From Desulfomarina profundi (GTDB lineage Bacteria; Desulfobacterota; Desulfobulbia; Desulfobulbales; Desulfocapsaceae): a stretch of DNA of 64,000 nt. Below, piece by piece: positions 1 through 64,000 of the stretch. Each line of letters opens with the position of its first letter. The first letter of the stretch is position 1. The notes beneath the pieces are model-generated. The model did not search any database and was not told the origin of the DNA. It saw only the letters and a list, made by a program, of their open reading frames with translations. Both the position numbers and the translations under genes were made by a program. The DNA lies in the NCBI RefSeq assembly GCF_019703855.1, contig NZ_AP024086.1, forward strand, positions 4,236,501 to 4,300,500, given 5' to 3'.

Positions 1-1
1 C

Positions 2-220
2 AAGCACGGTGAGGCCTGGGATTCAAGTGATCTGGCAGGACTCCGCTTTTTTATGGAACAGGGAAATACTGCAGCCGGCCTGGACCAGAAAGAGGTTGAG
101 CGCTGGAAGAAAGCTGTGGCACCGGTCATCGATAAGTATGCAGCCGGACTCGATAAAAAAGGTATAGACGGGGCTGCTGTAATAAAAACTATTCGTGATG
201 GTCTTAAAGCCAGAATGTAA
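2..220 (+). CDS. dctP: TRAP transporter substrate-binding protein DctP, C-terminal end (partial)
   Basis: The window opens inside a reading frame that runs 72 codons to a TAA. Its alpha-helical, Lys/Glu-rich end (LDQKEVERWKKAVAPVIDKY) is the usual C-terminal helix of DctP-type periplasmic solute receptors, where the last helix contains a W-x-K-x-V-x-P-V motif. DctQ and DctM genes follow directly, which fixes the identification. The protein would capture a carboxylate or similar substrate in the periplasm and hand it to the DctQM membrane unit. The substrate cannot be read from this fragment; the neighbouring genes suggest an aromatic acid or a ring-opened product. The start and signal peptide lie upstream of the window. 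Confidence 0.85.
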   Translation, partial: KHGEAWDSSDLAGLRFFMEQGNTAAGLDQKEVERWKKAVAPVIDKYAAGLDKKGIDGAAVIKTIRDGLKARM

Positions 221-243
221 GAATTACATATTGTAATGATACT

Positions 244-284
244 GGGGGCCGATTTTGTTTTGAGTGAGGCCCCCTTTTTTTTGC
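244..284 (+). terminator. Rho-independent terminator between dctP and dctQ
   Basis: GGGGGCC (244-250) pairs perfectly with GGCCCCC (268-274) and is followed by a run of ten T. It lies between dctP and dctQM, so it probably makes the abundant binding protein transcript end here while dctQM is made by read-through or from its own promoter. Just before it, at 223-237, is a palindrome ATTACA-TAT-TGTAAT. Confidence 0.85.
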
Positions 285-385
285 AGGCTGTTGAAATCCA
301 GAGGCAAGATCTGAACAATCCGAATTTTTATGAAAATGACTGTGTAACTCCTGAATAAAAAGCGGCAAACCATTCTTCGGACTTC

Positions 386-406
386 GTTGTGAAAGCATTT
401 TCATGA
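386..406 (+). promoter_or_regulatory. Palindromic motif upstream of dctQ, shared with acnB
   Basis: TGAAAGCATTTTCA (390-403) is a 14-bp palindrome with a single mismatched pair. It is embedded in a 21-bp string that recurs with 20 of 21 identities at 19460-19480, upstream of acnB. In both places it ends 17-20 bases before the preferred start codon. I infer an operator or a 5' leader element; the cognate protein is unknown. Confidence 0.45.
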
Positions 407-426
407 ATGTTAAAAGAGAACCTTCA

Positions 427-912
427 ATGGAATCAATTGATAAAATACTGCAGTTTATTGCAGAGAAATTAAAAGTTGTCGGGGCATTCTTCCTGTTTGG
501 AATGGCCATTCTGACCTGTGTGGATGTGGTGGGTAGACTGTTCAAACATCCCATATTCGGTTCGGTGGAACTGGTCAGTTTCATGGGGGTGATCGCTATC
601 GCCACTTCGCTGCCCTTTACTCATGCGGAGGAAGGACATATCGGAGTTGAGCTGTTTATCCGTAAATTCCCGAAAAAAGTACGGGATATCGTTAAACTGT
701 TTACGGAAACAATCTGCCTGATTCTCTTTATCCTGGTGACCTGGAGGATGTTTATCTACAGCTATAAAGTCAGGGAATCAGGTGAGCTGTCCATGAACCT
801 GCAGCTACCTGAATACTGGATTATTTTTCTGCTGGCGGCTTGCTTTGTCATCCTCACCATGACAATTTTTGTAAGTATTCTAAAAACCATTTCAAATTTG
901 AGAAAAAGATGA
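427..912 (+). CDS. dctQ: TRAP transporter small permease DctQ
   Basis: A protein of about 161 residues with four hydrophobic segments, as expected for the small TRAP permease subunit that links DctP to DctM. The conserved early stretch CVDVVGRLFKHPIFGSVEL matches the DctQ family pattern (D-V-x-x-R-x-x-x-x-P-x-x-x-x-E-L). I chose the ATG at 427 because AAGAGAA lies just upstream; an in-frame ATG at 403 overlaps the shared palindrome and has no clear ribosome site. The stop overlaps the dctM start (ATGA at 909-912), so translation is coupled. Confidence 0.9.
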   Translation: MESIDKILQFIAEKLKVVGAFFLFGMAILTCVDVVGRLFKHPIFGSVELVSFMGVIAIATSLPFTHAEEGHIGVELFIRKFPKKVRDIVKLFTETICLILFILVTWRMFIYSYKVRESGELSMNLQLPEYWIIFLLAACFVILTMTIFVSILKTISNLRKR

Positions 913-2224
913 ATTCCACACTAATCGGCGTCACCGGAATAGTATTGATGATCGTGGTATTTATGACCCGAATGCCGGTTGCGTATGTTATGGCAACGGT
1001 AGGTTTTCTGGGTTTTAGTATTATGGCTTCGCTGAAAGGTGGCTTGAATCTGCTGGCAAAAGATTTTTACGAGGTTTTTTCTTCCTATGGTCTGACGACT
1101 ATTCCCCTTTTTATCCTGATGGGCCAGCTTGCCTTTAATTCGGGATAAGCAGTAAACTCTATGAGGCTGCTTATAAATTTCTCGGTCATAAAAGAGGAGG
1201 GCTTGCCATAGCAACCGTTACCGCGTGCACAGCTTTTGGGGCTGTCTGTGGGTCAAGCGCGGCAACAGCTGCAACCATGGCAACTGTCGGGCTTCCTGAA
1301 ATGAAAAAATTTAATTACTGCGATGAGCTGGCCGCGGGGTCTGTGGCTTCCGGTGGCGGCCTGGGTATGATCATGCCTCCCAGTGTTGTTCTTATCGTAT
1401 ATGGTATTTTGACGGAGCAGTCGATTGGAAAACTCTTTATGGCTGGTATTCTCCCGGCTCTTCTGGTGACCATACTGTTCATTATTGCCATTACTATCTG
1501 GTGTTTTTTCATGCCGGAGCAGGGACCCAGGGGAGAAAAATTCTCCTGGAGAGAGAGGTTGAAGTCCTTGAGCGGTATGGGGGAAACGCTGACAGTTTTT
1601 GCCCTGGTCATGGGTGGCTTGTTCTTTGGCCTTTTTACACCAACGGAGGCAGCAGCAGTTGGAGTAATGGGCGTACTGGCGGTCTCCATGCTGCGCAGAC
1701 AGATCAGCTGGGAGCGGTTTGTTGATGCTCTGTATGAGACTCTTAAAACTTCCTGCATGGTCATGATGCTGGTGGCTGGCGCCACGGTATTTGGAAAATT
1801 CCTGGCTGTCACAAGGATACCCTATGATATTGCCTCGTGGATAGGAGGGTTTGATCTGCCGCCTCTGGCGATTCTCAGTATGGTGGTCATGGTCTATTTT
1901 ATCGGTGGCTGTTTCATGGATTCCCTGGCCCTGGTAATGCTGACAGTACCGATTTTCTTTCCCCTTATTCTTGGCCTTGGTTATGACCCGATCTGGTTTG
2001 GTATCATCATTGTCATGGTAACGGAGATGGGAGTTATTACGCCACCTGTGGGAATCAATGTTTATGTGGTTTACGGTGTGGCAAGAAGTCTTCCCGGTGG
2101 AGGAATGGCCCTGGAATCAATCTTCCGTGGTATTGCACCCTTTATGATCGCTGTCCTGCTGGGGACCATTATTCTTGCCATTTTCCCTCAGATTATCCTG
2201 GTCTTGCCCAATATGATGTACTGA
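909..2224 (+). CDS. dctM: TRAP transporter large permease DctM (one frameshift)
   Basis: The large TRAP permease, the ion-coupled transport subunit, with about 12 hydrophobic segments. The N-terminal part (from 909) reads to a TAA at about 1146, and the family sequence then continues in another frame as ISSKLYEAAYKFLGHKRGG and on to the end at 2224 (GLGMIMPPSVVLIVYGILTE; VTEMGVITPPVGINVYVVYG). One extra base near the GGG at 1142-1144 restores a single protein of about 438 residues, the normal DctM length. Nothing else is decayed, so a sequencing deletion is more likely than a pseudogene. It overlaps dctQ by 4 bases. Confidence 0.85.
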
Positions 2225-2291
2225 CGGCTAAAATGGATATTTCCTGATTAGTCGTTTATCTGGTTGCCTGTGCAGCCAGACATGATGAATG

Positions 2292-2333
2292 AAAAAGCCG
2301 CGAAAACTATTTTGGGTCGCGGCTTTTTTTTTT
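2292..2333 (+). terminator. Rho-independent terminator after dctM
   Basis: AAAAGCCGCG (2293-2302) pairs with CGCGGCTTTT (2318-2327), followed by a long T run to 2333. The A-rich 5' side means it could also act on transcripts from the opposite strand, where the sensor kinase gene ends at 2540. Confidence 0.85.
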
Positions 2334-2539
2334 CATCAGGAAAACCAGGTTGGGAATTTACCGGAATCAATGATGTTTCCGATTTTATTTCCGGTAGGTT
2401 GTTGAAAACACAATTAATAAATTTGTAACCCTGTGGGGCGTCCGCAGATAATACACTCGAACTTATTGATAGAGTTCTATATAATCAAAGTGCTCAAAAA
2501 GAGCAGGCTGCATCAGACGAACGCTTATGGATTCAGGAT

Positions 2540-4541
2540 TTAATCAGTTGGATCTTCAAGTAAATGTCTGATCATTTTCTGTAACTCCTGAAGTTGGTAT
2601 GGTTTCTTTAGAAAACCTGCCAGGCCTTTTCCAACGAATTTCTGTGAGACGTCTTGTTCATTGTAGCCACTGCAGATGATAACTTTCACTTTTGGGTCGA
2701 TTTTTCTCAATTCGCGGAAAGCTTCTTCTCCGTCCATATGGGGCATGGTTAAATCCATCAATACAAAACTGATTTTCCTGTGATGTTGTCTGAAAACAGT
2801 CAATGCCTCTTTGCCATCATGGGCGGTGAGAATTTCAAAACCAAAGTCACGAAGCATGGCCTTTCCTATGTCGCGTACTATTTCTTCATCATCAACTAAG
2901 AGAACCATTCCACTGGCACTCAGGGACTGATATCGGGAGTAATCGCAGGTTTTACAGGTACAAGAGTGCTGGAAGGCAGCAGTACCTTGAATGTACTGCC
3001 CTTGTCGACTTCCGAGTATATCTTAATAGCTCCTCCATGGCCACGGACAATGCCGAGGACTGCTGCCATGCCGAGTCCTCGCCCGGTAAATTTTGTACTG
3101 AAAAAGGGTTCAAAGATCCGCAGCATCGTTTCCTGTGTCATTCCACAGCCTGTGTCAGCCACCTCGAAAAATACATAACGACCTGGAGACAGATCCGCTT
3201 CAAGCTGGACGTTCTGCAAATAGGAACGGTCACATTCCATGACCCCGGTTGAAATGGCAATTACACCATTTTCATCACCAATGGCATCAGAACCATTGAT
3301 GACAAGGTTCATGACGATCTGGCGCAGTTGTGTGGCGTCGGCTTCAACGCTGGGAAGATCACGAGCAAGATCGTACCGGAGTATTGCCTTTTTACTGACA
3401 GAAACCGAGAGAATATGCATCATTTCACTGATTATGCCTGAAATATCCAATGGTTCTATGACAAATTTACCCTTGCCGGAATAGGCCAGCATCTGGTTTG
3501 CAAGATCGGCAGCCCGGCCCGCTGCCATGTTAATCTGGCGAAGATTCTCCAAAGCCGGTGATTCCGTAGAAAGACGCTGCTGTGCGAGTTCACAGTGGCC
3601 AATTACAGCTGTCAGAATATTATTGAAATCATGGGCTATGCCCCCTGCAAGGACCCCGAGACTCTCAAGTTTCTGAACCTGAAGCATTTGCTTTTCAAAG
3701 GCTTTCTTTTTTTCCATGGCGTGGATCTGTTCTGTAATATCACGGGTCACTGACAGAATACAGGGGGTGTCATCAATTTCAATGACCCTGGCAGACATCA
3801 ATCCAATGACAATATGTCCGTCCTTATGTTTAAATTCGGCCTTCAGATCCGTAACTTCACCATGAGCAGTTATATCAGCAATCAATTTTTTCCGATCTTC
3901 ACTATTACGCCAGATATCAAGATCACCAGGGGTTGTTCTATGACCTACGGCTTCTTCAGATGTCCAGCCCAATGTTTCGGTAAATCCCTATTGACTTCGA
4001 GGTACAGACCGTCCTCCAGCCGACTGAGAACAATGACATCAGGACTGAGTCGAAAAACGCGGGAGAACTTTTCCTCGGAAACGCGTAAGGCTTTATCCGC
4101 CTCTTTTCTCTCCGAGATATCACGGAAAAAACTGTGATATGTACCGTCAGGCATCATTCTGCTGTTCATTTCGACAGAGACCATGGAGCCATCCCTGCGG
4201 GTGAGCAATCGCTCTGTTATAACAGTTTTTCCCTGTCTGAGCCGGTCATATCTCAAGGGTGCTCGCCGGCGCTCTTCCTGGGAAAATAATTGTGACATAT
4301 TCATGGACAGTAATTCCGGGTTTGAATAACCGGTTAAGGTGGAGGCTCTCTGGTTGGCGTAAATAATGTTGCCCCCTGGATCCCCGCAGAAAATGGCATC
4401 TACACCGTATTCAATCAGATTTTGAAAAAGATCTGTTTTCTTTTTCAATTCCTGAAGGGATTCTTTGAGATGCTGATTTTTCAGCTCCAGCGCATGAATC
4501 TGTCGGGCAAATGTTTTAAGTAAGTTTTTACTCTCGACCAT
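2540..4541 (-). CDS. Hybrid sensor histidine kinase: PAS-PAS-HisKA-HATPase-REC (two frameshifts)
   Basis: Three adjacent frames read as one hybrid kinase of about 668 residues once two bases are restored. An N-terminal coiled coil is followed by two PAS domains (first: DAIFCGDPGGNIIYANQRAS; second continuing across a break at CCC 3986-3988). Then come a HisKA box GGIAHDFNNILT with the phospho-acceptor His, the ATPase N box NLVINGSDAIG, G1 DTGCGM and G2 GRGLGMA. After a second break at GGG 2923-2925 there is a receiver domain (LVDDEE, phospho-acceptor Asp in LMDLTMP, Lys in FLKKPY). No transmembrane segment is evident, so it is probably cytoplasmic. It may sense a catabolic or redox cue; no partner regulator is adjacent. 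Two separate genes (kinase and response regulator) are the alternative. Confidence 0.8.
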
Positions 4542-4866
4542 GGAGAAGTTCCTTTTTCAGTCAACTATTCAGTGAAACCACGATTCTGTACATGGCAGGG
4601 GGAGCCTTCGGTTATGACCGGCAGGTTTTCTCCGGTAATCAATGCTTTTCAAAAGACACATCTGCTGGGATACACGAATCACATATAAGAAGAACTGGTT
4701 CGTGTCACGGAAGCAACAATTATTTTTTTATCCCTTCGAGCTATCCTGCATTCCTTGTCAGTTCAGGCAGTGTCTGCTCCAGGATTTCCGGAGTCTGTAA
4801 TCACCTTGCAGTAACCTGCAATACCATGTATTTGCAGCTTAACATACTGTAAAAATACCTCATCCT

Positions 4867-4980
4867 GGACTGAGCTTCGGGGAACTTTATGTCAATTTTA
4901 CAACAGTTTCTGCCTTGCTGACTTTTTGAATGCATAAAATCACATCAAAATTAACACAATGTTTATGAGAAATGCGGTCT
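4867..4980. repeat. Inverted-repeat element, family 3, diverged copy
   Basis: A left arm beginning GGACTGAG with GAACTTTATGTCAATTTT is followed about 50 bases later by the roughly complementary AAAATTAACACAATGTTTAT and then GAGAAATGCGGTCTAT. The same arms recur at 5209-5490 and 48005-48122. The surrounding gap 4542-5208 shows no convincing gene; a short ORF at 4592-4852 has no family features. Confidence 0.5.
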
Positions 4981-5208
4981 ATGCACTTCCGGCAATGGTG
5001 TATGGCAGGGAGGTTGAATGGAACACTCTGATTGTGCAGAAAACTCAGTTTGGCAGATGGGGTGTATGGTCAAATAAACTGAGTTGTATGGGGACTGAAA
5101 AGAAGTGAAGCCACAAATGAAAGGTGTCAGTTACGGCTTCGCTTTCCTGGTAGAAAATAATAGTGACCAGTATTTACAGTCAAAATAGTGTAGAAGATAG
5201 CGTCGCCT

Positions 5209-5490
5209 GGACTGATCCTGGGTGAACATTGTGTCAATTTTGCTTAAGCATTGATAGTTGGTGCCTGTCCATAAATGGACTTTTTTCCCAATTCCTGTGT
5301 CGCTATGAAAAATAAAAATGCTCACATATGCCTAATATGCTGAGCTTTTTATTTTTCTATGCTCCTCGGAGTCTGCGCTCACCTGAACTCGAACAAAAAA
5401 TCTCATTTCTGGACAGACACTGGTTGGCTCATTGTTTGTATTCTGCAGTTATTCTCAAAATTGATACAATGTTCATGAGAAATGCGGGCT
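5209..5490. repeat. Inverted-repeat element, family 3, interrupted by a MITE
   Basis: The left arm (GGACTGATC ... GTGAACATTGTGTCAATTTTG, 5209-5241) and right arm (CAAAATTGATACAATGTTCATGAG, from about 5458) are inverted copies sharing TGAACATTGTRTCAATTTTG. A 160-bp terminal-inverted-repeat element (5261-5420) sits between them. The right arm runs into the stop codon of the cyclase gene (5489-5491). Confidence 0.6.
5261..5420. mobile_element. MITE-like element, family 1, copy A
   Basis: The ends are terminal inverted repeats: GTGCCTGTCCATAAATG at the left and, read on the other strand, GTGTCTGTCCAGAAATG at the right (15 of 17 identical). The interior is a large hairpin (AAAAATAAAAATGCTCAC against GAGCTTTTTATTTTT). 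It has no coding capacity. The second full copy is at 10281-10424 and a half copy at 31274-31342. Copy A has about 16 extra bases near the right end. Confidence 0.7.
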
Positions 5491-6268
5491 ATCCTTTTTC
5501 AAACCGGAAAGTCTGATCCGGATCGATTACGGCCAGAACACGGATGGCACAACCTTCACCTCCCTGCCAGCGCCAGGGAAAGGCCATAAAAGTACAGCGC
5601 TTGCCGGTTACTTTGTTCAGATCGCCACCCACGTTTTCAATACCGGGAATGCTTCCCTTGACCATCAGGGTTTTATGTCCTGCTTCCCAGTCGGGAAAAT
5701 CTTCCTTGGGATCACGGCCGAAATATTCCTTATACTCTTCAATGAGGTGTGGATGGGTTGGGCCAAGACCGTGATCCACAAGTTTTGTGGCCATGGGATG
5801 GTCATTTGCCTGCACATCGTATCCGACCATTTTCACTTTTTTGTCCACAAGCCACTGGGCACCATCCCTGTAAATTCCAGGGGAATAGGCATAGTATTCA
5901 TCGGTATCAGCCATCTTGGTGTGCATTCCCGTGTTGATCATGACAATGTCACCTTCACGGATTTTCGGGCGGGCATTTTCCAGGTCTTCGGCGGTAATGA
6001 CTTCCCATTTTTTCTTGGGAATTGAAACGGCGACACCGGTTCCAAAGAATCGCCAGAGGGGATAGCCCATGAGGCAGGGAGTGTTTTCAGTAACATGCAG
6101 GGGAGCATCCATATGAGTACCCCTGTGCATGATACCTTCAAATTCTGTCATATAAACGCCGTCTTTGGCATGGAATTTTTTCACATGGACATTGATACCG
6201 GGAGTGGATGGCCATTCCGGCATATGATGTCCCCACGGCTGACTCAGATTGTATATCTGTAAACTCAT
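5489..6268 (-). CDS. Cyclase-family metal-dependent hydrolase (1)
   Basis: A 259-residue protein of the cyclase / kynurenine-formamidase-like family (PF04199). The signature H-x-G-T-H-x-D-x-P-x-H is complete as HRGTHMDAPLH near residue 55. Members are Mn/Zn-dependent hydrolases of amides, lactams or cyclic diketones; isatin hydrolase and dihydrophloroglucinol cyclohydrolase are relatives I recall. The start at 6268 follows GGAGGAG and replaces a longer ORF that overlaps the upstream gene. It lies 16 bases downstream of a paralogue, so the two form an operon. Given the transhydroxylase nearby, hydrolytic opening of a reduced trihydroxybenzene ring is a reasonable inference, not shown by sequence. 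Confidence 0.8.
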   Translation of the reverse strand: MSLQIYNLSQPWGHHMPEWPSTPGINVHVKKFHAKDGVYMTEFEGIMHRGTHMDAPLHVTENTPCLMGYPLWRFFGTGVAVSIPKKKWEVITAEDLENARPKIREGDIVMINTGMHTKMADTDEYYAYSPGIYRDGAQWLVDKKVKMVGYDVQANDHPMATKLVDHGLGPTHPHLIEEYKEYFGRDPKEDFPDWEAGHKTLMVKGSIPGIENVGGDLNKVTGKRCTFMAFPWRWQGGEGCAIRVLAVIDPDQTFRFEKG

Positions 6269-6284
6269 TATTTTCTCCTCCTGA

Positions 6285-7097
6285 CTATTCTGATTTTCCG
6301 GGTTCAATCCTGCAGTTGCCGGTGGGGTCGGTGATGGCGACGAATCGAACCTGGCATGCATCACCGTGTTTCCAGTTCCAGGGCGCGGCGTAAAGGGTGG
6401 CCCGTTTGCCCACCATGGTTTTAACATCGCCACCCACCTGTTCAATAGTGGGAATACCTGCGGCCAGGATAGTCTTGTGGGCAATATTCCATTCAGGATG
6501 TTCTTTCTTTGGATCAAGCCCGGTTTCATCCTCGTATTTCGCAGTGAGCCGGTTCATCAGCGGCCCACCGCGATGCGGGCCGAGGGAAGTCGCCAGGGGG
6601 TGGTCTATCTGGGGTGTATCCATGGCCACCAGCTTGCAACCTTTATCAACAAGCCATTGGGCGCCTTCTTTGGAAAGTCCCGGAGATTCCCCGAAATATT
6701 CCAGGCTGTCGGAGTATTTTTCATGCCAGCCTGTAACGATGACAACAAAATCATTTTCCTGGATTACCGGAGTTGCCTTTTCCAGGTCTGCGGCTGTGAC
6801 CAGTTCCCATCTTTTTTTGGGGATATCGAGAATAACGCCGTTTCCAAAAAAGTGTTCCAGGGGAATATCCGCTGCCCCGGCACCTTTCTGAATGAGATGC
6901 AGGGGGCTGTTCATGTGGGTTCCGGAATGCATGATCATTTTCAGCCGTTGGGCCATAACACCATGCTGAGCATGTTTGACCGAACGGTACATGATGACAT
7001 CGGGAATACCTGGCATGGAAGGCGCGTTATGCCCCCACAGGTGACTGAGTTCGACCATTTGTAACCCACTGTAAGGGTCTGTTGTAACTGCTGTCAT
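6285..7097 (-). CDS. Cyclase-family metal-dependent hydrolase (2), altered metal motif
   Basis: A 270-residue paralogue of the next gene (shared blocks include KKRWELVTAADLEKA, SPGLSKEGAQWLVDK and GPHRGGPLMN). The metal signature reads HSGTHMNSPLH: the usually invariant Asp is Asn, while the three His remain. This may change metal affinity or substrate. The ATG at 7097 follows GGAGAGG; an upstream TTG is less likely. First gene of the two-cyclase operon, with a candidate operator ATTGTATGTAAT at 7216-7227. The pair might form a heteromer or act on successive ring-cleavage steps; both ideas are inference. Confidence 0.8.
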   Translation of the reverse strand: MTAVTTDPYSGLQMVELSHLWGHNAPSMPGIPDVIMYRSVKHAQHGVMAQRLKMIMHSGTHMNSPLHLIQKGAGAADIPLEHFFGNGVILDIPKKRWELVTAADLEKATPVIQENDFVVIVTGWHEKYSDSLEYFGESPGLSKEGAQWLVDKGCKLVAMDTPQIDHPLATSLGPHRGGPLMNRLTAKYEDETGLDPKKEHPEWNIAHKTILAAGIPTIEQVGGDVKTMVGKRATLYAAPWNWKHGDACQVRFVAITDPTGNCRIEPGKSE

Positions 7098-7215
7098 AAT
7101 TTTCCTCTCCAAGATGCAGTATCAGGGGGTAACCTGAGTACTTATCCTTTGTTATCCCGTTTGCCGGGGTGAAAATGGTATCAAGGTAGTTTGTAAAGTT
7201 ATCCAACCGAGGATA

Positions 7216-7227
7216 ATTGTATGTAAT
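7216..7227. promoter_or_regulatory. Candidate operator ATTGTATGTAAT upstream of the cyclase operon
   Basis: Exact match to the motif ATTGYATGTAAT, a CATG-like centre with ATT/AAT arms, which recurs at 7580, 14574 (reverse), 14735 and 15427 (one mismatch). It lies 119 bases before the cyclase start codon. Inferred target of the nearby GntR/FCD regulator. Confidence 0.45.
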
Positions 7228-7372
7228 CGTGATCGGTTCTCAGGCCGACCAGAACAGAAATCTGTCGGAAGATGTCAATTTGTAAAAAAAAGGTGTGTAC
7301 TGGCATTCCGCCAGGGTTTGCCGATTATTATTGCCGGAACTGTATGAATGAGTGGCAGATAATACACTGTTT

Positions 7373-7486
7373 TAGTGCCTTACTCCTGAATTTCTGTCAT
7401 AAAAAATAAGAAATCAGGGAAGGTGTTTTGAAATTAAATAGTTAGATTTATTTCCAAGGCACTTGTATCCCCTTGTGGGGTGTTAG
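7373..7486 (+). repeat. Family 2 intergenic repeat, copy 1
   Basis: A 114-bp element starting TAGTGCCTTACTCCTGAAT and ending CCCCTTGTGGGGTGTTAG. An internal inverted pair AGTGCCTT / AAGGCACT and a small CCCC-TTGT-GGGG hairpin are visible. Three further copies are at 31157-31270, 35250-35361 (reverse) and 41403-41514. No other gene is seen in 7112-7718. Confidence 0.75.
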
Positions 7487-7579
7487 CCCCCATTTCTCAG
7501 AGACAGTTCCGTATGTTGGAATTGACAAACTTCTATATGAAACTAATATTACACCCGCAATGGTTGAAGTCAAGGATAA

Positions 7580-7591
7580 ATTGTATGTAAT
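7580..7591. promoter_or_regulatory. Candidate operator ATTGTATGTAAT upstream of the MFS gene
   Basis: Identical to the 7216-7227 site, 127 bases before the MFS start codon. It places the transporter in the same putative regulon as the cyclases and transhydroxylase. Confidence 0.45.
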
Positions 7592-7718
7592 AATTTATGT
7601 TTTGTATTGTTGTTTTTGTGCTAATGACGTAATGTTAGCAGGGTTGATTTCCGACCGGGGAACAGCTGATAATATGATGTGCAGAGGGTTTTGAAACAGG
7701 AGAAAGTCAGGACGTTTT

Positions 7719-8929
7719 ATGGATGAAACAGGATTATATGATTGTCCGATGCCCGAGACCTTCAGGGACAAAGCGGGCATGCTTGTATTTCTCGCCTGGC
7801 TTTTTTATCTTGGTTTTGTTGCCAGAATGCTGTTTGCACCGCTCATGCCAGAAATTGAGGCGGAACTGGGAATCAGTCACAGTGATGCGGGGATGCTGTT
7901 TCTTATGATGTCTTCGGGATATCTGCTTGCACCCCTCTGTTCAGGTTTCATTTCCTCGAGAATTGAACATCTCGGCACCCTGAAATTGTCGGCGTGGCTC
8001 ACGGGTCTGGCTTTGCTCCCTTTCAGTTTTATAACTACCCGTGAAGGCATTGGATTGCTGTTGATGATTGTGGGATTTGCGGGTTCGCTCCACCTGCCTT
8101 CCGCGATTGCAACAATTACTGCAGAAATCCAGAGGTCAGACTGGGGAAAAGGTCTCAGTGTTCATCAGCTGGCCCGCCGTTGAGTTTTGTTTCAGCACCC
8201 TTGATTGTCGCAACCCTTCTGCAGTGGTTTACCTGGCGAACGATTTTACTGATTTGGGCCGGAATTGCCCTAATTACTGCATTTGTTTACACCATGAAAG
8301 GGAAGGGTGGTGCTTTTCCAGGAAAGGAAATCACAATAAAAAATGCGAAGGAAGTTGGGAGTAATCCCTCCTTCTGGATTATGGTCCTGCTTTTTGCCAT
8401 GGCGGTTGGAGGAAATGCAGGAATTTTTGCAATGCTGCCTCTTTTTTTTGTCACAGAGCGGGGCTTTGATCTTACTTCGGCCAATATAATCATTGGACTC
8501 TCCCAGTTATCCGGAATTTTATTTGTTTTTCTTGCCGGCTGGTTGACTGATCGTGTCGGGCAGAAAACAGTAATGGCGGCAACACTTTTTTTCACAGCAA
8601 TACTGACAATTCTGCTGGCTGTTGTGAAAGGGAAAATGCTGGTGATTGTTCTTTTTTTGCAGCCGGCTGTACTTTCCGCATTTTTTCCGGCAGGGTTTGC
8701 GGCAATTTCACGTACAGCACTTCCGGCCCTGCGCAGTGTGACCAACAGCCTGGGGCCGCCTTTGTCCTTTTTGCTTGGGGGAGGGTTGATGCCTGTGATA
8801 ATAGGGTATATGGCCGAGTCATACTCGTTTTCTTCAGGGATTCTCTTAGCTGGCTGTTTTATGATGATGGGGCCTTTGTGTGTTTTTTTCCTGAGGCTGG
8901 GCGAAAGTGACGAACTGGATGGATGTTGA
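7719..8929 (+). CDS. MFS transporter (one frameshift)
   Basis: A major facilitator permease of about 403 residues with 12 hydrophobic helices. The first half reads to HQLARR and a TGA at 8181. The second half continues in another frame as PPLSFVSAPLIVATLL. One added G or C at GGCCC (8171-8175) restores HQLGPPLSFVSAPLI, a normal helix-5 motif with G-P-P. The loop motif GWLTDRVGQKTVMAATL after helix 8 is the MFS signature. The start at 7719 follows AGGAGAAAGTCAGGA at some distance; an internal Met at 7749 is possible. Context suggests uptake of an aromatic acid or hydroxylated ring compound; the substrate cannot be read from sequence. Confidence 0.8.
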
Positions 8930-9004
8930 AAGAAGATGTATATTCAATAAAGAGAGATTATTTCAGTTATGGCCACCTTGGGATATTGTTTTTTCGTCCG
9001 ATAG

Positions 9005-9100
9005 CTGTGTCACAGGAAATTGTAAAATGCTCACAAGCAATTAATATGCTGCGCTTGTTAATTTTCCTGTTTTTTGACCTTGAACGAAAATTCTAATTAT
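9005..9100. repeat. Diverged relative of the family 1 hairpin
   Basis: The stretch holds a hairpin with CAGGAAATTGTAAAATGCTCAC on the left and TGCGCTTGTTAATTTTCCTG on the right, followed by TTGACCTTGAACGAAAATTC. The order of motifs (AAAATGCTCAC, TAATATGCTGCGCTT, CTTGAAC-GAA) matches the centre and right of the elements at 5261 and 10281, but the terminal GTGYCTGTCC repeats are missing. Confidence 0.45.
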
Positions 9101-9138
9101 TCAAGGCACCCTTATATAATCAATGGGAGAGAAGAAAA

Positions 9139-9654
9139 ATGTTACAACCGATTCAGTCTATTCTTTTTGCAACCGATCTTACGGAAAACTGCCAGGCTGC
9201 TTATGATTTTACCTTGGCCCTGGCAACACAGTTTAAAGCCACCATTTACCTGCTGCATGTAATTGAACCTCTGCCTGAAAATCTTGATGGGCGTTTGAAA
9301 ACCCTGCTTGGAAAACACCAGTGGGAAGATATGGTTCATTCACAGCAGACCAATGTTCGTCGTTCACTGCTTGGTAAAAAATCCACGAATGTTGTTGTGC
9401 GGGAAGCGTTGACCAAGTTTTGTAATAACAGTGGCATTGATGAGAGTGAATGTGACTTCCAGTCTCGGGAAATAATCATCAGCGATGGTGATGTGGAAGA
9501 GGAAATTCTCAAACATGCCCGGGAAAATGAATGTGATCTTATTGTGCTTGGTGCCCATAAAACTGTATTTTCAAAAACGTCAGTAGGCAGCAAGACAAAA
9601 AATGTTCTTAAACAGGCCGGGGTTCCGGTTACGGTAGTTCCTCCGAGAGATTAA
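9139..9654 (+). CDS. Universal stress protein, UspA family
   Basis: A single Usp domain of 171 residues (ILFATDLTENCQAAYDFTLAL at the N-terminus). The C-terminal ATP-binding motif reads LGAHKTVFSKTSVGSKTKNVL, close to the family G-x2-G-x9-G-S/T pattern, so nucleotide binding is plausible though the spacing is not perfect. A 50-residue middle segment is longer than in the smallest Usp proteins. GGGAGAGAAGAAAA upstream supports the ATG. Cytoplasmic, probably a stress or starvation protein. It sits 19 bases before a glutaredoxin gene and probably shares its transcript. Confidence 0.85.
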   Translation: MLQPIQSILFATDLTENCQAAYDFTLALATQFKATIYLLHVIEPLPENLDGRLKTLLGKHQWEDMVHSQQTNVRRSLLGKKSTNVVVREALTKFCNNSGIDESECDFQSREIIISDGDVEEEILKHARENECDLIVLGAHKTVFSKTSVGSKTKNVLKQAGVPVTVVPPRD

Positions 9655-9672
9655 CAGTTTTTAAAAGGAAAA

Positions 9673-9933
9673 ATGACAGGAAACCGGACAATTAAATTGT
9701 ATGCATTGACGACCTGCAGTCATTGCCGTGCAATAAAAGAAATGTTTGAAACTGAAGGTATTACATTTGACTATGTGGATGTCGATCTTTTAAGAGGGAA
9801 GGAGCGCAGGGAAATGATCGAGGAGGTCAGAAAGTATAACAGGAGGTGTTCCTTTCCGACATTGCGGGTGGATGACAAAGTTATAGTCGGATACAGGGAA
9901 AAGGAGATAAGGGAGGCGCTGGCTGCTGGATGA
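9673..9933 (+). CDS. Glutaredoxin-like protein
   Basis: An 86-residue thioredoxin-fold protein of the glutaredoxin/NrdH type. It starts IKLYALTTCSHCRAIKEMF with the redox pair Cys-Ser-His-Cys and carries the cis-Pro loop SFPTLRVDDKVIVGY. It would reduce disulfides in the cytoplasm. Its stop overlaps the start of the ferredoxin-thioredoxin reductase catalytic gene (ATGA at 9930-9933). This coupling suggests that the FTR-like protein reduces this glutaredoxin, in place of thioredoxin. Confidence 0.88.
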   Translation: MTGNRTIKLYALTTCSHCRAIKEMFETEGITFDYVDVDLLRGKERREMIEEVRKYNRRCSFPTLRVDDKVIVGYREKEIREALAAG

Positions 9934-10259
9934 AAGCTGAAAACCTTTTGGAAAATTTGCGGGAATTTCAGGAGAAACAGGGGTATTTTTTTAACAGGAA
10001 CAGGGAATTGACCCTTGATCTGTTAAGAGGCCTGTTGAGCAACAGGGAGCGATATGGCTATATGTCATGTCCCTGTCGTCTTGCCTCCGGAGATTATGAG
10101 AATGACAGGGATATTATCTGTCCCTGTGAATATCGTGAGCAGGATGTTGCAGAATATGGCAGCTGTTACTGCAATTTGTATGTTGCGGAAAACTATAAAA
10201 AAGATGGAGAATCTGAAGTTGTAGTTCCGGAAAGAAGACCGGTTGAGAAGATGTGTTGA
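9930..10259 (+). CDS. Ferredoxin-thioredoxin reductase catalytic chain
   Basis: A 109-residue protein with the FTR beta-chain cysteine pattern: CPC (MSCPCRLA), CPC (IICPCEYR) and a third C-x-C as CYC (GSCYCNLYV), which in the family is usually CHC. These Cys bind a 4Fe-4S cluster next to a redox-active disulfide and pass electrons from ferredoxin to a thioredoxin-fold partner. No variable (alpha) chain is present, as is usual in non-photosynthetic anaerobes. It overlaps the glutaredoxin gene by 4 bases. Confidence 0.88.
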   Translation: MKAENLLENLREFQEKQGYFFNRNRELTLDLLRGLLSNRERYGYMSCPCRLASGDYENDRDIICPCEYREQDVAEYGSCYCNLYVAENYKKDGESEVVVPERRPVEKMC

Positions 10260-10280
10260 CGCGTCTGTTCTACTTGGTTA

Positions 10281-10424
10281 GTGCCTGTCCATAAATGGCC
10301 TTTTTGCCCGATTTCTGAGTCGCTACGAAAAATAAAAATGCTCTCATATGCCTAATATGCTGCGCTTTTTATTTTTCTATGCTCCTTGAACTCGAACAAA
10401 AAAATCTCATTTCTGGACAGACAC
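10281..10424. mobile_element. MITE-like element, family 1, copy B
   Basis: 144 bp, bounded by GTGCCTGTCCATAAATG and, on the other strand, GTGTCTGTCCAGAAATG. The direct repeat GTTA flanks both sides, a likely 4-bp target duplication. The interior forms a long hairpin around CATATGCCTAATATG. It is non-coding and nearly identical in the core to 5261-5420. Confidence 0.75.
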
Positions 10425-10504
10425 GTTAAGTCCTGAAATGATGAGCGAACGCCCGTAGGGCGGTGAGTGTTAAAAAGATAATGTTAGGTTCGGAGGGAAG
10501 TAAG

Positions 10505-10933
10505 ATGAAAACGGCAAGGCCGGGTTCAACTGTGACCATAGAATTTGTAATCAGGCTCGATGATGGCAGTGTTGTCGGAGAGGTTGGGAAAAAAAATACA
10601 CTGAAATTCACCCTCGGTGAAGGAAAGCTGCTGAAAGGTCTGGAAGAAAATATCATTGGTATGGAGAAAGGCGAAAGCAAAAATATCGTACTTTCGCCCC
10701 AGGAAGGATATGGAGAGTATAATAAAGAACTGGTATTACGCCTTGAACGGGATAAAATTCCTGATGATGTGGAACTGAAGGTCGGCAGGACTATTCAATA
10801 CCAGAACAGGGATGGAGAGCGGGTGAATTTTGTTGTCAATGCACTGGATGAAAACACCGTCACCCTGGATGGCAACCATCCCCTGGCTGGGCTCGATTTG
10901 ACGTATGAGGTTGAACTGGTGAAGTTTCATTGA
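10505..10933 (+). CDS. FKBP-type peptidyl-prolyl isomerase, SlyD-like
   Basis: 142 residues with the SlyD layout: an FKBP core (VTIEFVIRLDDGSVV; FTLGEGKLLKGLEENIIGM; LSPQEGYGEYN) and an inserted flap domain (about residues 75-120), closed by HPLAGLDLTYEVELVKF, which matches the NHPLAGKxLxFxV ending of SlyD. It lacks the His/Cys-rich metal-binding tail of Escherichia coli SlyD. I chose the ATG at 10505, preceded by GGAGGGAAGTAAG, instead of a GTG at 10463. A cytoplasmic folding helper, possibly for metalloenzymes nearby. Confidence 0.88.
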   Translation: MKTARPGSTVTIEFVIRLDDGSVVGEVGKKNTLKFTLGEGKLLKGLEENIIGMEKGESKNIVLSPQEGYGEYNKELVLRLERDKIPDDVELKVGRTIQYQNRDGERVNFVVNALDENTVTLDGNHPLAGLDLTYEVELVKFH

Positions 10934-10952
10934 AAAAAAGGAATGAATAATA

Positions 10953-10989
10953 GAAACCCCCGCTTGCTGCAGGCATGCGGGGGTTTCTT
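10953..10989. terminator. Strong hairpin terminator between slyD-like and transhydroxylase genes
   Basis: GAAACCCCCGC (10953-10963) pairs perfectly with GCGGGGGTTTC (10977-10987). It is the only gap between two convergent genes. The T tract is short on the + strand (TTGTTT) and interrupted on the other, but the 11-bp stem is strong, so it probably serves both. Confidence 0.8.
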
Positions 10990-11046
10990 GTTTGCAACAG
11001 CTGTATATTTATATCAGCCCTTACTTCTCATCAGTTCAGGCACCCA

Positions 11047-11871
11047 TCAGCTACTCATATCCATCGGAATGTCACCAAGACCACGGTCAATATCAGTGGT
11101 GATATTTTCAATGACCTTGGAAACGCCATCTTTTTCCAGAGTCAGGGTATAGGTCCTGTCATCACCCAGACCGTCGAGCCAGAAATCACCAAAATTATTG
11201 GTTGTCTCTGTGAATGTCTCCCCACTGTCATTATCCTTTAACGTACATGTTGCACCGATAATGACCTCCTTGGCAGATGGATCATACAGAGTTCCCGCGA
11301 TGAATTTCTTGGGTAATCCCTTGTAATAGACTCTTGATTTTGTGCCGGCTCCAGGGTTGAGAAGTTCCGCGTCTTTGATAAAGTCAGCAAACTCCTCCTC
11401 TTCGCCGAAGCGCAGGGCCTCGGTGGGACACTGGTCAACACAGCGGGGTACTGTCCACTCATCATCGTTGTCGAGCAGATGGGTGCAGCCTGTACATTTC
11501 TGTGCGATATTGAGCTGCTCGTTGAAATAGATGGAATTGTGGGGGCAGGTATCCGCGCATATCTTGCAGCCGATGCATTTTACCGGGTCGATGATGACAA
11601 TGCCGTCATCACGCTTGTAGATGGCATCAGCTTTGCAATCAGCAATACAGGGAGCATCATCACAATGGTTACACATGAAGGGTGTATAAGTAACCTTCAC
11701 GTGTGGAACATGTCCCCTGACCTTTTCCGTAAGCCCGATCCAGAACTGTCCAGTATCCGGCTGGGGTTTGGCGTAGGGGGTCCAGTCATTGGCTACATGC
11801 TCGTCTTTGCAGGCAATCTGGCAGCAGTAGCAACCATTACAAATGGACAGGTCTACGGTAAAAACTTTCAT
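11047..11871 (-). CDS. Pyrogallol-phloroglucinol transhydroxylase-like, iron-sulfur (small) subunit
   Basis: 274 residues. The N-terminal two thirds carry four 4Fe-4S cysteine groups (CNGCYCCQIAC; CNHCDDAPC; CIGCKICADTC; CTGCTHLL...CVDQC), typical of DMSO-reductase-family partner subunits. The last 70 residues form an added beta-sandwich, transthyretin/Cna-B-like segment (GATCTLKDNDSGETFTETTN). This three-part layout and the length match the small subunit of Pelobacter acidigallici transhydroxylase (about 274 residues). It has no Tat signal and is cytoplasmic. TAATG overlap with the large-subunit gene shows coupled translation. The function follows from the pair; dimethyl sulfoxide or polysulfide reductase subunits lack this C-terminal domain. 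Confidence 0.85.
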   Translation of the reverse strand: MKVFTVDLSICNGCYCCQIACKDEHVANDWTPYAKPQPDTGQFWIGLTEKVRGHVPHVKVTYTPFMCNHCDDAPCIADCKADAIYKRDDGIVIIDPVKCIGCKICADTCPHNSIYFNEQLNIAQKCTGCTHLLDNDDEWTVPRCVDQCPTEALRFGEEEEFADFIKDAELLNPGAGTKSRVYYKGLPKKFIAGTLYDPSAKEVIIGATCTLKDNDSGETFTETTNNFGDFWLDGLGDDRTYTLTLEKDGVSKVIENITTDIDRGLGDIPMDMSS

Positions 11872-14486
11872 TATTTATCACCTCCATCAACAATCCAGGC
11901 ATCAAAACGAAGCCCTGCTGCCGGGTCATATTTTCTTGCAAATGCTTCAGGGTAATCTCTTCTCCACTGGTCCATCTCTTCTCCACTGACCTTCTGGACT
12001 TCAACCAGGTAGCCGCCACCGATCTGGCCGACGCAGTTTTCTGAAGTAATGGCTCCAGGGGTAATGGTGTTAATGGCACCACCACGTTCAATCTCACCGG
12101 TTTTGATGGGATCGTGTCTTGCTCCATGGTCCACATAGGTAACGCCGGGACGGACACGTTCCGTTACATAGGCTCCTGCCAGTACAATTCCACGTTCGTT
12201 GAAAACTTTGACAATATCACCGGTTTTGATACCTCGTTTTTCCGCTTCCGTCGGATGCATCCAACATGGTTCGTACTTGTATCCGTCGGGACCGGTGACC
12301 TTCATGGTCGGTGTTTCACGGGTCCAGGTGATATCGTCACACTGGGCATGGACACGCCAGCGGCCATGGTTGGACATGATGAGAAGCGGGAACATCTTTG
12401 CCCGATGACTCGACAGTCTTTCATCATGGTTATGACTCTTTTCGACCCAGCGAGGAATGGGGCCGCGTTCCTTGTCATCCGGATAGGCTTTGGCCAGAGC
12501 CTCGGAGTAGAACTCCAGTTTACCGGTGGGAGTATTGAGTTTATGTTTCTCAGGATCATTGTAAAATTCCCTGAATCCTGGAGGATCATCTTCCCAGTCA
12601 GGGGCTGTATTATAGATCCAGTAGCTTTTTTCCTTCAGCTGTTCCCAGGAAACCAGTTTCTCGCCACCCATATACCCCCAGATTGCCTTCTGCAGGTCTT
12701 CGGTAGTTTTTCCATCAGTCATCTGGTCATACATCCCTTCAAACTGTTTGGCGACTTCACGGACACATTCGGCATCACTTTTTGATTCTCCGATTGGCTC
12801 AATGGCTTTTTCCGTGATCATGATATTGGGCTGCATGGTACCCTGGCGGATATTAGTGACAATATCGTCTACTTCCATATAGGTATTGGCCGGTAATACG
12901 ATGTCACCGTAAATACAGTCATTTTCAAACCAGGGGTGCTGAACGACAATACATTCGATTTCAGGACTCTGCATGGCCAGTTCTGTTTCATGACCGTAAT
13001 TCCAGCAGGTAATTCTGCAGGGACTGTCGGCCCAGATCATATGGATCCTTGAACCTTTTTTCTCCTCCTCGATGGGAAAAACATAATGCTCAAACTGGTC
13101 ATGGACCAGGGCATTCTGAGCACCGGTTCCCCTGAACGTGACTGGTTCATCGGAGAGGATTGCATTCTGGATCAGAGTCTTGGGGATAACCTGCTGCTGC
13201 CATGCCGAAACGGCACTGAGAACAGGCAGGGCAAGGCGCTCTTCAATCTCTGGATTCCAGAAGAAGGTTCCCCCCAGTCCTTCCGCTCTCGGTAGTCCGA
13301 AATAGGTGAACTGGTGCTGGTGGACACCGGGGCCACCAAGGCCCTGCATCCCAAGAAGAATGCACTCAAGACGGGCGGGTTCATGGGAGAAGGGCCCCCT
13401 GATGAAACCGCCTCCGAAATAGTGGGCGATTGAGGTGGTTTTCGCTGCGAACTCACGGGCCAGGGCCTTGATGGTCCAGACCGGGACACCGCATTTTTCC
13501 GAAGCCCATTCAGGGGTCTTCGGCACATCGTCCTCCTTACCGAGAACATAGTCTGCTACTTTGTCCATACCCACGGTATGGGTTTTGACATACTCCTTGT
13601 CGTAGGTGCCTTCCGTGAGCCACATGTAAATAATGGCAAGCTGGAGAGCGGCATCGGTGTTGGGCAGGACCGGAATCCATTTGTCCGCATGGATGGCGGC
13701 ACCGTAGTTGCAGTCCGGACAGATATAGACCTGCTTGATACCTATTTCGGTGAAATAGTAGCAGAGACGGCTGGCAAACTGGCCGACAAAACCCCAGGGA
13801 GTGGTTTCAGGATCACAGCCCCAGAAGAGGACCATGTCCGCATGCTCAATGGTGTCTTTGACGATATTTGCCGCCGGATACATGATGCCTTGGGCGCCCT
13901 GGCCCCAGACATGTTTGGCTCCCCAGTACCAGCCTTCCCAGCTGTCAGGGTTTCTTACCTGCAGGGTAAAGCCTCCCAGGTATTCCAGCAGTACACCCGG
14001 ATGTCCGTGGGGCGTGTTGATGGTTTTACATTCACCGTGACCGTCACCCTGCATGAGGATGGCGTTATAACCATATTTTTTATGAACCCGCCTGATTTCA
14101 TCGGCAATAAGCTTGGTTGCCTCGTCCCAGGAAATTCGCACATATTTTGATTTACCGCGGTTCTGCGTATTTCTCTCTCCATTAGGATCCCAGTCCACCC
14201 GTTTCATGGGAAACTGAATACGATTGGGAGAGTAGACGCGTTTTTTATAGGCGAGGGAGAAGGGGCCGGGAAGCGATTTCCAGGTTGGCTCGATGGTCTT
14301 GCCGTTACGCTCCATTTTCCACTGGCGAACCTCTTCTTTTTTGTATTTCCAACCGTACCGCATTGGCCGGATACGGACAATCTTACCGTCTTTGACATCC
14401 ACCATACCTTCGGCTCCACCACCGAAGTAACCGCCGAGGCCAAGGGATCTCAAGACTGTTTTGTCTTTTGTTTTGATTGGTTTCAT
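11871..14486 (-). CDS. Pyrogallol-phloroglucinol transhydroxylase-like, molybdopterin (large) subunit
   Basis: 871 residues, close to the 875 of the Pelobacter large subunit. It is a bis-MGD molybdoenzyme without an N-terminal 4Fe-4S motif and without a Tat signal. Around residues 150-182, QGDGHGE and NPDSWEGWYWG give a His and an Asp-Ser pair that appear to match the transhydroxylase His144, Asp174 and Mo-ligand Ser175 (recalled numbering). The C-terminal molybdopterin-dinucleotide domain starts near residue 730 (WMHPTEAEKRGIKTGDIVKV). Transhydroxylase converts pyrogallol to phloroglucinol with a tetrahydroxybenzene co-substrate and no net redox change. Cytoplasmic. Candidate operators are at 14574 and 14735. 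A related hydroxylase acting on another polyphenol remains possible. Confidence 0.85.
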   Translation of the reverse strand: MKPIKTKDKTVLRSLGLGGYFGGGAEGMVDVKDGKIVRIRPMRYGWKYKKEEVRQWKMERNGKTIEPTWKSLPGPFSLAYKKRVYSPNRIQFPMKRVDWDPNGERNTQNRGKSKYVRISWDEATKLIADEIRRVHKKYGYNAILMQGDGHGECKTINTPHGHPGVLLEYLGGFTLQVRNPDSWEGWYWGAKHVWGQGAQGIMYPAANIVKDTIEHADMVLFWGCDPETTPWGFVGQFASRLCYYFTEIGIKQVYICPDCNYGAAIHADKWIPVLPNTDAALQLAIIYMWLTEGTYDKEYVKTHTVGMDKVADYVLGKEDDVPKTPEWASEKCGVPVWTIKALAREFAAKTTSIAHYFGGGFIRGPFSHEPARLECILLGMQGLGGPGVHQHQFTYFGLPRAEGLGGTFFWNPEIEERLALPVLSAVSAWQQQVIPKTLIQNAILSDEPVTFRGTGAQNALVHDQFEHYVFPIEEEKKGSRIHMIWADSPCRITCWNYGHETELAMQSPEIECIVVQHPWFENDCIYGDIVLPANTYMEVDDIVTNIRQGTMQPNIMITEKAIEPIGESKSDAECVREVAKQFEGMYDQMTDGKTTEDLQKAIWGYMGGEKLVSWEQLKEKSYWIYNTAPDWEDDPPGFREFYNDPEKHKLNTPTGKLEFYSEALAKAYPDDKERGPIPRWVEKSHNHDERLSSHRAKMFPLLIMSNHGRWRVHAQCDDITWTRETPTMKVTGPDGYKYEPCWMHPTEAEKRGIKTGDIVKVFNERGIVLAGAYVTERVRPGVTYVDHGARHDPIKTGEIERGGAINTITPGAITSENCVGQIGGGYLVEVQKVSGEEMDQWRRDYPEAFARKYDPAAGLRFDAWIVDGGDK

Positions 14487-14573
14487 CGATACTTATCTCC
14501 TCTGGGAAAAATTACAGAACCAGCATGCTGCTCTCTGCATGCTGAGTCGCCCATCACGCCAGCTGTATGAAAA

Positions 14574-14585
14574 ATTACATGCAAT
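14574..14585. promoter_or_regulatory. Candidate operator (reverse) upstream of transhydroxylase
   Basis: ATTACATGCAAT is the exact reverse complement of ATTGCATGTAAT. It lies 88 bases before the large-subunit start. A second copy is 161 bases further upstream at 14735-14746. Confidence 0.45.
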
Positions 14586-14734
14586 TAAGATGCATATACA
14601 TATTCTCTGCAAAAGTAGTGCAAGAAATTATGGTCCAGTTTTACATGAAATCCCTGGGCTGTCAATGTTTTTTTGGTTAAATTCCGGCTGTAAAGGATAG
14701 ATAATTGGTAGCTACGCAAAAGTAGAAATTCTGG

Positions 14735-14746
14735 ATTGCATGTAAT
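14735..14746. promoter_or_regulatory. Candidate operator ATTGCATGTAAT between HesB-like and transhydroxylase genes
   Basis: Exact motif match. The 14487-14771 gap otherwise holds direct ACGCAAAAGTAG / CTGCAAAAGTAG-like strings (about 14607 and 14713), perhaps further regulatory sequence. Confidence 0.45.
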
Positions 14747-14771
14747 AATGGGATATTGGGGGTGTTCCTGA

Positions 14772-15194
14772 CTAATTCAAGCGTTTTTTTCTCCTGCTCC
14801 TGATTCGCTGGCCAGTCGGACACGGGTCTTTACAGGTTGCACAGACACCAGAACATCTACTGCCGCCACGGGTTCCACAGCCATAACCACAGGTGCCGCA
14901 TCCGAGAGGGGGATGGATTCCATTGCCGCTCAGACGGAAACTGAAACCGTCACTTTCAATAGAAATTGGACCATACTTTTTGAGGAGAATGCGATCTATG
15001 ACATATGTAATGCCATCCAGTTCGATGACAGTGTCGTTGGAAAGGGCTTCTTCAAAGGCGAGTCCGAAAGAGCGCATGCCGCAGCCACCCATTTTCAGGA
15101 AAATTCTGACGGGTGAGTTTTTCCTTGTCTTGAGGTGATCCGCTATGGTTTTGTGGGCGATCGGACTTATTTTCAGGGATTTCACGAGTTTCAC
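14772..15194 (-). CDS. HesB/IscA-like protein with a Cys-rich tail
   Basis: About 140 residues. The core resembles HesB/A-type carrier proteins (KISPIAHKTIADHL at the start; LKMGGCGMRSFGLAFEEA with the first conserved Cys). The family's final C-x-C is replaced by a tail with seven Cys in about 27 residues (LGCGTCGYGCGTRGG; SGVCATCKDPC), then a basic end. It may carry or insert a metal cluster, possibly for the iron-sulfur subunit of the transhydroxylase just downstream. The start is uncertain: GTG at 15194, 15185 or 15218 are all possible, with AAAGGAG before 15194 but very close. Confidence 0.65.
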   Translation of the reverse strand: MKLVKSLKISPIAHKTIADHLKTRKNSPVRIFLKMGGCGMRSFGLAFEEALSNDTVIELDGITYVIDRILLKKYGPISIESDGFSFRLSGNGIHPPLGCGTCGYGCGTRGGSRCSGVCATCKDPCPTGQRIRSRRKKRLN

Positions 15195-15426
15195 GTCTCC
15201 TTTATTGTAATTGGTCACAGGATTTGTAACTCTGTGTTTTCATCTACCTTAACCCTGATTACTTACCCTTGATTTACTGATACCTGAGTCCTGCGATTGG
15301 CAAGTCTGGAGTTTGCGCTTACCAACCAAAGATGGAGGTACCTATGGAGCTGGAGTTCAGGATCCAGGCGGTATTTCAGGTAAATACCAAAAGGTAGCCT
15401 GATAAGGAGTATCTACTGTATAATAT

Positions 15427-15438
15427 ATTGCATGTAAA
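15427..15438. promoter_or_regulatory. Candidate operator ATTGCATGTAAA upstream of the GntR gene
   Basis: Eleven of twelve bases match the motif. It lies 230 bases before the GntR start in a 450-base gap (15219-15667) with no gene, consistent with autoregulation or control of the divergent HesB-like gene. Confidence 0.4.
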
Positions 15439-15667
15439 ATGAGTGTCAAGGGTTCCTGAGAAGGATTCCCGGGTTACGACATCCGGCCGACCGGGGCGAT
15501 TATTTTTCGATTTTCCATGGTCCGGCAGGTCTGATGTTTAGTTGACAGAGTTCCCTGAATAGAATAAAAAAAGGGAGTTGCTTCCCCGGGTTAAGAAGGA
15601 AATTCCCCTGGCAGGGCCGTAAATGGCATAAAAACAAGTATTTTTCTGCCTTGAACAGGCATTCAGG

Positions 15668-16348
15668 ATGTTATGTAATATGAATGAGAATATTGAATTG
15701 AAAAAACACAGCAATCTTACCCTGAAGGTGTATCAGCGAATAATAGAGTTGATGCTCAACTATGAAATCGTTCCCGGGCAGAGACTTGTTTTCATAGATC
15801 TGGCAAAGCAGCTTGGTGTCAGCCGAACACCGGTGAATAACGCCCTCAGCATTCTTGCCCAAGAGGGGTACCTGGATTTTGTCCCGAACCAGGGTTACTC
15901 CGTGCATAAACTGACACGTAAGGAGGCGCAGAATCTCTTTGAAATCAGGGAAATTTTGGAGGTCGGTTTTCTTGGAAAAGCAATCAGAAAGATGACTGAA
16001 GGGAAAATTCAGAATGTAAGGGAGCGAAAGCTCGATTATGAAAAGGCAATATCAAGTCATGTTGACAGAAAACTCTTTATTCTTGATGCCGCCTTTCATG
16101 CATCTATAATAGATATGGCAGAAAATGACATTCTCTCAGCCCGTTACAGGGATATCTGCCAGAAAATATTTCTGCGTTTCCGGACTGAGGATTTGAGAAT
16201 GAACCGTATCATGGAGATAAAAAAGGAGCATAATGATCTTTATGAGGCGGTAAGGATAAAAGATGTTGAACGGGCTAAGGAACTGGTCAGAATGCACCAC
16301 AAGTCATCAAGAAACAATCTCTTCCCTATTATCTTTCCAGGAGAATAA
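15668..16348 (+). CDS. GntR-family transcriptional regulator, FCD subfamily
   Basis: 226 residues. The N-terminal winged helix contains LKVYQRIIELMLNYEIVPGQRL and LAKQLGVSRTPVNNALSILAQEGYLDF, the classic GntR pattern. The C-terminal helical FCD domain (LFEIREILEVGFLGKAI; DAAFHASIIDMAEN; EHNDLYEAVRIKDVERAKELVRMHH) carries the Asp and His residues that bind metal and effector carboxylates. It heads the FAH / dioxygenase / BKACE genes on the same strand and is the natural candidate for the ATTGYATGTAAT sites. The effector is probably an intermediate of the pathway. Start ATG at 15668; ATG at 15680 is an alternative. Confidence 0.88.
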   Translation: MLCNMNENIELKKHSNLTLKVYQRIIELMLNYEIVPGQRLVFIDLAKQLGVSRTPVNNALSILAQEGYLDFVPNQGYSVHKLTRKEAQNLFEIREILEVGFLGKAIRKMTEGKIQNVRERKLDYEKAISSHVDRKLFILDAAFHASIIDMAENDILSARYRDICQKIFLRFRTEDLRMNRIMEIKKEHNDLYEAVRIKDVERAKELVRMHHKSSRNNLFPIIFPGE

Positions 16349-16484
16349 GCGCAGTTAGTATTTTCTCCAGGTCTTTGCAGTAACTTCTCCATGTTTGACA
16401 CCCGGTACGACTTGTCTTAATCTTTCGTTCCGGGAAGTCATTTCCTTTCGTACCATTTCTTACTTTCAGCAAAGGAGTCATTAT

Positions 16485-17465
16485 ATGAAACTGATCAGTT
16501 TCAAGGTAGCGGGAAAAGAGCGGCTCGGAGTGGTCAATGATCAAATGGAGATTGTCGATCTTTCCCTTGCGCTGAAAGACCAGAAAAACATTCCTTCCTC
16601 CATGCTTGAGTTTATCTGTCTGGCTGAAAAAGGAATAGAACTGGCGCTTCGTGCACTTTCAGTCTGTAACGAAGAAGCTGTTGTTTCCGCAGAAGAAATT
16701 TCTTTTCTACCTCCTGTCCCTCTTCCGGGGAAAATCTGTGGTGTGGCTCTGAACAATTCTGCCAGTAATAATAGAAAGATTTCAGCGCCGGATCATCCCG
16801 CCTTTTTCCTGAAGCCATCGTCCTGCCTTGTTGGGCATCGGGAACCTGTGACTGTCCGGACCTGTTACGGCAGTGTTCATCCTGAGCCTGAACTGGCAGT
16901 GATTATAGGGAAAAAGACAAAAGACGTGGATGCTGTGGATGCTCTCAACTCTATTTACGGGTACTCAATTTTTAATGATATCACCGGGAATGGGATGCGG
17001 GCGGAGGATCTATTCCATTATCAGGCGCTTTATGCTGCCGCAGACGACCCCAGTCGTATTGAGAAACGGGAACAGCATCTTTCCTATGCCGGACGCTATA
17101 AGGGAACTGACAATTTCGGGGTGTTGGGTCCCTGGCTGGTGACAAGGGATGAGGTGAAGGATCCTGACAATCTCCAGGTGGGATGCCGGGTTGCCGGTGA
17201 ACTGGTTGCCGAAGATAATACCCGTTTTTATAATTACAAGGTAGCGGAGATTGTCAGTTTTATCAGCCAGTTCCAAACCCTTTTTCCCGGTGATATTATA
17301 TCATGCGGAACGGCCTTTCAGCCGGGGAAAACCAGGAAGTCAATCCATCATGCCAATCTGCTTGTCACCGGCGGGCCCATGGAGATCACAATCGAATCCT
17401 TAGGCAGTCAGTATAATGATGTAGTTATAGAGGAAAAGGAACTGGGAGCCTGGAGGCTGGATTGA
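16485..17465 (+). CDS. Fumarylacetoacetate hydrolase (FAH) family protein
   Basis: 326 residues with an N-terminal FAH_N-like domain (MKLISFKVAGKERLGVV) and the FAH catalytic fold. Metal-binding acids are visible in VHPEPELAVIIGKK and IFNDITGNG, and the C-terminal GDIISCGTAFQPGKTRKS is typical. The family includes C-C hydrolases, isomerases and decarboxylases acting on 1,3-dicarbonyl acids. Start at 16485 after AAAGGAG; the longer ORF from 16395 has no ribosome site. It is followed after 26 bases by an extradiol dioxygenase gene, the order of a meta-cleavage pathway, so it may process a ring-cleavage product. Confidence 0.85.
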   Translation: MKLISFKVAGKERLGVVNDQMEIVDLSLALKDQKNIPSSMLEFICLAEKGIELALRALSVCNEEAVVSAEEISFLPPVPLPGKICGVALNNSASNNRKISAPDHPAFFLKPSSCLVGHREPVTVRTCYGSVHPEPELAVIIGKKTKDVDAVDALNSIYGYSIFNDITGNGMRAEDLFHYQALYAAADDPSRIEKREQHLSYAGRYKGTDNFGVLGPWLVTRDEVKDPDNLQVGCRVAGELVAEDNTRFYNYKVAEIVSFISQFQTLFPGDIISCGTAFQPGKTRKSIHHANLLVTGGPMEITIESLGSQYNDVVIEEKELGAWRLD

Positions 17466-17491
17466 CATGAGAAAAAAGGAGAAAAACGACT

Positions 17492-18451
17492 ATGAAAACC
17501 AGGTTGATCTGCAGTTCCCACAGCCCTCTGCTCTATTGTTTTAAAAAAGAACCGGAAGACTGGCAAAAACTGCAGCAGACATTTGAAAAAAGTGCGGAGG
17601 CCATTCGGGTCTTTGATCCTGAGCTGGTTATTGCCTTTGGATCTGACCATTTCAATGGATTTTTCATGGAAAACATGCCCGCTTTCTGTGTTGGCTTTCA
17701 AGCGTGGGCGGAGGAGGATATAGGTGGTTTTTCAGGGCCCCTTAATGTACCTGCGGAAATGGCGCAAAGAATGGTCATTGCTCTTCGTGAAAACAATATT
17801 GATCCTGCTGTTTCCCATCGGATGACAGTTGATCATGCTTTCTCTCAGACGATTCACATAATGTTGGGCGGACTGGATATCCGACCGGTTATTCCGGTTT
17901 TCATAAATTGTATAACTACACCCTTTGTTCCATTTGCCCGTTCACGGCTCCTTGGTGAAGCGGTGGGGCGCTTTGCAGCCAATCTGGATAAAAGAGTTCT
18001 TTTCCTCTCTTCCGGCGGGATGTCCCATCACCCGACTCGATATTATCCTGTCCTGGGGGAGGGGGAAGAGAAAGTAACCGCCTGGCAGGTGTCGGGGGGA
18101 AAGGATCCTGCGTCTCTTTCCCGTGAGGAGTGGTTGCATCGTCTTGATGTCATGCATCGGGAGGGTGCCGAGATGATTGCCAGGGGTGAAAGGACCGCTG
18201 CTCAGATGCATCTCAATGAAGAGGCGGATCGCCGTTTTCTCGATATCCTGATCTCAGGTAATCTTGAGGAGTTTGATCGATGGGACCAGGAGAAACTTGT
18301 GGCCGAAGCGGGGATCGGTTCCATGGAACTGCATACCTGGATAGCGGGAGCTGCTGCCCATATGGCAGCTGGAGGATCATCCCCGGAGCTGGGCTTTTAC
18401 AGTGTGACGCCGGAGCTCGGTATTGCTGCCGGAATAGTGTACGGGGAATAG
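17492..18451 (+). CDS. Class III extradiol ring-cleavage dioxygenase, MhpB/LigB-like
   Basis: 319 residues, close to the 314 of MhpB (2,3-dihydroxyphenylpropionate 1,2-dioxygenase). Candidate iron ligands are His10 (CSSHSPLL) and His53 (GSDHFNGFF), with a later Glu in GSMELHTW. Residues His115 (MTVDHAFSQ) and His179 (GGMSHHP) fall at the same numbers as the acid-base histidines of MhpB. The active site therefore looks intact. The known reaction consumes O2, which is odd beside an oxygen-sensitive transhydroxylase. AGGAG (GGAGAAAAACGACT) precedes the ATG. The gene is followed after 5 bases by the BKACE gene. Confidence 0.85.
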   Translation: MKTRLICSSHSPLLYCFKKEPEDWQKLQQTFEKSAEAIRVFDPELVIAFGSDHFNGFFMENMPAFCVGFQAWAEEDIGGFSGPLNVPAEMAQRMVIALRENNIDPAVSHRMTVDHAFSQTIHIMLGGLDIRPVIPVFINCITTPFVPFARSRLLGEAVGRFAANLDKRVLFLSSGGMSHHPTRYYPVLGEGEEKVTAWQVSGGKDPASLSREEWLHRLDVMHREGAEMIARGERTAAQMHLNEEADRRFLDILISGNLEEFDRWDQEKLVAEAGIGSMELHTWIAGAAAHMAAGGSSPELGFYSVTPELGIAAGIVYGE

Positions 18452-18456
18452 TACCT

Positions 18457-19299
18457 GTGGAAAGACTGCTCATAGGTGTTGCTCCTAATGGTGCCCGCAG
18501 AACAAGGCAGGATCATGGGGCTTTGCCCCTTACGCCTCTTGAACTGGCAAGAACCGCGGCCGCCTGTGCTGAAGCCGGAGCAGCCATGTTTCACCTCCAT
18601 GTCCGGGATAAACGGGGGAGGCACAGTCTTGATCCTGAGCTCTATCGTCGGGCCATGACAGAGGTGGAGGCGGCGGTGGGGGAAGCAATGGTGATCCAGG
18701 TTTCTTCTGAAGCGGCGGGAATATACGGGCCTGACGAACAGATCGAACTGATGGGCCGGCTTGCTCCACGTTGCATCTCCATAGGACTTTGTGAATTTTT
18801 AGGGGACTGCCGCTATGTTGACCGGGCGAAGGATTTTTTATATTCACTTTTCCTTAATGGAACCGGGATCCAGTTCATTCTGTACAGTCCTCATGAGGTG
18901 TCTCTTTACGAAGATTTCAGTAGACAGGGAGTGTTACCGGGGGAGAATCATTTTCTGCTTTTTGTTGTGGGCAGTTACCAGGGAGGAGAAGATACTGCAT
19001 ATTCGCTTGAACAATACCTGGCGGCACTGAGAGGAAAAAACAGCTGGATGGCTTGTGGTTTTGGTATCAATGAACATCGGGTTATCAAAGAGGCGATGAA
19101 ACTGGGAGGTCATGTCAGAATCGGTTTTGAGAATAATCTCCATCGGCCTGACGGTTCAGTTGCAAAAAACAATGAGGAACTTGTACAAATGGCAGTGGAA
19201 GTTGCTGCTGCAATGGATCGAAAACCAGCTGATGGAGATTTTGCGAGATCACTGTTTCAAACGGGACTGTCGGCGGAGGGTCCCCATGGCGACAGGTGA
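18457..19299 (+). CDS. Beta-keto acid cleavage enzyme (BKACE, DUF849 family)
   Basis: 280 residues of the Kce/BKACE TIM-barrel family. Visible signs are GVAPNGARRT at the start, the Zn-binding FHLHVRD (His-x-His), EAAGIYGPDEQIEL, and the C-terminal GGHVRIGFENNLH with the third ligand Glu. These enzymes condense a beta-keto acid with acetyl-CoA and split it into acetoacetate and a new CoA ester. I set the start at GTG 18457, five bases after the previous stop; the ORF extends upstream only inside that gene. In phloroglucinol degraders a BKACE-type lyase splits triacetate, so a role at the end of ring degradation fits. Confidence 0.85.
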   Translation: MERLLIGVAPNGARRTRQDHGALPLTPLELARTAAACAEAGAAMFHLHVRDKRGRHSLDPELYRRAMTEVEAAVGEAMVIQVSSEAAGIYGPDEQIELMGRLAPRCISIGLCEFLGDCRYVDRAKDFLYSLFLNGTGIQFILYSPHEVSLYEDFSRQGVLPGENHFLLFVVGSYQGGEDTAYSLEQYLAALRGKNSWMACGFGINEHRVIKEAMKLGGHVRIGFENNLHRPDGSVAKNNEELVQMAVEVAAAMDRKPADGDFARSLFQTGLSAEGPHGDR

Positions 19300-19459
19300 T
19301 TCTTTTAATCTGAATTATTTTTATGCAGTTACCTTTAATTTTAGCACAAAAAATTGAATACCTACGAAGCTTAACCTGACAATGATATCATTCCCATATT
19401 TCCTGGTTGGCTGAGGATCAAGGGAAATCAGACAAAATACTACACAGATCCAGGGCGTT

Positions 19460-19480
19460 GTTGTGAAAACATTTTCATGA
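19460..19480 (+). promoter_or_regulatory. Palindromic motif upstream of acnB, shared with dctQ
   Basis: TGAAAACATTTTCA (19465-19478) is a perfect 12-base dyad with a CA centre, within a 21-bp string that matches 386-406 at 20 positions. It ends 17 bases before the acnB ATG, so it could be an operator or leader element joining control of the TRAP transporter and aconitase. Confidence 0.45.
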
Positions 19481-19497
19481 GTTTGAGAGAGGAAATT

Positions 19498-21954
19498 ATG
19501 ATTGAACAGTATCGAAAAGAGATGAAGAATCGAAGTGAAGCGGGTATCCCACCTCTGCCGATGACCCCAAGACAGGTGCAGGAACTGACCATCCTGCTTG
19601 AAGCGGGTCACAAAGAGAGTGATTTCCTCCTGAACATCCTGGAGACAAGAGTGGAACCCGGGGTCAGCAAGGCAGCGAAGGAAAAGGCATTCTGGCTTGA
19701 AGAAGTGGCTTTCGGTCGGCGGTCTGCGGTGGCAGTTTCTCCGAAAAAAGCGGTGGAGATGCTGGGCGTTATGGAAGGTGGGTATAATGTCGCAGCCCTT
19801 ATTCGACTCCTTGACACTGAGTTGGCTGATATTGCCGCATCCGGGTTGAAGCGGACGATTAAAGTGTACGAGGCCTTTGATCAGGTGACAGCACTGGCGG
19901 AGGATAATATTCATGCCATGGCTGTGTTGGAATCGTGGGCTGCAGCAGACTGGTTTTTTGCAGAAAAATCACTACCCGAGAAAATTGAATTTACCGTCTA
20001 TAAGGTGGAAGGAGAGATCAACACTGATGATTTTTCGCCGGGAAATCAGGCCCAGTCAAGGGCAGATATTCCCCTGCACGCCACTTTTTTCGGAAAGACC
20101 AGGTTCCCGGACGGGATTGATACAATCTTGAAATTCCGTGGCCGAAAACACAAAGTTGCCTTTGCCGGGGACGTGGTGGGAACTGGCTCGTCAAGGAAAT
20201 CGGCCATTAACTCCCTGGTCTGGCATATCGGTGAGGATATGGACTATATTCCCAACAAAAGGACGGGGGGAATTGTCCTTGGAGGAATTATTGCTCCCAT
20301 TTTTTATGCTACGGCCAGAGATGCAGGTGTACTCCCTCTTGAATGTGAGGTGACCGCACTGCAGACAGGAGATGAAGTGGTTCTTGATCTGCTGACCTGG
20401 CAGATGAAATTGGAGGATGGTCGGAAAGTAGAGGTTACAACTCCACCAGTAACTCTGCTTGATGAGTATCGGGCGGGAGGACGTCTCAATCTGATTATCG
20501 GTCGCAACCTGACCCGACAGGCATGCAGTTATCTCGGGGTGGAAGAACCGGAATTCAGTGAAGTGGAAAATCCAGTACCGGCGGCAGGGCAGCCGTATAC
20601 ATTGGCTCAGAAAATGGTGGGACGGGCTTGCGGCTTGGACGGTGTTCTGCCTGGTACTGTCTGCCAGCCAAAAATAACTACCGTCGGTTCCCAGGATACA
20701 ACCGGTCCCATGACCATGCAGGAGATTGCTGAGTTGGCCTGCCTGAGTTTTAAAACTGATCTTTTTATGCAGTCGTTCTGCCATACGGCAGCCTATCCCA
20801 AGGCTGCTGATCTTGAACGGTGGGAAACCATGACGGAAACGGTGAAAAGCTGTGGTGGTCTGGCTCTCAAACCGGGGGACGGAGTTATCCACTCCTGGCT
20901 GAACAAGATGCTGGTTCCCGACTGTGTTGGTACCGGTGGTGATTCCCATACCAGATTCCCCCTGGGTATTTCCTTTCCAGCCGGTTCCGGTCTTGTCGCT
21001 TTCGCCGGTGCCCTGGGTTTTATGCCGCTGGAGATGCCGGAGTCAGTCCTTGTTCGTTTCACGGGAACACGAAGAGCAGGTATTACCGTAAGGGATATGG
21101 TGAACAGTATTCCCCTGGAGGCAATCCGCAGGGGATTGCTGACCGTGGAAAAAAAAGGCAAAAAAAATATTTTTGCGGGAACTGTTCTGGAAATTGAAGG
21201 GATCGACGACCTGACGGTGGAGGAGGCTTTTGAGTTAAGTGATGCTTCTGCTGAACGAAGCGCAGCTGCCTGTGCCCTTGCCTTACCTCTGGACCGTGTG
21301 GTGGAAAATGTTGAAGCAAACGTCCGTGTACTTGAGCAGCTTCTTGCCGAGGGATACGGTGACAGTCAGGCTCTTTCAAGGAGAATAGCGGCTCAGAAAC
21401 AATGGCTGGCCGCGCCTTCCCTGCTCCAGCGGGACGAGAATGCGGAGTACCGCCATGTGCTGGAGATAGACCTGGATGCGATTACGGAGCCGATTCTTGC
21501 CTGCCCCAATGATCCTGATGATGTACGGGAATTGAGTGAGGTTGCGGGAGCATCAATTGAAGAGGCTTTTATCGGTTCCTGTATGACTCACCTCAGTCAT
21601 CTCAGGGCAGCTGCCCGTTTTCTCGATAATGGGTATGCAGAGAGCAGGATCTGGGTTGCTCCTTCCACCAGACTCGACAGGGACATTATTCAGAAAGAGG
21701 GAGGACTCAGTGCCTATGCTAAAGCCGGTTGCAGGGTTGAAATTCCTGGATGCAGCTTGTGCATGGGAAATCAGGCCAGGGTGCGGCCAGGTGCCACTGT
21801 GATTTCCACTTCCACCCGGAATTTTGATAACAGGCTGGGGGATGGAGCGCAGGTCTATCTGGCGTCTACGGAACTGACTGCCATCAGTGGTATGCTCGGA
21901 CGGATTCCGGAAGTTGAGGAATATTTTACTCTTTTCAGGGAAAAGACACAGTAA
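19498..21954 (+). CDS. acnB: Aconitate hydratase B
   Basis: 818 residues with the AcnB arrangement. An N-terminal helical domain (EQYRKEMKNRSEAGIPPLP) is followed by the swivel domain (VEGEINTDDFSPG; GDVVGTGSSRKSAINSL) and then the catalytic domains. The 4Fe-4S cysteines appear in IGSCMTH and PGCSLCMGNQ; GGDSHTRFP is the substrate-binding motif. It interconverts citrate and isocitrate, and often 2-methylisocitrate, in the cytoplasm. Slightly shorter than the E. coli enzyme (865). The start at 19498 follows GAGAGAGGAAA. It is 198 bases after the BKACE gene and has its own leader with the shared palindrome, so it may be a separate unit. Confidence 0.92.
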   Translation: MIEQYRKEMKNRSEAGIPPLPMTPRQVQELTILLEAGHKESDFLLNILETRVEPGVSKAAKEKAFWLEEVAFGRRSAVAVSPKKAVEMLGVMEGGYNVAALIRLLDTELADIAASGLKRTIKVYEAFDQVTALAEDNIHAMAVLESWAAADWFFAEKSLPEKIEFTVYKVEGEINTDDFSPGNQAQSRADIPLHATFFGKTRFPDGIDTILKFRGRKHKVAFAGDVVGTGSSRKSAINSLVWHIGEDMDYIPNKRTGGIVLGGIIAPIFYATARDAGVLPLECEVTALQTGDEVVLDLLTWQMKLEDGRKVEVTTPPVTLLDEYRAGGRLNLIIGRNLTRQACSYLGVEEPEFSEVENPVPAAGQPYTLAQKMVGRACGLDGVLPGTVCQPKITTVGSQDTTGPMTMQEIAELACLSFKTDLFMQSFCHTAAYPKAADLERWETMTETVKSCGGLALKPGDGVIHSWLNKMLVPDCVGTGGDSHTRFPLGISFPAGSGLVAFAGALGFMPLEMPESVLVRFTGTRRAGITVRDMVNSIPLEAIRRGLLTVEKKGKKNIFAGTVLEIEGIDDLTVEEAFELSDASAERSAAACALALPLDRVVENVEANVRVLEQLLAEGYGDSQALSRRIAAQKQWLAAPSLLQRDENAEYRHVLEIDLDAITEPILACPNDPDDVRELSEVAGASIEEAFIGSCMTHLSHLRAAARFLDNGYAESRIWVAPSTRLDRDIIQKEGGLSAYAKAGCRVEIPGCSLCMGNQARVRPGATVISTSTRNFDNRLGDGAQVYLASTELTAISGMLGRIPEVEEYFTLFREKTQ

Positions 21955-22061
21955 TGTAGGGGAAGAGGCTGTTGGGCATAAAGAATTATCTGTTCAGGTG
22001 GTGTCAGGTTCAATGAAGTGATTTACTGTTGCCTGAATCCGTGAATATTTAAAGGTGCTTT

Positions 22062-23042
22062 TTACATAAGAAGGGCAAAAGAAAGAGAAAGGAAAGAAAG
22101 CAGGGTGGAGACCAGAATAATGGCTGAAGCCAGCTCTGTATCACTGTTCATCTGTGAGGAGAGCACATAAATGGCGGTGGATGCCGGGAGGGAAAAAAAC
22201 AGTATTCCAACCTTGAAGGGAATACCCGTCACCTTGAACAGGGAAAAATAGAAGAGACCTGTCAGAGGCAGCACCATTACCTTGAGAATTGCAGAGAGAA
22301 AAGAAAGACCCGTATTTTTCCGAACGCCGCGGAAAGTGAGTGAACCCCCAATGGAAATGAGTGCAAGGGGCAGCGCAGCCATTGATGCCAGGCTGAGAGA
22401 ATTGTTAATAAATGTGGGAAATCTGCCGACAATACGTGAATAAAAAATACCGGCGAGGCAGCCAAGTATAAGAGGATTGGAGATAAGAGCCCGCCAGGCA
22501 AACCGCAGCCGATTTCCCAATTCCATTTCTTTTCCCGAAAACCAGATCAGAGTGGAGACAGCGAAAACATTTACGAGAGGAATTATAAAACCAATCACAA
22601 TGCCAAAATATTGTATTCCCTCTCCGCCCAGGCTGTTGAGGATAACCGCAACGCCAATATAGGTATTGAACCTGTAACAACCCTGTGAAAAGGATCCTGC
22701 CTGAAAAGAGTTGATGTTGAAAATCCTGATCACAATGGTGCTGACGGCGAACATGGTAAGAAAGGTGCAGAGGGTGGCTATGCAGAAGTTCCAGGCAATA
22801 CCGTTTTCCAGGGAGGCTCCTCCAATTTTCCAGAAAAGCATGATGGGAAAAAAGATATAATAAATGAGCCTGTCTGCAGTTTTCAGAAAAATCGTATCTG
22901 TTATCCCCTGTTGTTTCAACAGGTTGCCGAGTAAGAGGAGAGTAAAAATTGGAAACAGGGAATTCAGGACAATCAAAACGGGCACCACTGGAAAAATGGA
23001 ATAATTATCAGGAGCTATAATCTTTGATTCTTTCAACTTCAT
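22062..23042 (-). CDS. AEC-family permease
   Basis: 326 residues with about ten hydrophobic helices in the layout of the auxin efflux carrier family (LNSLFPIFTLLLLGNLLKQQ at the N-terminus; the mid-helix SFSQGCYRFNTYIGVAVI; SLPASTAIYVLSSQM near the end). Bacterial members carry malate, malonate and other carboxylates across the inner membrane. It runs divergently from the glutamine-synthetase-like gene, with 170 bases between them, and may serve that pathway or the aromatic island. Start at 23042; the family core begins near residue 20, so Met codons further in are possible. Confidence 0.85.
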   Translation of the reverse strand: MKLKESKIIAPDNYSIFPVVPVLIVLNSLFPIFTLLLLGNLLKQQGITDTIFLKTADRLIYYIFFPIMLFWKIGGASLENGIAWNFCIATLCTFLTMFAVSTIVIRIFNINSFQAGSFSQGCYRFNTYIGVAVILNSLGGEGIQYFGIVIGFIIPLVNVFAVSTLIWFSGKEMELGNRLRFAWRALISNPLILGCLAGIFYSRIVGRFPTFINNSLSLASMAALPLALISIGGSLTFRGVRKNTGLSFLSAILKVMVLPLTGLFYFSLFKVTGIPFKVGILFFSLPASTAIYVLSSQMNSDTELASAIILVSTLLSFLSLSFALLM

Positions 23043-23212
23043 TACCCTTTCCTGTGTTGAAAATCACGGGAAAAAAGTCTGTTCATTTCTTTATTGCAAA
23101 ATTCGCAGGGTGAGAGGTAGTTTCGCCGCAGTCAGTTTGTCTCGATTTTTCCCATGTGGTATACTCACATTCTTTCGATCATTTTATTTTTCAAGGATAC
23201 CCGGAGAAGCTT

Positions 23213-24583
23213 ATGGAGCCAGGAAATGTGACGACAACCGCTGAGGCAAAACAGATAGTCGAAGAACGTGGTCTAACCCATGTAAAAGTCGGTCTTTTTG
23301 ATAATGACGGTGTCATGCGGGGAAAATACATGAGCCGGGAAAAGTTTTTTTCTTCTCTCGATCATGGGTTTGCCTTCTGTGACGTTGTTCTGGGCTGGGA
23401 TGTAAAGGATCAACTCTATGACAATGTGACCTATACCGGCTGGCATACAGGGTATCCTGATGCTCCGGTGAGAATCCTTCCAGGAACCTGTCGCGAAGTG
23501 CCTTTTGAGGACGGGATGCTCCTTTTTCTTGCGGAGTTCGCGGGAGAAGCGGAATCCGTCTGTCCACGTGCAACCCTCAGAAGAGTGATAGAAAAGGCGG
23601 TGAACATGGGATTTGATCCTTATGGAGCCTTTGAGTATGAGTTTTTTCTTTTTGATGAAACACCCGATTCCATTCGTGAAAAAAATTTCAAAGATCTGAC
23701 ACCGATGACACCCGGTTGGTTTGGCTATTCCATGGTCCGTAATTCAACCCATGCCGGATTGTATCATGCCATGATCGAGCTCTCGGAAAAAATGGATTTT
23801 CCCCTGGAGGGAATCCATACCGAAACCGGACCGGGAGTCATTGAAGCAGCCATAGCAGTTGATACGGCGATGAACGCAGCGGATAAAGCGGCTCTTTTCA
23901 AGACATTTATAAAAGTTCTGGCTCAGCAGCATGGTCTTATGGCCACGTTCATGGCAAAATGGTCTGCGGATTACCCGGGACAGAGTGGACATATACATCT
24001 CTCCCTTCGCCACAGGAATGGTGGAGGTTCAGCATTTTATGAGGATGGATCCCGTCACTCGATGAGTGACGTCCAGTTGCAGTTTGTGGCCGGGCAGCAG
24101 AAACTGATGCCGGAATTTCTGTGCATGATGGCCCCTACCATAAACAGTTACAGGCGGATGATTCCCGGATTCTGGGCACCCACGGATGCCACCTGGGGAG
24201 TCGAGAACAGGACTACAGCCCTGCGGGTGATAGAGGGAAGTGATAAATCTCAACGCGTGGAACATCGTCTGGGAGCCGCTGATGCCAATCCGTACCTTGC
24301 CATGGCTGCTGCACTGGGAGCTGGTCTTTATGGCATTGAAAATAAATGGCAACCCGAAGAGGAGATCGTCGGCAACGCCTATGATCAGAAACATGCAGAG
24401 GAACTCTCTCTGCCCCGCACCTTGTGGGAGTCTGCCGAAAAACTGAGGCAGTCTGCTGCTGCCCGTGAGCTGTTTGGCGATGAATTTGTGGATCATTTTG
24501 CGGCCTCCCGGGAATGGGAAGTAAGGGAATTTCGCAGACATGTTTCCGACTGGGAAATGGAGAGGTATTTTGAAATAATATAG
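23213..24583 (+). CDS. Glutamine-synthetase-like ligase (gamma-glutamyl-amine synthetase type)
   Basis: 456 residues of the type I glutamine synthetase fold. Motifs seen are VKVGLFDNDGVMRGKYMSR at the N-terminus, AFEYEFFLFDE (metal-binding Glu), GHIHLSLR, and NRTTALRVIEGSDKSQRVEHR. It lacks the adenylylation-site loop of GlnA and resembles PuuA / IpuC enzymes, which join glutamate to an amine. The start at 23213 follows CGGAGAAG. The next two genes encode an aldehyde and an alcohol dehydrogenase. Together they could oxidise an N-gamma-glutamylated amino alcohol such as ethanolamine to the acid. The amine is inferred. Confidence 0.85.
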   Translation: MEPGNVTTTAEAKQIVEERGLTHVKVGLFDNDGVMRGKYMSREKFFSSLDHGFAFCDVVLGWDVKDQLYDNVTYTGWHTGYPDAPVRILPGTCREVPFEDGMLLFLAEFAGEAESVCPRATLRRVIEKAVNMGFDPYGAFEYEFFLFDETPDSIREKNFKDLTPMTPGWFGYSMVRNSTHAGLYHAMIELSEKMDFPLEGIHTETGPGVIEAAIAVDTAMNAADKAALFKTFIKVLAQQHGLMATFMAKWSADYPGQSGHIHLSLRHRNGGGSAFYEDGSRHSMSDVQLQFVAGQQKLMPEFLCMMAPTINSYRRMIPGFWAPTDATWGVENRTTALRVIEGSDKSQRVEHRLGAADANPYLAMAAALGAGLYGIENKWQPEEEIVGNAYDQKHAEELSLPRTLWESAEKLRQSAAARELFGDEFVDHFAASREWEVREFRRHVSDWEMERYFEII

Positions 24584-24600
24584 AATCTGATTGAAGAGAG

Positions 24601-25995
24601 ATGATGAACGATATATTTAAGACGATCAGCCCCATTGATGGCTCGGTCTATACTGAGCGCTCATGTGCCGATGAGAAATTCGTTGAAACTGCACTCAAAA
24701 ATGCGGTTGCAGCACAGCAGATCTGGAAAGGAGTTTCCTTGAAGGAAAGAAAGAACCTCTGTACCAGAGCTGTTGAAAAATTTGTGGCAAAAAAAGAGCG
24801 GATTGCAGAAGAAATCTGCTGGCAGATGGGCCGACCGATACGGTATGCGGCTGGAGAGGTTGACGGTCTTCAGGAAAGGGCCCTTGCCATGATTGATATG
24901 GCAGATCAGGGGCTTGCACCCATCAGGCTTGATAAAAAACCGGGATTTGAGCGCTGGATACAGCGTGAACCGCTTGGTGTTGTTTTCGTGCTTGCTCCAT
25001 GGAATTATCCCTATTTGACAGCAATTAACGCCATTATTCCAAGCCTTATGGCTGGAAACACGGTTATTCTCAAACACTCAGCCCAGACACCACTTTGTTC
25101 GGAACGATTGCACCAGGCATTTGCGGAGGGCGGATTACCCGAGTCGGTTTTTCAATATCTCCACCTGACCCATGGGGCTACGGAGCGGATAATCAGGGAC
25201 AGGCGTATCGATCACGTGGCCTTTACCGGTTCCGTTGCCGGGGGCAGGATGGTGGAAAATACTGCTGCCGGTCGCTTTATCGGAACAGGTCTTGAGCTCG
25301 GTGGAAAAGATCCGGCTTATATTCGTGAAGATGCGGAGTTATCCCATGCCGTGGAAACAACTATGGATGGAGCTTTTTTCAACTCGGGTCAGTCCTGTTG
25401 CGCCATTGAGCGGGTTTATGTACATGAGTCGGTTTATGATGATTTCCTCGAGCAGGCTGTTGGCTGGGTAAAAAGACTGAAACTCGGACGTTCCGATGAT
25501 CCTGAAACTACCCTGGGGCCTATGGTACGGGGAAGTGCTGCAGATTTTGTCCGTGAACAGGTGTGTGAGGCAATCGGCCAGGGTGCGGTGGCGCATATTT
25601 CCGCGGATGACTTTCCGGCAGATATTCCAGGCAGCCCATATCTTGCCCCACAGGTGTTGAGCGGAGTGGATCATACCATGCGGGTAATGAACCAGGAGAG
25701 TTTTGGGCCTGTCATAGGCATAATGAAAGTCGGGTCGGATGAGGAGGCGATACAGTTGATGAATGACAGTGAATTCGGTCTTACTGCGGCCCTTTTCACA
25801 ACAGATATTGAGAGTGGAATTTCCCTGGGACAGCAGATTGAAACCGGAACGTTTTTTATCAATCGCTGTGATTATCTCGACCCGCAACTGGCCTGGACCG
25901 GTATAAAGAATTCAGGTCGTGGTTGCAGTCTGTCTGTCATGGGTTATGAGTCCCTGACCAGGCCAAAGTCGTTCCATATCAAAACCAGACTCTAA
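24601..25995 (+). CDS. NAD(P)-dependent aldehyde dehydrogenase
   Basis: 464 residues of the ALDH superfamily. Seen are the cofactor segment LAPWNYPYLTAINAIIPSL, the general base Glu in LELGGKDPAY, the catalytic Cys in FNSGQSCCAIERVYV, and the late motif NQESFGPVIGIMKV. It oxidises an aldehyde to the carboxylate. The position 17 bases after the ligase and 13 bases before the alcohol dehydrogenase gives an operon of three steps. Start ATG at 24601 or 24604, after GAAGAGAG. Confidence 0.9.
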   Translation: MMNDIFKTISPIDGSVYTERSCADEKFVETALKNAVAAQQIWKGVSLKERKNLCTRAVEKFVAKKERIAEEICWQMGRPIRYAAGEVDGLQERALAMIDMADQGLAPIRLDKKPGFERWIQREPLGVVFVLAPWNYPYLTAINAIIPSLMAGNTVILKHSAQTPLCSERLHQAFAEGGLPESVFQYLHLTHGATERIIRDRRIDHVAFTGSVAGGRMVENTAAGRFIGTGLELGGKDPAYIREDAELSHAVETTMDGAFFNSGQSCCAIERVYVHESVYDDFLEQAVGWVKRLKLGRSDDPETTLGPMVRGSAADFVREQVCEAIGQGAVAHISADDFPADIPGSPYLAPQVLSGVDHTMRVMNQESFGPVIGIMKVGSDEEAIQLMNDSEFGLTAALFTTDIESGISLGQQIETGTFFINRCDYLDPQLAWTGIKNSGRGCSLSVMGYESLTRPKSFHIKTRL

Positions 25996-26008
25996 AGAGG
26001 ATACATCA

Positions 26009-27169
26009 TTGAAGTATACTGCTAACTGGAACTACCCCACCAGCATGAGGGTGGGTGCGGGGCGGATAAAGGAAGTGGCTGAAATATGCAGGGCGATGGG
26101 GATGCAGTCTCCGCTGCTTGTCACTGACCCGGGAATCGTTTCACTGCCTATGCTGGAAAAGGTAATTGCTGATGCCAGGGCAGCAGGGTTATCCTGTGGT
26201 GTCTTTTCTGCCATACAATCAAATCCCACAGGGGAAAATATAGAGAACGGTGTCGAGTTTTTTCGAAGTCGTCAACATGATGGGATAATTGCCCTGGGGG
26301 GAGGGTCCGCCCTTGATGCCGGTAAGGCCATTGCCCTGATGGCAGGGCAGAGCAGGTCTCTGTGGGATTTTGAGGATGTGGGTGATAACTGGACCCGTGT
26401 TGATGTGACCGGCATGGTTCCTGTCATTGCCGTACCGACTACCGCTGGGACAGGTTCCGAGGTTGGACGGGCTTCGGTTATAACCGACCAGGAACACCAT
26501 GTAAAAAAAATTATTTTTCACCCCAGGATGCTTCCCGAAGAGGTTATACTCGATCCGGAGCTTACGGTGGGATTGCCGCCGCAGCTCACTGCCACCACGG
26601 GAATGGATGCTCTTTCACACAATCTTGAACCCCTCTGTTCTCCCTTGTATCATCCCATGGCGGCAGGAATAGCCATGGAAGGAGTCCGACTGGTTCAGGA
26701 ATACCTGCCCCGGGCGGTAGCGGACGGTGCGGATATTGAGGCACGGATGCAGATGCTTGTCTGTTCAAGTATGGGAGCGACCGCTTTCCAGAAAGGGCTT
26801 GGGGGAATGCATGCCCTGGCACATCCGCTGGGAGCCCTCTATGGCGCACATCATGGTACATTGAATGCCATCCTGATGCCCTATGTCCTTCAGGAAAACC
26901 GCGAAGTGATTGAGCCTGTGATCTGTCGGCTGGCAGGGTTTATGGGGCTGGTTGAAACAGATTTTGACGGTTTTATGTCCTGGCTGCTGGGTTTAAGAAA
27001 ACAGATCAGGATTCCTGACACGCTTGCCGGAATTGGAATTGGAACAGAACAGGTTGAAGTTGTCGGTAAAATGGCAGTTGAAGACCCGTCCGCCGCCACC
27101 AATCCGATCAGATTTTCTGCCGCTCAATACCGGCAGATTGTGGAAAATGCGGTGAACGGTGTATTGTAA
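26009..27169 (+). CDS. Iron-containing alcohol dehydrogenase
   Basis: 386 residues of the group III Fe-ADH family. The nucleotide-binding motif GGGSALDAGKAIAL, PTTAGTGSEVGRASVI, and metal ligands in TTGMDALSHNLE and GGMHALAHPLGALYGAHHG are all present. It probably oxidises an alcohol to the aldehyde used by the preceding gene, or acts in reverse as an electron sink. The frame opens with TTG at 26009, 14 bases after the ALDH stop, with AAAGAGGA upstream; no nearby ATG gives a full-length protein. Confidence 0.9.
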   Translation: MKYTANWNYPTSMRVGAGRIKEVAEICRAMGMQSPLLVTDPGIVSLPMLEKVIADARAAGLSCGVFSAIQSNPTGENIENGVEFFRSRQHDGIIALGGGSALDAGKAIALMAGQSRSLWDFEDVGDNWTRVDVTGMVPVIAVPTTAGTGSEVGRASVITDQEHHVKKIIFHPRMLPEEVILDPELTVGLPPQLTATTGMDALSHNLEPLCSPLYHPMAAGIAMEGVRLVQEYLPRAVADGADIEARMQMLVCSSMGATAFQKGLGGMHALAHPLGALYGAHHGTLNAILMPYVLQENREVIEPVICRLAGFMGLVETDFDGFMSWLLGLRKQIRIPDTLAGIGIGTEQVEVVGKMAVEDPSAATNPIRFSAAQYRQIVENAVNGVL

Positions 27170-27192
27170 ATCGTTTCAGAAATATGGACTTC

Positions 27193-27214
27193 TTCTCCGG
27201 GCTCAACCGGAGAA
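27193..27214. terminator. Hairpin between convergent adh and yceI-like genes
   Basis: TTCTCCGG (27193-27200) and CCGGAGAA (27207-27214) form a perfect 8-bp stem with a 6-base loop in the short gap between two converging genes. No T tract follows, so termination is likely but not of the classic type. Confidence 0.5.
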
Positions 27215-27218
27215 AGGA

Positions 27219-27815
27219 CTACCTGGGTGCCAGCAGTTCCAGGGAAAGATTGATTTTGACCAGTTTTCCGACAACTCCGTATTGGACAAATTTTCCGTTG
27301 CCGACCCCGTAGGCTAATCTGTCCAGCGTGAGCTCTCCTGAAAATCCCATGACTTCACTCCCCTTAACCATCGGATGATCTTTAATTCCAATGAGTTTTA
27401 GAGGGAGCACAAGATCGTAACTTTTTCCCTTGATGGTAAATTTCCCGGCAATATCAAATGTATTCACACCTGTTTTTTTGATATTCGTGCTGGTAAAATT
27501 AATGACCGGATAGCGGGATGCGTCAAAGAAATCCTGTGAAAGAAGATGCTTGTCACGTTTGGCATTATGTGTGATGATGCTTTTTACCTGAATATCAAAT
27601 ACTATTTTTGATGCCGGCAGATCGTTGGGATCAAAAAGAAAAGTTGATGAAAAATCGGTAAAACGGCCATCAATTCTGGAAAAAATATGATTTACGCTGA
27701 AATAAAAATTTGAGTGGTTTTTGTCAATCTCCCAGGAGCGGACTGCCGCCTGGAGTCCCTGGGTGTTGAAACAGAGCAGTAAAAATGCGGCAATGAAAAG
27801 TCCTGTTTTTTTCAT
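27219..27815 (-). CDS. YceI-family periplasmic protein
   Basis: 198 residues with a signal peptide (MKKTGLFIAAFLLLCFNTQGLQA) and a YceI lipocalin-like barrel. Family features are WEIDKNHSNFYFSVNHIFSRIDGRF, KHLLSQDFFDASRYPVINF, and a C-terminal LELLAPR. YceI proteins bind isoprenoids such as polyisoprenoid quinone precursors. The start at 27815 follows AGGGAGG; the longer ORF to 27965 has no signal peptide at its end. Together with the neighbouring ferric-reductase-like membrane protein it may belong to a respiratory accessory unit. Confidence 0.9.
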   Translation of the reverse strand: MKKTGLFIAAFLLLCFNTQGLQAAVRSWEIDKNHSNFYFSVNHIFSRIDGRFTDFSSTFLFDPNDLPASKIVFDIQVKSIITHNAKRDKHLLSQDFFDASRYPVINFTSTNIKKTGVNTFDIAGKFTIKGKSYDLVLPLKLIGIKDHPMVKGSEVMGFSGELTLDRLAYGVGNGKFVQYGVVGKLVKINLSLELLAPR

Positions 27816-27979
27816 ACCATCCTCCCTGTTATTGAATGGGTCAGGTGTCTTGTTTTCGTCTCTTTGCTGAGTGCAGGAAAAAAGACTGTTTCCGATACTG
27901 TATATCTCTTCAATACATTTACAAGTAGACCGGAAGGAGTCTCTGATCAGGGTTCGCTGTTTCAAGGTTCATCATGCAG

Positions 27980-28630
27980 CTACGGGCGAAGCTTAATGAA
28001 ACCAATGACTGAAACAAGAATCACGGTTATGACAATAAAGGCGGTGAGAGGAACAGTATGTTGAAATGATTCACTGACAAAAGGAACATGGAACCAGAGG
28101 AGAGCCAGGGAAAAATAGCCGATCAGTTTATGAGGAATACGCCAGCGCCGATAAGAAAGGCCGAGGTGTTGCCGGAAAAGGCCGAAAAAGACCTGGAGAA
28201 AAAAGACAAAGAGCAGACTCATACCAACCATTTCAGGCCAGTATTTTTTCCCAATGGGCAGATTGCCCAAGCCCTCCGGAAGAAGAATGAGTGTTGCGTG
28301 GGTTAAACCGAAAAGAAAGAGGAGAACACCGGTAATTTTGTGGAGAAACAGGAGTTTTTTTACTCCCAGAGTTGCGACTAAAAATGGCAGACGGACAGTC
28401 GGCACTAATTGTAAAAGAAGAAAGATAGCAGTTGTGTTACCAATGATCTTGCCAGTGCGGAGCAGGGTTTTGTCAATCCCGAATTTGTACCAGAGAGACT
28501 GGGATTCGTAATAAAATGGGATTGTTGCACCAAAGGTAATGAGCGTCATCAATATCAGGACAAAAACCACGGATGGCCATCTGGGGTGATCTGGTGTGGT
28601 AGAGAGTTTTTTTTCTTGTTGAAAAGCCAT
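27980..28630 (-). CDS. Ferric reductase-like transmembrane protein
   Basis: About 216 residues with six or so hydrophobic helices. His residues are suitably placed for haem b in two helices (LFLHKITGVLLFLFGLTHATL and RIPHKLIGYFSLALLWFHVPF), the signature of the ferric reductase / YedZ-MsrQ transmembrane domain (PF01794). No FAD/NAD domain is present in the gene or next to it. It probably carries electrons across the inner membrane. The YceI-like gene starts 165 bases downstream and may share its transcript. The start at 28630 has CAGGGA upstream; a TTG at 28663 is possible. Confidence 0.78.
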   Translation of the reverse strand: MAFQQEKKLSTTPDHPRWPSVVFVLILMTLITFGATIPFYYESQSLWYKFGIDKTLLRTGKIIGNTTAIFLLLQLVPTVRLPFLVATLGVKKLLFLHKITGVLLFLFGLTHATLILLPEGLGNLPIGKKYWPEMVGMSLLFVFFLQVFFGLFRQHLGLSYRRWRIPHKLIGYFSLALLWFHVPFVSESFQHTVPLTAFIVITVILVSVIGFIKLRP

Positions 28631-28689
28631 CGGTTTTATTCCCTGGTACCAGTGTCGTGCCAACCCTGCTCTGACAAATATTATTTGTT

Positions 28690-28771
28690 CTTTTTCGCGC
28701 CTGCTTCGTTACGACTTGAGCACATAACACAACGATACGCCTCAAGCCGTGGTTCGCAGCCACAAAAAATC
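28690..28771. repeat. Intergenic hairpin element
   Basis: CTGCTTCGTTACGACTTGAG (28701-28720) pairs imperfectly with CTCAAGCCGTGGTTCGCAG (28741-28759), and the outer TTTTT / AAAAA also pair. It shares the CTGCTTCGTT start with the element at 52043-52141. It lies between the orphan exported-protein gene and the ferric-reductase-like gene and could form a stable RNA hairpin. Confidence 0.55.
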
Positions 28772-28853
28772 ACATAGCTATATTGCACCATTTCACCGTT
28801 GACGAGACACTATTTTTCAACCAGCTGAGAGCGGCAGATATCCCAAGAGCAGA

Positions 28854-30485
28854 TTACAGGTTTTTAGCCAGAATACGGTTGCCTTTGTCGGCCTTTCCTG
28901 AAATCCACTGATTGAGGGGTGTGCGCGGGCCGCCGGATGAGAAATTTTTTGCCGTTATCCACCAGATGTACCATGTATCACTTCCTGTTTCCTTTAAGGG
29001 AACGGCGAACCGGAATTCTTTCCATCTGTAGGTCCATGTTGTCTGGGTTCCCGACATTTTAAGATCTCCACCGAGAGAAATGTCGGCCTTATCTATGTTA
29101 ATTTCACTTTCTTTACGTTCACGATCAGCAATTTTATCAGTGGTCAAGATGATTCTGCCATGTTCACCAAAACCGTATTTCTTCTTTTCGACAATGGATT
29201 TTGCAATGGCCAGCAGTTTTCTGTCCTTTGATTTTGCCTGAGGCAGTTTTGATGTCTCGAGTGCAATATTGCGTTTTCTTATAAAATCTTTTTTTGCCTG
29301 GTTTATTTTTTCCAGGATTTTGAGAGCCTGTTCCGGTGTTCTGCCCAGTGCCCTTTCCAAATAGATGGATGATTGGGCAATTGCCATGCCTTTGTTATAC
29401 AGGTTGAAAATCTCTTTTTCCCGGCCTTCACTGATGAACAACCATCGTTTGTCACTGTCTGGATTTTCCTGGTAGCGTGACAGGACATCCTGTTCTATCT
29501 GCAACATTTGATTTTTTAATCCTTCAGCCATGATTTTATAGTTGTTTTCAACGGATTTCAGATTGCTTTTAGCATTCCAGAGAAGTTGTTTGACATCGTT
29601 TCCGTCAAAGGGATGTCCAGGCTGGTGGGGGCCGGTAAGGTCAGGGAAATAGGCCAGCTGGGATATAGTGTTTAATTCTTTAATGTTATGCTCAGCAACT
29701 GTACGGGTATTGGATGCTCCCTGAACCCATGCTTTTGCCTGCTCCATACTGAAAGGAGGCGAGAGGATGGGAGGAACAGCGTACTTGCGACTGTTTGCCT
29801 CGATTGTTTTCAATCGTTCCTGTACATTGCCAAGTTGGGCAAGTTGCTTTTTGGCGCGTTTAAATTCATTCGAGAGTTTTTTCGCCAGCCGGGCATAATT
29901 TTGCCTGGCTGTCCTTACGTCAGGATCATCTGCCTGGGGATAACGGGCCAGTGTGTTGGCAAACTGCTTCATCCGTTTCTGATAGGCTTTAATTTTTTTC
30001 GGACTCTGGAGTACGGAAGGGCCTGTTGTGCCTAAACTATCGATCACAGAACTTATGTCTCTGGCAAGTTTTTTTACCTGAACCCGTTGTCCGGAGACAA
30101 GGGGCGCAATGGAGCGGTCGGGTTGCGCAGCTGAAGTTATTGAAACAGAGGGGTTGCTGTGTGGATTGTTCTGTGAGTTTTTCGGGGTATTGAGCAGGGT
30201 TTGGAGCTGGTTCTCCAGGGAGAGAAAGCGCTGATTGATTTCCTGCCAGGCCGGGTTTTCATGATCTGCTGAGTTTTTCAGTCTTCTGTGAGCCAGAGTC
30301 GTTAATTTCAGAACTCTGCGGACAGTTGAAGCGCGCGATGCTGTCAGCCCGGCTGCCTGTTGTTCAAAACGGGTAATATCTGACCGGGCATTTTTAATTG
30401 TCCTATCTGTTGTACCTGCGTTCAGGGAAAGGCTCTGGGCGATAAGTAGAACAGTCAGGAATACGATTCGAATTATTTCTTTCAT
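28854..30485 (-). CDS. Exported protein of unknown function, coiled-coil rich
   Basis: 543 residues; I recognise no family. A signal peptide (MKEIIRIVFLTVLLIAQSLSLNA) is followed by helical, Lys/Gln/Arg-rich segments with coiled-coil character (about 25-95, 130-230, 280-440). A Ser/Asn/Pro linker lies near residues 100-125 (KNSQNNPHSNPSVSITSAAQ). The last 100 residues are different, rich in beta and aromatic residues (TWTYRWKEFRFAVPL; TWYIWWITAKNF), like a small binding domain. It is probably periplasmic or on the surface. No neighbour suggests a role: DsrE-like upstream, ferric-reductase-like downstream. Confidence 0.75.
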   Translation of the reverse strand: MKEIIRIVFLTVLLIAQSLSLNAGTTDRTIKNARSDITRFEQQAAGLTASRASTVRRVLKLTTLAHRRLKNSADHENPAWQEINQRFLSLENQLQTLLNTPKNSQNNPHSNPSVSITSAAQPDRSIAPLVSGQRVQVKKLARDISSVIDSLGTTGPSVLQSPKKIKAYQKRMKQFANTLARYPQADDPDVRTARQNYARLAKKLSNEFKRAKKQLAQLGNVQERLKTIEANSRKYAVPPILSPPFSMEQAKAWVQGASNTRTVAEHNIKELNTISQLAYFPDLTGPHQPGHPFDGNDVKQLLWNAKSNLKSVENNYKIMAEGLKNQMLQIEQDVLSRYQENPDSDKRWLFISEGREKEIFNLYNKGMAIAQSSIYLERALGRTPEQALKILEKINQAKKDFIRKRNIALETSKLPQAKSKDRKLLAIAKSIVEKKKYGFGEHGRIILTTDKIADRERKESEINIDKADISLGGDLKMSGTQTTWTYRWKEFRFAVPLKETGSDTWYIWWITAKNFSSGGPRTPLNQWISGKADKGNRILAKNL

Positions 30486-30783
30486 AAAAGTGTAGAATCT
30501 CCGTCAGGCATTTCATGGGCAGTTAACGTACTGATATGGAAAACAGCTAAGCTTACCAGACGCTGTTGTCAATGAAATGCTTTTCAGAAGGGAAGATTTC
30601 GGGGTCGTTTTCCGCCAGGTTGTACACTTTTATCTTTTTCGTGATTCCGTGACGATTTCGTGAATGTGTTTTAAGTAACACCCTGAAAATAATCCTAAAA
30701 TACTTAACATAGTTGATGGAGAAGAGTGAACTGTACTGCCGGCGAACATTCACGAATTCAGGCTTACAGGAAAAAGAAAAAGG

Positions 30784-31131
30784 CTAAAAAGTGAGGATCC
30801 TGTATCCTTTTTCAATATATTTGGACATGGCAGGATGGCCGGACATCTCACCGATAAGGGCAATCTGTTCATCTTCAATTGGTTGGACGACTTTTAATTT
30901 GTTGGAGCAGGCTTTACATGCACCGATAATCAGTCCTTTTTTCTTTACTTTTGTATAGAGATTGTTAAGAAAATGACCCGACTGTGTCATTTCCGGAACG
31001 AGTTTTACGGCTTCACCTTCAAGAATAATTTTACCCTCCATACCCCTGGCATCCAGATCCAGGCTGTTCAGCAGCACATGTATAAAACAGAGGGGATCGC
31101 CGCGAAAGGCAAAAAAAATAACTTTTTCCAT
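30784..31131 (-). CDS. DsrE/DsrF-like sulfur-relay family protein
   Basis: 115 residues with the DsrE-like Rossmann-type fold: KVIFFAFRGDPLCFIHVLLNSLDL at the start, GKIILEGEAVKLV, and GLIIGACKACSNKL with two Cys spaced Cys-x-x-Cys where sulfur-carrying members have the active Cys. It may bind or relay sulfane sulfur in the cytoplasm. GGAGATAGAACA precedes the ATG. It stands alone, with no DsrF/DsrH or TusBCD partner beside it. Confidence 0.8.
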   Translation of the reverse strand: MEKVIFFAFRGDPLCFIHVLLNSLDLDARGMEGKIILEGEAVKLVPEMTQSGHFLNNLYTKVKKKGLIIGACKACSNKLKVVQPIEDEQIALIGEMSGHPAMSKYIEKGYRILTF

Positions 31132-31156
31132 TGTTCTATCTCCTGGTTATGGTGTT

Positions 31157-31270
31157 TAGTGCCTTACTCTTGAATTTCTGTCCTAAAAAACAAGAAATCA
31201 GGGAAGGTGTTTTGAAATTAAATGGTTAGGTTTATTTTTAACGCACTTATACCCCCTTGTGGGGTGTTAG
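31157..31270 (+). repeat. Family 2 intergenic repeat, copy 2
   Basis: 114 bp from TAGTGCCTTACTCTTGAAT to CCCCTTGTGGGGTGTTAG, clearly homologous to 7373-7486. It abuts a broken family 1 element that starts at 31274, so two unrelated elements landed side by side. Confidence 0.75.
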
Positions 31271-31273
31271 TTT

Positions 31274-31342
31274 GTGTCTGTCTATAAATGGCTTTTTATG
31301 CCCGATTCCTGCATTACTACGAACAATAAAAATGCTCACATA
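31274..31342 (+). mobile_element. MITE-like element, family 1, truncated copy C
   Basis: Begins GTGTCTGTCTATAAATGG and continues through CCGATTCCTGC and AATAAAAATGCTCACATA, as the left half of copies A and B does, then stops matching. The right terminal repeat is missing. Confidence 0.6.
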
Positions 31343-31435
31343 GATTATAAATCCTAACATCATAGTGTGTTGTGTCAAGAAATAATATGATGAATGCTCT
31401 GTCTTCTGCAAGGGTTAAAGTTGAATTCAGGAAAA

Positions 31436-32377
31436 ATGGAAAAAGCAACGGGAAGTGGAGAAAAAGCAAGTTTTTACAGGGCCAGTATTCTTCCGGAACT
31501 CCTTGTGTTTCAGGCAAGTTACCGGAAATTCCAGTTTGCCAGGCATTTTCATGATGAATTTGCTTTGGGGGTAATGGAATCTGGAGTGCAGAAAATATTC
31601 TGCCATGGTCGGGATTATTTTGCTCCGACTGGTAGCCTGATTACGGTAAACCCGGGAGATATTCATGATGGGTGTTCTGGGGACGGTGCCAGTTACAAGT
31701 ACAGAATTTTGTATATTCCCATGGAATTGATGCAGGAGGCAGGTTCCGTGGGAAGTGGAAAAAACCGGGAAATTTTTTTTAGAACACCGGTTACCCATGA
31801 TCCTGCTTTTGCTATTCAGCTTCGACGGTTGCATTGTATGCTGGATGAACCATCATGGAAGGATCTTAAAACTCAGCCATTCATGCCTTTTGGGTACAGA
31901 CAGAGTAATAAAAATCAGGCTTCGGCAGAAAAATTTTCAACAGTGGAATTTTCAGGTAAAAAAGAATCTCTAGAAGTTCAGACATTTTTTTACTCTCTTC
32001 TCCTCACCTTTATTTCACGCCACGGGATTGAAAAAAATGATTGGCGTAAAGAACAGGTTTTTCCCTATTCCGTCATGCGGGCTACGGAATTCATAAATGA
32101 CAATTCGGAAAAAAAATTATCCCTTGATGATATTGCCGCCGCAGCCGGACTGTCTCGCTTTCATTTTTTGCGTGTGTTTAAAAATGCTACCGGAATGTCA
32201 CCTTATGCATATCTCCTGCACAGACGGTTGCAACTGGCAAAGGAGGGAATAAAAAAGAAAAAATCCCTGGCTGATGCGGCCATAGATGCTGGATTTGCGG
32301 ACCAGAGCCATCTTTCCCGCAGATTCAAGGCTGCATATGGAATCACTTTGAATCAATACCGGAAAACGGTGTGTTGA
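31436..32377 (+). CDS. AraC-family transcriptional regulator
   Basis: 313 residues. The N-terminal cupin-like sensing domain (FARHFHDEFALGVMESGVQKI; GSLITVNPGDIHDG) is followed by two helix-turn-helix units (SLDDIAAAAGLSRFHFLRVFK; SLADAAIDAGFADQSHLSRRF) ending in the AraC motif YGITLNQYRK. I prefer the ATG at 31436, after AGGAAAA, to one at 31394. The azlC and azlD genes follow on the same strand. This arrangement is common, and the regulator probably controls amino-acid export. Confidence 0.88.
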   Translation: MEKATGSGEKASFYRASILPELLVFQASYRKFQFARHFHDEFALGVMESGVQKIFCHGRDYFAPTGSLITVNPGDIHDGCSGDGASYKYRILYIPMELMQEAGSVGSGKNREIFFRTPVTHDPAFAIQLRRLHCMLDEPSWKDLKTQPFMPFGYRQSNKNQASAEKFSTVEFSGKKESLEVQTFFYSLLLTFISRHGIEKNDWRKEQVFPYSVMRATEFINDNSEKKLSLDDIAAAAGLSRFHFLRVFKNATGMSPYAYLLHRRLQLAKEGIKKKKSLADAAIDAGFADQSHLSRRFKAAYGITLNQYRKTVC

Positions 32378-32432
32378 ACCTTCAGCAATATTGTTCAAGA
32401 TCAGTAGATACGATGGTGGTAAAGTAGAATTC

Positions 32433-33176
32433 ATGAAAACATACGATAAGTACCCCGCCACCGAAAATGATCGTTTAAATCAGCTTGGAGCCGGTTTCAG
32501 GGCCAATGTTGTTGTTGCGGCAAGTGTTGGTGCATATGGCAGTGTACTGGGACTGATGGCTGCCCAGAAGGGGCTCACCTGGTATCAGTTGCTCCTTATG
32601 AACCTCTCTGTTTTCGCCGGCTCAGCACAGTTTGTCATGGTGGATATGTGGGTTCCACCTCTGCCCCTTTTTGAAATGACTCTGGCTGTTCTTGTTATTA
32701 ATATGCGCTATCTATTGATCGGGGCATCTCTCAATCCCCTGTTTCGTGGCCGCTCCCTGCTCCACAAACTGCTCTTTATGCATCTTGTGGCCGATGAAAA
32801 CTGGGCGATGACCATGGGCCGGTTTTATCGTCAGCGGACAACCAGCTATTTTCTGCTGGGAGGCGGGTTGTGTGTTCAGGCTGCCTGGTGCCTTGGGACA
32901 CTGACAGGGCACAGGTTCGGCGCGGTGCTCAGTAATCCTGAAAAATATGGTCTTGATTTTGCTTTTGTGGCAGTTTTTACTGCTCTTGTTTTCAGTTTCT
33001 GGCGAGGTCGGCAGGATTTTCTCCCCTGGGTAATTACTGTTTTTCTGGCTGTAATCACGGAAAAAATCATTCCGGGAAAATGGTATATCCTGGTGGGTGG
33101 AACAGGAGGCGCGCTGGCTGCTGCGCTTTTATCGTCCGGCAATGATCAGCAGGGAGAAAAAGAAGATGGAAAATAA
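32433..33176 (+). CDS. azlC: Branched-chain amino acid exporter large subunit AzlC
   Basis: 247 residues with hydrophobic helices and the AzlC motifs SVFAGSAQFVMVDMW and INMRYLLIGASLNPLF, then FMHLVADENWAM. AzlC forms an inner-membrane exporter with AzlD for branched-chain or related amino acids. The start at 32433 has only a weak ribosome site (GGTGGTAAAG); an upstream in-frame Met at 32391 is less likely. Its end overlaps azlD by 11 bases. Confidence 0.88.
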   Translation: MKTYDKYPATENDRLNQLGAGFRANVVVAASVGAYGSVLGLMAAQKGLTWYQLLLMNLSVFAGSAQFVMVDMWVPPLPLFEMTLAVLVINMRYLLIGASLNPLFRGRSLLHKLLFMHLVADENWAMTMGRFYRQRTTSYFLLGGGLCVQAAWCLGTLTGHRFGAVLSNPEKYGLDFAFVAVFTALVFSFWRGRQDFLPWVITVFLAVITEKIIPGKWYILVGGTGGALAAALLSSGNDQQGEKEDGK

Positions 33177-33474
33177 TAAAACAGTCTTTCTGGCAATCTT
33201 TGCGGCTGCCCTGGTTACCTATCTTCTTCGTGCATCGGGATTAATTCTGGCAGATTACTTTCCAAAGAAGGGAAAGTTTAAAAAATTCATGGATGCGCTG
33301 CCCGGAACGATTCTTCTGTCTCTCATAGTTCCCGCGGCAATTTCCGCAGGGTGGAGCGGGTTGGTGGCGACTGCCTGTACTGCGCTGTGTAGCCTGAGAA
33401 CCGGAAATGTCTTCGTCTCCATGGTACTTGGGGTTGCTCTTGTCGCGGTGGGAAGATGGTGGCAGGGACAATAA
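33166..33474 (+). CDS. azlD: Branched-chain amino acid exporter small subunit AzlD
   Basis: 102 residues with about four hydrophobic helices. AAALVTYLLRASGLIL and KFMDALPGTILLSLIVPA fit the AzlD family, in which T-Y-x-x-R and a P near the second helix recur. The ATG at 33166 follows AGGGAGAAAAAG and overlaps the azlC end, as usual for this pair. Confidence 0.88.
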   Translation: MENNKTVFLAIFAAALVTYLLRASGLILADYFPKKGKFKKFMDALPGTILLSLIVPAAISAGWSGLVATACTALCSLRTGNVFVSMVLGVALVAVGRWWQGQ

Positions 33475-33534
33475 AATATCAACGATACCACAGAGTAGCC
33501 TTTGTCGAGCCTGACACTTCTTAATCGAAAAAAA

Positions 33535-33548
33535 TTGACATAAATCAA
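33535..33548. promoter_or_regulatory. FNR/HcpR-like box upstream of the octaheme cytochrome
   Basis: TTGAC-ATAA-ATCAA matches the CRP/FNR half-site pattern TTGAY-N4-RTCAA with all ten consensus bases. It lies 123 bases before the cytochrome start. In anaerobes such sites are read by FNR, DNR or HcpR proteins that respond to oxygen or nitrogen oxides, which would suit this gene. The TTGACA could also be a -35 element. Confidence 0.55.
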
Positions 33549-33670
33549 AGAAAAAATCAGTTAAAGAATATTAAATAATACGAATCTGTGCTACACTGGA
33601 TTGGATGAATTTCATGTTGTTCCAGGAAGAATCTCGTTCGTCATCAAAAACAATCTACAAGGAGGAAGCG

Positions 33671-34957
33671 ATGAAAAAAGCCGCATTTGGCATTGTGGTG
33701 GGATGTGCAGTCCTGCTGTTCATGGCTGGCAACACAATGGCGGGTGACAAGTGTATAGAATGTCATACCGCAGTTTCACCGGGAATGGTAAAAGATTTCC
33801 AGGCAAGTGAGCATGCAAAAAATGATATCACCTGTTCAACCTGCCACGGAACTGACCATTCTACAGCCCAGGATTACAAGAAGGCACGGTTGCCCGATGA
33901 GAAGGTGTGTGCCGAATGCCATGAGGAGCAGTTTGACCAGTTTGCCCATGGCAAGCATAATTTTGGTTGGACGACTCTGAATGCCATTCCCGGGACCCAT
34001 CTTGCCCCCGATGAGCTGATTGAGGGTGGCCGTGGCTGTGGTGGTTGCCACAATATGGGTATCAGGACGGAAGCGCAGAAAAAAGAACAGTTGGATAAAG
34101 GCTATCGCTATCAGAACAATTCCTGTGACGAATGTCATACCAGACATACATTCTCCAAAAAACAGGCACTGAATCCCCGTTCCTGTCAGCAGTGTCACAT
34201 GGGATATGATCATCCCCAGTGGGAGATGTGGTCCAGTTCCAAGCATGGTATGCGCTGGTTCGCCAAGCAGAACGGTGACTTACCGGAAAGTGCTCCGGCA
34301 CCGACCTGTCAGACCTGTCATATGGCTGACGGTAACCATGCCAACGAAACCGCCTGGGGTTTTCTCGGAGTTCGTCTGCCGCTGCCGGATGACAAGCAGG
34401 CCGCTGCGGACAGGGTCACCATCCTGAAAGCACTTGGTGTTCTTGATCCGGAAACCGGTAAAGCGACTCCGATTCTTGATGCAGTCAAGGCTGTGCGTAT
34501 GGCCAAGCTTGATCAGGAATCCTGGCAGAAGGAAAGAGACAAGATGCTGAAGGTTTGTTCCCAGTGTCACTCTTATTCCTATGCCAAAGAGCAGCTTGAC
34601 ATGGGCGATTCAATCATGATGAAGGCTGACCGGTTGATGGCCGAGGCCATTGAGACCATTGCAGCCCTATATAAAGATGGAATTATCAAAAAACCGGCAA
34701 GTTATCCGGCAAATTATCCTTTCCTGCTGACCATGATGCATACCAATGGAGCAAACTGGGACAAGGATTTGGATAAACTTTCATATATCGATCAGGTGCT
34801 GGTGCAGATGTACATGAAGCACAGGATGCGGGCATATCAAGCCTTTTTCCATGTGAATCCTGATTATGCCTATTGGTATGGATGGAATGAAATGACCAAG
34901 GACCTCGGTGAAATCAAGGAACTTGCCAAATCCATGAGGGCTCAGCATAAGAAGTAA
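33671..34957 (+). CDS. Octaheme c-type cytochrome, hydroxylamine oxidoreductase-like
   Basis: 428 residues with a signal peptide (MKKAAFGIVVGCAVLLFMAG) and exactly eight CXXCH haem sites: CIECH, CSTCH, CAECH, CGGCH, CDECH, CQQCH, CQTCH, CSQCH. The C-terminal helical part with HVNPDYAYWYGWNEM matches the HAO family. Non-nitrifying members of this group reduce nitrite or hydroxylamine to ammonium, or oxidise hydroxylamine, in the periplasm. Whether the catalytic haem is Tyr-cross-linked cannot be settled by eye. No NrfH/NapC-type quinol dehydrogenase is next to it. The ATG at 33671 follows GGAGGAAGCG. An FNR/HcpR-like box lies upstream and a terminator downstream, so it is monocistronic. Confidence 0.88.
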   Translation: MKKAAFGIVVGCAVLLFMAGNTMAGDKCIECHTAVSPGMVKDFQASEHAKNDITCSTCHGTDHSTAQDYKKARLPDEKVCAECHEEQFDQFAHGKHNFGWTTLNAIPGTHLAPDELIEGGRGCGGCHNMGIRTEAQKKEQLDKGYRYQNNSCDECHTRHTFSKKQALNPRSCQQCHMGYDHPQWEMWSSSKHGMRWFAKQNGDLPESAPAPTCQTCHMADGNHANETAWGFLGVRLPLPDDKQAAADRVTILKALGVLDPETGKATPILDAVKAVRMAKLDQESWQKERDKMLKVCSQCHSYSYAKEQLDMGDSIMMKADRLMAEAIETIAALYKDGIIKKPASYPANYPFLLTMMHTNGANWDKDLDKLSYIDQVLVQMYMKHRMRAYQAFFHVNPDYAYWYGWNEMTKDLGEIKELAKSMRAQHKK

Positions 34958-34985
34958 TCCGATTTTTTAATCGTTCAAATGACAG

Positions 34986-35022
34986 AAACAACGGCTGTTC
35001 CTTCTGGAGCAGCCGTTGTTTT
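34986..35022 (+). terminator. Rho-independent terminator after the octaheme cytochrome gene
   Basis: AAACAACGGCTG (34986-34997) pairs perfectly with CAGCCGTTGTTT (35010-35021), ending in a T run. A 12-bp stem only 28 bases after the stop codon. Confidence 0.9.
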
Positions 35023-35156
35023 GCTTGTGGAGCCTTATTTTTTTTAACAGGTGTAACAATGTGATGTTTTTCCTTGTTGACATCACTGAAAAAAATGGGG
35101 AAAACAACAAAAAACATAATGCAAACGATATGCTTGACCTGCATTTCTCATGGGGT

Positions 35157-35206
35157 CAGATTTTCATCTGGTTTTTGCACCCGGGGGGCATAAATTGTTG
35201 AGCCTT
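35157..35206 (-). repeat. Family 4 short repeat, copy 1
   Basis: Read on the minus strand it contains GGCTCAACAATTTATGCC, CCCCGGGTGCAAAAA and ATGAAAATCTGAC in order. The same three blocks occur on the plus strand at 53957-54005, upstream of gcvT. The gap 34958-35382 holds only this, the terminator and the family 2 repeat. Confidence 0.55.
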
Positions 35207-35249
35207 CCGGTCCAGTCATATTGGCTGGAATTAAGGTATCAGACACCAA

Positions 35250-35361
35250 CTAACACCCCACAAGGGGGTATAAGTGCCATGGAAATAGATTTAACCATTT
35301 AATTTCAAAACACCTTCCCCTTTCTTGTTTTTTATGACAGAAGTTCAGGAGTAAGGCACTA
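35250..35361 (-). repeat. Family 2 intergenic repeat, copy 3 (reverse)
   Basis: 112 bp, the reverse complement of the family: CTAACACCCCACAAGGGGG at the left and AGTAAGGCACTA at the right. It ends 21 bases before the preferred start codon of the next gene, so it probably supplies part of its leader. Confidence 0.75.
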
Positions 35362-35382
35362 ATGGGTTCCGGGAGATATTGG

Positions 35383-37248
35383 ATGGAAAAAAAATTAAAG
35401 ATAAGCTGGTTTCAGGTACTGATTGCCTTACTGATTTGTGCTGGTTATTTCTTTTATTTTGTGAACCGGGCCCATGTGGATCTACAGATACAGGTAGAAA
35501 AACGAACTTTTTTTAAAATTTACTGGGTCGGGCCTGGAGAAAAGTATTCTGAGAAGCATCATGTGGAGGTTCTGGTAAAACCGGGAAGAGAGCAGTATCG
35601 GTTTTATCTCACCGATCTCGAAAAAGTCAGCAGACTGCGTATAGACCCCCAGGAGTACAGGGGAGTGAGCAGGATAAAAAAAATTGAGATCACCCAGAAT
35701 GGGTTTCCTCCCATTTCTCTTGGTGAAAATAGCGGTTTCTCTGAGTTGCAGCCTGGACCACAGGTACAGGAAGCTGTTCCTGTCGAGAATATGCTGGAAG
35801 TACGTTCTTCCGGAAACGATCCCTTTTTTGAATATACACTGCCGGGCGGGCGGATTGAGAGTAACCGGATAATTTTATTGATCCGTCTGGGCGCGATTTT
35901 TCTTTTTATATGTATCGGTGGGATGTTTACCGGTCCTCTTCTGGAGGAGTACCGTTTTGTCCCCATGCTGCTGGTTGCAGCCATCACAATGGCGATTGTC
36001 ATGGCGGGGACAAGCCGGCGTGATGTTCATCCGGATGAGCATGTTCATCTCGAAGCATCAAAATATTTCATGGACAATTGGATGCCGCCCCGAATTGAAG
36101 ATGAAAAAATCCGCAACACCTACAGCCGCTACGGGGTATCCAGGCTGAACAATCATGAGGTGTATTATTTCTTTGCCGGAAAATTTGCTTCCCTGTTCTC
36201 TGATTTGAAACTCGATGATTACAAGATACTGAGGGCTTTCAATATCCTGCTGTTTATCTCTATTCTTCTTGTCACCATCATCTATACTGAATCACGGTTG
36301 GTGGCATTACCGTTGTTGCTTTCTTCCCAGGTCTGGTATCTTTTCAGTTACTGTAACTCTGATGCATTCAGTCTGTTCATTGCTTTTATTGCCGCCTGGC
36401 AGCTTACGGGTTCCGAGACCCTGTTGAAACGGTTTCTGATCGAGAGGCCACGGTGGAAGACTTTCGGGTATGGCCTGATTATCGGTTTATTTTTCGGTCT
36501 GGTTCTGCTGCTGAAAAAAAACTATTATCCGTTTGTATTCTTTCTTATTGGGACACTGCTGTTTTTCTGCTGGAGCAGGCGATATGAACTGAACCCGAAG
36601 CGGTTTTTTATCCGGCTGACGGCTATACTGCTTATCGGGGGGATCTTTGCAGGAGCACGGGTTTATCTGGATTATAAAGTGAATGGTCCTGAAAGAGATG
36701 CTAAAATCATGGCCATGCGGGTAAAGCTTACGGAACCGCTTTTTAATCCGACAACGGATCTTAACAAGCAGTATGCCTACCTGCGAATGAAAGAAAGAGG
36801 GGTGACCCTCACAACTATTATCAATGTTCACCGCTGGTGTGAGAAATCCTTCAGGAGTGCATTTGGCGTATTCGGTTACTCAACAATTTCGGCGACTCAT
36901 GTGTTCTATGATAACCTGAGGTGGCTGCTTCTCGGTTTCTTTCTGTTTGTTTCCGCCAACCTGCTTTTCTTGGGGAACTGGAGAATCAGAGCCGTTTATC
37001 TCTGGGGACTGGTACTCTCTGTGGCGTTAATCTGTGCGTCCATTTATCATTCCTGGACAGTGGATTTCCAGGCCCAGGGGAGATATCTCTTTCCGATTTT
37101 CCCGATACTGGGAAGTGTTCTAGTCTGTTCCAGAGATATCCTCTATAAAAAAGGGCTGTCCCTTCTGGTCTTTATCATTTTTCTCATGGCCTGTTATTCT
37201 TTTGTTGCGGTGGGTCTTGCAGAAATACCCGGACCAGGGACACTGTGA
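35383..37248 (+). CDS. DUF2142-like polytopic membrane protein, probable GT-C glycosyltransferase
   Basis: 621 residues. One N-terminal membrane helix is followed by a periplasmic beta-rich domain of about 130 residues, then about ten further helices. After the second helix comes RRDVHPDEHVHLEASKYF, an Asp-Glu-His cluster like the catalytic first loop of GT-C enzymes. The end motif QAQGRYLFPIFP is shared with DUF2142 proteins. It probably transfers a lipid-linked sugar at the inner membrane. I chose the ATG at 35383 after GGGAG; the ATG at 35362 lies at the edge of a family 2 repeat. It converges on the EamA gene. Confidence 0.75.
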   Translation: MEKKLKISWFQVLIALLICAGYFFYFVNRAHVDLQIQVEKRTFFKIYWVGPGEKYSEKHHVEVLVKPGREQYRFYLTDLEKVSRLRIDPQEYRGVSRIKKIEITQNGFPPISLGENSGFSELQPGPQVQEAVPVENMLEVRSSGNDPFFEYTLPGGRIESNRIILLIRLGAIFLFICIGGMFTGPLLEEYRFVPMLLVAAITMAIVMAGTSRRDVHPDEHVHLEASKYFMDNWMPPRIEDEKIRNTYSRYGVSRLNNHEVYYFFAGKFASLFSDLKLDDYKILRAFNILLFISILLVTIIYTESRLVALPLLLSSQVWYLFSYCNSDAFSLFIAFIAAWQLTGSETLLKRFLIERPRWKTFGYGLIIGLFFGLVLLLKKNYYPFVFFLIGTLLFFCWSRRYELNPKRFFIRLTAILLIGGIFAGARVYLDYKVNGPERDAKIMAMRVKLTEPLFNPTTDLNKQYAYLRMKERGVTLTTIINVHRWCEKSFRSAFGVFGYSTISATHVFYDNLRWLLLGFFLFVSANLLFLGNWRIRAVYLWGLVLSVALICASIYHSWTVDFQAQGRYLFPIFPILGSVLVCSRDILYKKGLSLLVFIIFLMACYSFVAVGLAEIPGPGTL

Positions 37249-37272
37249 TTGTTTGAAAGGACAATGGTCTTT

Positions 37273-38157
37273 TTATACAGACCTGCGCAGGGCCAGTACT
37301 ACATTGGCGCCGAAAATGAGTAAAGCTCCGCACCAGCCTGCCACTGTGAGAGGTGGGTCCGCCACGAGAACCGGGCCGATGAGAGCAGCCAGTAGAATCC
37401 GTGTTGAGGAAATAATGGATCCTTCTACGGCAGTAACATACCTGAACCCGTAGGTCAGAAGATACTGGCCTAACACACCCGCGGCTGAACAGGTGAGGAG
37501 ATAGAAGAATTCCAGAGGGGTGGGGAGGAAAATGGCGTTTCGGAAAAGGAGAAACATGCCCAGGGAACCAAAGCCGAACATGAAGAGAAGGATGGTCTGA
37601 GAGTCATGGTATTTCCGGCTGACATTGAGGTAGACCATGGCTCCGGCCGCCATGATTCCTGAAGCCAGGCCCCAGTAATTATATCCTGCTGCAGTCGACT
37701 CTTGCGGTGCGAGGATCATCCAGACACCGGTAAAGGCAACTCCTACAATGAGTAGAGCAAAAAGATCCCGCTGGTTTTTGAGAAAAAACCAGGAAAAAAG
37801 AGCGACAAAAAGAGGATAAGTCATATTGAGGATATTGGCTTCCGCGACTGACCCGAAATTTATCGCTTTGTAGAAGCAGAAAACCGAAATCGTATTGGTG
37901 AGTGTTCGACCGATAAGATAATGGTATTTTCTTGGTTTGAAAGATTCTTTTCTGATCAGCATGGAGCTGGAGACCACTATAAATCCAAGAAGAAACCTGG
38001 CAAAAACAAAATAAGATGTTGCGATATCCGTGCGGGGGGCTGCCCAGCGGATGATGACCGTGGCCAGGTATAAACAGAAGGCTGAGCAGAAAACAGCGAT
38101 CCAACCGAGAAAACTCTGTCTGGTTGTGTGTTGCGCGCGAAAATGTATACGAGCCAT
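37273..38157 (-). CDS. EamA/DMT-superfamily transporter
   Basis: 294 residues with ten hydrophobic helices in two EamA repeats (first: YLATVIIRWAAPRTDIATSYF; second: GLASGIMAAGAMVYLNVSRK). Motifs such as AINFGSVAEANILNMTYPLF and FRYVTAVEGSIISSTRILLAAL are typical. Drug/metabolite transporters carry small organic molecules; the substrate is not readable. It starts 3 bases after the glycosyltransferase stop, so they are co-transcribed. Confidence 0.88.
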   Translation of the reverse strand: MARIHFRAQHTTRQSFLGWIAVFCSAFCLYLATVIIRWAAPRTDIATSYFVFARFLLGFIVVSSSMLIRKESFKPRKYHYLIGRTLTNTISVFCFYKAINFGSVAEANILNMTYPLFVALFSWFFLKNQRDLFALLIVGVAFTGVWMILAPQESTAAGYNYWGLASGIMAAGAMVYLNVSRKYHDSQTILLFMFGFGSLGMFLLFRNAIFLPTPLEFFYLLTCSAAGVLGQYLLTYGFRYVTAVEGSIISSTRILLAALIGPVLVADPPLTVAGWCGALLIFGANVVLALRRSV

Positions 38158-38160
38158 ATT

Positions 38161-39806
38161 TTATAATTTTCCCGCAAAAAACCGTCTGAAACTGGAAATC
38201 TGTGGCTTGCTGAGCGTTGTTTCTGTAAATTCGCTGATGCTGGTTTCCCTCAGCTCAATTTTGATGGCTACTTTTTCCTTTTTGTCGACTGATCCCTGCT
38301 GCAGGGCCGGCAGGATAAGCTGCGGGTCATCGCCTGTGGAAAGAAACAGGTTCCTCCCGGGGCAGTTGATTCGCTTCAATGTTCCACCAATAAAGAGCTT
38401 GTCGAACTGCTCGGGGTGGAACAGTTGTAGAGCAGTGTACTGTTCTCAACCAAGGTTATGGTGATCGAAAAGATCTCAATGATACCGATACGTACCCCGG
38501 GATCTATACGTATCCAGAAGGGGAAATCACGTATTTCTGTCTCAATGGTCACTTGCGCCTGCACGCTTGAAGGACAGTGAGTCCATTGAAAGGATCCGTT
38601 TTCAAGACCTTCTCCTTCCGACCAGGTGTAAACCTGGAGAAAATTAAAACCATCTTCCCCCTGTTCTCTTTTTTGAAACTGTTGCAGGGTTTTGTCCGAA
38701 AACCTAGTCCGGTGGGCCTCTTCCACTCGTTTTGTCCAGTTTCTCAGATAGGTACGGCTGGTTCCCGGTCCTTCAATGACAGCCATCAGTGCCTGGGAGA
38801 ATTGTTCAGAGGATTTCTCCCAGTCAACCCATTGCTCGGCGGTTTTTATCGCTCCCTGTTTTAACCGCTGCAGTTCATCCACATTCCTTTTCAGTTTCTG
38901 CAGAAGCCGGACGACCATTTCTTCATGGTCTTTTGGGACAACATAACTGTTTTCTCCATCGATAATATATTCGTCATGTCCGGTAACGTCATAGACTATG
39001 GCTGTCCCACCACAGTGAAACATCTCCAGCGGAGGGCCAAACATTCCCTCGATATAACTCAGCTTGACCAGGACATCGCAGGACCTGTATATGGAGGGCG
39101 TTTCGTGGATCGGTATCCGGGAAAAGATTTTGTCGACTCCTGGAAATTCGCTTACATCAGAAGAGGTAAGCAGCCATATTTCATCAGCGCCCGCTTTTTC
39201 TGCCAACTTAATTGAGCAGGGGACATTTTTAAAATCAACATCCACCGGGCCTTCAATCAGGACGCGCAGTCGCCCTTCCTCTATTGGTGCGATACTCTCA
39301 GCCCTGGTATTGTACAGATCCTTGCGGATACCGTTTCGTACCAGATATGAGGTTCTGTTATAGTTTTTTCGCAGGTAATCCTGTATCCATCCGGCCTCGG
39401 TAATGACAGGGATATTGCAACTGTAGGTGGATTCACAATAGTGCTGCCAGAGAGCAAGATCCCTTTTGTCGTGATGGTTCGGGGTTTCTTCAGGGAAGAA
39501 ACGGGATTCAATGGACTGGACAAAATAGATATAATGCTTCCCGCGCAACCGGTGGAGGAGAAAAGGTGACTTCCACCATGTGGCGATGACGATATCAAAG
39601 GTTTCGGTTGCGGTGTCTTCAAGGGAGAGCCAGGTCAGTTTTTCGGCTTCCGGGTGCCAGCTGTATCGTTCCGGAGGAATGGAACTTTCGGTAATTATCG
39701 TAATCCGGTGCCCACGATTCTGCAGTCTTGTGGCGTGTTCAAAGATAACATAAGTACCACCGCTGATGTCGGGAGAGCCGAGAAGAAAGGATATGGATAA
39801 GGTCAT
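38161..39806 (-). CDS. Glycosyltransferase family 4-like protein (one frameshift)
   Basis: The N-terminal part starts SISFLLGSPDISGGTYVIFEHATRLQ, the nucleotide-sugar transferase pattern with a Gly-Gly loop. The GT4 donor-binding motif is LSYIEGMFGPPLEMFHCGGTAIVYDVTG (two Glu seven residues apart), near residue 260. The frame stops at 38376, but the adjacent frame continues sensibly (FHPEQFDKLFIGGTLKRINC) to a stop at 38161. One added G/C at about 38412-38430 gives one protein of about 548 residues. The C-terminal 150 residues form a beta-rich domain I do not recognise. Probably makes a surface polysaccharide. Confidence 0.78.
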
Positions 39807-39834
39807 CTGTATCTGGCCTGGTGGAATTAATTGA

Positions 39835-41319
39835 TTATTCCCGGTTCAGTTCATGAAGCATTTTTTCGGGGGGCAGTTTTCTGATCACATTGCGAAGGTG
39901 ATCATAAAATTGTTTTGATTCAAAATCCACAAGAATATCAGCGACAGTTAATGGGCGGGCCATGGACAATCCCTGCAGGGATCGACAACGACTGAGGGCT
40001 ACATAGGTCTGCCCGGTTTCAAATGCGCCACCACCAAGATCGAGGTGAACTTTTTCGATGGTCTTTCCCTGGCTTTTATGGATGGTCATTCCCCAGGCTG
40101 GTATCAGGGGAAACTGAATATAGGCTCCCGTCTCTGTCCGTTCAATCTGTAAACTGTGTTCGTTCCAGCCATAGTGATACTCACTCCACCTGACTCTGCC
40201 CACATCAACAATCCTGCCCGAATCGGCAAGCTGGACAAATATCTTCTCGTCCAGCAGTCTCTGTACTCTGCCTACGGTACCGCTGACCCATCGTTTGGCT
40301 GCATCGTTTTTTGTAAACATTACCTGGGCACCGCGTTTGAGCGTCAGATCCATGGGAGAGGGAAACTGCCTGGACTGAAAGCGGCCAAGCAGTGTCCCCG
40401 TGTAGGTTTTCTCTGGAGAATTGATGCTGGCTAGCTCCCGAAAATTGCGGGAACTGATTTCATTGTTGCGGGGAGAAAGCCAGACGGCACCCGGTGGTGG
40501 TGTTGAAGTAATTGTGCAGCCACCATTCAGGGCTGCCAGTGTCTGAGGCAGGTCGACACCTTCACGCAGCCGGCTGAGAATATTGACGAAATGCTGATCA
40601 GACTGACGGTAGGTTTTTGTAAGTTCCACGGCATAATAGGTTGTTTCCCGCAAACATTTCGCATTGTAGAATTTAGCGGACCCATACACTGTCTGGTAAA
40701 GTGAGCGGGTAGAGGCTCGTACTATCGGCGGAAGCTGAAACATGTCCCCCACCATGATGACAGGCAGACCGCCGAAAGGTTTATCAATATTACGGTTCAA
40801 TCGTAAAAAACCACTCACACCATCAAGAAGGTTGGCTGTAACCATTGATATTTCATCAATGATGAGCAGTTTTGCCTCCTGAATATCTTTTCTTTTCGGA
40901 ACATGGCGGATATCTTTTTTTACGATCCAACCGGGTGGCAGCAGACAGAGGGAGTGAAGGGTCTTGCCGCCGACGGTAAGAGCAGCCATGGCGGTGGGAG
41001 CTCCAAGAAGTACGGATCCACTGAATTCATTGACCATCCATCTGACAAAAGTGCTCTTGCCGGTACCAGCTCCTCCCGTGATGAAGATAAGGGGGAATTC
41101 TTTTTCAATCAGTTTTTTTACCAGCTTATATTCGGGTAGAACCTCGATTGAAGAGAGATCGAACTCAGAGCTGTTATCAGGAGTGAGTGTGGCAATCCTG
41201 TCACCGCTGCAGGTTCGCTTTCGATTTTCAAGTCCCGTGTTTTCATTGCCCCTGCCGGTCATCTTGTTAAAGACAAATCCTGCCGCCGAAGCCAGGGCTA
41301 ATAGGGTAAATGGTTCCAT
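39835..41319 (-). CDS. PIF1/RecD-like superfamily 1 helicase with N-terminal hydrophobic segment
   Basis: 494 residues. Walker A GGAGTGKSTFVRW, Walker B LLIIDEISMV, motif III VGDMFQLPPI, and the C-terminal MTIHKSQGKTIEKVHLDLGGG and TYVALSRCRSL are those of PIF1-type DNA helicases. These unwind DNA 5' to 3'. The first 20 residues (MEPFTLLALASAAGFVFNKM) are hydrophobic, unusual for a DNA helicase, and hint at membrane association or a wrong start. An alternative start further in would have to be after residue 20. It is downstream of nothing related; a family 2 repeat precedes it. Confidence 0.82.
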   Translation of the reverse strand: MEPFTLLALASAAGFVFNKMTGRGNENTGLENRKRTCSGDRIATLTPDNSSEFDLSSIEVLPEYKLVKKLIEKEFPLIFITGGAGTGKSTFVRWMVNEFSGSVLLGAPTAMAALTVGGKTLHSLCLLPPGWIVKKDIRHVPKRKDIQEAKLLIIDEISMVTANLLDGVSGFLRLNRNIDKPFGGLPVIMVGDMFQLPPIVRASTRSLYQTVYGSAKFYNAKCLRETTYYAVELTKTYRQSDQHFVNILSRLREGVDLPQTLAALNGGCTITSTPPPGAVWLSPRNNEISSRNFRELASINSPEKTYTGTLLGRFQSRQFPSPMDLTLKRGAQVMFTKNDAAKRWVSGTVGRVQRLLDEKIFVQLADSGRIVDVGRVRWSEYHYGWNEHSLQIERTETGAYIQFPLIPAWGMTIHKSQGKTIEKVHLDLGGGAFETGQTYVALSRCRSLQGLSMARPLTVADILVDFESKQFYDHLRNVIRKLPPEKMLHELNRE

Positions 41320-41402
41320 ACAGGCCCGTAAAAATTTATTATGGTCGAAAATCAGCCTGACTGTTGATCATCAAAAGATGTGTCTGTCTGAGTAGGCGAA
41401 TT

Positions 41403-41514
41403 TAGTGCCTTACTCCTGAATTCCTGTCATAAAAAACAAGAAAGGGGAAGGTGTTTTGAAATTAAATAGTCAGGTTTATTCCCATGGCACTTATACCCCC
41501 TTGTGGGGTGTTAG
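41403..41514 (+). repeat. Family 2 intergenic repeat, copy 4
   Basis: 112 bp from TAGTGCCTTACTCCTGAAT to CCCCTTGTGGGGTGTTAG, in the gap between the helicase and RND genes. It shares with copy 3 the shorter AAGAAAGGGGAAGG / CCTTCCCCTTTCTT core, so copies 3 and 4 are the closest pair. Confidence 0.75.
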
Positions 41515-41583
41515 AAATCATCTACCGCCCCGGAGGGCGATCATTCGTAGATTCAGGTATTTTGTCTTATTTCCCGGAAGATG

Positions 41584-44500
41584 TCACCAGAATTTTGCAC
41601 TTTTTCGGAGATCTTCCACAATCAGGTAGAGGGCGGGGACAAGAGCCAGGGTGATGACAGTGGCAAAAACGATACCGAAACCCAGAGAAATAGCCATGGG
41701 GATGAGAAAGCGCGCCTGGCGGGATGTTTCGAGCATCATTGGAGCCAGGCCACCGAACGTGGTCAGGGTTGTCAGCAGAACAGGACGGAATCGGCGAAGA
41801 GCCGCAAGCTGTATTGACTCAAAAGAATTTTTTCCACCTGTCCGTTGCCGGTTGGCATAATCAATCAAAACAAGGGAGTCGTTGACGACAATTCCCGACA
41901 GGGCAACGATTCCCATCATGCTCATCAGGCTCAGATTGTATCCCATTATCTGGTGGCCGAGAACGGCACCCACCATACCGAATGGGATGGCCAGCATGAC
42001 AATAACCGGCTGAACATAGCTGCGAAATGGAATGGCAAGAAGAAAATAGATACCTCCCAGGGTAAAAAGGAAACCGGTCGCCAGACTTGACAGGCTTTCC
42101 TTTCGGTCGGACTGCCTGCCACGGTATTCGTAGCCAAGACCGGGAAATGCCGCCGCCAGTTCCGGCAGTGTTTTTTCGTTCAGGACCTTGAGTATTCGTG
42201 ATGTCACACCAAGGGGTGTGACATTGGCAGATACGGTTACAGTCCTGTTGCCGTTTCGTCGTTCTATGCTGGTATAGCCTCTGTTTCTGTCAGTTTCGAC
42301 AATTTGACGCAGGGGGACAAATGATCCTGACGGGGTTCTGATCAGGAATGATTCTATAGTATATTCGCTTGATCGTTCCGATTCCGGTAACCTGATCCTG
42401 ATCGTTATTTCATCGCTGTCCCGCTGTTGCCGAAGGGCAATGACACCCTGGAATGCATTTCGAATCTGTCTACCGACTTCCGTGGTGTCGAGGCCCAGGC
42501 TTTTTCCCTGTTCATTTACCTTGAAAGTGAGCTGGATCTTTCCATTATTGGAGCCGCTGTCGACATCTTTTGTGGCCGGAAATTGTCTGAGTTTTTTCGC
42601 GAGCATCTCACTGGCTTCCGTGAGAGTTTCCCTGTTTCTGTGGCTCAGTTCGATGGATATTGCCGCCCCCCGTCCAGGACCGCCCCGGTCGGCCTCAAAG
42701 CGAATCGACTGGAGAGACGGCAGTGGCCCGACCTCTTTTCTCCACAGTTTTGTCACCCGGCCGGTTGTCAGCGGTCTGATTTCCGGTGGAGTGAGATAAC
42801 CATTTATTTCAATACGATTGCTGTTCACAGTGGATGAGATGCCTTCAAGAAGCTGCTTGTCACCATGGGCTGCCGCCACGCGTTCAAGCGCAGAGACAAG
42901 CCTGTCGTGGACCTGCCTGATTTCCCGGGAAGGACTGCCGTAGGGAAGGGTTGCGGTAACAACGGTGCGATCAGACTCCACCCTGGGCATGAGAATCAGG
43001 CCCATGCGGCCACTTTTTACAAAACCGGCCGTAATGATGAATATTGCAATCAGAAAAGAAACTGTAAAATATTTATAACGCAGGAGAATAAGTAAGATTT
43101 TTCCGTAAATATTGTTGATGCAGCGGTTTATGAAATGTCCGAAATGTTGCTGCTGGGTCTGGATAAAGTGGAAAAGGAAATTTCGGGATTTTTTTCTGCT
43201 GTGGGCCAGGTGGGCGGGAAGGATAAGCAGGGCTTCCAGCCAGGAGAGCAGAAAGACGGTTATCACAACCAGGGGGATGACACGCCATATTTTTCCCATG
43301 ACACCCGGAACAAGAGCCAGAGGGAGAAAGGCCACGATATTGGTGAGAATACTGAAGGCGACTGGAACAGCCACGTCCCTGGCTCCAAGAATGGCAGCGT
43401 CTACATAATTGAGGCCCCTCTGGCGGTATTCGTAAATATTTTCACCGGCGATTATGGCATCATCGACCACTATCCCCAAGGCAATGATGAAGGCAAACAT
43501 GGAGACCAGGTTGATGGAAATATCGTAGAACGGAAGAAAGAGCAGGCTGCCGAGAAAGGAGATGGGAATACCCATGGTTACCCAGAAGGCGAGTTTCAAT
43601 TCCAGGAAGAGTCCGAGAAGGATGAGTACCAGGGCGAGTCCAAGAAACCCGTTTTTCAACAGCAGTTCAAGGCGCTGTTTATAGATTTTAGAGTGATCAC
43701 TGGAAAAGGACCAGCTGACTGCCGGTGGCAGGTCCGTACTGATTTCTTCCATAACTTCCCGGGCTGCAGAAGAAACGCCAATAGGGGTTTCCCGGCCGAC
43801 TCGAGCGATACGAAGCTGCATGCTCCTAGAGCGATTATATGTTGCATAATGATCAGAATCACCAAATATTTCCTGAATCTCGGCAATGTCGTCAAGATAC
43901 AGTTCAGCCCCGCTGGCAGAAGTGATTATGGGGATACGGCCGAAATCAGCGCCACTGATTCTTCTGTCTTTGACTCTGAGCAGGATCTCACCGCTTCGTG
44001 TTTCAATTTTGCCACCGGGAATTTCGATGGAACGGTTCCGGAGAACCGTTGCGATCCCTGCCAGCGTGAGGTTGTATCTTCGCAGGTTTTCCATGGGCAC
44101 CGATATCTCTATTTCCCGATCACCACCCCCCAGGAGTTCAACCTGGGAGATATCCTTGTGCTTCAGAAGACTGTTTCGAACCTGTCTCGCCGTTTCAAGA
44201 AGAGCAAGAGCAGGTATATTTCCGTAGATATTAAGGCGTATAACCTGTCTTTTTCGGGTTGCCAGAGATATTACAGGATCTTCAGCATCCAGGGGAAAAC
44301 TGCTGATACTGTCCACCGCCTGCTGGATCTCTCGGATAACTCTGCCCGGATCCGCATCTTCCAGCAGCTCTGCCCGGATAAGTGCACTGCCTTCAAACGC
44401 CGTAGCTGTGATTTCACCGACTCCCTCCAGGCCGTCAATAGCCTCTTCGACTGCCAGAATAAGGCCCTGCTCCACTTCTTCCGGTCCAGCACCTGGATAG

Positions 44501-44679
44501 GGAATTCGGATGGAGACAAGATCCAGCTCAAAGGCGGGAAACACTTCCTGCCTGATTTTGGTCGACATGAAAAAACCGCCCAGGAGCAGGACCAGCATGA
44601 GCAGGTTCGGAGTAACCCTGTTATGGACCATCCAGGAAATGATCCCTTTTTCCTTTCGGGAGCCTGCGGGTTCGATCAC
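41584..44679 (-). CDS. RND efflux transporter, inner-membrane pump subunit
   Basis: 1031 residues, typical of the AcrB/HAE family. Twelve helices in two halves with two large periplasmic loops; VVDDAIIAGENIYEYR in helix 4 carries the proton-relay Asp pair, and GIVVNDSLVLIDYANR is the matching segment of the second half. PNLLMLVLLLGGFFMSTKIRQEVFPAFELD is the conserved N-terminal helix and loop. It drives proton-coupled export with the membrane-fusion protein whose gene overlaps it by 4 bases. Substrates are unknown. The intact frame over 3 kb contrasts with the frameshifts elsewhere. Confidence 0.93.
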   Translation of the reverse strand: MIEPAGSRKEKGIISWMVHNRVTPNLLMLVLLLGGFFMSTKIRQEVFPAFELDLVSIRIPYPGAGPEEVEQGLILAVEEAIDGLEGVGEITATAFEGSALIRAELLEDADPGRVIREIQQAVDSISSFPLDAEDPVISLATRKRQVIRLNIYGNIPALALLETARQVRNSLLKHKDISQVELLGGGDREIEISVPMENLRRYNLTLAGIATVLRNRSIEIPGGKIETRSGEILLRVKDRRISGADFGRIPIITSASGAELYLDDIAEIQEIFGDSDHYATYNRSRSMQLRIARVGRETPIGVSSAAREVMEEISTDLPPAVSWSFSSDHSKIYKQRLELLLKNGFLGLALVLILLGLFLELKLAFWVTMGIPISFLGSLLFLPFYDISINLVSMFAFIIALGIVVDDAIIAGENIYEYRQRGLNYVDAAILGARDVAVPVAFSILTNIVAFLPLALVPGVMGKIWRVIPLVVITVFLLSWLEALLILPAHLAHSRKKSRNFLFHFIQTQQQHFGHFINRCINNIYGKILLILLRYKYFTVSFLIAIFIITAGFVKSGRMGLILMPRVESDRTVVTATLPYGSPSREIRQVHDRLVSALERVAAAHGDKQLLEGISSTVNSNRIEINGYLTPPEIRPLTTGRVTKLWRKEVGPLPSLQSIRFEADRGGPGRGAAISIELSHRNRETLTEASEMLAKKLRQFPATKDVDSGSNNGKIQLTFKVNEQGKSLGLDTTEVGRQIRNAFQGVIALRQQRDSDEITIRIRLPESERSSEYTIESFLIRTPSGSFVPLRQIVETDRNRGYTSIERRNGNRTVTVSANVTPLGVTSRILKVLNEKTLPELAAAFPGLGYEYRGRQSDRKESLSSLATGFLFTLGGIYFLLAIPFRSYVQPVIVMLAIPFGMVGAVLGHQIMGYNLSLMSMMGIVALSGIVVNDSLVLIDYANRQRTGGKNSFESIQLAALRRFRPVLLTTLTTFGGLAPMMLETSRQARFLIPMAISLGFGIVFATVITLALVPALYLIVEDLRKSAKFW

Positions 44680-45890
44680 CTAGTCGCCTCCCCGGATTTT
44701 TTAAGGATTTTATCGCGGAGTTTCAATGCCATTCCGGCAACCGGCGCTGAAAGGGATGTGGTTATAATTCGCTCGCCTTCCCGGATATTAGAAGAAACAA
44801 GCACCTGTTCCCTGTTGCTGAAGATAATGTTAACCTTTCTGACCTGCAGGATGTTGTCATCTGACAGAATATGGACAGTATTCCCTTCATGGAGATAGCG
44901 ACGGGAAAGAGGAATCACGCGGGGAAGCAGAGTTCCCTCGATTTTGGCACTGAGATAGGAGCCGAGGAGAAGTCTGGGGCTCTTTTTGTGAGTCTTTTTC
45001 AGGCTGAGTGGATCGTCAATGGAGACGAAGAGTACGGCCATTCGGCCCTGCTCTTCCAGTTTCGGAGCAAGGCGCAGGACCTGGGCTTGTCGGCTGGTAC
45101 TGTTTCTGTTATTTATTTCCGTAAATACAGTAGCATGAGAACCAATTTCCCCGGGATGATCAGGAATAGTGATCCAGCGCAGTTTGTCCCTGGGGACCGT
45201 AAGTTTCAGCCAGTATTCATCGGTTCCCACCAGCCTGGCCAGAGGGATGGATTTTGTAACGAGAGCTCCGATATTGGTTGATATTGAAGAGATAATTCCG
45301 TTGAACGGCGCCGTTATCCGGGTTCGTTTCAGGTCCAGTTTTGCCCTGGCCAGTTTTGCCCTCGCACTTTCCAGGATGGCTCTCCGGTTTTCCAGTTGCG
45401 GTTTTCTCAACATGAGCTGTTTTTCGCTTTCGGTCGCTTCTTCATTGAGGATTTCAAATTCTTTCCGGGCAATAAGCTGATTTCCCATCTCCAGAGCAAG
45501 ATCATTTTCAGCTTTTGCAACACTACTTTTCTGCTCTTGGATCTGCAGAAGGTAGTCTGCAGAATCGATGACCAGGAGTTCATCCCCTTTTTTTACATGT
45601 CCACCGGGTACAAAAGTCGGGGAGATTTTAACAATTTCTCCACTGACCTGGGCTGTGATGTCTATTTCTCTGGCCGGAACGACTGTTCCCATGGCATGGA
45701 TAGTGACGCGGTAGGGGGTGTAGTGTGCTGTTTCAACTTCAACTGGATGTGGGTGTGGCAGTCTTTTTTTCGGTTTTGCTCCCGGAGCAGTGTTGAGGAA
45801 ATGTATTGCAATAAGGCTGCCGCTGGCCAGAACGAGTATGCAGAAAAAAATCTGCACTAATACCGATATGATTCTGCGTTGATTTTCCAT
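44676..45890 (-). CDS. RND efflux membrane-fusion (periplasmic adaptor) protein
   Basis: 404 residues with an N-terminal membrane anchor (ISVLVQIFFCILVLASGSLIAIHF), a biotinyl-lipoyl-like half motif (GTVVPAREIDITAQVSGEIV), a long coiled-coil hairpin, and a second half motif (ARAKLDLKRTRITAPFNGII). This is the HlyD/AcrA family layout. It bridges the pump and the outer-membrane channel. Its stop overlaps the pump start (ATGA) and it lies 47 bases after the channel gene. Confidence 0.92.
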   Translation of the reverse strand: MENQRRIISVLVQIFFCILVLASGSLIAIHFLNTAPGAKPKKRLPHPHPVEVETAHYTPYRVTIHAMGTVVPAREIDITAQVSGEIVKISPTFVPGGHVKKGDELLVIDSADYLLQIQEQKSSVAKAENDLALEMGNQLIARKEFEILNEEATESEKQLMLRKPQLENRRAILESARAKLARAKLDLKRTRITAPFNGIISSISTNIGALVTKSIPLARLVGTDEYWLKLTVPRDKLRWITIPDHPGEIGSHATVFTEINNRNSTSRQAQVLRLAPKLEEQGRMAVLFVSIDDPLSLKKTHKKSPRLLLGSYLSAKIEGTLLPRVIPLSRRYLHEGNTVHILSDDNILQVRKVNIIFSNREQVLVSSNIREGERIITTSLSAPVAGMALKLRDKILKKSGEATR

Positions 45891-45937
45891 TTTCTGAAAT
45901 ACATGTTTGCCCGCATTTTTCTTCGGTTCAGGCGGTG

Positions 45938-47341
45938 TCAGGTTCGAGGTTTTGGAGAATTGTCACTACCCAGAGGGTGGCCGCCAAGCGCTCTGTACAA
46001 GCCGATTCTGTATTCAATCTGCAGGCGTCTGGCCTTGAGCAGGTTGCGCTGTAATTTCTGGTGGAACAGCAGGGCCTGAAGGACGCGCTGGTAGTTTTCC
46101 ACCCCCTGCCTGTAGCGAATGGAAACATGACTGACAGTGCTCTCCGCAAAATGAAGCTGTCTTACCAGGCTGTCAATGATTTTCTGCTGTTCCTTTTCTC
46201 TTGCAAGATTATCTTCCACTTCAAGGATTGCCTGGAGAATAGTCTGACCATATTGGTAGAATTGCTGTTTGGCAAGTGCTTCCTGTCTATTGACTTCTTC
46301 TTTTCTCAGGCCTCCGTCCAGCAGGGGAGCTGTGAGATTGGCCAGGAGATTTGTGAACCAGTTGTCGAAAAGTTGACTTGCCCGTTCAGCCGTGCTTGAA
46401 AGCTCTGCGGATATACTTAGCCTGGGCAGTCGGTCGGCGATGGCGGATGCAACCCTTTTCCCGGCTGCCTGGAGTCGCAGGGACTCTCGCTCTATGTCGG
46501 GTCGCCTGGTGAGGAGTTCTCCTGGAATTCCGGTCTGTGGTAGAGGCGGGAGGTGTGGCAGACTGGTTCCGGGATTGAAATGATATGTTCCTGGAACTTC
46601 CCCCAGGAGCAGGGAGAGCTGATGTTCCAGCAGTGAGATGTTCTGTCGCATTACCGCAAGTTCTTCGACAGTACTTTCAACCAGTTGACGTTGTTGCAGC
46701 ATATCAGGAGCCCCTGCAAGTCCTGCACGGAAGCGGGTTGTGATAAGATCCAGTATCCGGGAATTTGTTTCATGCTGTTTCTGCAGGAGCCGAAGTTGCA
46801 TGGTTGTTTCCACCAGGTTGTACCAGGTTTTTGCCACCTCCGCGGCAAGAGTTATTGCGGCGGTTTGCAGATCGGCTTGGGAGGCCTCAGCTTCAAAAAC
46901 AGCGGCATCCCGAGCCGCAGCCAGTCTGCCCCACAGGTCAACCTCATAGGATGCAGCCAAGCTGAAATGAAACGAGTCTGCTGAATTGTCTCTTGTGTAA
47001 TCGTGTTTTGTTCCAACCTTTCCCTGGGTATCCAAAGAGGGCACCAGGCGTGCCCCGGTCTGCCGGGCTGCCGATTTTGCGGCTGAAAGACGGTTTCTGG
47101 CAATATGAAGAGAGAAATTATTGGAAAATGCCCGGTTGACGAGGTTGTCCAGACCGGGGTCATGGAATGAAAGCCACCAGCCTGATTTTACAGCTTTTTG
47201 CCCGGTCATGGAAAATGAAAGGGGCAGGTCGAGAGGTGGATTCGAAGGTACGGATGGATTTTGAACGCAGGAGAGGCAACAGGCAAAAAGCAGGAAAGAA
47301 CAGAAAAAACGGTGCAGAAAACGGGGAGAATATTGTGCCAT
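45938..47341 (-). CDS. Outer-membrane efflux channel, TolC/OprM family lipoprotein
   Basis: 467 residues with a lipoprotein signal (FFCSFLLFACCLSC, lipobox ending LSC), then two TolC-type repeats. NFSLHIARNRLSAAKSAARQTGARLVPSLD and YEVDLWGRLAAARDAAVFEAEAS, followed by LTRRPDIERESLRLQAAG, are OprM/NodT hallmarks. It is the exit duct of the tripartite pump. The ATG at 47341 lies 10 bases after the gtrA-like stop; the ORF starting at 47383 overlaps that gene and is less likely. Confidence 0.9.
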   Translation of the reverse strand: MAQYSPRFLHRFFCSFLLFACCLSCVQNPSVPSNPPLDLPLSFSMTGQKAVKSGWWLSFHDPGLDNLVNRAFSNNFSLHIARNRLSAAKSAARQTGARLVPSLDTQGKVGTKHDYTRDNSADSFHFSLAASYEVDLWGRLAAARDAAVFEAEASQADLQTAAITLAAEVAKTWYNLVETTMQLRLLQKQHETNSRILDLITTRFRAGLAGAPDMLQQRQLVESTVEELAVMRQNISLLEHQLSLLLGEVPGTYHFNPGTSLPHLPPLPQTGIPGELLTRRPDIERESLRLQAAGKRVASAIADRLPRLSISAELSSTAERASQLFDNWFTNLLANLTAPLLDGGLRKEEVNRQEALAKQQFYQYGQTILQAILEVEDNLAREKEQQKIIDSLVRQLHFAESTVSHVSIRYRQGVENYQRVLQALLFHQKLQRNLLKARRLQIEYRIGLYRALGGHPLGSDNSPKPRT

Positions 47342-47351
47342 AGATGGTTGG

Positions 47352-47822
47352 TCACCCCTGGAAAATAAAGAATTTTCTAACAATATAATTTATCATTACA
47401 GCTGTGACGATATTGGAACAGAAAGCATACGTGGTCAGCACTCCAAAGCGTTTTATGAGTATTCCCATAAGCATGGTGCCGAGGAAGACACTGATGCCTG
47501 AGACAGCATAAAAGAGGAGAATTTCGATTATCACAGGATAGCGTCCTCCCTGGAAGACCCAGAGAACATTGGTAATGTAGGCCACCATGTTGGCAATGAG
47601 AAAACCGAGAAAATTACCAATCATGGAGTTTCTTGCCCTTGTTGCGTCATTGACCTTATGTATGGAGAGCTTGAAAAAACGTACTGCATGGTCTTTTTCC
47701 TGCAGTGAGGGGAAAATTTTCCAGGCAATGAAGTGGAAGATGATAATATGGGTAAGTGTAGCCAGTCCCCCGGCTATTCCGTATTTAATAAACTGAATAA
47801 TGGCTGTGGAATCGATATTCAT
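47352..47822 (-). CDS. GtrA-family membrane protein
   Basis: 156 residues with four hydrophobic helices. FIKYGIAGGLATLTHIIIFHFIAW at the start and NFLGFLIANMVAYITNVLWVFQGG in the middle are typical of GtrA, a small membrane protein linked to flipping or handling of undecaprenyl-phosphate-linked sugars. An Arg/Lys-rich insert (KLSIHKVNDATRARNS) between helices 1 and 2 is longer than usual. It is the first gene of the RND transcript, an unusual pairing. Confidence 0.82.
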   Translation of the reverse strand: MNIDSTAIIQFIKYGIAGGLATLTHIIIFHFIAWKIFPSLQEKDHAVRFFKLSIHKVNDATRARNSMIGNFLGFLIANMVAYITNVLWVFQGGRYPVIIEILLFYAVSGISVFLGTMLMGILIKRFGVLTTYAFCSNIVTAVMINYIVRKFFIFQG

Positions 47823-48004
47823 CTGTGTCGTGTATTAATCTTCAGGGACACTTGGAGCTGTGTTTTATGATGAGAGTAAAATGGGTAAATGGTCAAGATT
47901 TTTACAGGCTCTTTTGTCTGTTTCACAGAGTTGAGTTCTGTAAAACACACATCTATACCAGATCTCGGCATGAAAAACCACTCCAGTCATCGCTGGGGAA
48001 TACA

Positions 48005-48122
48005 GGATCAGTCCGCATTGCTCATGAACAATGTACTCGTTTTGATCTGGCTTTATAGATTCACAAAGTCAGCAAAGCTGGTACTGTTTTCAAGTTAACA
48101 CATTGTTCACGGAGATCAGTCC
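48005..48122. repeat. Inverted-repeat element, family 3, copy 3
   Basis: Left arm GGATCAGTCCGCATTGCTCAT-GAACAATGTACTCGTTTTG and right arm CAAGTTAACACATTGTTCAC followed by GGAGATCAGTCC are inverted copies. They match the arms at 5209-5490 in opposite orientation. Intergenic, 47823-48149 has no other feature. Confidence 0.5.
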
Positions 48123-48149
48123 AGATGGGAGGAGTGCGGAGTAGGGGAA

Positions 48150-49283
48150 TCATTCCTCCATCATTTCCGAAAAAGGTCCAATCCCTTTACTGTGTACTGA
48201 ATCAAGCAACTCCCTTGGGTTATGGAGAAAAGCATCAATCTCCGGTTTTTCGAGATCCATGCATTCATCGTAGGTAGTGATGAGGTTCTGGTGACTCCAG
48301 CGGGTCAGGTAATAGATGATCAGTTCGGGCAGACGGGTGTAAATGGTTTCTTCGGGCATGGGATCAATAAAGGAAGAAGCCTCCAGGCGTGCGGAAGAGA
48401 GGACCTGGGATTTATAGAAACTGTTTAAAAACATGAGCTCCGGGGGCAGGTCTGCCTTGAGTCCAAATTTTCGTAAAAAACGAAGCAGTATGATAAGAGC
48501 CTTCTTCCCGCTGTTGGCCATGAGATAGGGCACATAAATTTCTTTTGGTGTACTGAGCTGGAGGTATGATTTTATGGTGAGGATGAGGTTCGCCAGATCC
48601 ACCGGATTTTTGTCGACAAAATGAATGGTTTTTCCTCTGAACTCGTCCCGGTTGTTCAGGATGTGTTCAATGAAATAGGGGAGTTTTCTTGCGTTGGAAT
48701 AGGAATGCAGAGTGTTCTTCCTTGTGAAGAGAACAGGCATGGATTGGTCCGCAATGGAAAAGAGCAGACGGTGAAATCCCTGGATTTTATGGTCGTGAGC
48801 TCCATAGACCACAGCCAGTCGCACACAGGAGCAATCCAGACCTTGATCCCGGCTCATAAGACGCAATGTTTCCTCTGCCATCAGTTTTGATTTGGCGTAG
48901 TTGGACATTCTTGGTACCAGGGGCAGGTAATCCTCTTCTTTCAGATCTATACCTGCGGGCAGTGTGGCGGCTGAACTGATATGGATATACGGAATGTTGA
49001 GAGCGTTTGCAGCCCGGGCAAGATTGAGTGTTCCGAGATAATTGACTTCAAAGGCCAGCTGGCCATCGGAACTGAGCGTGGCCATGGCAGCGTTGATTAT
49101 AAAATCCGGTTTGACAGAAGAGAGGTAATCGCGGATATCGGCCTCTTCACGAATGGACAGTTTTTTGCTGCTGGGGGCGCGAATATCTACAGTTTCAGCA
49201 TGTTTTGTCTTATAATAGTTGACTATTGTGCCGCCAATCAGGCCTGAACCACCGACCAGGACACCAGTTTTTTTTCTGGCCAT
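48150..49283 (-). CDS. NAD-dependent epimerase/dehydratase family protein
   Basis: 377 residues with an N-terminal Rossmann motif (GVLVGGSGLIGGTIVNYY), the substrate-binding HISSAATLPAG and the catalytic Tyr-x-x-x-Lys as NYAKSKLMAEETL. This is the extended short-chain dehydrogenase type that acts on nucleotide-activated sugars. The last 130 residues (from about 250) are longer than usual and may form an extra domain. Start at 49283; ORF residues upstream of it show no conserved sequence. It probably feeds surface polysaccharide synthesis, given the glycosyltransferase and GtrA genes nearby. Confidence 0.85.
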   Translation of the reverse strand: MARKKTGVLVGGSGLIGGTIVNYYKTKHAETVDIRAPSSKKLSIREEADIRDYLSSVKPDFIINAAMATLSSDGQLAFEVNYLGTLNLARAANALNIPYIHISSAATLPAGIDLKEEDYLPLVPRMSNYAKSKLMAEETLRLMSRDQGLDCSCVRLAVVYGAHDHKIQGFHRLLFSIADQSMPVLFTRKNTLHSYSNARKLPYFIEHILNNRDEFRGKTIHFVDKNPVDLANLILTIKSYLQLSTPKEIYVPYLMANSGKKALIILLRFLRKFGLKADLPPELMFLNSFYKSQVLSSARLEASSFIDPMPEETIYTRLPELIIYYLTRWSHQNLITTYDECMDLEKPEIDAFLHNPRELLDSVHSKGIGPFSEMMEE

Positions 49284-49441
49284 ATTTATGTCCGGCAAAA
49301 TGCAAGGGAATCCATGGGCCACTCTAAAAGTTACTGTTTTCCAGGGGCCCACAGGCTATTTCTTCTTTTTATTAAATAGTTGGAGTTTGCACAAGAAAAA
49401 TAAACTGTTCATAAAATGAAAAAATAACTTTCCATTTCATA

Positions 49442-49675
49442 TCAGGTTTTTTTTTGGTTTTTTATTTCAGTAACGGTAACATTGGACATACCGGACATGG
49501 CTACACAACGGGATTTATACAGCATTTTCATCTGCTCAAATCCCTGTTCAATAATTTCCTCTTCACTGGGAGAGTGGTTTTCTTCCAGATTGTCGATTTG
49601 TCTTGAAGAACAACTGCAGCCGTTTTTTCCCGTTTCCCAAGTCTGTAGTTTTTTCTGCCTGCTCTTTTTGTTCAT
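49442..49675 (-). CDS. Small hypothetical protein
   Basis: 77 residues, charged, with a basic N-terminus, a CSCSS motif near residue 20, an acidic middle (NLEENHSPSEEEIIEQGFEQM) and three Cys in all. I recognise no family. GAGAG lies before the ATG, and the amino-acid mix is protein-like, but there is no homologue in the window to support it. The gap to the next gene (49676-50024) shows only an AT-rich stretch with GTTGTATGTAAT at 49709. Confidence 0.45.
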   Translation of the reverse strand: MNKKSRQKKLQTWETGKNGCSCSSRQIDNLEENHSPSEEEIIEQGFEQMKMLYKSRCVAMSGMSNVTVTEIKNQKKT

Positions 49676-50024
49676 GTTTAACTCTCATGTATATTTTTTA
49701 TAAAATCAGTTGTATGTAATATTTTCACTATCTTATTTAAGTGAATCTCAGGGGCGTTGCGGATTCGTGTATTATTGAGAACTGATGCTGTTTTCGGGAA
49801 AATAAAGTATTGCCGGATCCCGCAGCCAAGTTCGTCCAAAATGCGGTAAAATATCTCTTGTTCTACGGATATTTGTCTAAAAGAGTACGAATTTCAGTGG
49901 CTGGAAGCAACAGTTATTTTCTTTCTCATGCTGTAAATATGAGTACCTCGGTTATGAATTTGTATGTTATTGTTGAATGAATTAACAGAGATCAGGAAAT
50001 TTTTTCAGAGCATGAGGGATTATT

Positions 50025-50651
50025 GTGCTGGATAGATGGGCGTTGCAACTGGTGAAAAAGCCGTTGAATGCGGGAGCGGTTATCCTGGCTCGTCACAGTG
50101 TCAGTGCGGACTCCGTAACCGTGGCCGGTTTTGCTGTCGGGCTTCTTGCCCTGCCTGCTCTTTTTATGAAATTGTATTGGGTAGCCCTGGTCTGTATCCT
50201 GATAAACAGAGTAGCTGATGGGCTGGATGGGGCAATTGCCCGTATCCAGGGACCGACCGATGGAGGGGGATTTCTCGATATTACTCTGGATTTCATTTTT
50301 TACTCTTCAGTAGTTTTTGGCTTTGCACTGGCTGATCCTGAGCGAAACGGACTTGCGGCAACCGCTCTTCTCTTTGCTTTTGTGGGCACCGGGAGTAGTT
50401 TTCTGGCTTTTGCAATTATGGCAGAAAAACGTGGTCTGACAAATTTCAAATATCCCAACAAGGGTTTTTTTTATCTTGCCGGATTGGCTGAAGGAACAGA
50501 AACGTTGTGTTTTTTTGTTTTCTTTTGTCTTTTTCCCGGATTTTTTACTGAGTTGGCTTATACCTTTGCTGTTATCTGCATGATTACAGTGATTACAAGG
50601 GTGTCCGGAGGATACCTTGCACTAAGAAATGATGATTCCGGGACTGTTTGA
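50025..50651 (+). CDS. CDP-alcohol phosphatidyltransferase family protein
   Basis: 208 residues with the family signature D-G-x2-A-R-x8-G-x3-D-x3-D, here VADGLDGAIARIQGPTDGGGFLDITLD, and four to six hydrophobic helices. The family joins a CDP-activated lipid or sugar to an alcohol acceptor in the inner membrane; the exact product is not clear. The GTG start at 50025 follows GAGGG. The next gene starts within a few bases, so the two are co-expressed. Confidence 0.87.
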   Translation: MLDRWALQLVKKPLNAGAVILARHSVSADSVTVAGFAVGLLALPALFMKLYWVALVCILINRVADGLDGAIARIQGPTDGGGFLDITLDFIFYSSVVFGFALADPERNGLAATALLFAFVGTGSSFLAFAIMAEKRGLTNFKYPNKGFFYLAGLAEGTETLCFFVFFCLFPGFFTELAYTFAVICMITVITRVSGGYLALRNDDSGTV

Positions 50652-50655
50652 GAGT

Positions 50656-51836
50656 ATGACCGAAAAAAATGAAAGCAGAATAGATCGATCCATGAGTATT
50701 GTCGGAAAAGTCCGGAGCCTGGGTCATGTGGTGATCGAAGGAAAGGTGGAAGGAGATCTTGACTGTACAAGCATGAAGATTGTTCGGGAAGGAACATTAC
50801 TTGGTGATATTCATGCTGAAGAAATAGAGTGTTTTGGAACTATTGAAGGAAGAATTAAGACCCGGAAATTCATCATGAGAAAAGATGGTTGCCATACGGG
50901 TACTGTGGAAACAACAGAGTTGCGAGTGGAGCCTGGAGCATTTTTAGACTGTGCCCTGCACGATGGGGGAGAGGTTTGTCCTTCAGGTATTGAGAAAGGG
51001 GGGCGGGAGGTAGCTGAAACCGGGGTCTCTGGGGAGTCAGTTGTTGACTGGGAAAGGTTGGCAGCTGTTTTCGAAAGTAATGCCCAGCAATGTATCATGG
51101 AGGTTCCCTGGTCCGAAAGAAGGGAACTGCTTCATCAGATTCTGACTCTTCTTGAAAAGGAAAAGCCCCTGATTAAAATCACTGGTGATCCTGGAAGTGG
51201 TAAGAGTACACTGATCGCCAGGCTCAAGGAGGTTCTGCCAGATGAAACAGATTTGTTCATACTTGAGAAACCTGTCGGTTCGGTAAGAGATCTTCTTTCT
51301 GCAGTCGCGGATTATCTTCAACTGCCTGTACTCGCTGATGACAGGCAGCGGGATATTGTCGGGAAGATCAAAGGTGTCATTGCACCAGATGGATGTATTC
51401 GCAAAAAAATGGTTCTGGCTGTAGATGATGCCCAGCTGATGTATCCTGCAACAATGGAGGGGTTATCCGTCTGCTCACCAGCGCCTATGAGGGTGGGGAA
51501 GCGCTGGTGCAGATTATTCTGCTGGGAACTGGAGAAATGGAAGGGAAGCTTGTTCATACAACCCGTGAATATTTTGAGGATGAAACCAACTGTCTGCTGG
51601 CTCTTGAACCTCTCTCCATAAAAGATACTTCCGAGTATCTTCGTCTCTGTCTTCAGATTGAAGTGGACAGGGAGGACCTGAATCCTGTGGATCTCCTTCC
51701 TTTTGAAACCCTGAAAAAGCTGTATACCGCAAGTGACGGAAATATAAGGCTGATAAATAATCTTGTCGCCGGGGCGTTTCGCAGAGCTTCGCAATCGGGT
51801 TCTCTCTTTGTTGCAGTACACCATATTCATCAGTAG
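50656..51836 (+). CDS. Bactofilin-AAA+ (ExeA/GspA-type) ATPase fusion (one frameshift)
   Basis: About 393 residues. Residues 1-110 are a bactofilin beta-helix: MSIVGKVRSLGHVVIEGKVEG, GTLLGDIHAEEIECFGTIEG, and repeats of hydrophobic-Gly turns. A linker leads to an ATPase domain with Walker A ITGDPGSGKSTLIARL, Walker B MVLAVDDAQLM, and sensor-1-like IILLGTGEMEG, as in ExeA/GspA/MshM proteins. The frame breaks at GGGG 51459-51462; one more G restores MEGVIRLLTSAYEGGEALVQ and the end at 51836. Bactofilins polymerise without nucleotide; fusion to an ExeA-like motor is unusual. ExeA-like ATPases help place secretion or pilus machinery, so a scaffold-linked motor is a plausible idea. The start may be 50629. 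Confidence 0.78.
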
Positions 51837-51994
51837 CCCGAATTTCTCCCCGCTTTGCCAGGCAGATTTTTTAACCAGCATTTTGACTGGTGTATTCAAT
51901 CCGGTTTTACCTAAATCCTGCACTTCGGGAACAAAGAAAAAATATTTATAATGTATAAACAGATAGTTATAATATTACAGTAGGGGCTGTACTA

Positions 51995-52021
51995 CTCACT
52001 ATCAGAGTGAGATTGTTTTTC
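51995..52021 (+). terminator. Possible terminator after the bactofilin-ATPase gene
   Basis: CTCAC (51995-51999) and GTGAG (52007-52011) form a short stem with a 7-base loop, followed by ATTGTTTTT. The stem is weak. Confidence 0.4.
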
Positions 52022-52042
52022 TTTATTCCCTTGCCCTGGGGG

Positions 52043-52141
52043 ATTGGCAATTTTATCGAATCTGCTTCGTTATCAAGTGCTTGAAGTATGTTAATACGTC
52101 TGCGCCCTTGATGCCTCGCATCTCCGAAAAACTTGCCAATT
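52043..52141. repeat. Intergenic palindromic element
   Basis: ATTGGCAATTTTATCGAATCTGC at the left is the imperfect reverse complement of GCATCTCCGAAAAACTTGCCAAT at the right. The centre has CAAGTGCTTG and TATGTTAATACG. It shares the CTGCTTCGTTA string with 28701. Non-coding. Confidence 0.55.
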
Positions 52142-52218
52142 GCAGGATTTAGGTTTTAATCTATTTTATTCGTGGTTGCTGGGTAATCTAATGCAACTGC
52201 AAAGGTCAGGGAGTAGTG

Positions 52219-52425
52219 ATGGATTCTGTATCGACACTTTTCTGGGGAGTTCTGTTCGGTGCTGTCGGGCTTGGCTTTTTTACATATGGAAGAAAACAGA
52301 GAGCTGTTGTTCCTCTGAGTTCGGGAATTGCACTTTGTCTGATTCCATATTTTATCTCGAACAGCTATCTGCTTGTGGCAGCAGGGTGTGTGTTGGTAAT
52401 TGTGCCTTTTTTCCTGAAAATATGA
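52219..52425 (+). CDS. Small two-helix membrane protein
   Basis: 68 residues, mostly two hydrophobic helices separated by YGRKQRAVVPLSSGIA; the pattern FxYGRKQ and PYFI-SNSYLL is like small proteins often annotated as amino acid transport protein, with no proven function. The ATG at 52219 follows AGGGAG. It precedes another membrane-anchored protein by 31 bases. Confidence 0.65.
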   Translation: MDSVSTLFWGVLFGAVGLGFFTYGRKQRAVVPLSSGIALCLIPYFISNSYLLVAAGCVLVIVPFFLKI

Positions 52426-52456
52426 TTTCAGGGTAAATTATGAGCGGGAGGGGCGT

Positions 52457-53026
52457 ATGGCAGATGAAAAACGTGAACAATCCGGCGGTATCGGACTTGC
52501 CGGTTTACCGAAAAACTGGTCTGTTGCCGTACAACTTGTAGGGACGTTCGGACTGGCGGTCTTCCTTGTCCTGTACTATGTCCTTGTTATGCAACCAAGG
52601 GATGTCAAGCGATATGAGGAACTCAGAGATTCTGTATTGTCTCTTGAAAAAATCATGATCAGCAGGCAGAGTCTGGTCACCCGTGAAACGGTAAGACGCC
52701 TGGAGGATCTGTATATTGCCGGAGTAAGTTACGAGACAGGTTCTCTTGTGAAGAGAGAATTGAAAAGGAATGTGAATTCTGCAGATCTTTCAAAGGAAAT
52801 TGAAAAAAAACTCATATTTGCAACCAGGCTCCTTGAAGGTTTGAGGAGGAAAAATGAGGGAGTCGTGTCCGAGATGCTGACCTATAAAATCCTTAACAGC
52901 GAAATAAGTGATAAAATTGCGGAAAAAGCTGTGCGGGAGTGGCGGGGAAGAACGCTGGAAGAGATAGTGGCTGAGTGCAGGGATGCCCTGTATTTTGCAA
53001 TTCGGCAGGCAGCCAGGGCGAAATGA
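52457..53026 (+). CDS. Membrane-anchored hypothetical protein
   Basis: 189 residues; no family recognised. A short soluble N-terminus (GGIGLAGLPKNW) precedes one transmembrane helix (VAVQLVGTFGLAVFLVLYYVLVM, about 25-50). The rest is a charged, helical cytoplasmic or periplasmic domain of about 135 residues, probably coiled-coil. GGGAGGGGCGT gives a good ribosome site. It lies 47 bases before the TusA-like gene and may share its transcript. Confidence 0.7.
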   Translation: MADEKREQSGGIGLAGLPKNWSVAVQLVGTFGLAVFLVLYYVLVMQPRDVKRYEELRDSVLSLEKIMISRQSLVTRETVRRLEDLYIAGVSYETGSLVKRELKRNVNSADLSKEIEKKLIFATRLLEGLRRKNEGVVSEMLTYKILNSEISDKIAEKAVREWRGRTLEEIVAECRDALYFAIRQAARAK

Positions 53027-53073
53027 TTTTTTAAGGTATGTATCTTCATGTGGAAGGAGTTTGGCGGAAAAAA

Positions 53074-53301
53074 ATGCGTAGAAAAACAAAAATAGAAATT
53101 GACTATCGAAACGATTGCTGAATCGGTTTTAAAGACGTGCGGGCACGTCTGAACAAAATGGCCACCGGCGAGGAATTTCATTTTATCTGTGACGGGAAAA
53201 TGGCTGATAAAATCGAGCGCATTATCTTGCTCAACGGTGGAGAAATATCTGCAAAAGATACCAGGTCCTATGGTGTCGTCATTTCCATTCGGAAAAAATA
53301 G
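53074..53301 (+). CDS. TusA-like protein with in-frame TGA, probable selenoprotein (Cys-Sec)
   Basis: Read through the TGA at 53119-53121 the frame gives 75 residues. It aligns with TusA/SirA proteins without gaps from the active Cys onward: C-U-I-G-F-K-D-V-R-A-R-L against the family C-P-x-P-V-x-x-x-x-x-A-L, then NKMATGEEFHFICD, and the end SYGVVISIRKK. The TGA directly follows the Cys codon (codons 15 and 16), so selenocysteine would sit where the family has Pro. Frame is the same on both sides. A SECIS-like hairpin starts 11 bases after the TGA. Start ATG 53074 (GGAAGGAG is 15 bases upstream) or ATG 53038. If not decoded, it is a pseudogene. Confidence 0.6.
53133..53150 (+). promoter_or_regulatory. 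Bacterial SECIS-like hairpin after the in-frame TGA
   Basis: AGACGTG (53133-53139) pairs with CACGTCT (53144-53150) around a CGGG loop; C-G closing makes it up to 8 bp. TTTT (53127-53130) and AAAA further out can add a lower stem. The loop begins 18 bases after the TGA and has the Gs expected for SelB binding; bacterial SECIS elements lie about 16-37 bases after the UGA. Confidence 0.55.
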
Positions 53302-53425
53302 TATCCTGCTGAAATAATTCTGAAGTTTCAAGGGATTTCTTTTACTTTCAGAGTTCTGGTAAAATACGAAAACCGTAAAAAACAAGGTTTTATAGTGTTG
53401 ATAGCGTAAATAAATGGCATAAAAG

Positions 53426-53454
53426 TTGACATGATCGTCATTTTTACGTATAAT
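53426..53454 (+). promoter_or_regulatory. Consensus sigma-70 promoter of the lrp-like gene
   Basis: TTGACA (53426-53431) and TATAAT (53449-53454) are perfect -35 and -10 hexamers with a 17-base spacer. The spacer overlaps TGAC-ATGATC-GTCA, a dyad that could be an operator for the Lrp protein itself. It lies 35 bases before the start codon. Confidence 0.75.
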
Positions 53455-53488
53455 TTATAAAATAAGCTTAACTCAGTAAAGGTGTACG

Positions 53489-53932
53489 ATGAAAATAGAT
53501 GAAATAAACTACGCGATTATTAATCATCTCAGGGATGGCAGAATACCATTTAAGAAAATTGCAGATTCTCTTGCTGTATCAGAGGGAACGGTTCGGGCAA
53601 GGGTAAAAAAGCTGAAAGATGAAGGTGTTCTCGATATTACGGCTCTTGTTGATCCGGATGCAATACCTGACCAGAGCGTGGTGATGATCGGGGTCCGGTT
53701 GAAGGATATGGACCTTGTGAAGAAAGGGGAGGAGTTTTCCAAGCTGCGGGGAGTGATTTCCGTGTGTGTTGTAACCGGTCGTTTTGATTTGATTCTGACG
53801 GTTATGTTAACCAAGGAATTCACCATGCTTGAGTTTTATACAGAAGAGGTTTCAAAGCTTGAAAATGTCAGGGCTGTAGAGACATTTGTGGTCTATAAGA
53901 GTTTTAATCTCAAGGTTCCTCTGACGTTGTAG
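53489..53932 (+). CDS. Lrp/AsnC-family transcriptional regulator
   Basis: 147 residues with an N-terminal helix-turn-helix (INHLRDGRIPFKKIADSLAVSEGTVRARVKKLKDEGV) and a C-terminal RAM effector domain (VVTGRFDLILTVMLT; VRAVETFVVYKSFN). The Gly-Arg-x-Asp-L turn is the amino-acid sensing loop. AAAGG precedes the ATG. It stands just before gcvT on the same strand, so it probably controls glycine cleavage in response to glycine or another amino acid. Confidence 0.9.
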   Translation: MKIDEINYAIINHLRDGRIPFKKIADSLAVSEGTVRARVKKLKDEGVLDITALVDPDAIPDQSVVMIGVRLKDMDLVKKGEEFSKLRGVISVCVVTGRFDLILTVMLTKEFTMLEFYTEEVSKLENVRAVETFVVYKSFNLKVPLTL

Positions 53933-53956
53933 AAAAGCGGCATGGCCGGAACAAAT

Positions 53957-54005
53957 GGCTCAGTAATTTATGCCCTCCGGGTGCAAAAAAAATGAAAATC
54001 CGACT
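53957..54005 (+). repeat. Family 4 short repeat, copy 2
   Basis: GGCTCAGTAATTTATGCC, then CTCCGGGTGCAAAAA, then ATGAAAATCCGAC, matching the reverse complement of 35157-35206. It lies in the 130-base gap between the lrp-like gene and gcvT. I see no glycine riboswitch there. Confidence 0.5.
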
Positions 54006-54063
54006 GTGGCACAACAACCTTTGGTCGCGGGATTTTCTGATAAACAACTATGGATAACGTGAC

Positions 54064-55338
54064 ATGAAAAAAGAGAAAAAGACGGTTCTTCACGGTTTTC
54101 ACCTGGAAAAAGGAGCCAATATGGCCTCTTTTGGTGGATATGATATGCCGCTGTGGTATTCCACCGGAGTTAAAGCGGAACATCTGGCTGTAATTCAGGG
54201 TGCCGGAGTTTTTGATACCAGTCATATGGCCGTGGTGATGGTGCGGGGCGACGGGGCAAGGGAATTGCTGCAGCGTTGTTTTACCAAGGATCTTGAAAGA
54301 TCTGTCGGTCGCGGAAAAACACCTCTTATCATTGGCCGGTGTGTCTACGGCATTTTTCTCCACCCGGATGGAACTGTTATTGATGATGCCATTGTCTATC
54401 AGCTCGGTGTGAAAGAATATATGGTTGTTGTCAATGCTGGAATGGGGCCGATGGTGGCCGATCATCTGCTGAAAGCGGTGGAAGATGATACCCGGGTGGA
54501 GGACCTGACTGACAGGGTGGGGAAGATGGATATTCAGGGAATTGCCTCTGCCAGAATTCTGAAAAAAATTATGAGGGATCCGGAGACACTTTTTGAAGGG
54601 ATGGTCTATTTTTCCTTCAAAGGTGGTTTTGGCAGTTTCCCCACAGCTGTTACCGAAACTGAATTACTGGATGGTACACGGGTTCTTGTATCCCGGACGG
54701 GATACACAGGAGAATTTGGTTTTGAGCTCTTTGTGGAAAGAGAACAACTCGAATCTCTCTGGAATCAACTGCTTGTTGCGGGAGAGGAATACGGAGTCAT
54801 CCCTTGCGGGCTTGCAGCCAGAGATTCTCTACGGGCCGGAGCCGTTTTGCCCCTTTCTCACCAGGACATAGGTCCCTGGCCGTTTCTGGCCAATCCCTGG
54901 CAGTTTGCTCTTTGCTGGAATGACGATCAAAACGGTTTTACCAAGGATTTTATTGGGGCGGATGCTCTTCTTGAGGAAACAGATCTTCAGTATACCTATG
55001 CGTTTGCGGGTTTTGATCCGCGGAAAATCAGCAGTGAAGCCAGTTATGTAACAGATTCCGGGAAAAATAAAATCGGGACTATTCTCACCTGTACCACGGA
55101 TATGGCAATTGGCAGACAGAATGGACAGATAGTTTCTATTGCTGAAAATACAGGGGATGAAAGAGGAAAGTCTTTTACACCCAAAGGGTTGTCGTGCGGT
55201 TTTGTTCTGCTGGAAAAAAAATGTGAAACTGGAGAGGAAATTTACCTTACTGATGGAAAGAGAAAGCTGAAGGTGGAAATACGAAGCGATGTCCGGCCGG
55301 GGAGAACCGCCAGGTTGCCCATCAGGACAATGGTTTGA
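54064..55338 (+). CDS. gcvT: Glycine cleavage system T protein (aminomethyltransferase)
   Basis: 424 residues, longer than the usual 360. The folate-binding GcvT domain is clear: YDMPLWYSTGVKAEHLAVIQGAGVFDTSHM, GKMDIQGIAS, VSRTGYTGEFGFELF, and GLAARDSLRAGAVLPL. The C-terminal barrel (GLSCGFVLLEKK) follows. It takes the aminomethyl group from GcvH and forms methylene-tetrahydrofolate and ammonia. First gene of the gcvT-gcvH-gcvPA-gcvPB-lipB-lipA operon, where the lipoylation genes serve GcvH. The family's VYTLLLNE-type segment is replaced by CVYGIFLHPDGTV. Confidence 0.92.
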   Translation: MKKEKKTVLHGFHLEKGANMASFGGYDMPLWYSTGVKAEHLAVIQGAGVFDTSHMAVVMVRGDGARELLQRCFTKDLERSVGRGKTPLIIGRCVYGIFLHPDGTVIDDAIVYQLGVKEYMVVVNAGMGPMVADHLLKAVEDDTRVEDLTDRVGKMDIQGIASARILKKIMRDPETLFEGMVYFSFKGGFGSFPTAVTETELLDGTRVLVSRTGYTGEFGFELFVEREQLESLWNQLLVAGEEYGVIPCGLAARDSLRAGAVLPLSHQDIGPWPFLANPWQFALCWNDDQNGFTKDFIGADALLEETDLQYTYAFAGFDPRKISSEASYVTDSGKNKIGTILTCTTDMAIGRQNGQIVSIAENTGDERGKSFTPKGLSCGFVLLEKKCETGEEIYLTDGKRKLKVEIRSDVRPGRTARLPIRTMV

Positions 55339-55373
55339 GACTTGCAGAAAAATAAAAACCCAGGGAGGAATTG

Positions 55374-55769
55374 ATGAAAGAGTTAAATGAGCTGAATTTA
55401 CCGGAGGACCTGCGATACACTGAAGATCATGAATGGGCGACCACCGGAGGAGAAACTTTGAAAATCGGTGTCAGTGATTATGCCCAGGATCAGCTGGGGG
55501 ATATCGTTTTTGTGGAGGTTCCGGAAGTGGGGGACAGTTTTGACAAGGGGGACGAATTTGGAACCCTGGAATCAGTAAAAGCTGTTTCCGAGCTTTATCT
55601 GCCCGTTGGCGGGGAGATTGTTGCTGTCAATGAAGCTCTGGAAGACAGCCCTGAACTGATCAATGAAGATCCGTATGCAAACTGGATTGTCGAAATAAAA
55701 CCGGCGGATACCGGTGAGCTCGAACAACTCCTCACTGTTGAGGCATATCGAGAGATTTTGAAGGGGTAA
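55374..55769 (+). CDS. gcvH: Glycine cleavage system H protein
   Basis: 131 residues of the lipoyl carrier family. YTEDHEWATTGGETLKIGVSDYAQDQLGDIVFVEVP is the standard N-terminus, and the lipoylated Lys is in GTLESVKAVSELYLPVGG. It shuttles the aminomethyl intermediate between P, T and the dihydrolipoamide dehydrogenase. The ATG at 55374 follows AGGGAGGAAT; the TTG just before is an artefact. Confidence 0.95.
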   Translation: MKELNELNLPEDLRYTEDHEWATTGGETLKIGVSDYAQDQLGDIVFVEVPEVGDSFDKGDEFGTLESVKAVSELYLPVGGEIVAVNEALEDSPELINEDPYANWIVEIKPADTGELEQLLTVEAYREILKG

Positions 55770-55773
55770 AACC

Positions 55774-57098
55774 ATGCGCTATTTACCGCACACAGACGAA
55801 GATGTTCAGGAGATGCTGAAGGCCGTTGGTCGAAAGAGTCTTGACGAACTTTTTGGTTCCATACCGGATGGATGCAGGATTGATGGGGAAATTCCTCTGC
55901 CGCCTGCTCTGGATGAATGGGAGTTGAAGAGTCATGCTGCTGAAATGGCGTCCATGATGAAGCCGGAGACAACTGTTTTGATTGGTGCCGGCAGCTATCA
56001 GCATCATATCCCGGAAACCATAAATAACCTCATGAGCCGCTCGGAATTCTTGACGGCATATACGCCTTACCAGCCCGAGATGGCCCAGGGAACTCTCCAG
56101 GGAATATTTGAGTACCAGACCTATACTGCCAGGTTGCTTGGTATGGATGTAGCCAACGCCTCGATGTACGATGGAGGATCGGCTCTTGCCGAGGCGCTGC
56201 TGATGGCGCTCAGAATTTCCAGGAAGAAAAGGACAGTGGCGCTTTCCGCAGCTGTTCACCCGCATTACCGTGAAGTTGTTGCCACCTACCTGAAACCGAC
56301 TGACTTTGAAATTGTGGAATTGCCGGTTCTGGAGGATGGAAGGACTGATCTGAGTGGTGTCGCAGATCTGGACAGCCTTGCAGTGGTGGCGGTACAGTCG
56401 CCGAACTTTTTTGGTGTCATTGAAGATCTTGAGGCTGTAGCTTCTGTTGCCCATGGCGTTGATGCGCTGGCAGTAAGCTGTTTTTCAGAACCCCTTGCTT
56501 ATGGTCTTCTTAAAAATCCGGGGACATGCGGTATTGATATTGCCTGCGGAGAGGGCCAGAGTTTTGGTATGAATCGCTCCTTCGGTGGCCCTGGACTGGG
56601 GATGTTCGGCTGCAGGGAAAAGTTCACCAGAAATATGCCGGGAAGGCTGGTCGGGCAGACTGTGGACCTGGATGGCAGGCGGGGATTTGTTTTGACCCTT
56701 GCAACCCGGGAGCAGCATATCAGAAGAGAAAAGGCCACGTCCAATATCTGTTCAAACCAGGGTATCTGTACCCTGATAGCTACCATGTATATGGCCTCCC
56801 TCGGGGCAGCGGCCTGCGTGAACTGGCAGGACTTAATTACAGCAAGGCAGAATATTTTAAGAATGAACTTGTAAAGAAAGGAGCCACTCCCGTTTTTCGC
56901 GGGCCAACTTTCAATGAATTTGTGGTGGAGTTCAAAAATGATTTTCAGCCGGTTCGTGAGCGTCTCTTGAAAAAGGGGATTGTTGCCGGGTTGGAGCTGG
57001 GTCGTTACTATCCGGAAATGGCCGGGCAATATCTTTTCTGCGCCACAGAGGTTGTCAGGAAAGAGATTATCGATACAGTAGTCAGTGAGGTGCAGTGA
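55774..57098 (+). CDS. gcvPA: Glycine dehydrogenase (decarboxylating) subunit 1, GcvPA (one frameshift)
   Basis: About 442 residues. MRYLPHTDEDVQEMLKAVG, FLTAYTPYQPEMAQGTLQGIFEYQT and NMPGRLVGQTVD are typical of the N-terminal half of the split P protein. The first frame ends in a false tail after SLGAA at 56811, and the true sequence continues as GLRELAGLNYSKAEYFKNEL in another frame to TGA 57096-57098. One added G at GG 56811-56812 fixes it. The end overlaps the gcvPB start (TGATG). Together PA and PB decarboxylate glycine with PLP. Confidence 0.9.
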
Positions 57099-58567
57099 TG
57101 GAAACTCCAATGACTGAAAAAGCTGGTGCCAGCGGTCTTATTTTTAATGAGCCCCTTCTCTGGGAGAAGGGGAAAAAAGGCAGGAGGGCAATGTCCGTTC
57201 CTGCTCATGATGTAGGAAAAGCGAAGCTGCCGGAAGAACTGCTGGGAGAAAAAATAGATTTTCCTGATCTCAGTGAAGTGGATGTTGTCCGCCACTATAC
57301 CCGGCTGTCCCAATGGAATTTTGGTGTCGATTCCGGAATGTATCCTCTGGGTTCCTGCACCATGAAATATAACCCGAAGATTAATGAAAAGATTGCGGCA
57401 ACTCCTGAAATTGCAGCAGCTCACCCCATGCTGGATGATATTCTTGTCCAGGGCACTTTGAAGATTCTTTATGATCTGCAGAATTATCTGGCGGCTATAA
57501 CTGGTCTTCCCGCGGTTTCTCTTCAACCGGCAGCCGGTGCCCACGGAGAGTTAACCGGCATGTTGATTTTTGCAGCATACCACAGGAGTCGCAACTCAAA
57601 AAGAACAAAGATCCTGATACCGGACACGGCCCATGGTACCAATCCGGCCAGTGCGGCTCTCTGCGGCTATAAACCTGTGCCGATTAAATCAAGTGTCAAT
57701 GGAATCATTGATCCGGAGCTGGTAGCAGAGAAAATGGATGATGAGACTGCCGGTATTATGATCACCAATCCAAATACTCTTGGGCTTTTTGAGACAAATA
57801 TCAGAGAAGTTGCCGAGATTGTCCATGCCAGGGGAGGGCTGGTTTACGGGGATGGTGCAAATATGAATGCCGTAATGGGTATCATAGATGCCGGTAAATG
57901 CGGTGTCGATGTGATGCACCTTAATCTGCATAAGACTTTTTCCACTCCCCACGGTGGTGGCGGGCCTGGTGCGGGTCCGGTCTGTGTGACTGAAGAACTT
58001 GCACCTTTCCTTCCAGTCCCACGTGTTGTTGCAGATGGTGAGGGATATCGTCTTGATTTCGATGCACCGGAATCTGTAGGCCGCGTCCATGCATTTCATG
58101 GAAATTTTGGGGTACTGGTGAAGGCTTGGTCCTACATCCTTTCCATGGGTGGCAGGAATCTTAAAAAGGCAAGTCAGTATGCGGTACTGAGTGCCGCTTA
58201 TATCAAGGAACAGTTGCGGGACACTCTTACCCTTGCCTACGATAGATCCTGTATGCACGAATGTGTCTTTTCAGACAAGTCGCTGCAGAAGTATGGTGTT
58301 TCTACACTTGATCTGGCAAAAAGGCTGATAGATTACGGTTATCATCCGCCGACCATTTACTTTCCCCTTGTGGTGGCCGGTGCCATTATGATCGAACCCA
58401 CTGAAACGGAATGCAAAGAGGATATAGATCAGTTTATCCAGGCAGTAAAGGATATTGTCAAAGAAGCCCACGAGAATCCTGACCTGCTCCATAATGCGCC
58501 CATGGTTACCAAGCTGAAAAGACTGGATGAAACCAGGGCGGCGAGGCGCCCCTGTCTCCGTGGCTGA
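57098..58567 (+). CDS. gcvPB: Glycine dehydrogenase (decarboxylating) subunit 2, GcvPB
   Basis: 489 residues. The PLP-binding Lys is in HLNLHKTFSTPHGGGGPGAGP. Other P-protein motifs are YPLGSCTMKYNPKINE, LQPAAGAHGELTGML and IPDTAHGTNPASAALCGY. Start ATG at 57098 overlaps the gcvPA stop. The C-terminal end overlaps the lipB start by 8 bases. It gives a complete P protein with GcvPA; no dihydrolipoamide dehydrogenase (L protein) gene is in the window. Confidence 0.95.
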   Translation: METPMTEKAGASGLIFNEPLLWEKGKKGRRAMSVPAHDVGKAKLPEELLGEKIDFPDLSEVDVVRHYTRLSQWNFGVDSGMYPLGSCTMKYNPKINEKIAATPEIAAAHPMLDDILVQGTLKILYDLQNYLAAITGLPAVSLQPAAGAHGELTGMLIFAAYHRSRNSKRTKILIPDTAHGTNPASAALCGYKPVPIKSSVNGIIDPELVAEKMDDETAGIMITNPNTLGLFETNIREVAEIVHARGGLVYGDGANMNAVMGIIDAGKCGVDVMHLNLHKTFSTPHGGGGPGAGPVCVTEELAPFLPVPRVVADGEGYRLDFDAPESVGRVHAFHGNFGVLVKAWSYILSMGGRNLKKASQYAVLSAAYIKEQLRDTLTLAYDRSCMHECVFSDKSLQKYGVSTLDLAKRLIDYGYHPPTIYFPLVVAGAIMIEPTETECKEDIDQFIQAVKDIVKEAHENPDLLHNAPMVTKLKRLDETRAARRPCLRG

Positions 58568-59248
58568 GAAGGATACAGCCCTTGTTGATCTTGGACTCAG
58601 TGAATACAGGGCAACCTATGAACTGCAGGTGGCCCTTGTTGACAGGAGAAAAGAAGGGGACTGTGAAGATGTTTTTCTGGTTACTGAACACCCGTCTGTT
58701 TTTACACTGGGCAGGCGGGGGGCAGGGAGAACCTGATGGTATCTGAGCAGTTCCTGGATGAAAAGAAGATCTCACTGGTACATATTGAACGCGGTGGAGA
58801 TATTACCTATCATGGAGAAGGGCAACTTGTCCTCTATCCGGTTATTCATCTGAGGGAGCGGGGATTGGCAGTGAGTGAATATGTTTTTCTGCTGGAAGAG
58901 ATCATGATCCGCCTTGCTGCGGTTTATGGTGTTCAAGCAGGAAGAGACCCGCGCAACCATGGAGTATGGGTTGGCAACAGGAAGCTGGGCAGTGTCGGTA
59001 TTGCGATTAGACACGGGATCTCTTTTCATGGCCTGGCCCTGAATGTCAACCTGGCTCTGGAACCTTTTTCCTGGGTCAACCCATGCGGATTGCAGGGTGT
59101 CAAAATGACCAGCCTGCAGCAGGAGACAGGCAGGAGAAAGATAGAAACGGGGGATGTAAAGAAAAACCTCAAGGCAATTCTGGGGATTCTCTTTCATGAG
59201 GATTTTCAGGAGTATCCAAAGGAATGGCTTTATGGGCGGATGTGCTGA
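58560..59248 (+). CDS. lipB: Octanoyltransferase LipB (one frameshift)
   Basis: About 229 residues. VDLGLSEYRATYELQ and HPSVFTLGRRG end in a false stop at 58735. The second frame gives VSEQFLDEKKISLVHIERGGDITYHGEGQLVLYPV, WVGNRKLGSVGIAIR (catalytic Lys) and VNPCGLQGVKM (catalytic Cys). One more G in the run GGGGGG (58717-58722) joins them as GRRGGRENLMVSEQ, as in the family. It transfers octanoyl from ACP to GcvH. I start at GTG 58560, overlapping the gcvPB stop; ATG 58527 is possible. Confidence 0.88.
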
Positions 59249-60131
59249 AGGAATCAGGGTAGGTAAGCCGAAATGGCTGCGTCGCAGTCTGCCGAGTGGT
59301 CCGGAGTATGAGAAATTGCGGCAATTGCTGAAATCAAGAGAATTAACAACTGTCTGTCAGGAGGCACAGTGTCCCAATCAGTTTGAATGTTACGGAAAGG
59401 GTACGGCGACATTTATGATTCTGGGTGAGAGATGTACGAGAAACTGTGGTTTCTGTGCTGTAGCTCACAGGCCGGTGGAAGGGCCGGATGAATCGGAACC
59501 GATGCGGGTGGCGGAGGCTGTTGTCTCCCTGAAGCTCCGTTACGCTGTTATAACCTCCGTCACCAGGGATGATCTTGCAGATGGTGGTGCCTCCTTTTTT
59601 GCTGAAACAATACGGGCCATCCGTTTTTGCAGTCCCAAGACTCTGATAGAAGTGTTGATTCCCGATCTCCAGGGTGACTGGCAGAGTCTGCAGACAATTC
59701 TTGATGCAGGGCCAGATGTTTTGAATCATAATATCGAAACTGTGAAAAGGCTCTATTCCCGGGTTCGACCCCAGGCCGTGTATACCAGAAGTCTTGCTCT
59801 GCTCACCGAAGTGAAGAAAAAGAAGAAAGACATGATAACAAAGACGGGTATCATGGTCGGTCTTGGAGAAAGGGCAGAAGAGCTCCTGGAAACATGGCAG
59901 GATTTACGCCAAACAGGTTGTGATCTGTTAACAATTGGACAGTATCTTCAACCGAGTTCAACTCATCTGCAGGTCAAACGTTTTGTGCCTCCGGAAGAAT
60001 TTGAAATTTATCGCGACAAAGCCTTGGGACTTGGATTTTCAGGTGTGGCTTCCGGTCCTTTTGTACGCAGTTCGTATAAAGCTGAGAAGTTGTACCGTAA
60101 AGCCCTGGTAAAAAGTAGGGAAAGAGAATAA
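59232..60131 (+). CDS. lipA: Lipoyl synthase LipA (radical SAM)
   Basis: 299 residues. The auxiliary-cluster Cys triplet is CQEAQCPNQFEC, and the radical SAM motif is CTRNCGFC. GKPKWLRRSLPSG near the start and the final VRSSYKAEKLYRKA (the Ser ligand of the sacrificial cluster) are typical. It inserts two sulfurs into octanoyl-GcvH. I prefer the ATG at 59232 (AAGGAA upstream); ATG 59196 would overlap lipB by 53 bases. Last gene of the glycine cleavage operon. Confidence 0.94.
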   Translation: MGGCAEGIRVGKPKWLRRSLPSGPEYEKLRQLLKSRELTTVCQEAQCPNQFECYGKGTATFMILGERCTRNCGFCAVAHRPVEGPDESEPMRVAEAVVSLKLRYAVITSVTRDDLADGGASFFAETIRAIRFCSPKTLIEVLIPDLQGDWQSLQTILDAGPDVLNHNIETVKRLYSRVRPQAVYTRSLALLTEVKKKKKDMITKTGIMVGLGERAEELLETWQDLRQTGCDLLTIGQYLQPSSTHLQVKRFVPPEEFEIYRDKALGLGFSGVASGPFVRSSYKAEKLYRKALVKSRERE

Positions 60132-60210
60132 CAACCCAATTCGGTTCCGTACCGAACTCAGCCTGATCCTTATAACGCGGGAGATCTGGTGGAGATATGG
60201 GTAATCAAAA

Positions 60211-60251
60211 TAAAAAAAAGGAACTGAACAAAAATATCATCGTTCAGTTCC
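60211..60251 (-). terminator. Rho-independent terminator for the glycine-zipper gene
   Basis: GGAACTGAAC (60220-60229) pairs with GTTCAGTTCC (60242-60251). The run of A at 60212-60219 is a T tract on the minus strand, so it ends transcription coming from the gene at 60453. Confidence 0.8.
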
Positions 60252-60276
60252 TTCAAAAGTTCAGATCTGAAATAAG

Positions 60277-60437
60277 ATGATCTCGTAAAAAGTCGTTCAA
60301 CGTTCTCAGATGGACTCTGGAAAAACTTCGATTACAAGGCGTGGTGGTGTCGTGTAAGCGCAGGCGTACATATAGTACGTCGAGCATTACACGATCACCC
60401 CACAACGCAGTAGATCGGAGTTTTTACGAGTCCATCA
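60277..60437. mobile_element. MITE-like palindromic element with 16-bp ends
   Basis: The ends are GATGATCTCGTAAAAA (60277-60292) and, on the other strand, GATGGACTCGTAAAAA. A second nested palindrome lies inside: AAAACTTCGATTACAAGGCG...GTGTCGTGTAAGC against GCATTACACGATCACC...CGGAGTTTT. No coding capacity. It sits between the lipA and glycine-zipper genes. It looks like a non-autonomous element; only one copy is in the window. Confidence 0.65.
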
Positions 60438-60452
60438 AATAAAACAATTTCC

Positions 60453-60908
60453 TTAATTCTGCAGCACCCACTGTCCTCTGCTGTTTCTGCAGGCTGTTGT
60501 ATAGGTTTTCTGGGCTTTTCCGTCTATTGTAGCCAGTATTTCAGCCTGTCTGCAAGGGGTATCCGGTTTCGCCTTGGGATAGTAGGCGGGTTGCGGTGTT
60601 ACCTGGTAGGTATTGCCGGTGTCCGGATTGCGCCAGGTTGAGGCCCTGCCGGATGGTGCTTCTTCGTATACACGGTTTAACCGCTGTCTGTCATATTTAT
60701 CCATTTCATTGCCGACAATATAGCCGAGCATGGTTCCCAAGGCTGCCCCTATCAGGGTTGCCTCCGTATTTCGGCCTATGGCCTGGCCAATTATTGCGCC
60801 ACTCGCCGCCCCGATACCGGCCCCGGCGGTTCCTTGGGATACCTGGCCCCCGCAGCTGCTCAGAGTCACTACAAATGCAAGCAGGATTGGTAATGTAAAA
60901 TATTTCAT
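60453..60908 (-). CDS. Glycine-zipper outer-membrane lipoprotein
   Basis: 151 residues. A lipoprotein signal (LLAFVVTLSSC, Cys at about 19) is followed by a glycine zipper (GTAGAGIGAASGAIIGQAIG; LIGAALGTMLGYIVGNEMD) of the rickettsial 17-kDa antigen type. The C-terminal 70 residues (RASTWRNPDTGNTYQVTPQ; YTTACRNSRGQWVLQN) form a small domain with two Cys that could make a disulfide. Probably an outer-membrane structural lipoprotein. No operon partner. Confidence 0.85.
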   Translation of the reverse strand: MKYFTLPILLAFVVTLSSCGGQVSQGTAGAGIGAASGAIIGQAIGRNTEATLIGAALGTMLGYIVGNEMDKYDRQRLNRVYEEAPSGRASTWRNPDTGNTYQVTPQPAYYPKAKPDTPCRQAEILATIDGKAQKTYTTACRNSRGQWVLQN

Positions 60909-61143
60909 TATCTTATCTCCAATAAATCAGAATGTGTTTTACTTATGCTGTTACCACTGTGCGCGCAAAAATCAACGCATCACTATGAAGACAAAGATCC
61001 AGGCTGGCGTACGCGTCAGCAGGTATCTGTTGTGTTTATCAGTGCTTGACAGGGAGTAACAACTATGAATGTATTCAGTTAAAACAGTTTGGTTTGCATG
61101 CCATTACATATACAATTATCCATTTTATTCTGGTATTGCAAGT

Positions 61144-62328
61144 CTATAAAGAGGGAAGACTTCCATGAGAGGAAAGATTGTTGAAATTTTTTATACTTTG
61201 TTTTGGGGTTACGGTATGTTGAGTCGGTGGAACCGTCAGTTTGAGGGATGAAAAAAAATCGGGAAGATCAGCCTTTCTTTTTTCTTTCTCTTCAAAAGTG
61301 TTTACAATTTTTCCGGTTCTTTGAAATGAATTGCAATACAAACCGTCAATTGCAGTTTTTTGAAGAAAATACAGGAGCAGAGAAGGATAATCGCTAGCAT
61401 AGGCCGGGAATGGTTCAGATCTTTTTTTGAGCTGAATAGCAAAGATGCGCACACCATATTGCTGGAGGGTGGTTGTATAATCCTGCAGGATGGGGTTCCC
61501 TTCCCGGTCAAGGAGCAAACTGCCGGGAAGAGCCAGGGCTGCAGCATAACCGGCGAGAATTCTTCTACCGCTGTTGGTAAAGAGCCAGTCATAGTTGTAG
61601 GGGATATATTCTCCCAGAATTTTCTGTCTTGCTTCGACAATGTCCTCATTTCCAACCATCTGAATAAGCGGCAGATCCATCTGTCTTGCCGGCATCAGCC
61701 TGTCGTGGATTCGCTGCAGTTCTTCCGGATCAAAACACTGGAGAAAAAGATTGCTTTTCCTGTCTGTGTAGCCGTAAAGCTGAAGAGTATCGAGTATAGC
61801 GGAGCTGATGTCCCTGTCGTGGTCATGAAAAAACCAGGGCTGTTTGATTTCCAGGCTGATTCCCATGGAATATTCAGCAGATGTTTTTTCTTTTTTTCCC
61901 ATTATTTTTTCCAGTCTTCGAATCAGCGCCAACTCTTCCTGCAGGGTTGGAATGGCCATGGAAAGGGCGGAAGAATCGGTTTCAAAAACATTATGCAGGC
62001 GAAGCTGGCGAATTTCCTGCAGGGTAAAGTCAATGACATAAAAATTACCGTCTTCACGATTTCGTTCGGGAAAGAGATTGGCGACATCCGTCAGCCGGTT
62101 CAGGGTAAGATCCCGGAAGACAACGAGCTGATTATCCGAAGTCATCCCCACGTGGAGTTCGATATACGGTGCATTCTCTGCGGCTGCCAGCACAACAGCA
62201 GGCAGGGTATGTTCTATGAGACTGTCGCCTCCTCCGTTACGTACAATGATGGTTTTTTCTGTTGCTGATACGGATACGGCAAAAAAAAGAAGAAAAGAGA
62301 AAAGCAGAAAGACATGATGTTTTTTCAT
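61144..62328 (-). CDS. GlpQ-like exported protein with degenerate active site
   Basis: 394 residues with a signal peptide (MKKHHVFLLFSFLLFFAVSVSA). It follows the periplasmic glycerophosphodiester phosphodiesterase GlpQ closely: SLIEHTLPAVVLAAAENAPYIE, LNRLTDVANLFPERNREDGNFYVIDFTL and YDWLFTNSGRR. The catalytic motifs are changed. GlpQ HRG is VRNGG here, the metal-binding E-x-D is ELH, and the second catalytic LHDH is FRDL. Both general acid/base His are gone. It is probably not a phosphodiesterase; a binding role or an altered enzyme is possible. Its 5' end overlaps the HAD gene stop by 4 bases. Confidence 0.8.
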   Translation of the reverse strand: MKKHHVFLLFSFLLFFAVSVSATEKTIIVRNGGGDSLIEHTLPAVVLAAAENAPYIELHVGMTSDNQLVVFRDLTLNRLTDVANLFPERNREDGNFYVIDFTLQEIRQLRLHNVFETDSSALSMAIPTLQEELALIRRLEKIMGKKEKTSAEYSMGISLEIKQPWFFHDHDRDISSAILDTLQLYGYTDRKSNLFLQCFDPEELQRIHDRLMPARQMDLPLIQMVGNEDIVEARQKILGEYIPYNYDWLFTNSGRRILAGYAAALALPGSLLLDREGNPILQDYTTTLQQYGVRIFAIQLKKRSEPFPAYASDYPSLLLYFLQKTAIDGLYCNSFQRTGKIVNTFEEKEKRKADLPDFFSSLKLTVPPTQHTVTPKQSIKNFNNLSSHGSLPSL

Positions 62329-63035
62329 ATCAGGAGATCCTCCCGGGAAGGTGTCAACTGGCTGAAGTCGGTGATGGAGGGAAAACTGTCGGAAAACGCC
62401 GGTGCAAGTCTGGAGCTGGGTCTGGCAATATGGCAGAGATGATGGATACCGAATTTACGTGCGGAAAAAAGAACCTTTTCAGTATCATCAGCAAAAAAAG
62501 TGGTTTCTTTTGCAAAGGGAAGAAGAGTTTCAAGAGTCTTCCAGAATCGCTGCCTTTCCTTGGGTGCCCCAACATCATTTGAGGAAAAAACAGCTTGAAA
62601 GTAACCCTTCAGGGCAACTTTGTCGAGCTTGACATCGAGGGTCTTCGGGTGGGCGTTGGTCACAAGGAAGATTTTCTTCTCGAGTGTTGTGAGGTGGTCA
62701 AGAAAATCAATCACTCCAGGATGGATTGCAATGAGGTGACTGACTTCTTTTTTCAGCATGGGAATATTCAGATCCAGTTTTGCCGACCAATGATCGAGGT
62801 CTGTCCAGAGCAGTGTGTTTTCAACCGATTTATAGGTGGCAAGCAGTTGTCTCCGTGCTGTTGCCAGGTCGAGATTGTTTTTTCCGGCAAACACCCGGGG
62901 GACATACTCGTTCCAGAAATAGTCATCGAAATACCTGTCCAGCAGTGTACCGTCCAGGTCAAGGAAAACTGTTTCTATCTCATGCCAGTGGAAGAGAGTC
63001 GGCTTTTTCTCAAAGGGTTGTTCAAGTATTTTCAT
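62325..63035 (-). CDS. HAD-superfamily hydrolase, YrfG-like nucleotidase
   Basis: 236 residues. Motif I FLDLDGTLLD has the nucleophile Asp; motif II is LVTNAH, and motif III/IV KERQRFWKTL and FFADDTEKVL. The long cap between (DDYFWNEYVPRVFAGKNNLD) is like the GMP/IMP nucleotidase YrfG. It probably dephosphorylates a nucleotide in the cytoplasm. It overlaps the end of mfd by 14 bases and the start of the GlpQ-like gene by 4, so the three are likely co-transcribed. Confidence 0.86.
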   Translation of the reverse strand: MKILEQPFEKKPTLFHWHEIETVFLDLDGTLLDRYFDDYFWNEYVPRVFAGKNNLDLATARRQLLATYKSVENTLLWTDLDHWSAKLDLNIPMLKKEVSHLIAIHPGVIDFLDHLTTLEKKIFLVTNAHPKTLDVKLDKVALKGYFQAVFSSNDVGAPKERQRFWKTLETLLPFAKETTFFADDTEKVLFSARKFGIHHLCHIARPSSRLAPAFSDSFPSITDFSQLTPSREDLLI

Positions 63036-64000
63036 GATCAGTCAGGTTTTCCAGATCTGTTAAGGTACGGGAAAGGAATTTAAAAAGCTGTTCGGTTGTA
63101 TCCATTTTACGGCAGATAATCAGCCGTCCCTCCGGAGTAATTTTCGGCGGTGGATTCTTTCTTCTCTTCCCCGGGAATTTCTCCAGGTAGCCAAGCAGCA
63201 TTTCCGGTCTGAGCGGTGTATCATCTGAAAAATGAAATACCAGGGTATCACGGCCCTTTTCAAGTTTTTTTATCCTGAGAAAGGAAAGACGTTTTTTTAT
63301 GGCAACGATCGTGAACAGATTTTCTGTTTCCCGCGGGATTTTACCGTACCTGTCGATCAGTTCGTCCCTGAGATCTCCATCACTGTCAGCCGGAGATGTA
63401 GCAAGGGCAGCAATTCTCCGGTAGGTAATATATCGCTGGCTGACATCGGGAATATAGGAAGCGGGAATATAAGCGGAGATCTGGAGATTGATTTCCGGAT
63501 CAATGTAGTCCCGGATCGTTTCCGCATCCTTTTGCCCGCTTCTTCTTTTCAGGTCGGCAACGGTCTTCTGCAGCAGATCAAGATAAAGATCATAACCGAT
63601 TGCTGCAATATTCCCACTCTGGGAAACACCGAGCAGGTTTCCGCCGCCGCGGATCTGTAGATCGCTCATGGCAAGTTTAAAACCGCCTCCCAGGTCATTA
63701 CAGTCCATAAGTGCCCGAAGTCTGTCCCTGGAGTCGCGACTGAGATGGTCGATGGAGGGAACGAGCAGGTAGGCGAAAGACTGTACATTTGATCGTCCGA
63801 CCCTGCCCCGTAACTGGTAGATTTCAGCAAGTCCAAGCATATCGGCTCGGTTGATAATGATGGTGTTGGCAGAGGGAATATCAAGTCCGGATTCGATGAT
63901 GGTGGTGCTGACCAGGACATCAATTTCACGGTTGACAAAGGAGACCATGATTTCTTCCAGTTCCCTGCCATTCATCTGACCGTGGGCTACGGCAACACGT
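63022..64000 (-). CDS. mfd: Transcription-repair coupling factor Mfd, C-terminal part (partial)
   Basis: About 326 C-terminal residues. The window edge cuts the gene. VAVAHGQMNGRELEEIMVSFV, VLVSTTIIESGLDIPSANTIII and AEIYQLRGRVGRS are helicase motifs IV-VI of Mfd. FKLAMSDLQIRGGGNLLG follows, and the C-terminal TRCF domain (INLQISAYIPASYIPDVSQRY) ends the protein. Mfd removes stalled RNA polymerase at lesions. The first two thirds lie beyond 64000. Confidence 0.93.
   Translation of the reverse strand, partial: RVAVAHGQMNGRELEEIMVSFVNREIDVLVSTTIIESGLDIPSANTIIINRADMLGLAEIYQLRGRVGRSNVQSFAYLLVPSIDHLSRDSRDRLRALMDCNDLGGGFKLAMSDLQIRGGGNLLGVSQSGNIAAIGYDLYLDLLQKTVADLKRRSGQKDAETIRDYIDPEINLQISAYIPASYIPDVSQRYITYRRIAALATSPADSDGDLRDELIDRYGKIPRETENLFTIVAIKKRLSFLRIKKLEKGRDTLVFHFSDDTPLRPEMLLGYLEKFPGKRRKNPPPKITPEGRLIICRKMDTTEQLFKFLSRTLTDLENLTDHENT

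Follow-up and report, generated by a model that had tools for sequence, protein, structure and literature searches.

A conserved, probable selenoprotein of Desulfomarina profundi with a predicted TusA fold and a Cys-Sec active site

A short gene in the Desulfomarina profundi window (the whole stretch of 64,000 nucleotides that was analyzed) very probably encodes a selenoprotein that combines a TusA fold with a Cys-Sec active site. That the gene encodes a selenoprotein is strongly supported by a TGA codon found throughout its family, by a covarying SECIS hairpin, and by selA, selB and tRNA-Sec in the same genome. The gene is common, with matches in 82 of the 257 genomes of the window's order, and in these sulfate-reducer-type bacteria it apparently has been overlooked so far.

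The frame from 53038 to 53301 on the forward strand contains a single in-frame TGA, directly after a TGC codon, and is otherwise open to its TAG, so that the same frame runs on both sides of the TGA as the preliminary description had claimed. Its end is where that description placed it. The likely start, judged from homologues, is the ATG at 53074 rather than 53038, because several homologues begin at the equivalent Met; with this start the protein has 75 residues. The gene is real and has the following features.

53074 to 53301, forward strand: selenoprotein gene, 75 residues with Sec as residue 16, stop codon TAG at 53299 to 53301; start picked from homologues.
53116 to 53118, forward strand: TGC, Cys residue 15, adjoining Sec; Cys in 136 of the 138 Sec members found by motif.
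53119 to 53121, forward strand: TGA, the selenocysteine codon; TGA in 138 of 143 motif members and in 6 of 6 further members.
53133 to 53150, forward strand: SECIS hairpin, arms 53133 to 53139 and 53144 to 53150, loop CGGG at 53140 to 53143; limits from PMC13188914.
53054 to 53059, forward strand: AAGGAG, a possible ribosome-binding site read from the sequence, 14 nt ahead of the ATG at 53074, a spacing above the usual.

The homologue family and its selenocysteine codon

With the single window protein as query, one close homologue (L002) was found among 204 stretches of genome contigs, and 11 genomes matched among 58 relatives searched. The order-wide count came from a profile search, and a search of the class likewise covered 257 genomes with 82 matching. 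Within the order, the matches fall in 26 of 69 genera and nearly all show the same TGA, on which ground a sequencing error was rejected. A sample of the phylum gave matches in 25 of 395 genomes, 21 of these outside the window's order; among the 25 matches listed, 24 contain one TGA, and the short, weak match in G343 has TAA. The class of G460 (18 of 55 genomes) and that of G575 (32 of 85) showed one TGA in all 18 and all 32 matches listed, and both searches partly overlap with that of the phylum. These tallies, in which the window's own genome is counted wherever a search covered it, come from the one phylum searched in depth. G119, a genome in a single contig, carries a family member. Plasmids gave no match to the window protein by tblastn, and among viral contigs 51 stretches fit a pattern and none was confirmed.

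The Sec site could be read in 149 distinct members: 144 have TGA, four have Leu and one has TAA. A motif that leaves both active-site residues free found 143 of these, comprising 136 Cys-Sec, one Thr-Sec, one Ala-Sec, three Thr-Leu, one Ile-Leu and one Cys-TAA pair. The six members outside the motif (L079, L082, L084, L226, L227 and L236), which a recount added, are all Cys-Sec when read by eye. Two positions after Sec, 107 of 138 Sec members have G, 30 have A and 1 has P. Cys-containing orthologues, usual for selenoproteins but not required, numbered 0 of 149 in the one phylum searched in depth, with the recount included; the searches did not disfavor Cys forms, since every profile had Cys in the place of Sec.

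Identical 48-nt sequences were counted once, and the members are related, which means that the counts are not independent events. Left out of them were matches cut by a contig end (G005 and G080:C155), short weak matches (G710 and G343), frameshifted copies (G229 and G230:C108), and G735, which is listed with one TGA. Stop-free matches in the order search consisted of the four Leu members and two incomplete sequences (G005 and G230:C108).

We consider it extremely improbable that the TGA is a true stop, either in a broken TusA-like gene or between two short ORFs. The frame is indeed interrupted under translation table 11, and damaged copies exist: G082:C24 carries TAA, and G229 and G230:C108 are frameshifted, each showing a TGA behind a Cys codon when one frame is read. 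An additional TAA stands behind the hairpin of G154, a Cys-Sec member. Against this reading, the TGA occupies one identical codon in 144 of 149 members, the hairpin is conserved, and changes behind it look protein-like, with 63, 33 and 179 differences on codon positions 1, 2 and 3 in 10 close pairs; the pseudogene was rejected on these grounds. Random stops in related copies had been named beforehand as a sign against a selenoprotein, and the damaged copies are few.

The four Leu members (G052, G060, G062 and G065) all belong to one genus, which is in the course of losing Sec. Their Leu codon is TTA, one base from TGA, in three and CTG in one, and their hairpins keep 5 of 7 pairs in one and 3 of 7 in three. 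A sister copy in G063 (Thr-Sec, TGA still present) keeps 5 of 7 stem pairs, and Cys-Sec is kept by G058, G064 and a second copy in G062. Sense-codon homologues, another sign that would have spoken against a selenoprotein, thus do occur, but only in this genus and with a weakened hairpin. In the TAA member (G082:C24) all 7 stem pairs are kept, and the same genome holds a second copy with TGA.

Three observations concern the diversity of the family. In the genus that is losing Sec, g33 (L013, L103, L133, L145 and L094), one genome combines Thr, TGA and a weakened hairpin, and four others combine Leu with a weakened hairpin. A distant branch (L082 and L084, motif D-S-R-K-D-C-U-K-G) still has the Cys-Sec pair, with 6 of 7 stem pairs kept, and could seed a search for wider relatives. 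In family f12, several genomes (for example, G074 to G079) encode two paralogues each, one of the DYRRDCUWG type and one of the DYRGDCUKG type, and the partners of the two may differ.

A check for Sec machinery, proposed in the preliminary description, turned up selA (634.6 bits), selB (364.5 bits) and tRNA-Sec (74.9 bits, over threshold) in the window's genome. Co-occurrence of selA with the family is uninformative because selA is nearly general in the order (214 of 257 genomes); it matched in 72 of 82 carriers versus 142 of 175 noncarriers (Fisher p 0.21). Nine of the ten carriers lacking a selA match are rated 63 to 93% complete, and two incomplete carriers (G004 and G158) gave neither a selA match nor a tRNA-Sec over the cut-off. 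The tenth carrier, G028 (L005, L014 and L169), is a genome with a completeness rating of 100% in which two family copies and tRNA-Sec occur, yet it gave no selA match.

The SECIS hairpin

The hairpin AGACGUG-CGGG-CACGUCU has 7 pairs, with a stem that begins 11 nt and a loop that begins 18 nt after the TGA. The bSECIS model, as given in the available part of a review (PMC13188914), allows a loop of 3 to 9 nt, a stem of 4 to 16 bp, a G in the first two loop bases, a distance of 16 to 37 nt from the TGA, and a minimum free energy (MFE) of at most -7.5 kcal/mol. The window hairpin lies within these limits (loop 4, stem 7, G at loop position 2, 18 nt from the TGA), and its folding energy is -12.4 kcal/mol in a 42-nt segment and -8.4 kcal/mol for the hairpin alone. 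The earlier proposal of a 7- to 8-bp hairpin with a G-rich loop at the bacterial SECIS distance is therefore borne out, by these limits and by conservation among homologues, as to its 7 bp and its loop; the 18 nt that it gave separate the TGA from the loop and not from the stem.

Taken by itself, the window sequence has a folding energy that is not distinguishable from that of shuffles (z -0.71; 41 of 200 shuffles as good); the evidence for a SECIS element sits in the homologues. An Rfam scan of the window at gathering scores returned 0 matches.

Among the 138 Sec members found by motif, 7 pairs form in 124, 6 in 11, 5 in 1 and 3 in 2, and 945 of 966 stem cells are paired, a number that falls to 208 to 587 with the 3' arm shifted by 1 to 3 bases; the motif requires residues that overlap the stem, so these counts lean slightly upward. 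For a set of 111 distinct sequences, the paired stem cells number 760 of 777, against 169 to 469 in six controls with a shifted arm. The six members outside the motif have 7 pairs (four members) or 6 pairs (two members), and in one of them, the distant member L226, with the hairpin GAAGUA-AGUU-UACUUC at the usual place, an Asp-to-Glu change is matched in the other arm.

The innermost pair is formed by the third position of a Val codon, where the protein tolerates any base, and the second position of a codon that switches its amino acid accordingly: GTG occurs with GCA (Ala), GTA with TTA (Leu) and GTC with CGA (Arg). These two positions are paired in 100 of 103 sequences, where 10,000 shuffles gave a mean of 71.6 and a maximum of 82, and in 122 of 125 in a wider set. 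Codon choice is skewed in the hairpin alone, with CGT for Arg in 105 of 110 cases, AGT for Ser in 20 of 20 and TTA for Leu in 45 of 77; elsewhere in the genes, the same codons account for 15% of 350, 12% of 159 and 3% of 201, respectively. Of 138 Sec members, 137 have G at loop position 2, and in 114 the loop bases 1 and 4 are able to form a Watson-Crick pair. As far as sequence comparison can tell, the hairpin is maintained by compensatory changes. Since the codons that contain it change their amino acids along with it, the demands of the RNA have shaped the protein sequence.

Folding of synonymous shuffles gave a weak signal, with a mean z of -0.63 versus -0.23 in a control segment and a codon pool taken from the same genes, and the best segment fold placed the loop elsewhere than 18 nt from the TGA in 21 of 112 sequences. 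In two DYRGHCU members, L011 and L089, only 3 of the usual pairs are left and an alternative 7-bp hairpin may form about 12 nt further on (predicted for both, but in a longer segment for L089 only), which suggests that the SECIS element has moved.

Fold and active site in relation to TusA

An AlphaFold2 model built from two sequences (the window protein and L002) had a pLDDT of 84.9, a pTM of 0.70 and the order E-H-E-H-E-E. In a Foldseek search of the PDB, the first four rows were TsuB and TusA, with E values of 1.1e-3 to 3.2e-3, none at or below 0.001; the fifth was an unrelated methylase chain (7.6e-3). VIA-align gave Z scores of 11.1 and 10.9 for TsuB, 10.0, 9.7 and 9.4 for TusA, and 9.5 for a SirA-like protein; below the TusA-type matches came the first unrelated chain at 8.4 and Alba-like and IF3-like rows at 7.8 and below. 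On a model from two sequences and a best Foldseek E value of 1.1e-3, the protein is predicted to adopt the beta-alpha-beta-alpha-beta-beta two-layer fold of the TusA family.

Sequence models gave a different picture. PF01206 did not match the window protein, although three other proteins of the same genome do match it, and 30 family members compared with Pfam, NCBIfam and PDB sequences produced chance-like matches only. An hhalign comparison with a 7-sequence TusA alignment was weak (probability 3.8%, P 0.011). By prediction, the protein has a TusA fold, yet it is no member of PF01206 as defined. The description as TusA-like is accordingly upheld by the fold (model and structural matches) and not by the sequence models. 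A gap-free match to the family, also part of the preliminary description, was rejected: the TusA Pfam model does not match, and, by hand count, TusA has one residue more between the D of D-x-R and the G that follows helix 1.

The window protein resembles TusA and SirA-like proteins (PF01206; E. coli TusA, TsuB) in its predicted fold, in a D-x-R-G before the active site, in a length of 70 to 80 residues, and in a nucleophile close to the N terminus of helix 1. It differs from them by the missing residue, by Sec for Cys, and by C-U-x-G/A/P for the active-site motif C-P-x-P, Cys being followed by Sec and not by Pro.

How the two motifs, D-x-R-G-x-x-C-P-x-P in TusA and D-Y-R-G-D-C-U-x-G in the family, should be superimposed depends on the anchor. 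With D-x-R-G as the anchor, Sec aligns with the catalytic Cys; with a backward count from the helix-1 G, it is the family's Cys that does. We favor the register in which, by sequence, Sec would occupy the place of the TusA catalytic Cys with an extra Cys just before it. It is less probable that Sec replaces the Pro of C-P-x-P and that Cys 15 is the catalytic Cys, as first proposed. That register fits the hand count, which puts Cys 17 residues before the helix-1 G as in E. coli TusA; the D-x-R-G anchor and the global hhalign path, the latter with low confidence, set Sec on the TusA Cys instead. Sec also persists without a neighboring Cys in one Ala-Sec and one Thr-Sec member, the latter from the genus that is losing Sec. 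In either register, the Cys-Sec pair is at the TusA active site.

Possible function, gene neighborhood and novelty

We propose that SelB and tRNA-Sec would read the UGA as Sec, aided by the hairpin just behind it, to give a selenoprotein of about 75 residues that has the TusA fold and is probably cytosolic. Its Cys-Sec pair would sit at the N terminus of helix 1, the place of the TusA catalytic Cys. Sec would most likely be the nucleophile, forming an Se-S adduct with sulfane sulfur or sulfur derived from thiosulfate; the preceding Cys could resolve this adduct as a selenenyl-sulfide, and the protein might then act as a fast sulfur relay or thiol-redox partner. Cys18 of Metallosphaera TusA binds thiosulfate from tetrathionate, according to the available part of PMC4175335. 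A sulfur relay is, on the predicted model, a plausible but tentative function. The more specific reading, of a Sec-only family of TusA-fold sulfur carriers in which selenium is the relay atom (an Se-S adduct with the vicinal Cys resolving it), is possible, though we hold it with some doubt.

The main rival is a thiol-selenol redox switch or oxidoreductase, in which the Cys-Sec pair would cycle between the reduced form and the selenenyl-sulfide with no sulfur carried. Mammalian thioredoxin reductase is known to have such a vicinal pair, the pair is present in 136 of 138 Sec members, and none of the 20 neighbor proteins scanned came from a tus or dsr gene. The predicted fold and the position of the active site point instead to sulfur transfer, and two members keep Sec without Cys; we regard the switch as conceivable and somewhat doubtful. 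Binding or trafficking of a metal or metalloid (Hg, As or Cu) by the pair is unlikely. The available part of PMC13188914 ties many predicted selenoproteins to metals, and a PF03692 (CxxCxxCC) gene precedes the selenoprotein gene at four loci of a single genus; however, one Cys and one Sec make few ligands, and no resistance gene was found among the 20 neighbor proteins scanned of 232 ORFs called.

Function as a sulfur relay is argued from fold and chemistry because the gene neighbors vary. Among 21 loci (the window and 20 others), no gene cluster was common to more than 4, which is why context gives no function; the Pfam scan covered 20 of the 232 called ORFs and four window neighbors. Downstream in the window are an AsnC-type regulator and then genes resembling the glycine cleavage system (named by eye), relatives of which occur at locus L180 with the selenoprotein gene on the opposite strand. 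The CxxCxxCC gene lies just upstream in its four loci, and elsewhere the neighbors include helicase, YitT, metallo-beta-lactamase-fold, LysR and other genes.

The bacterial CU-motif selenoproteins in the available part of Table 1 of PMC13188914 (SaoL, SaoC, HgcA, MbdU, KCU-star/DUF466 and CopZ-like 2Fe-2S) share the adjacent Cys-Sec but have other domains, and 30 members of the new family match none of their NCBIfam 20.0 models. The same table includes a YeeE/YedE thiosulfate transporter with Sec. It belongs to one pathway with TsuB, which has the TusA fold, but is itself a membrane transporter. A selenium-linked SirA-like protein (PMC2432076, in part) likewise places a SirA/TusA domain, with a DsrE-like domain and next to selD, in selenium-using organisms. 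It is tied to selD by gene neighborhood and is not called a selenoprotein in the available text, whereas the window protein consists of one short domain, and its gene is distant from selA, selB and the tRNA-Sec gene.

None of the 119 families or subfamilies in Table 1 of that May 2026 review (PMC13188914, as available) is called TusA- or SirA-like. The family was not found described in open-access full texts, to the extent these were available, and an earlier unnamed mention is possible in PMC8318568, the accessible part of which names a Sec "sulfurtransferase" and further candidates from marine Deltaproteobacteria. For Desulfolithobacter dissulfuricans GF1, the predictor deep-Sep reported 22 known genes and 0 new ones (PMC12013277, 2025); according to the available part of that paper, selenoproteins that lack Cys homologues may escape deep-Sep, and every known selenoprotein now seems to have a Cys-containing homologue. 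It seems that the gene was missed because TGA is read as a stop and because predictors filter by Cys homologues (PMC12013277, in part), which are seemingly lacking here.

If our reading is true, a Sec-only family would be an exception to that 2025 statement, unless TusA itself is counted as such a homologue, and it would mark out, in Desulfobacterota-type bacteria, a branch of sulfur trafficking that depends on selenium. With Sec kept, or exchanged for Leu in one genus, and no Cys form shown, the family offers a clean natural case for why Sec is retained, and a 75-residue protein suits the question of whether selenium can be the sulfur-carrying atom.

Elsewhere in the window, a bactofilin-AAA ATPase gene (50629 to 51836, forward strand) looks split by a frameshift: the ORF at 50629 to 51621 contains bactofilin and AAA domains, and the ORF at 51507 to 51836, in another frame, reads by eye like the remaining ATPase.
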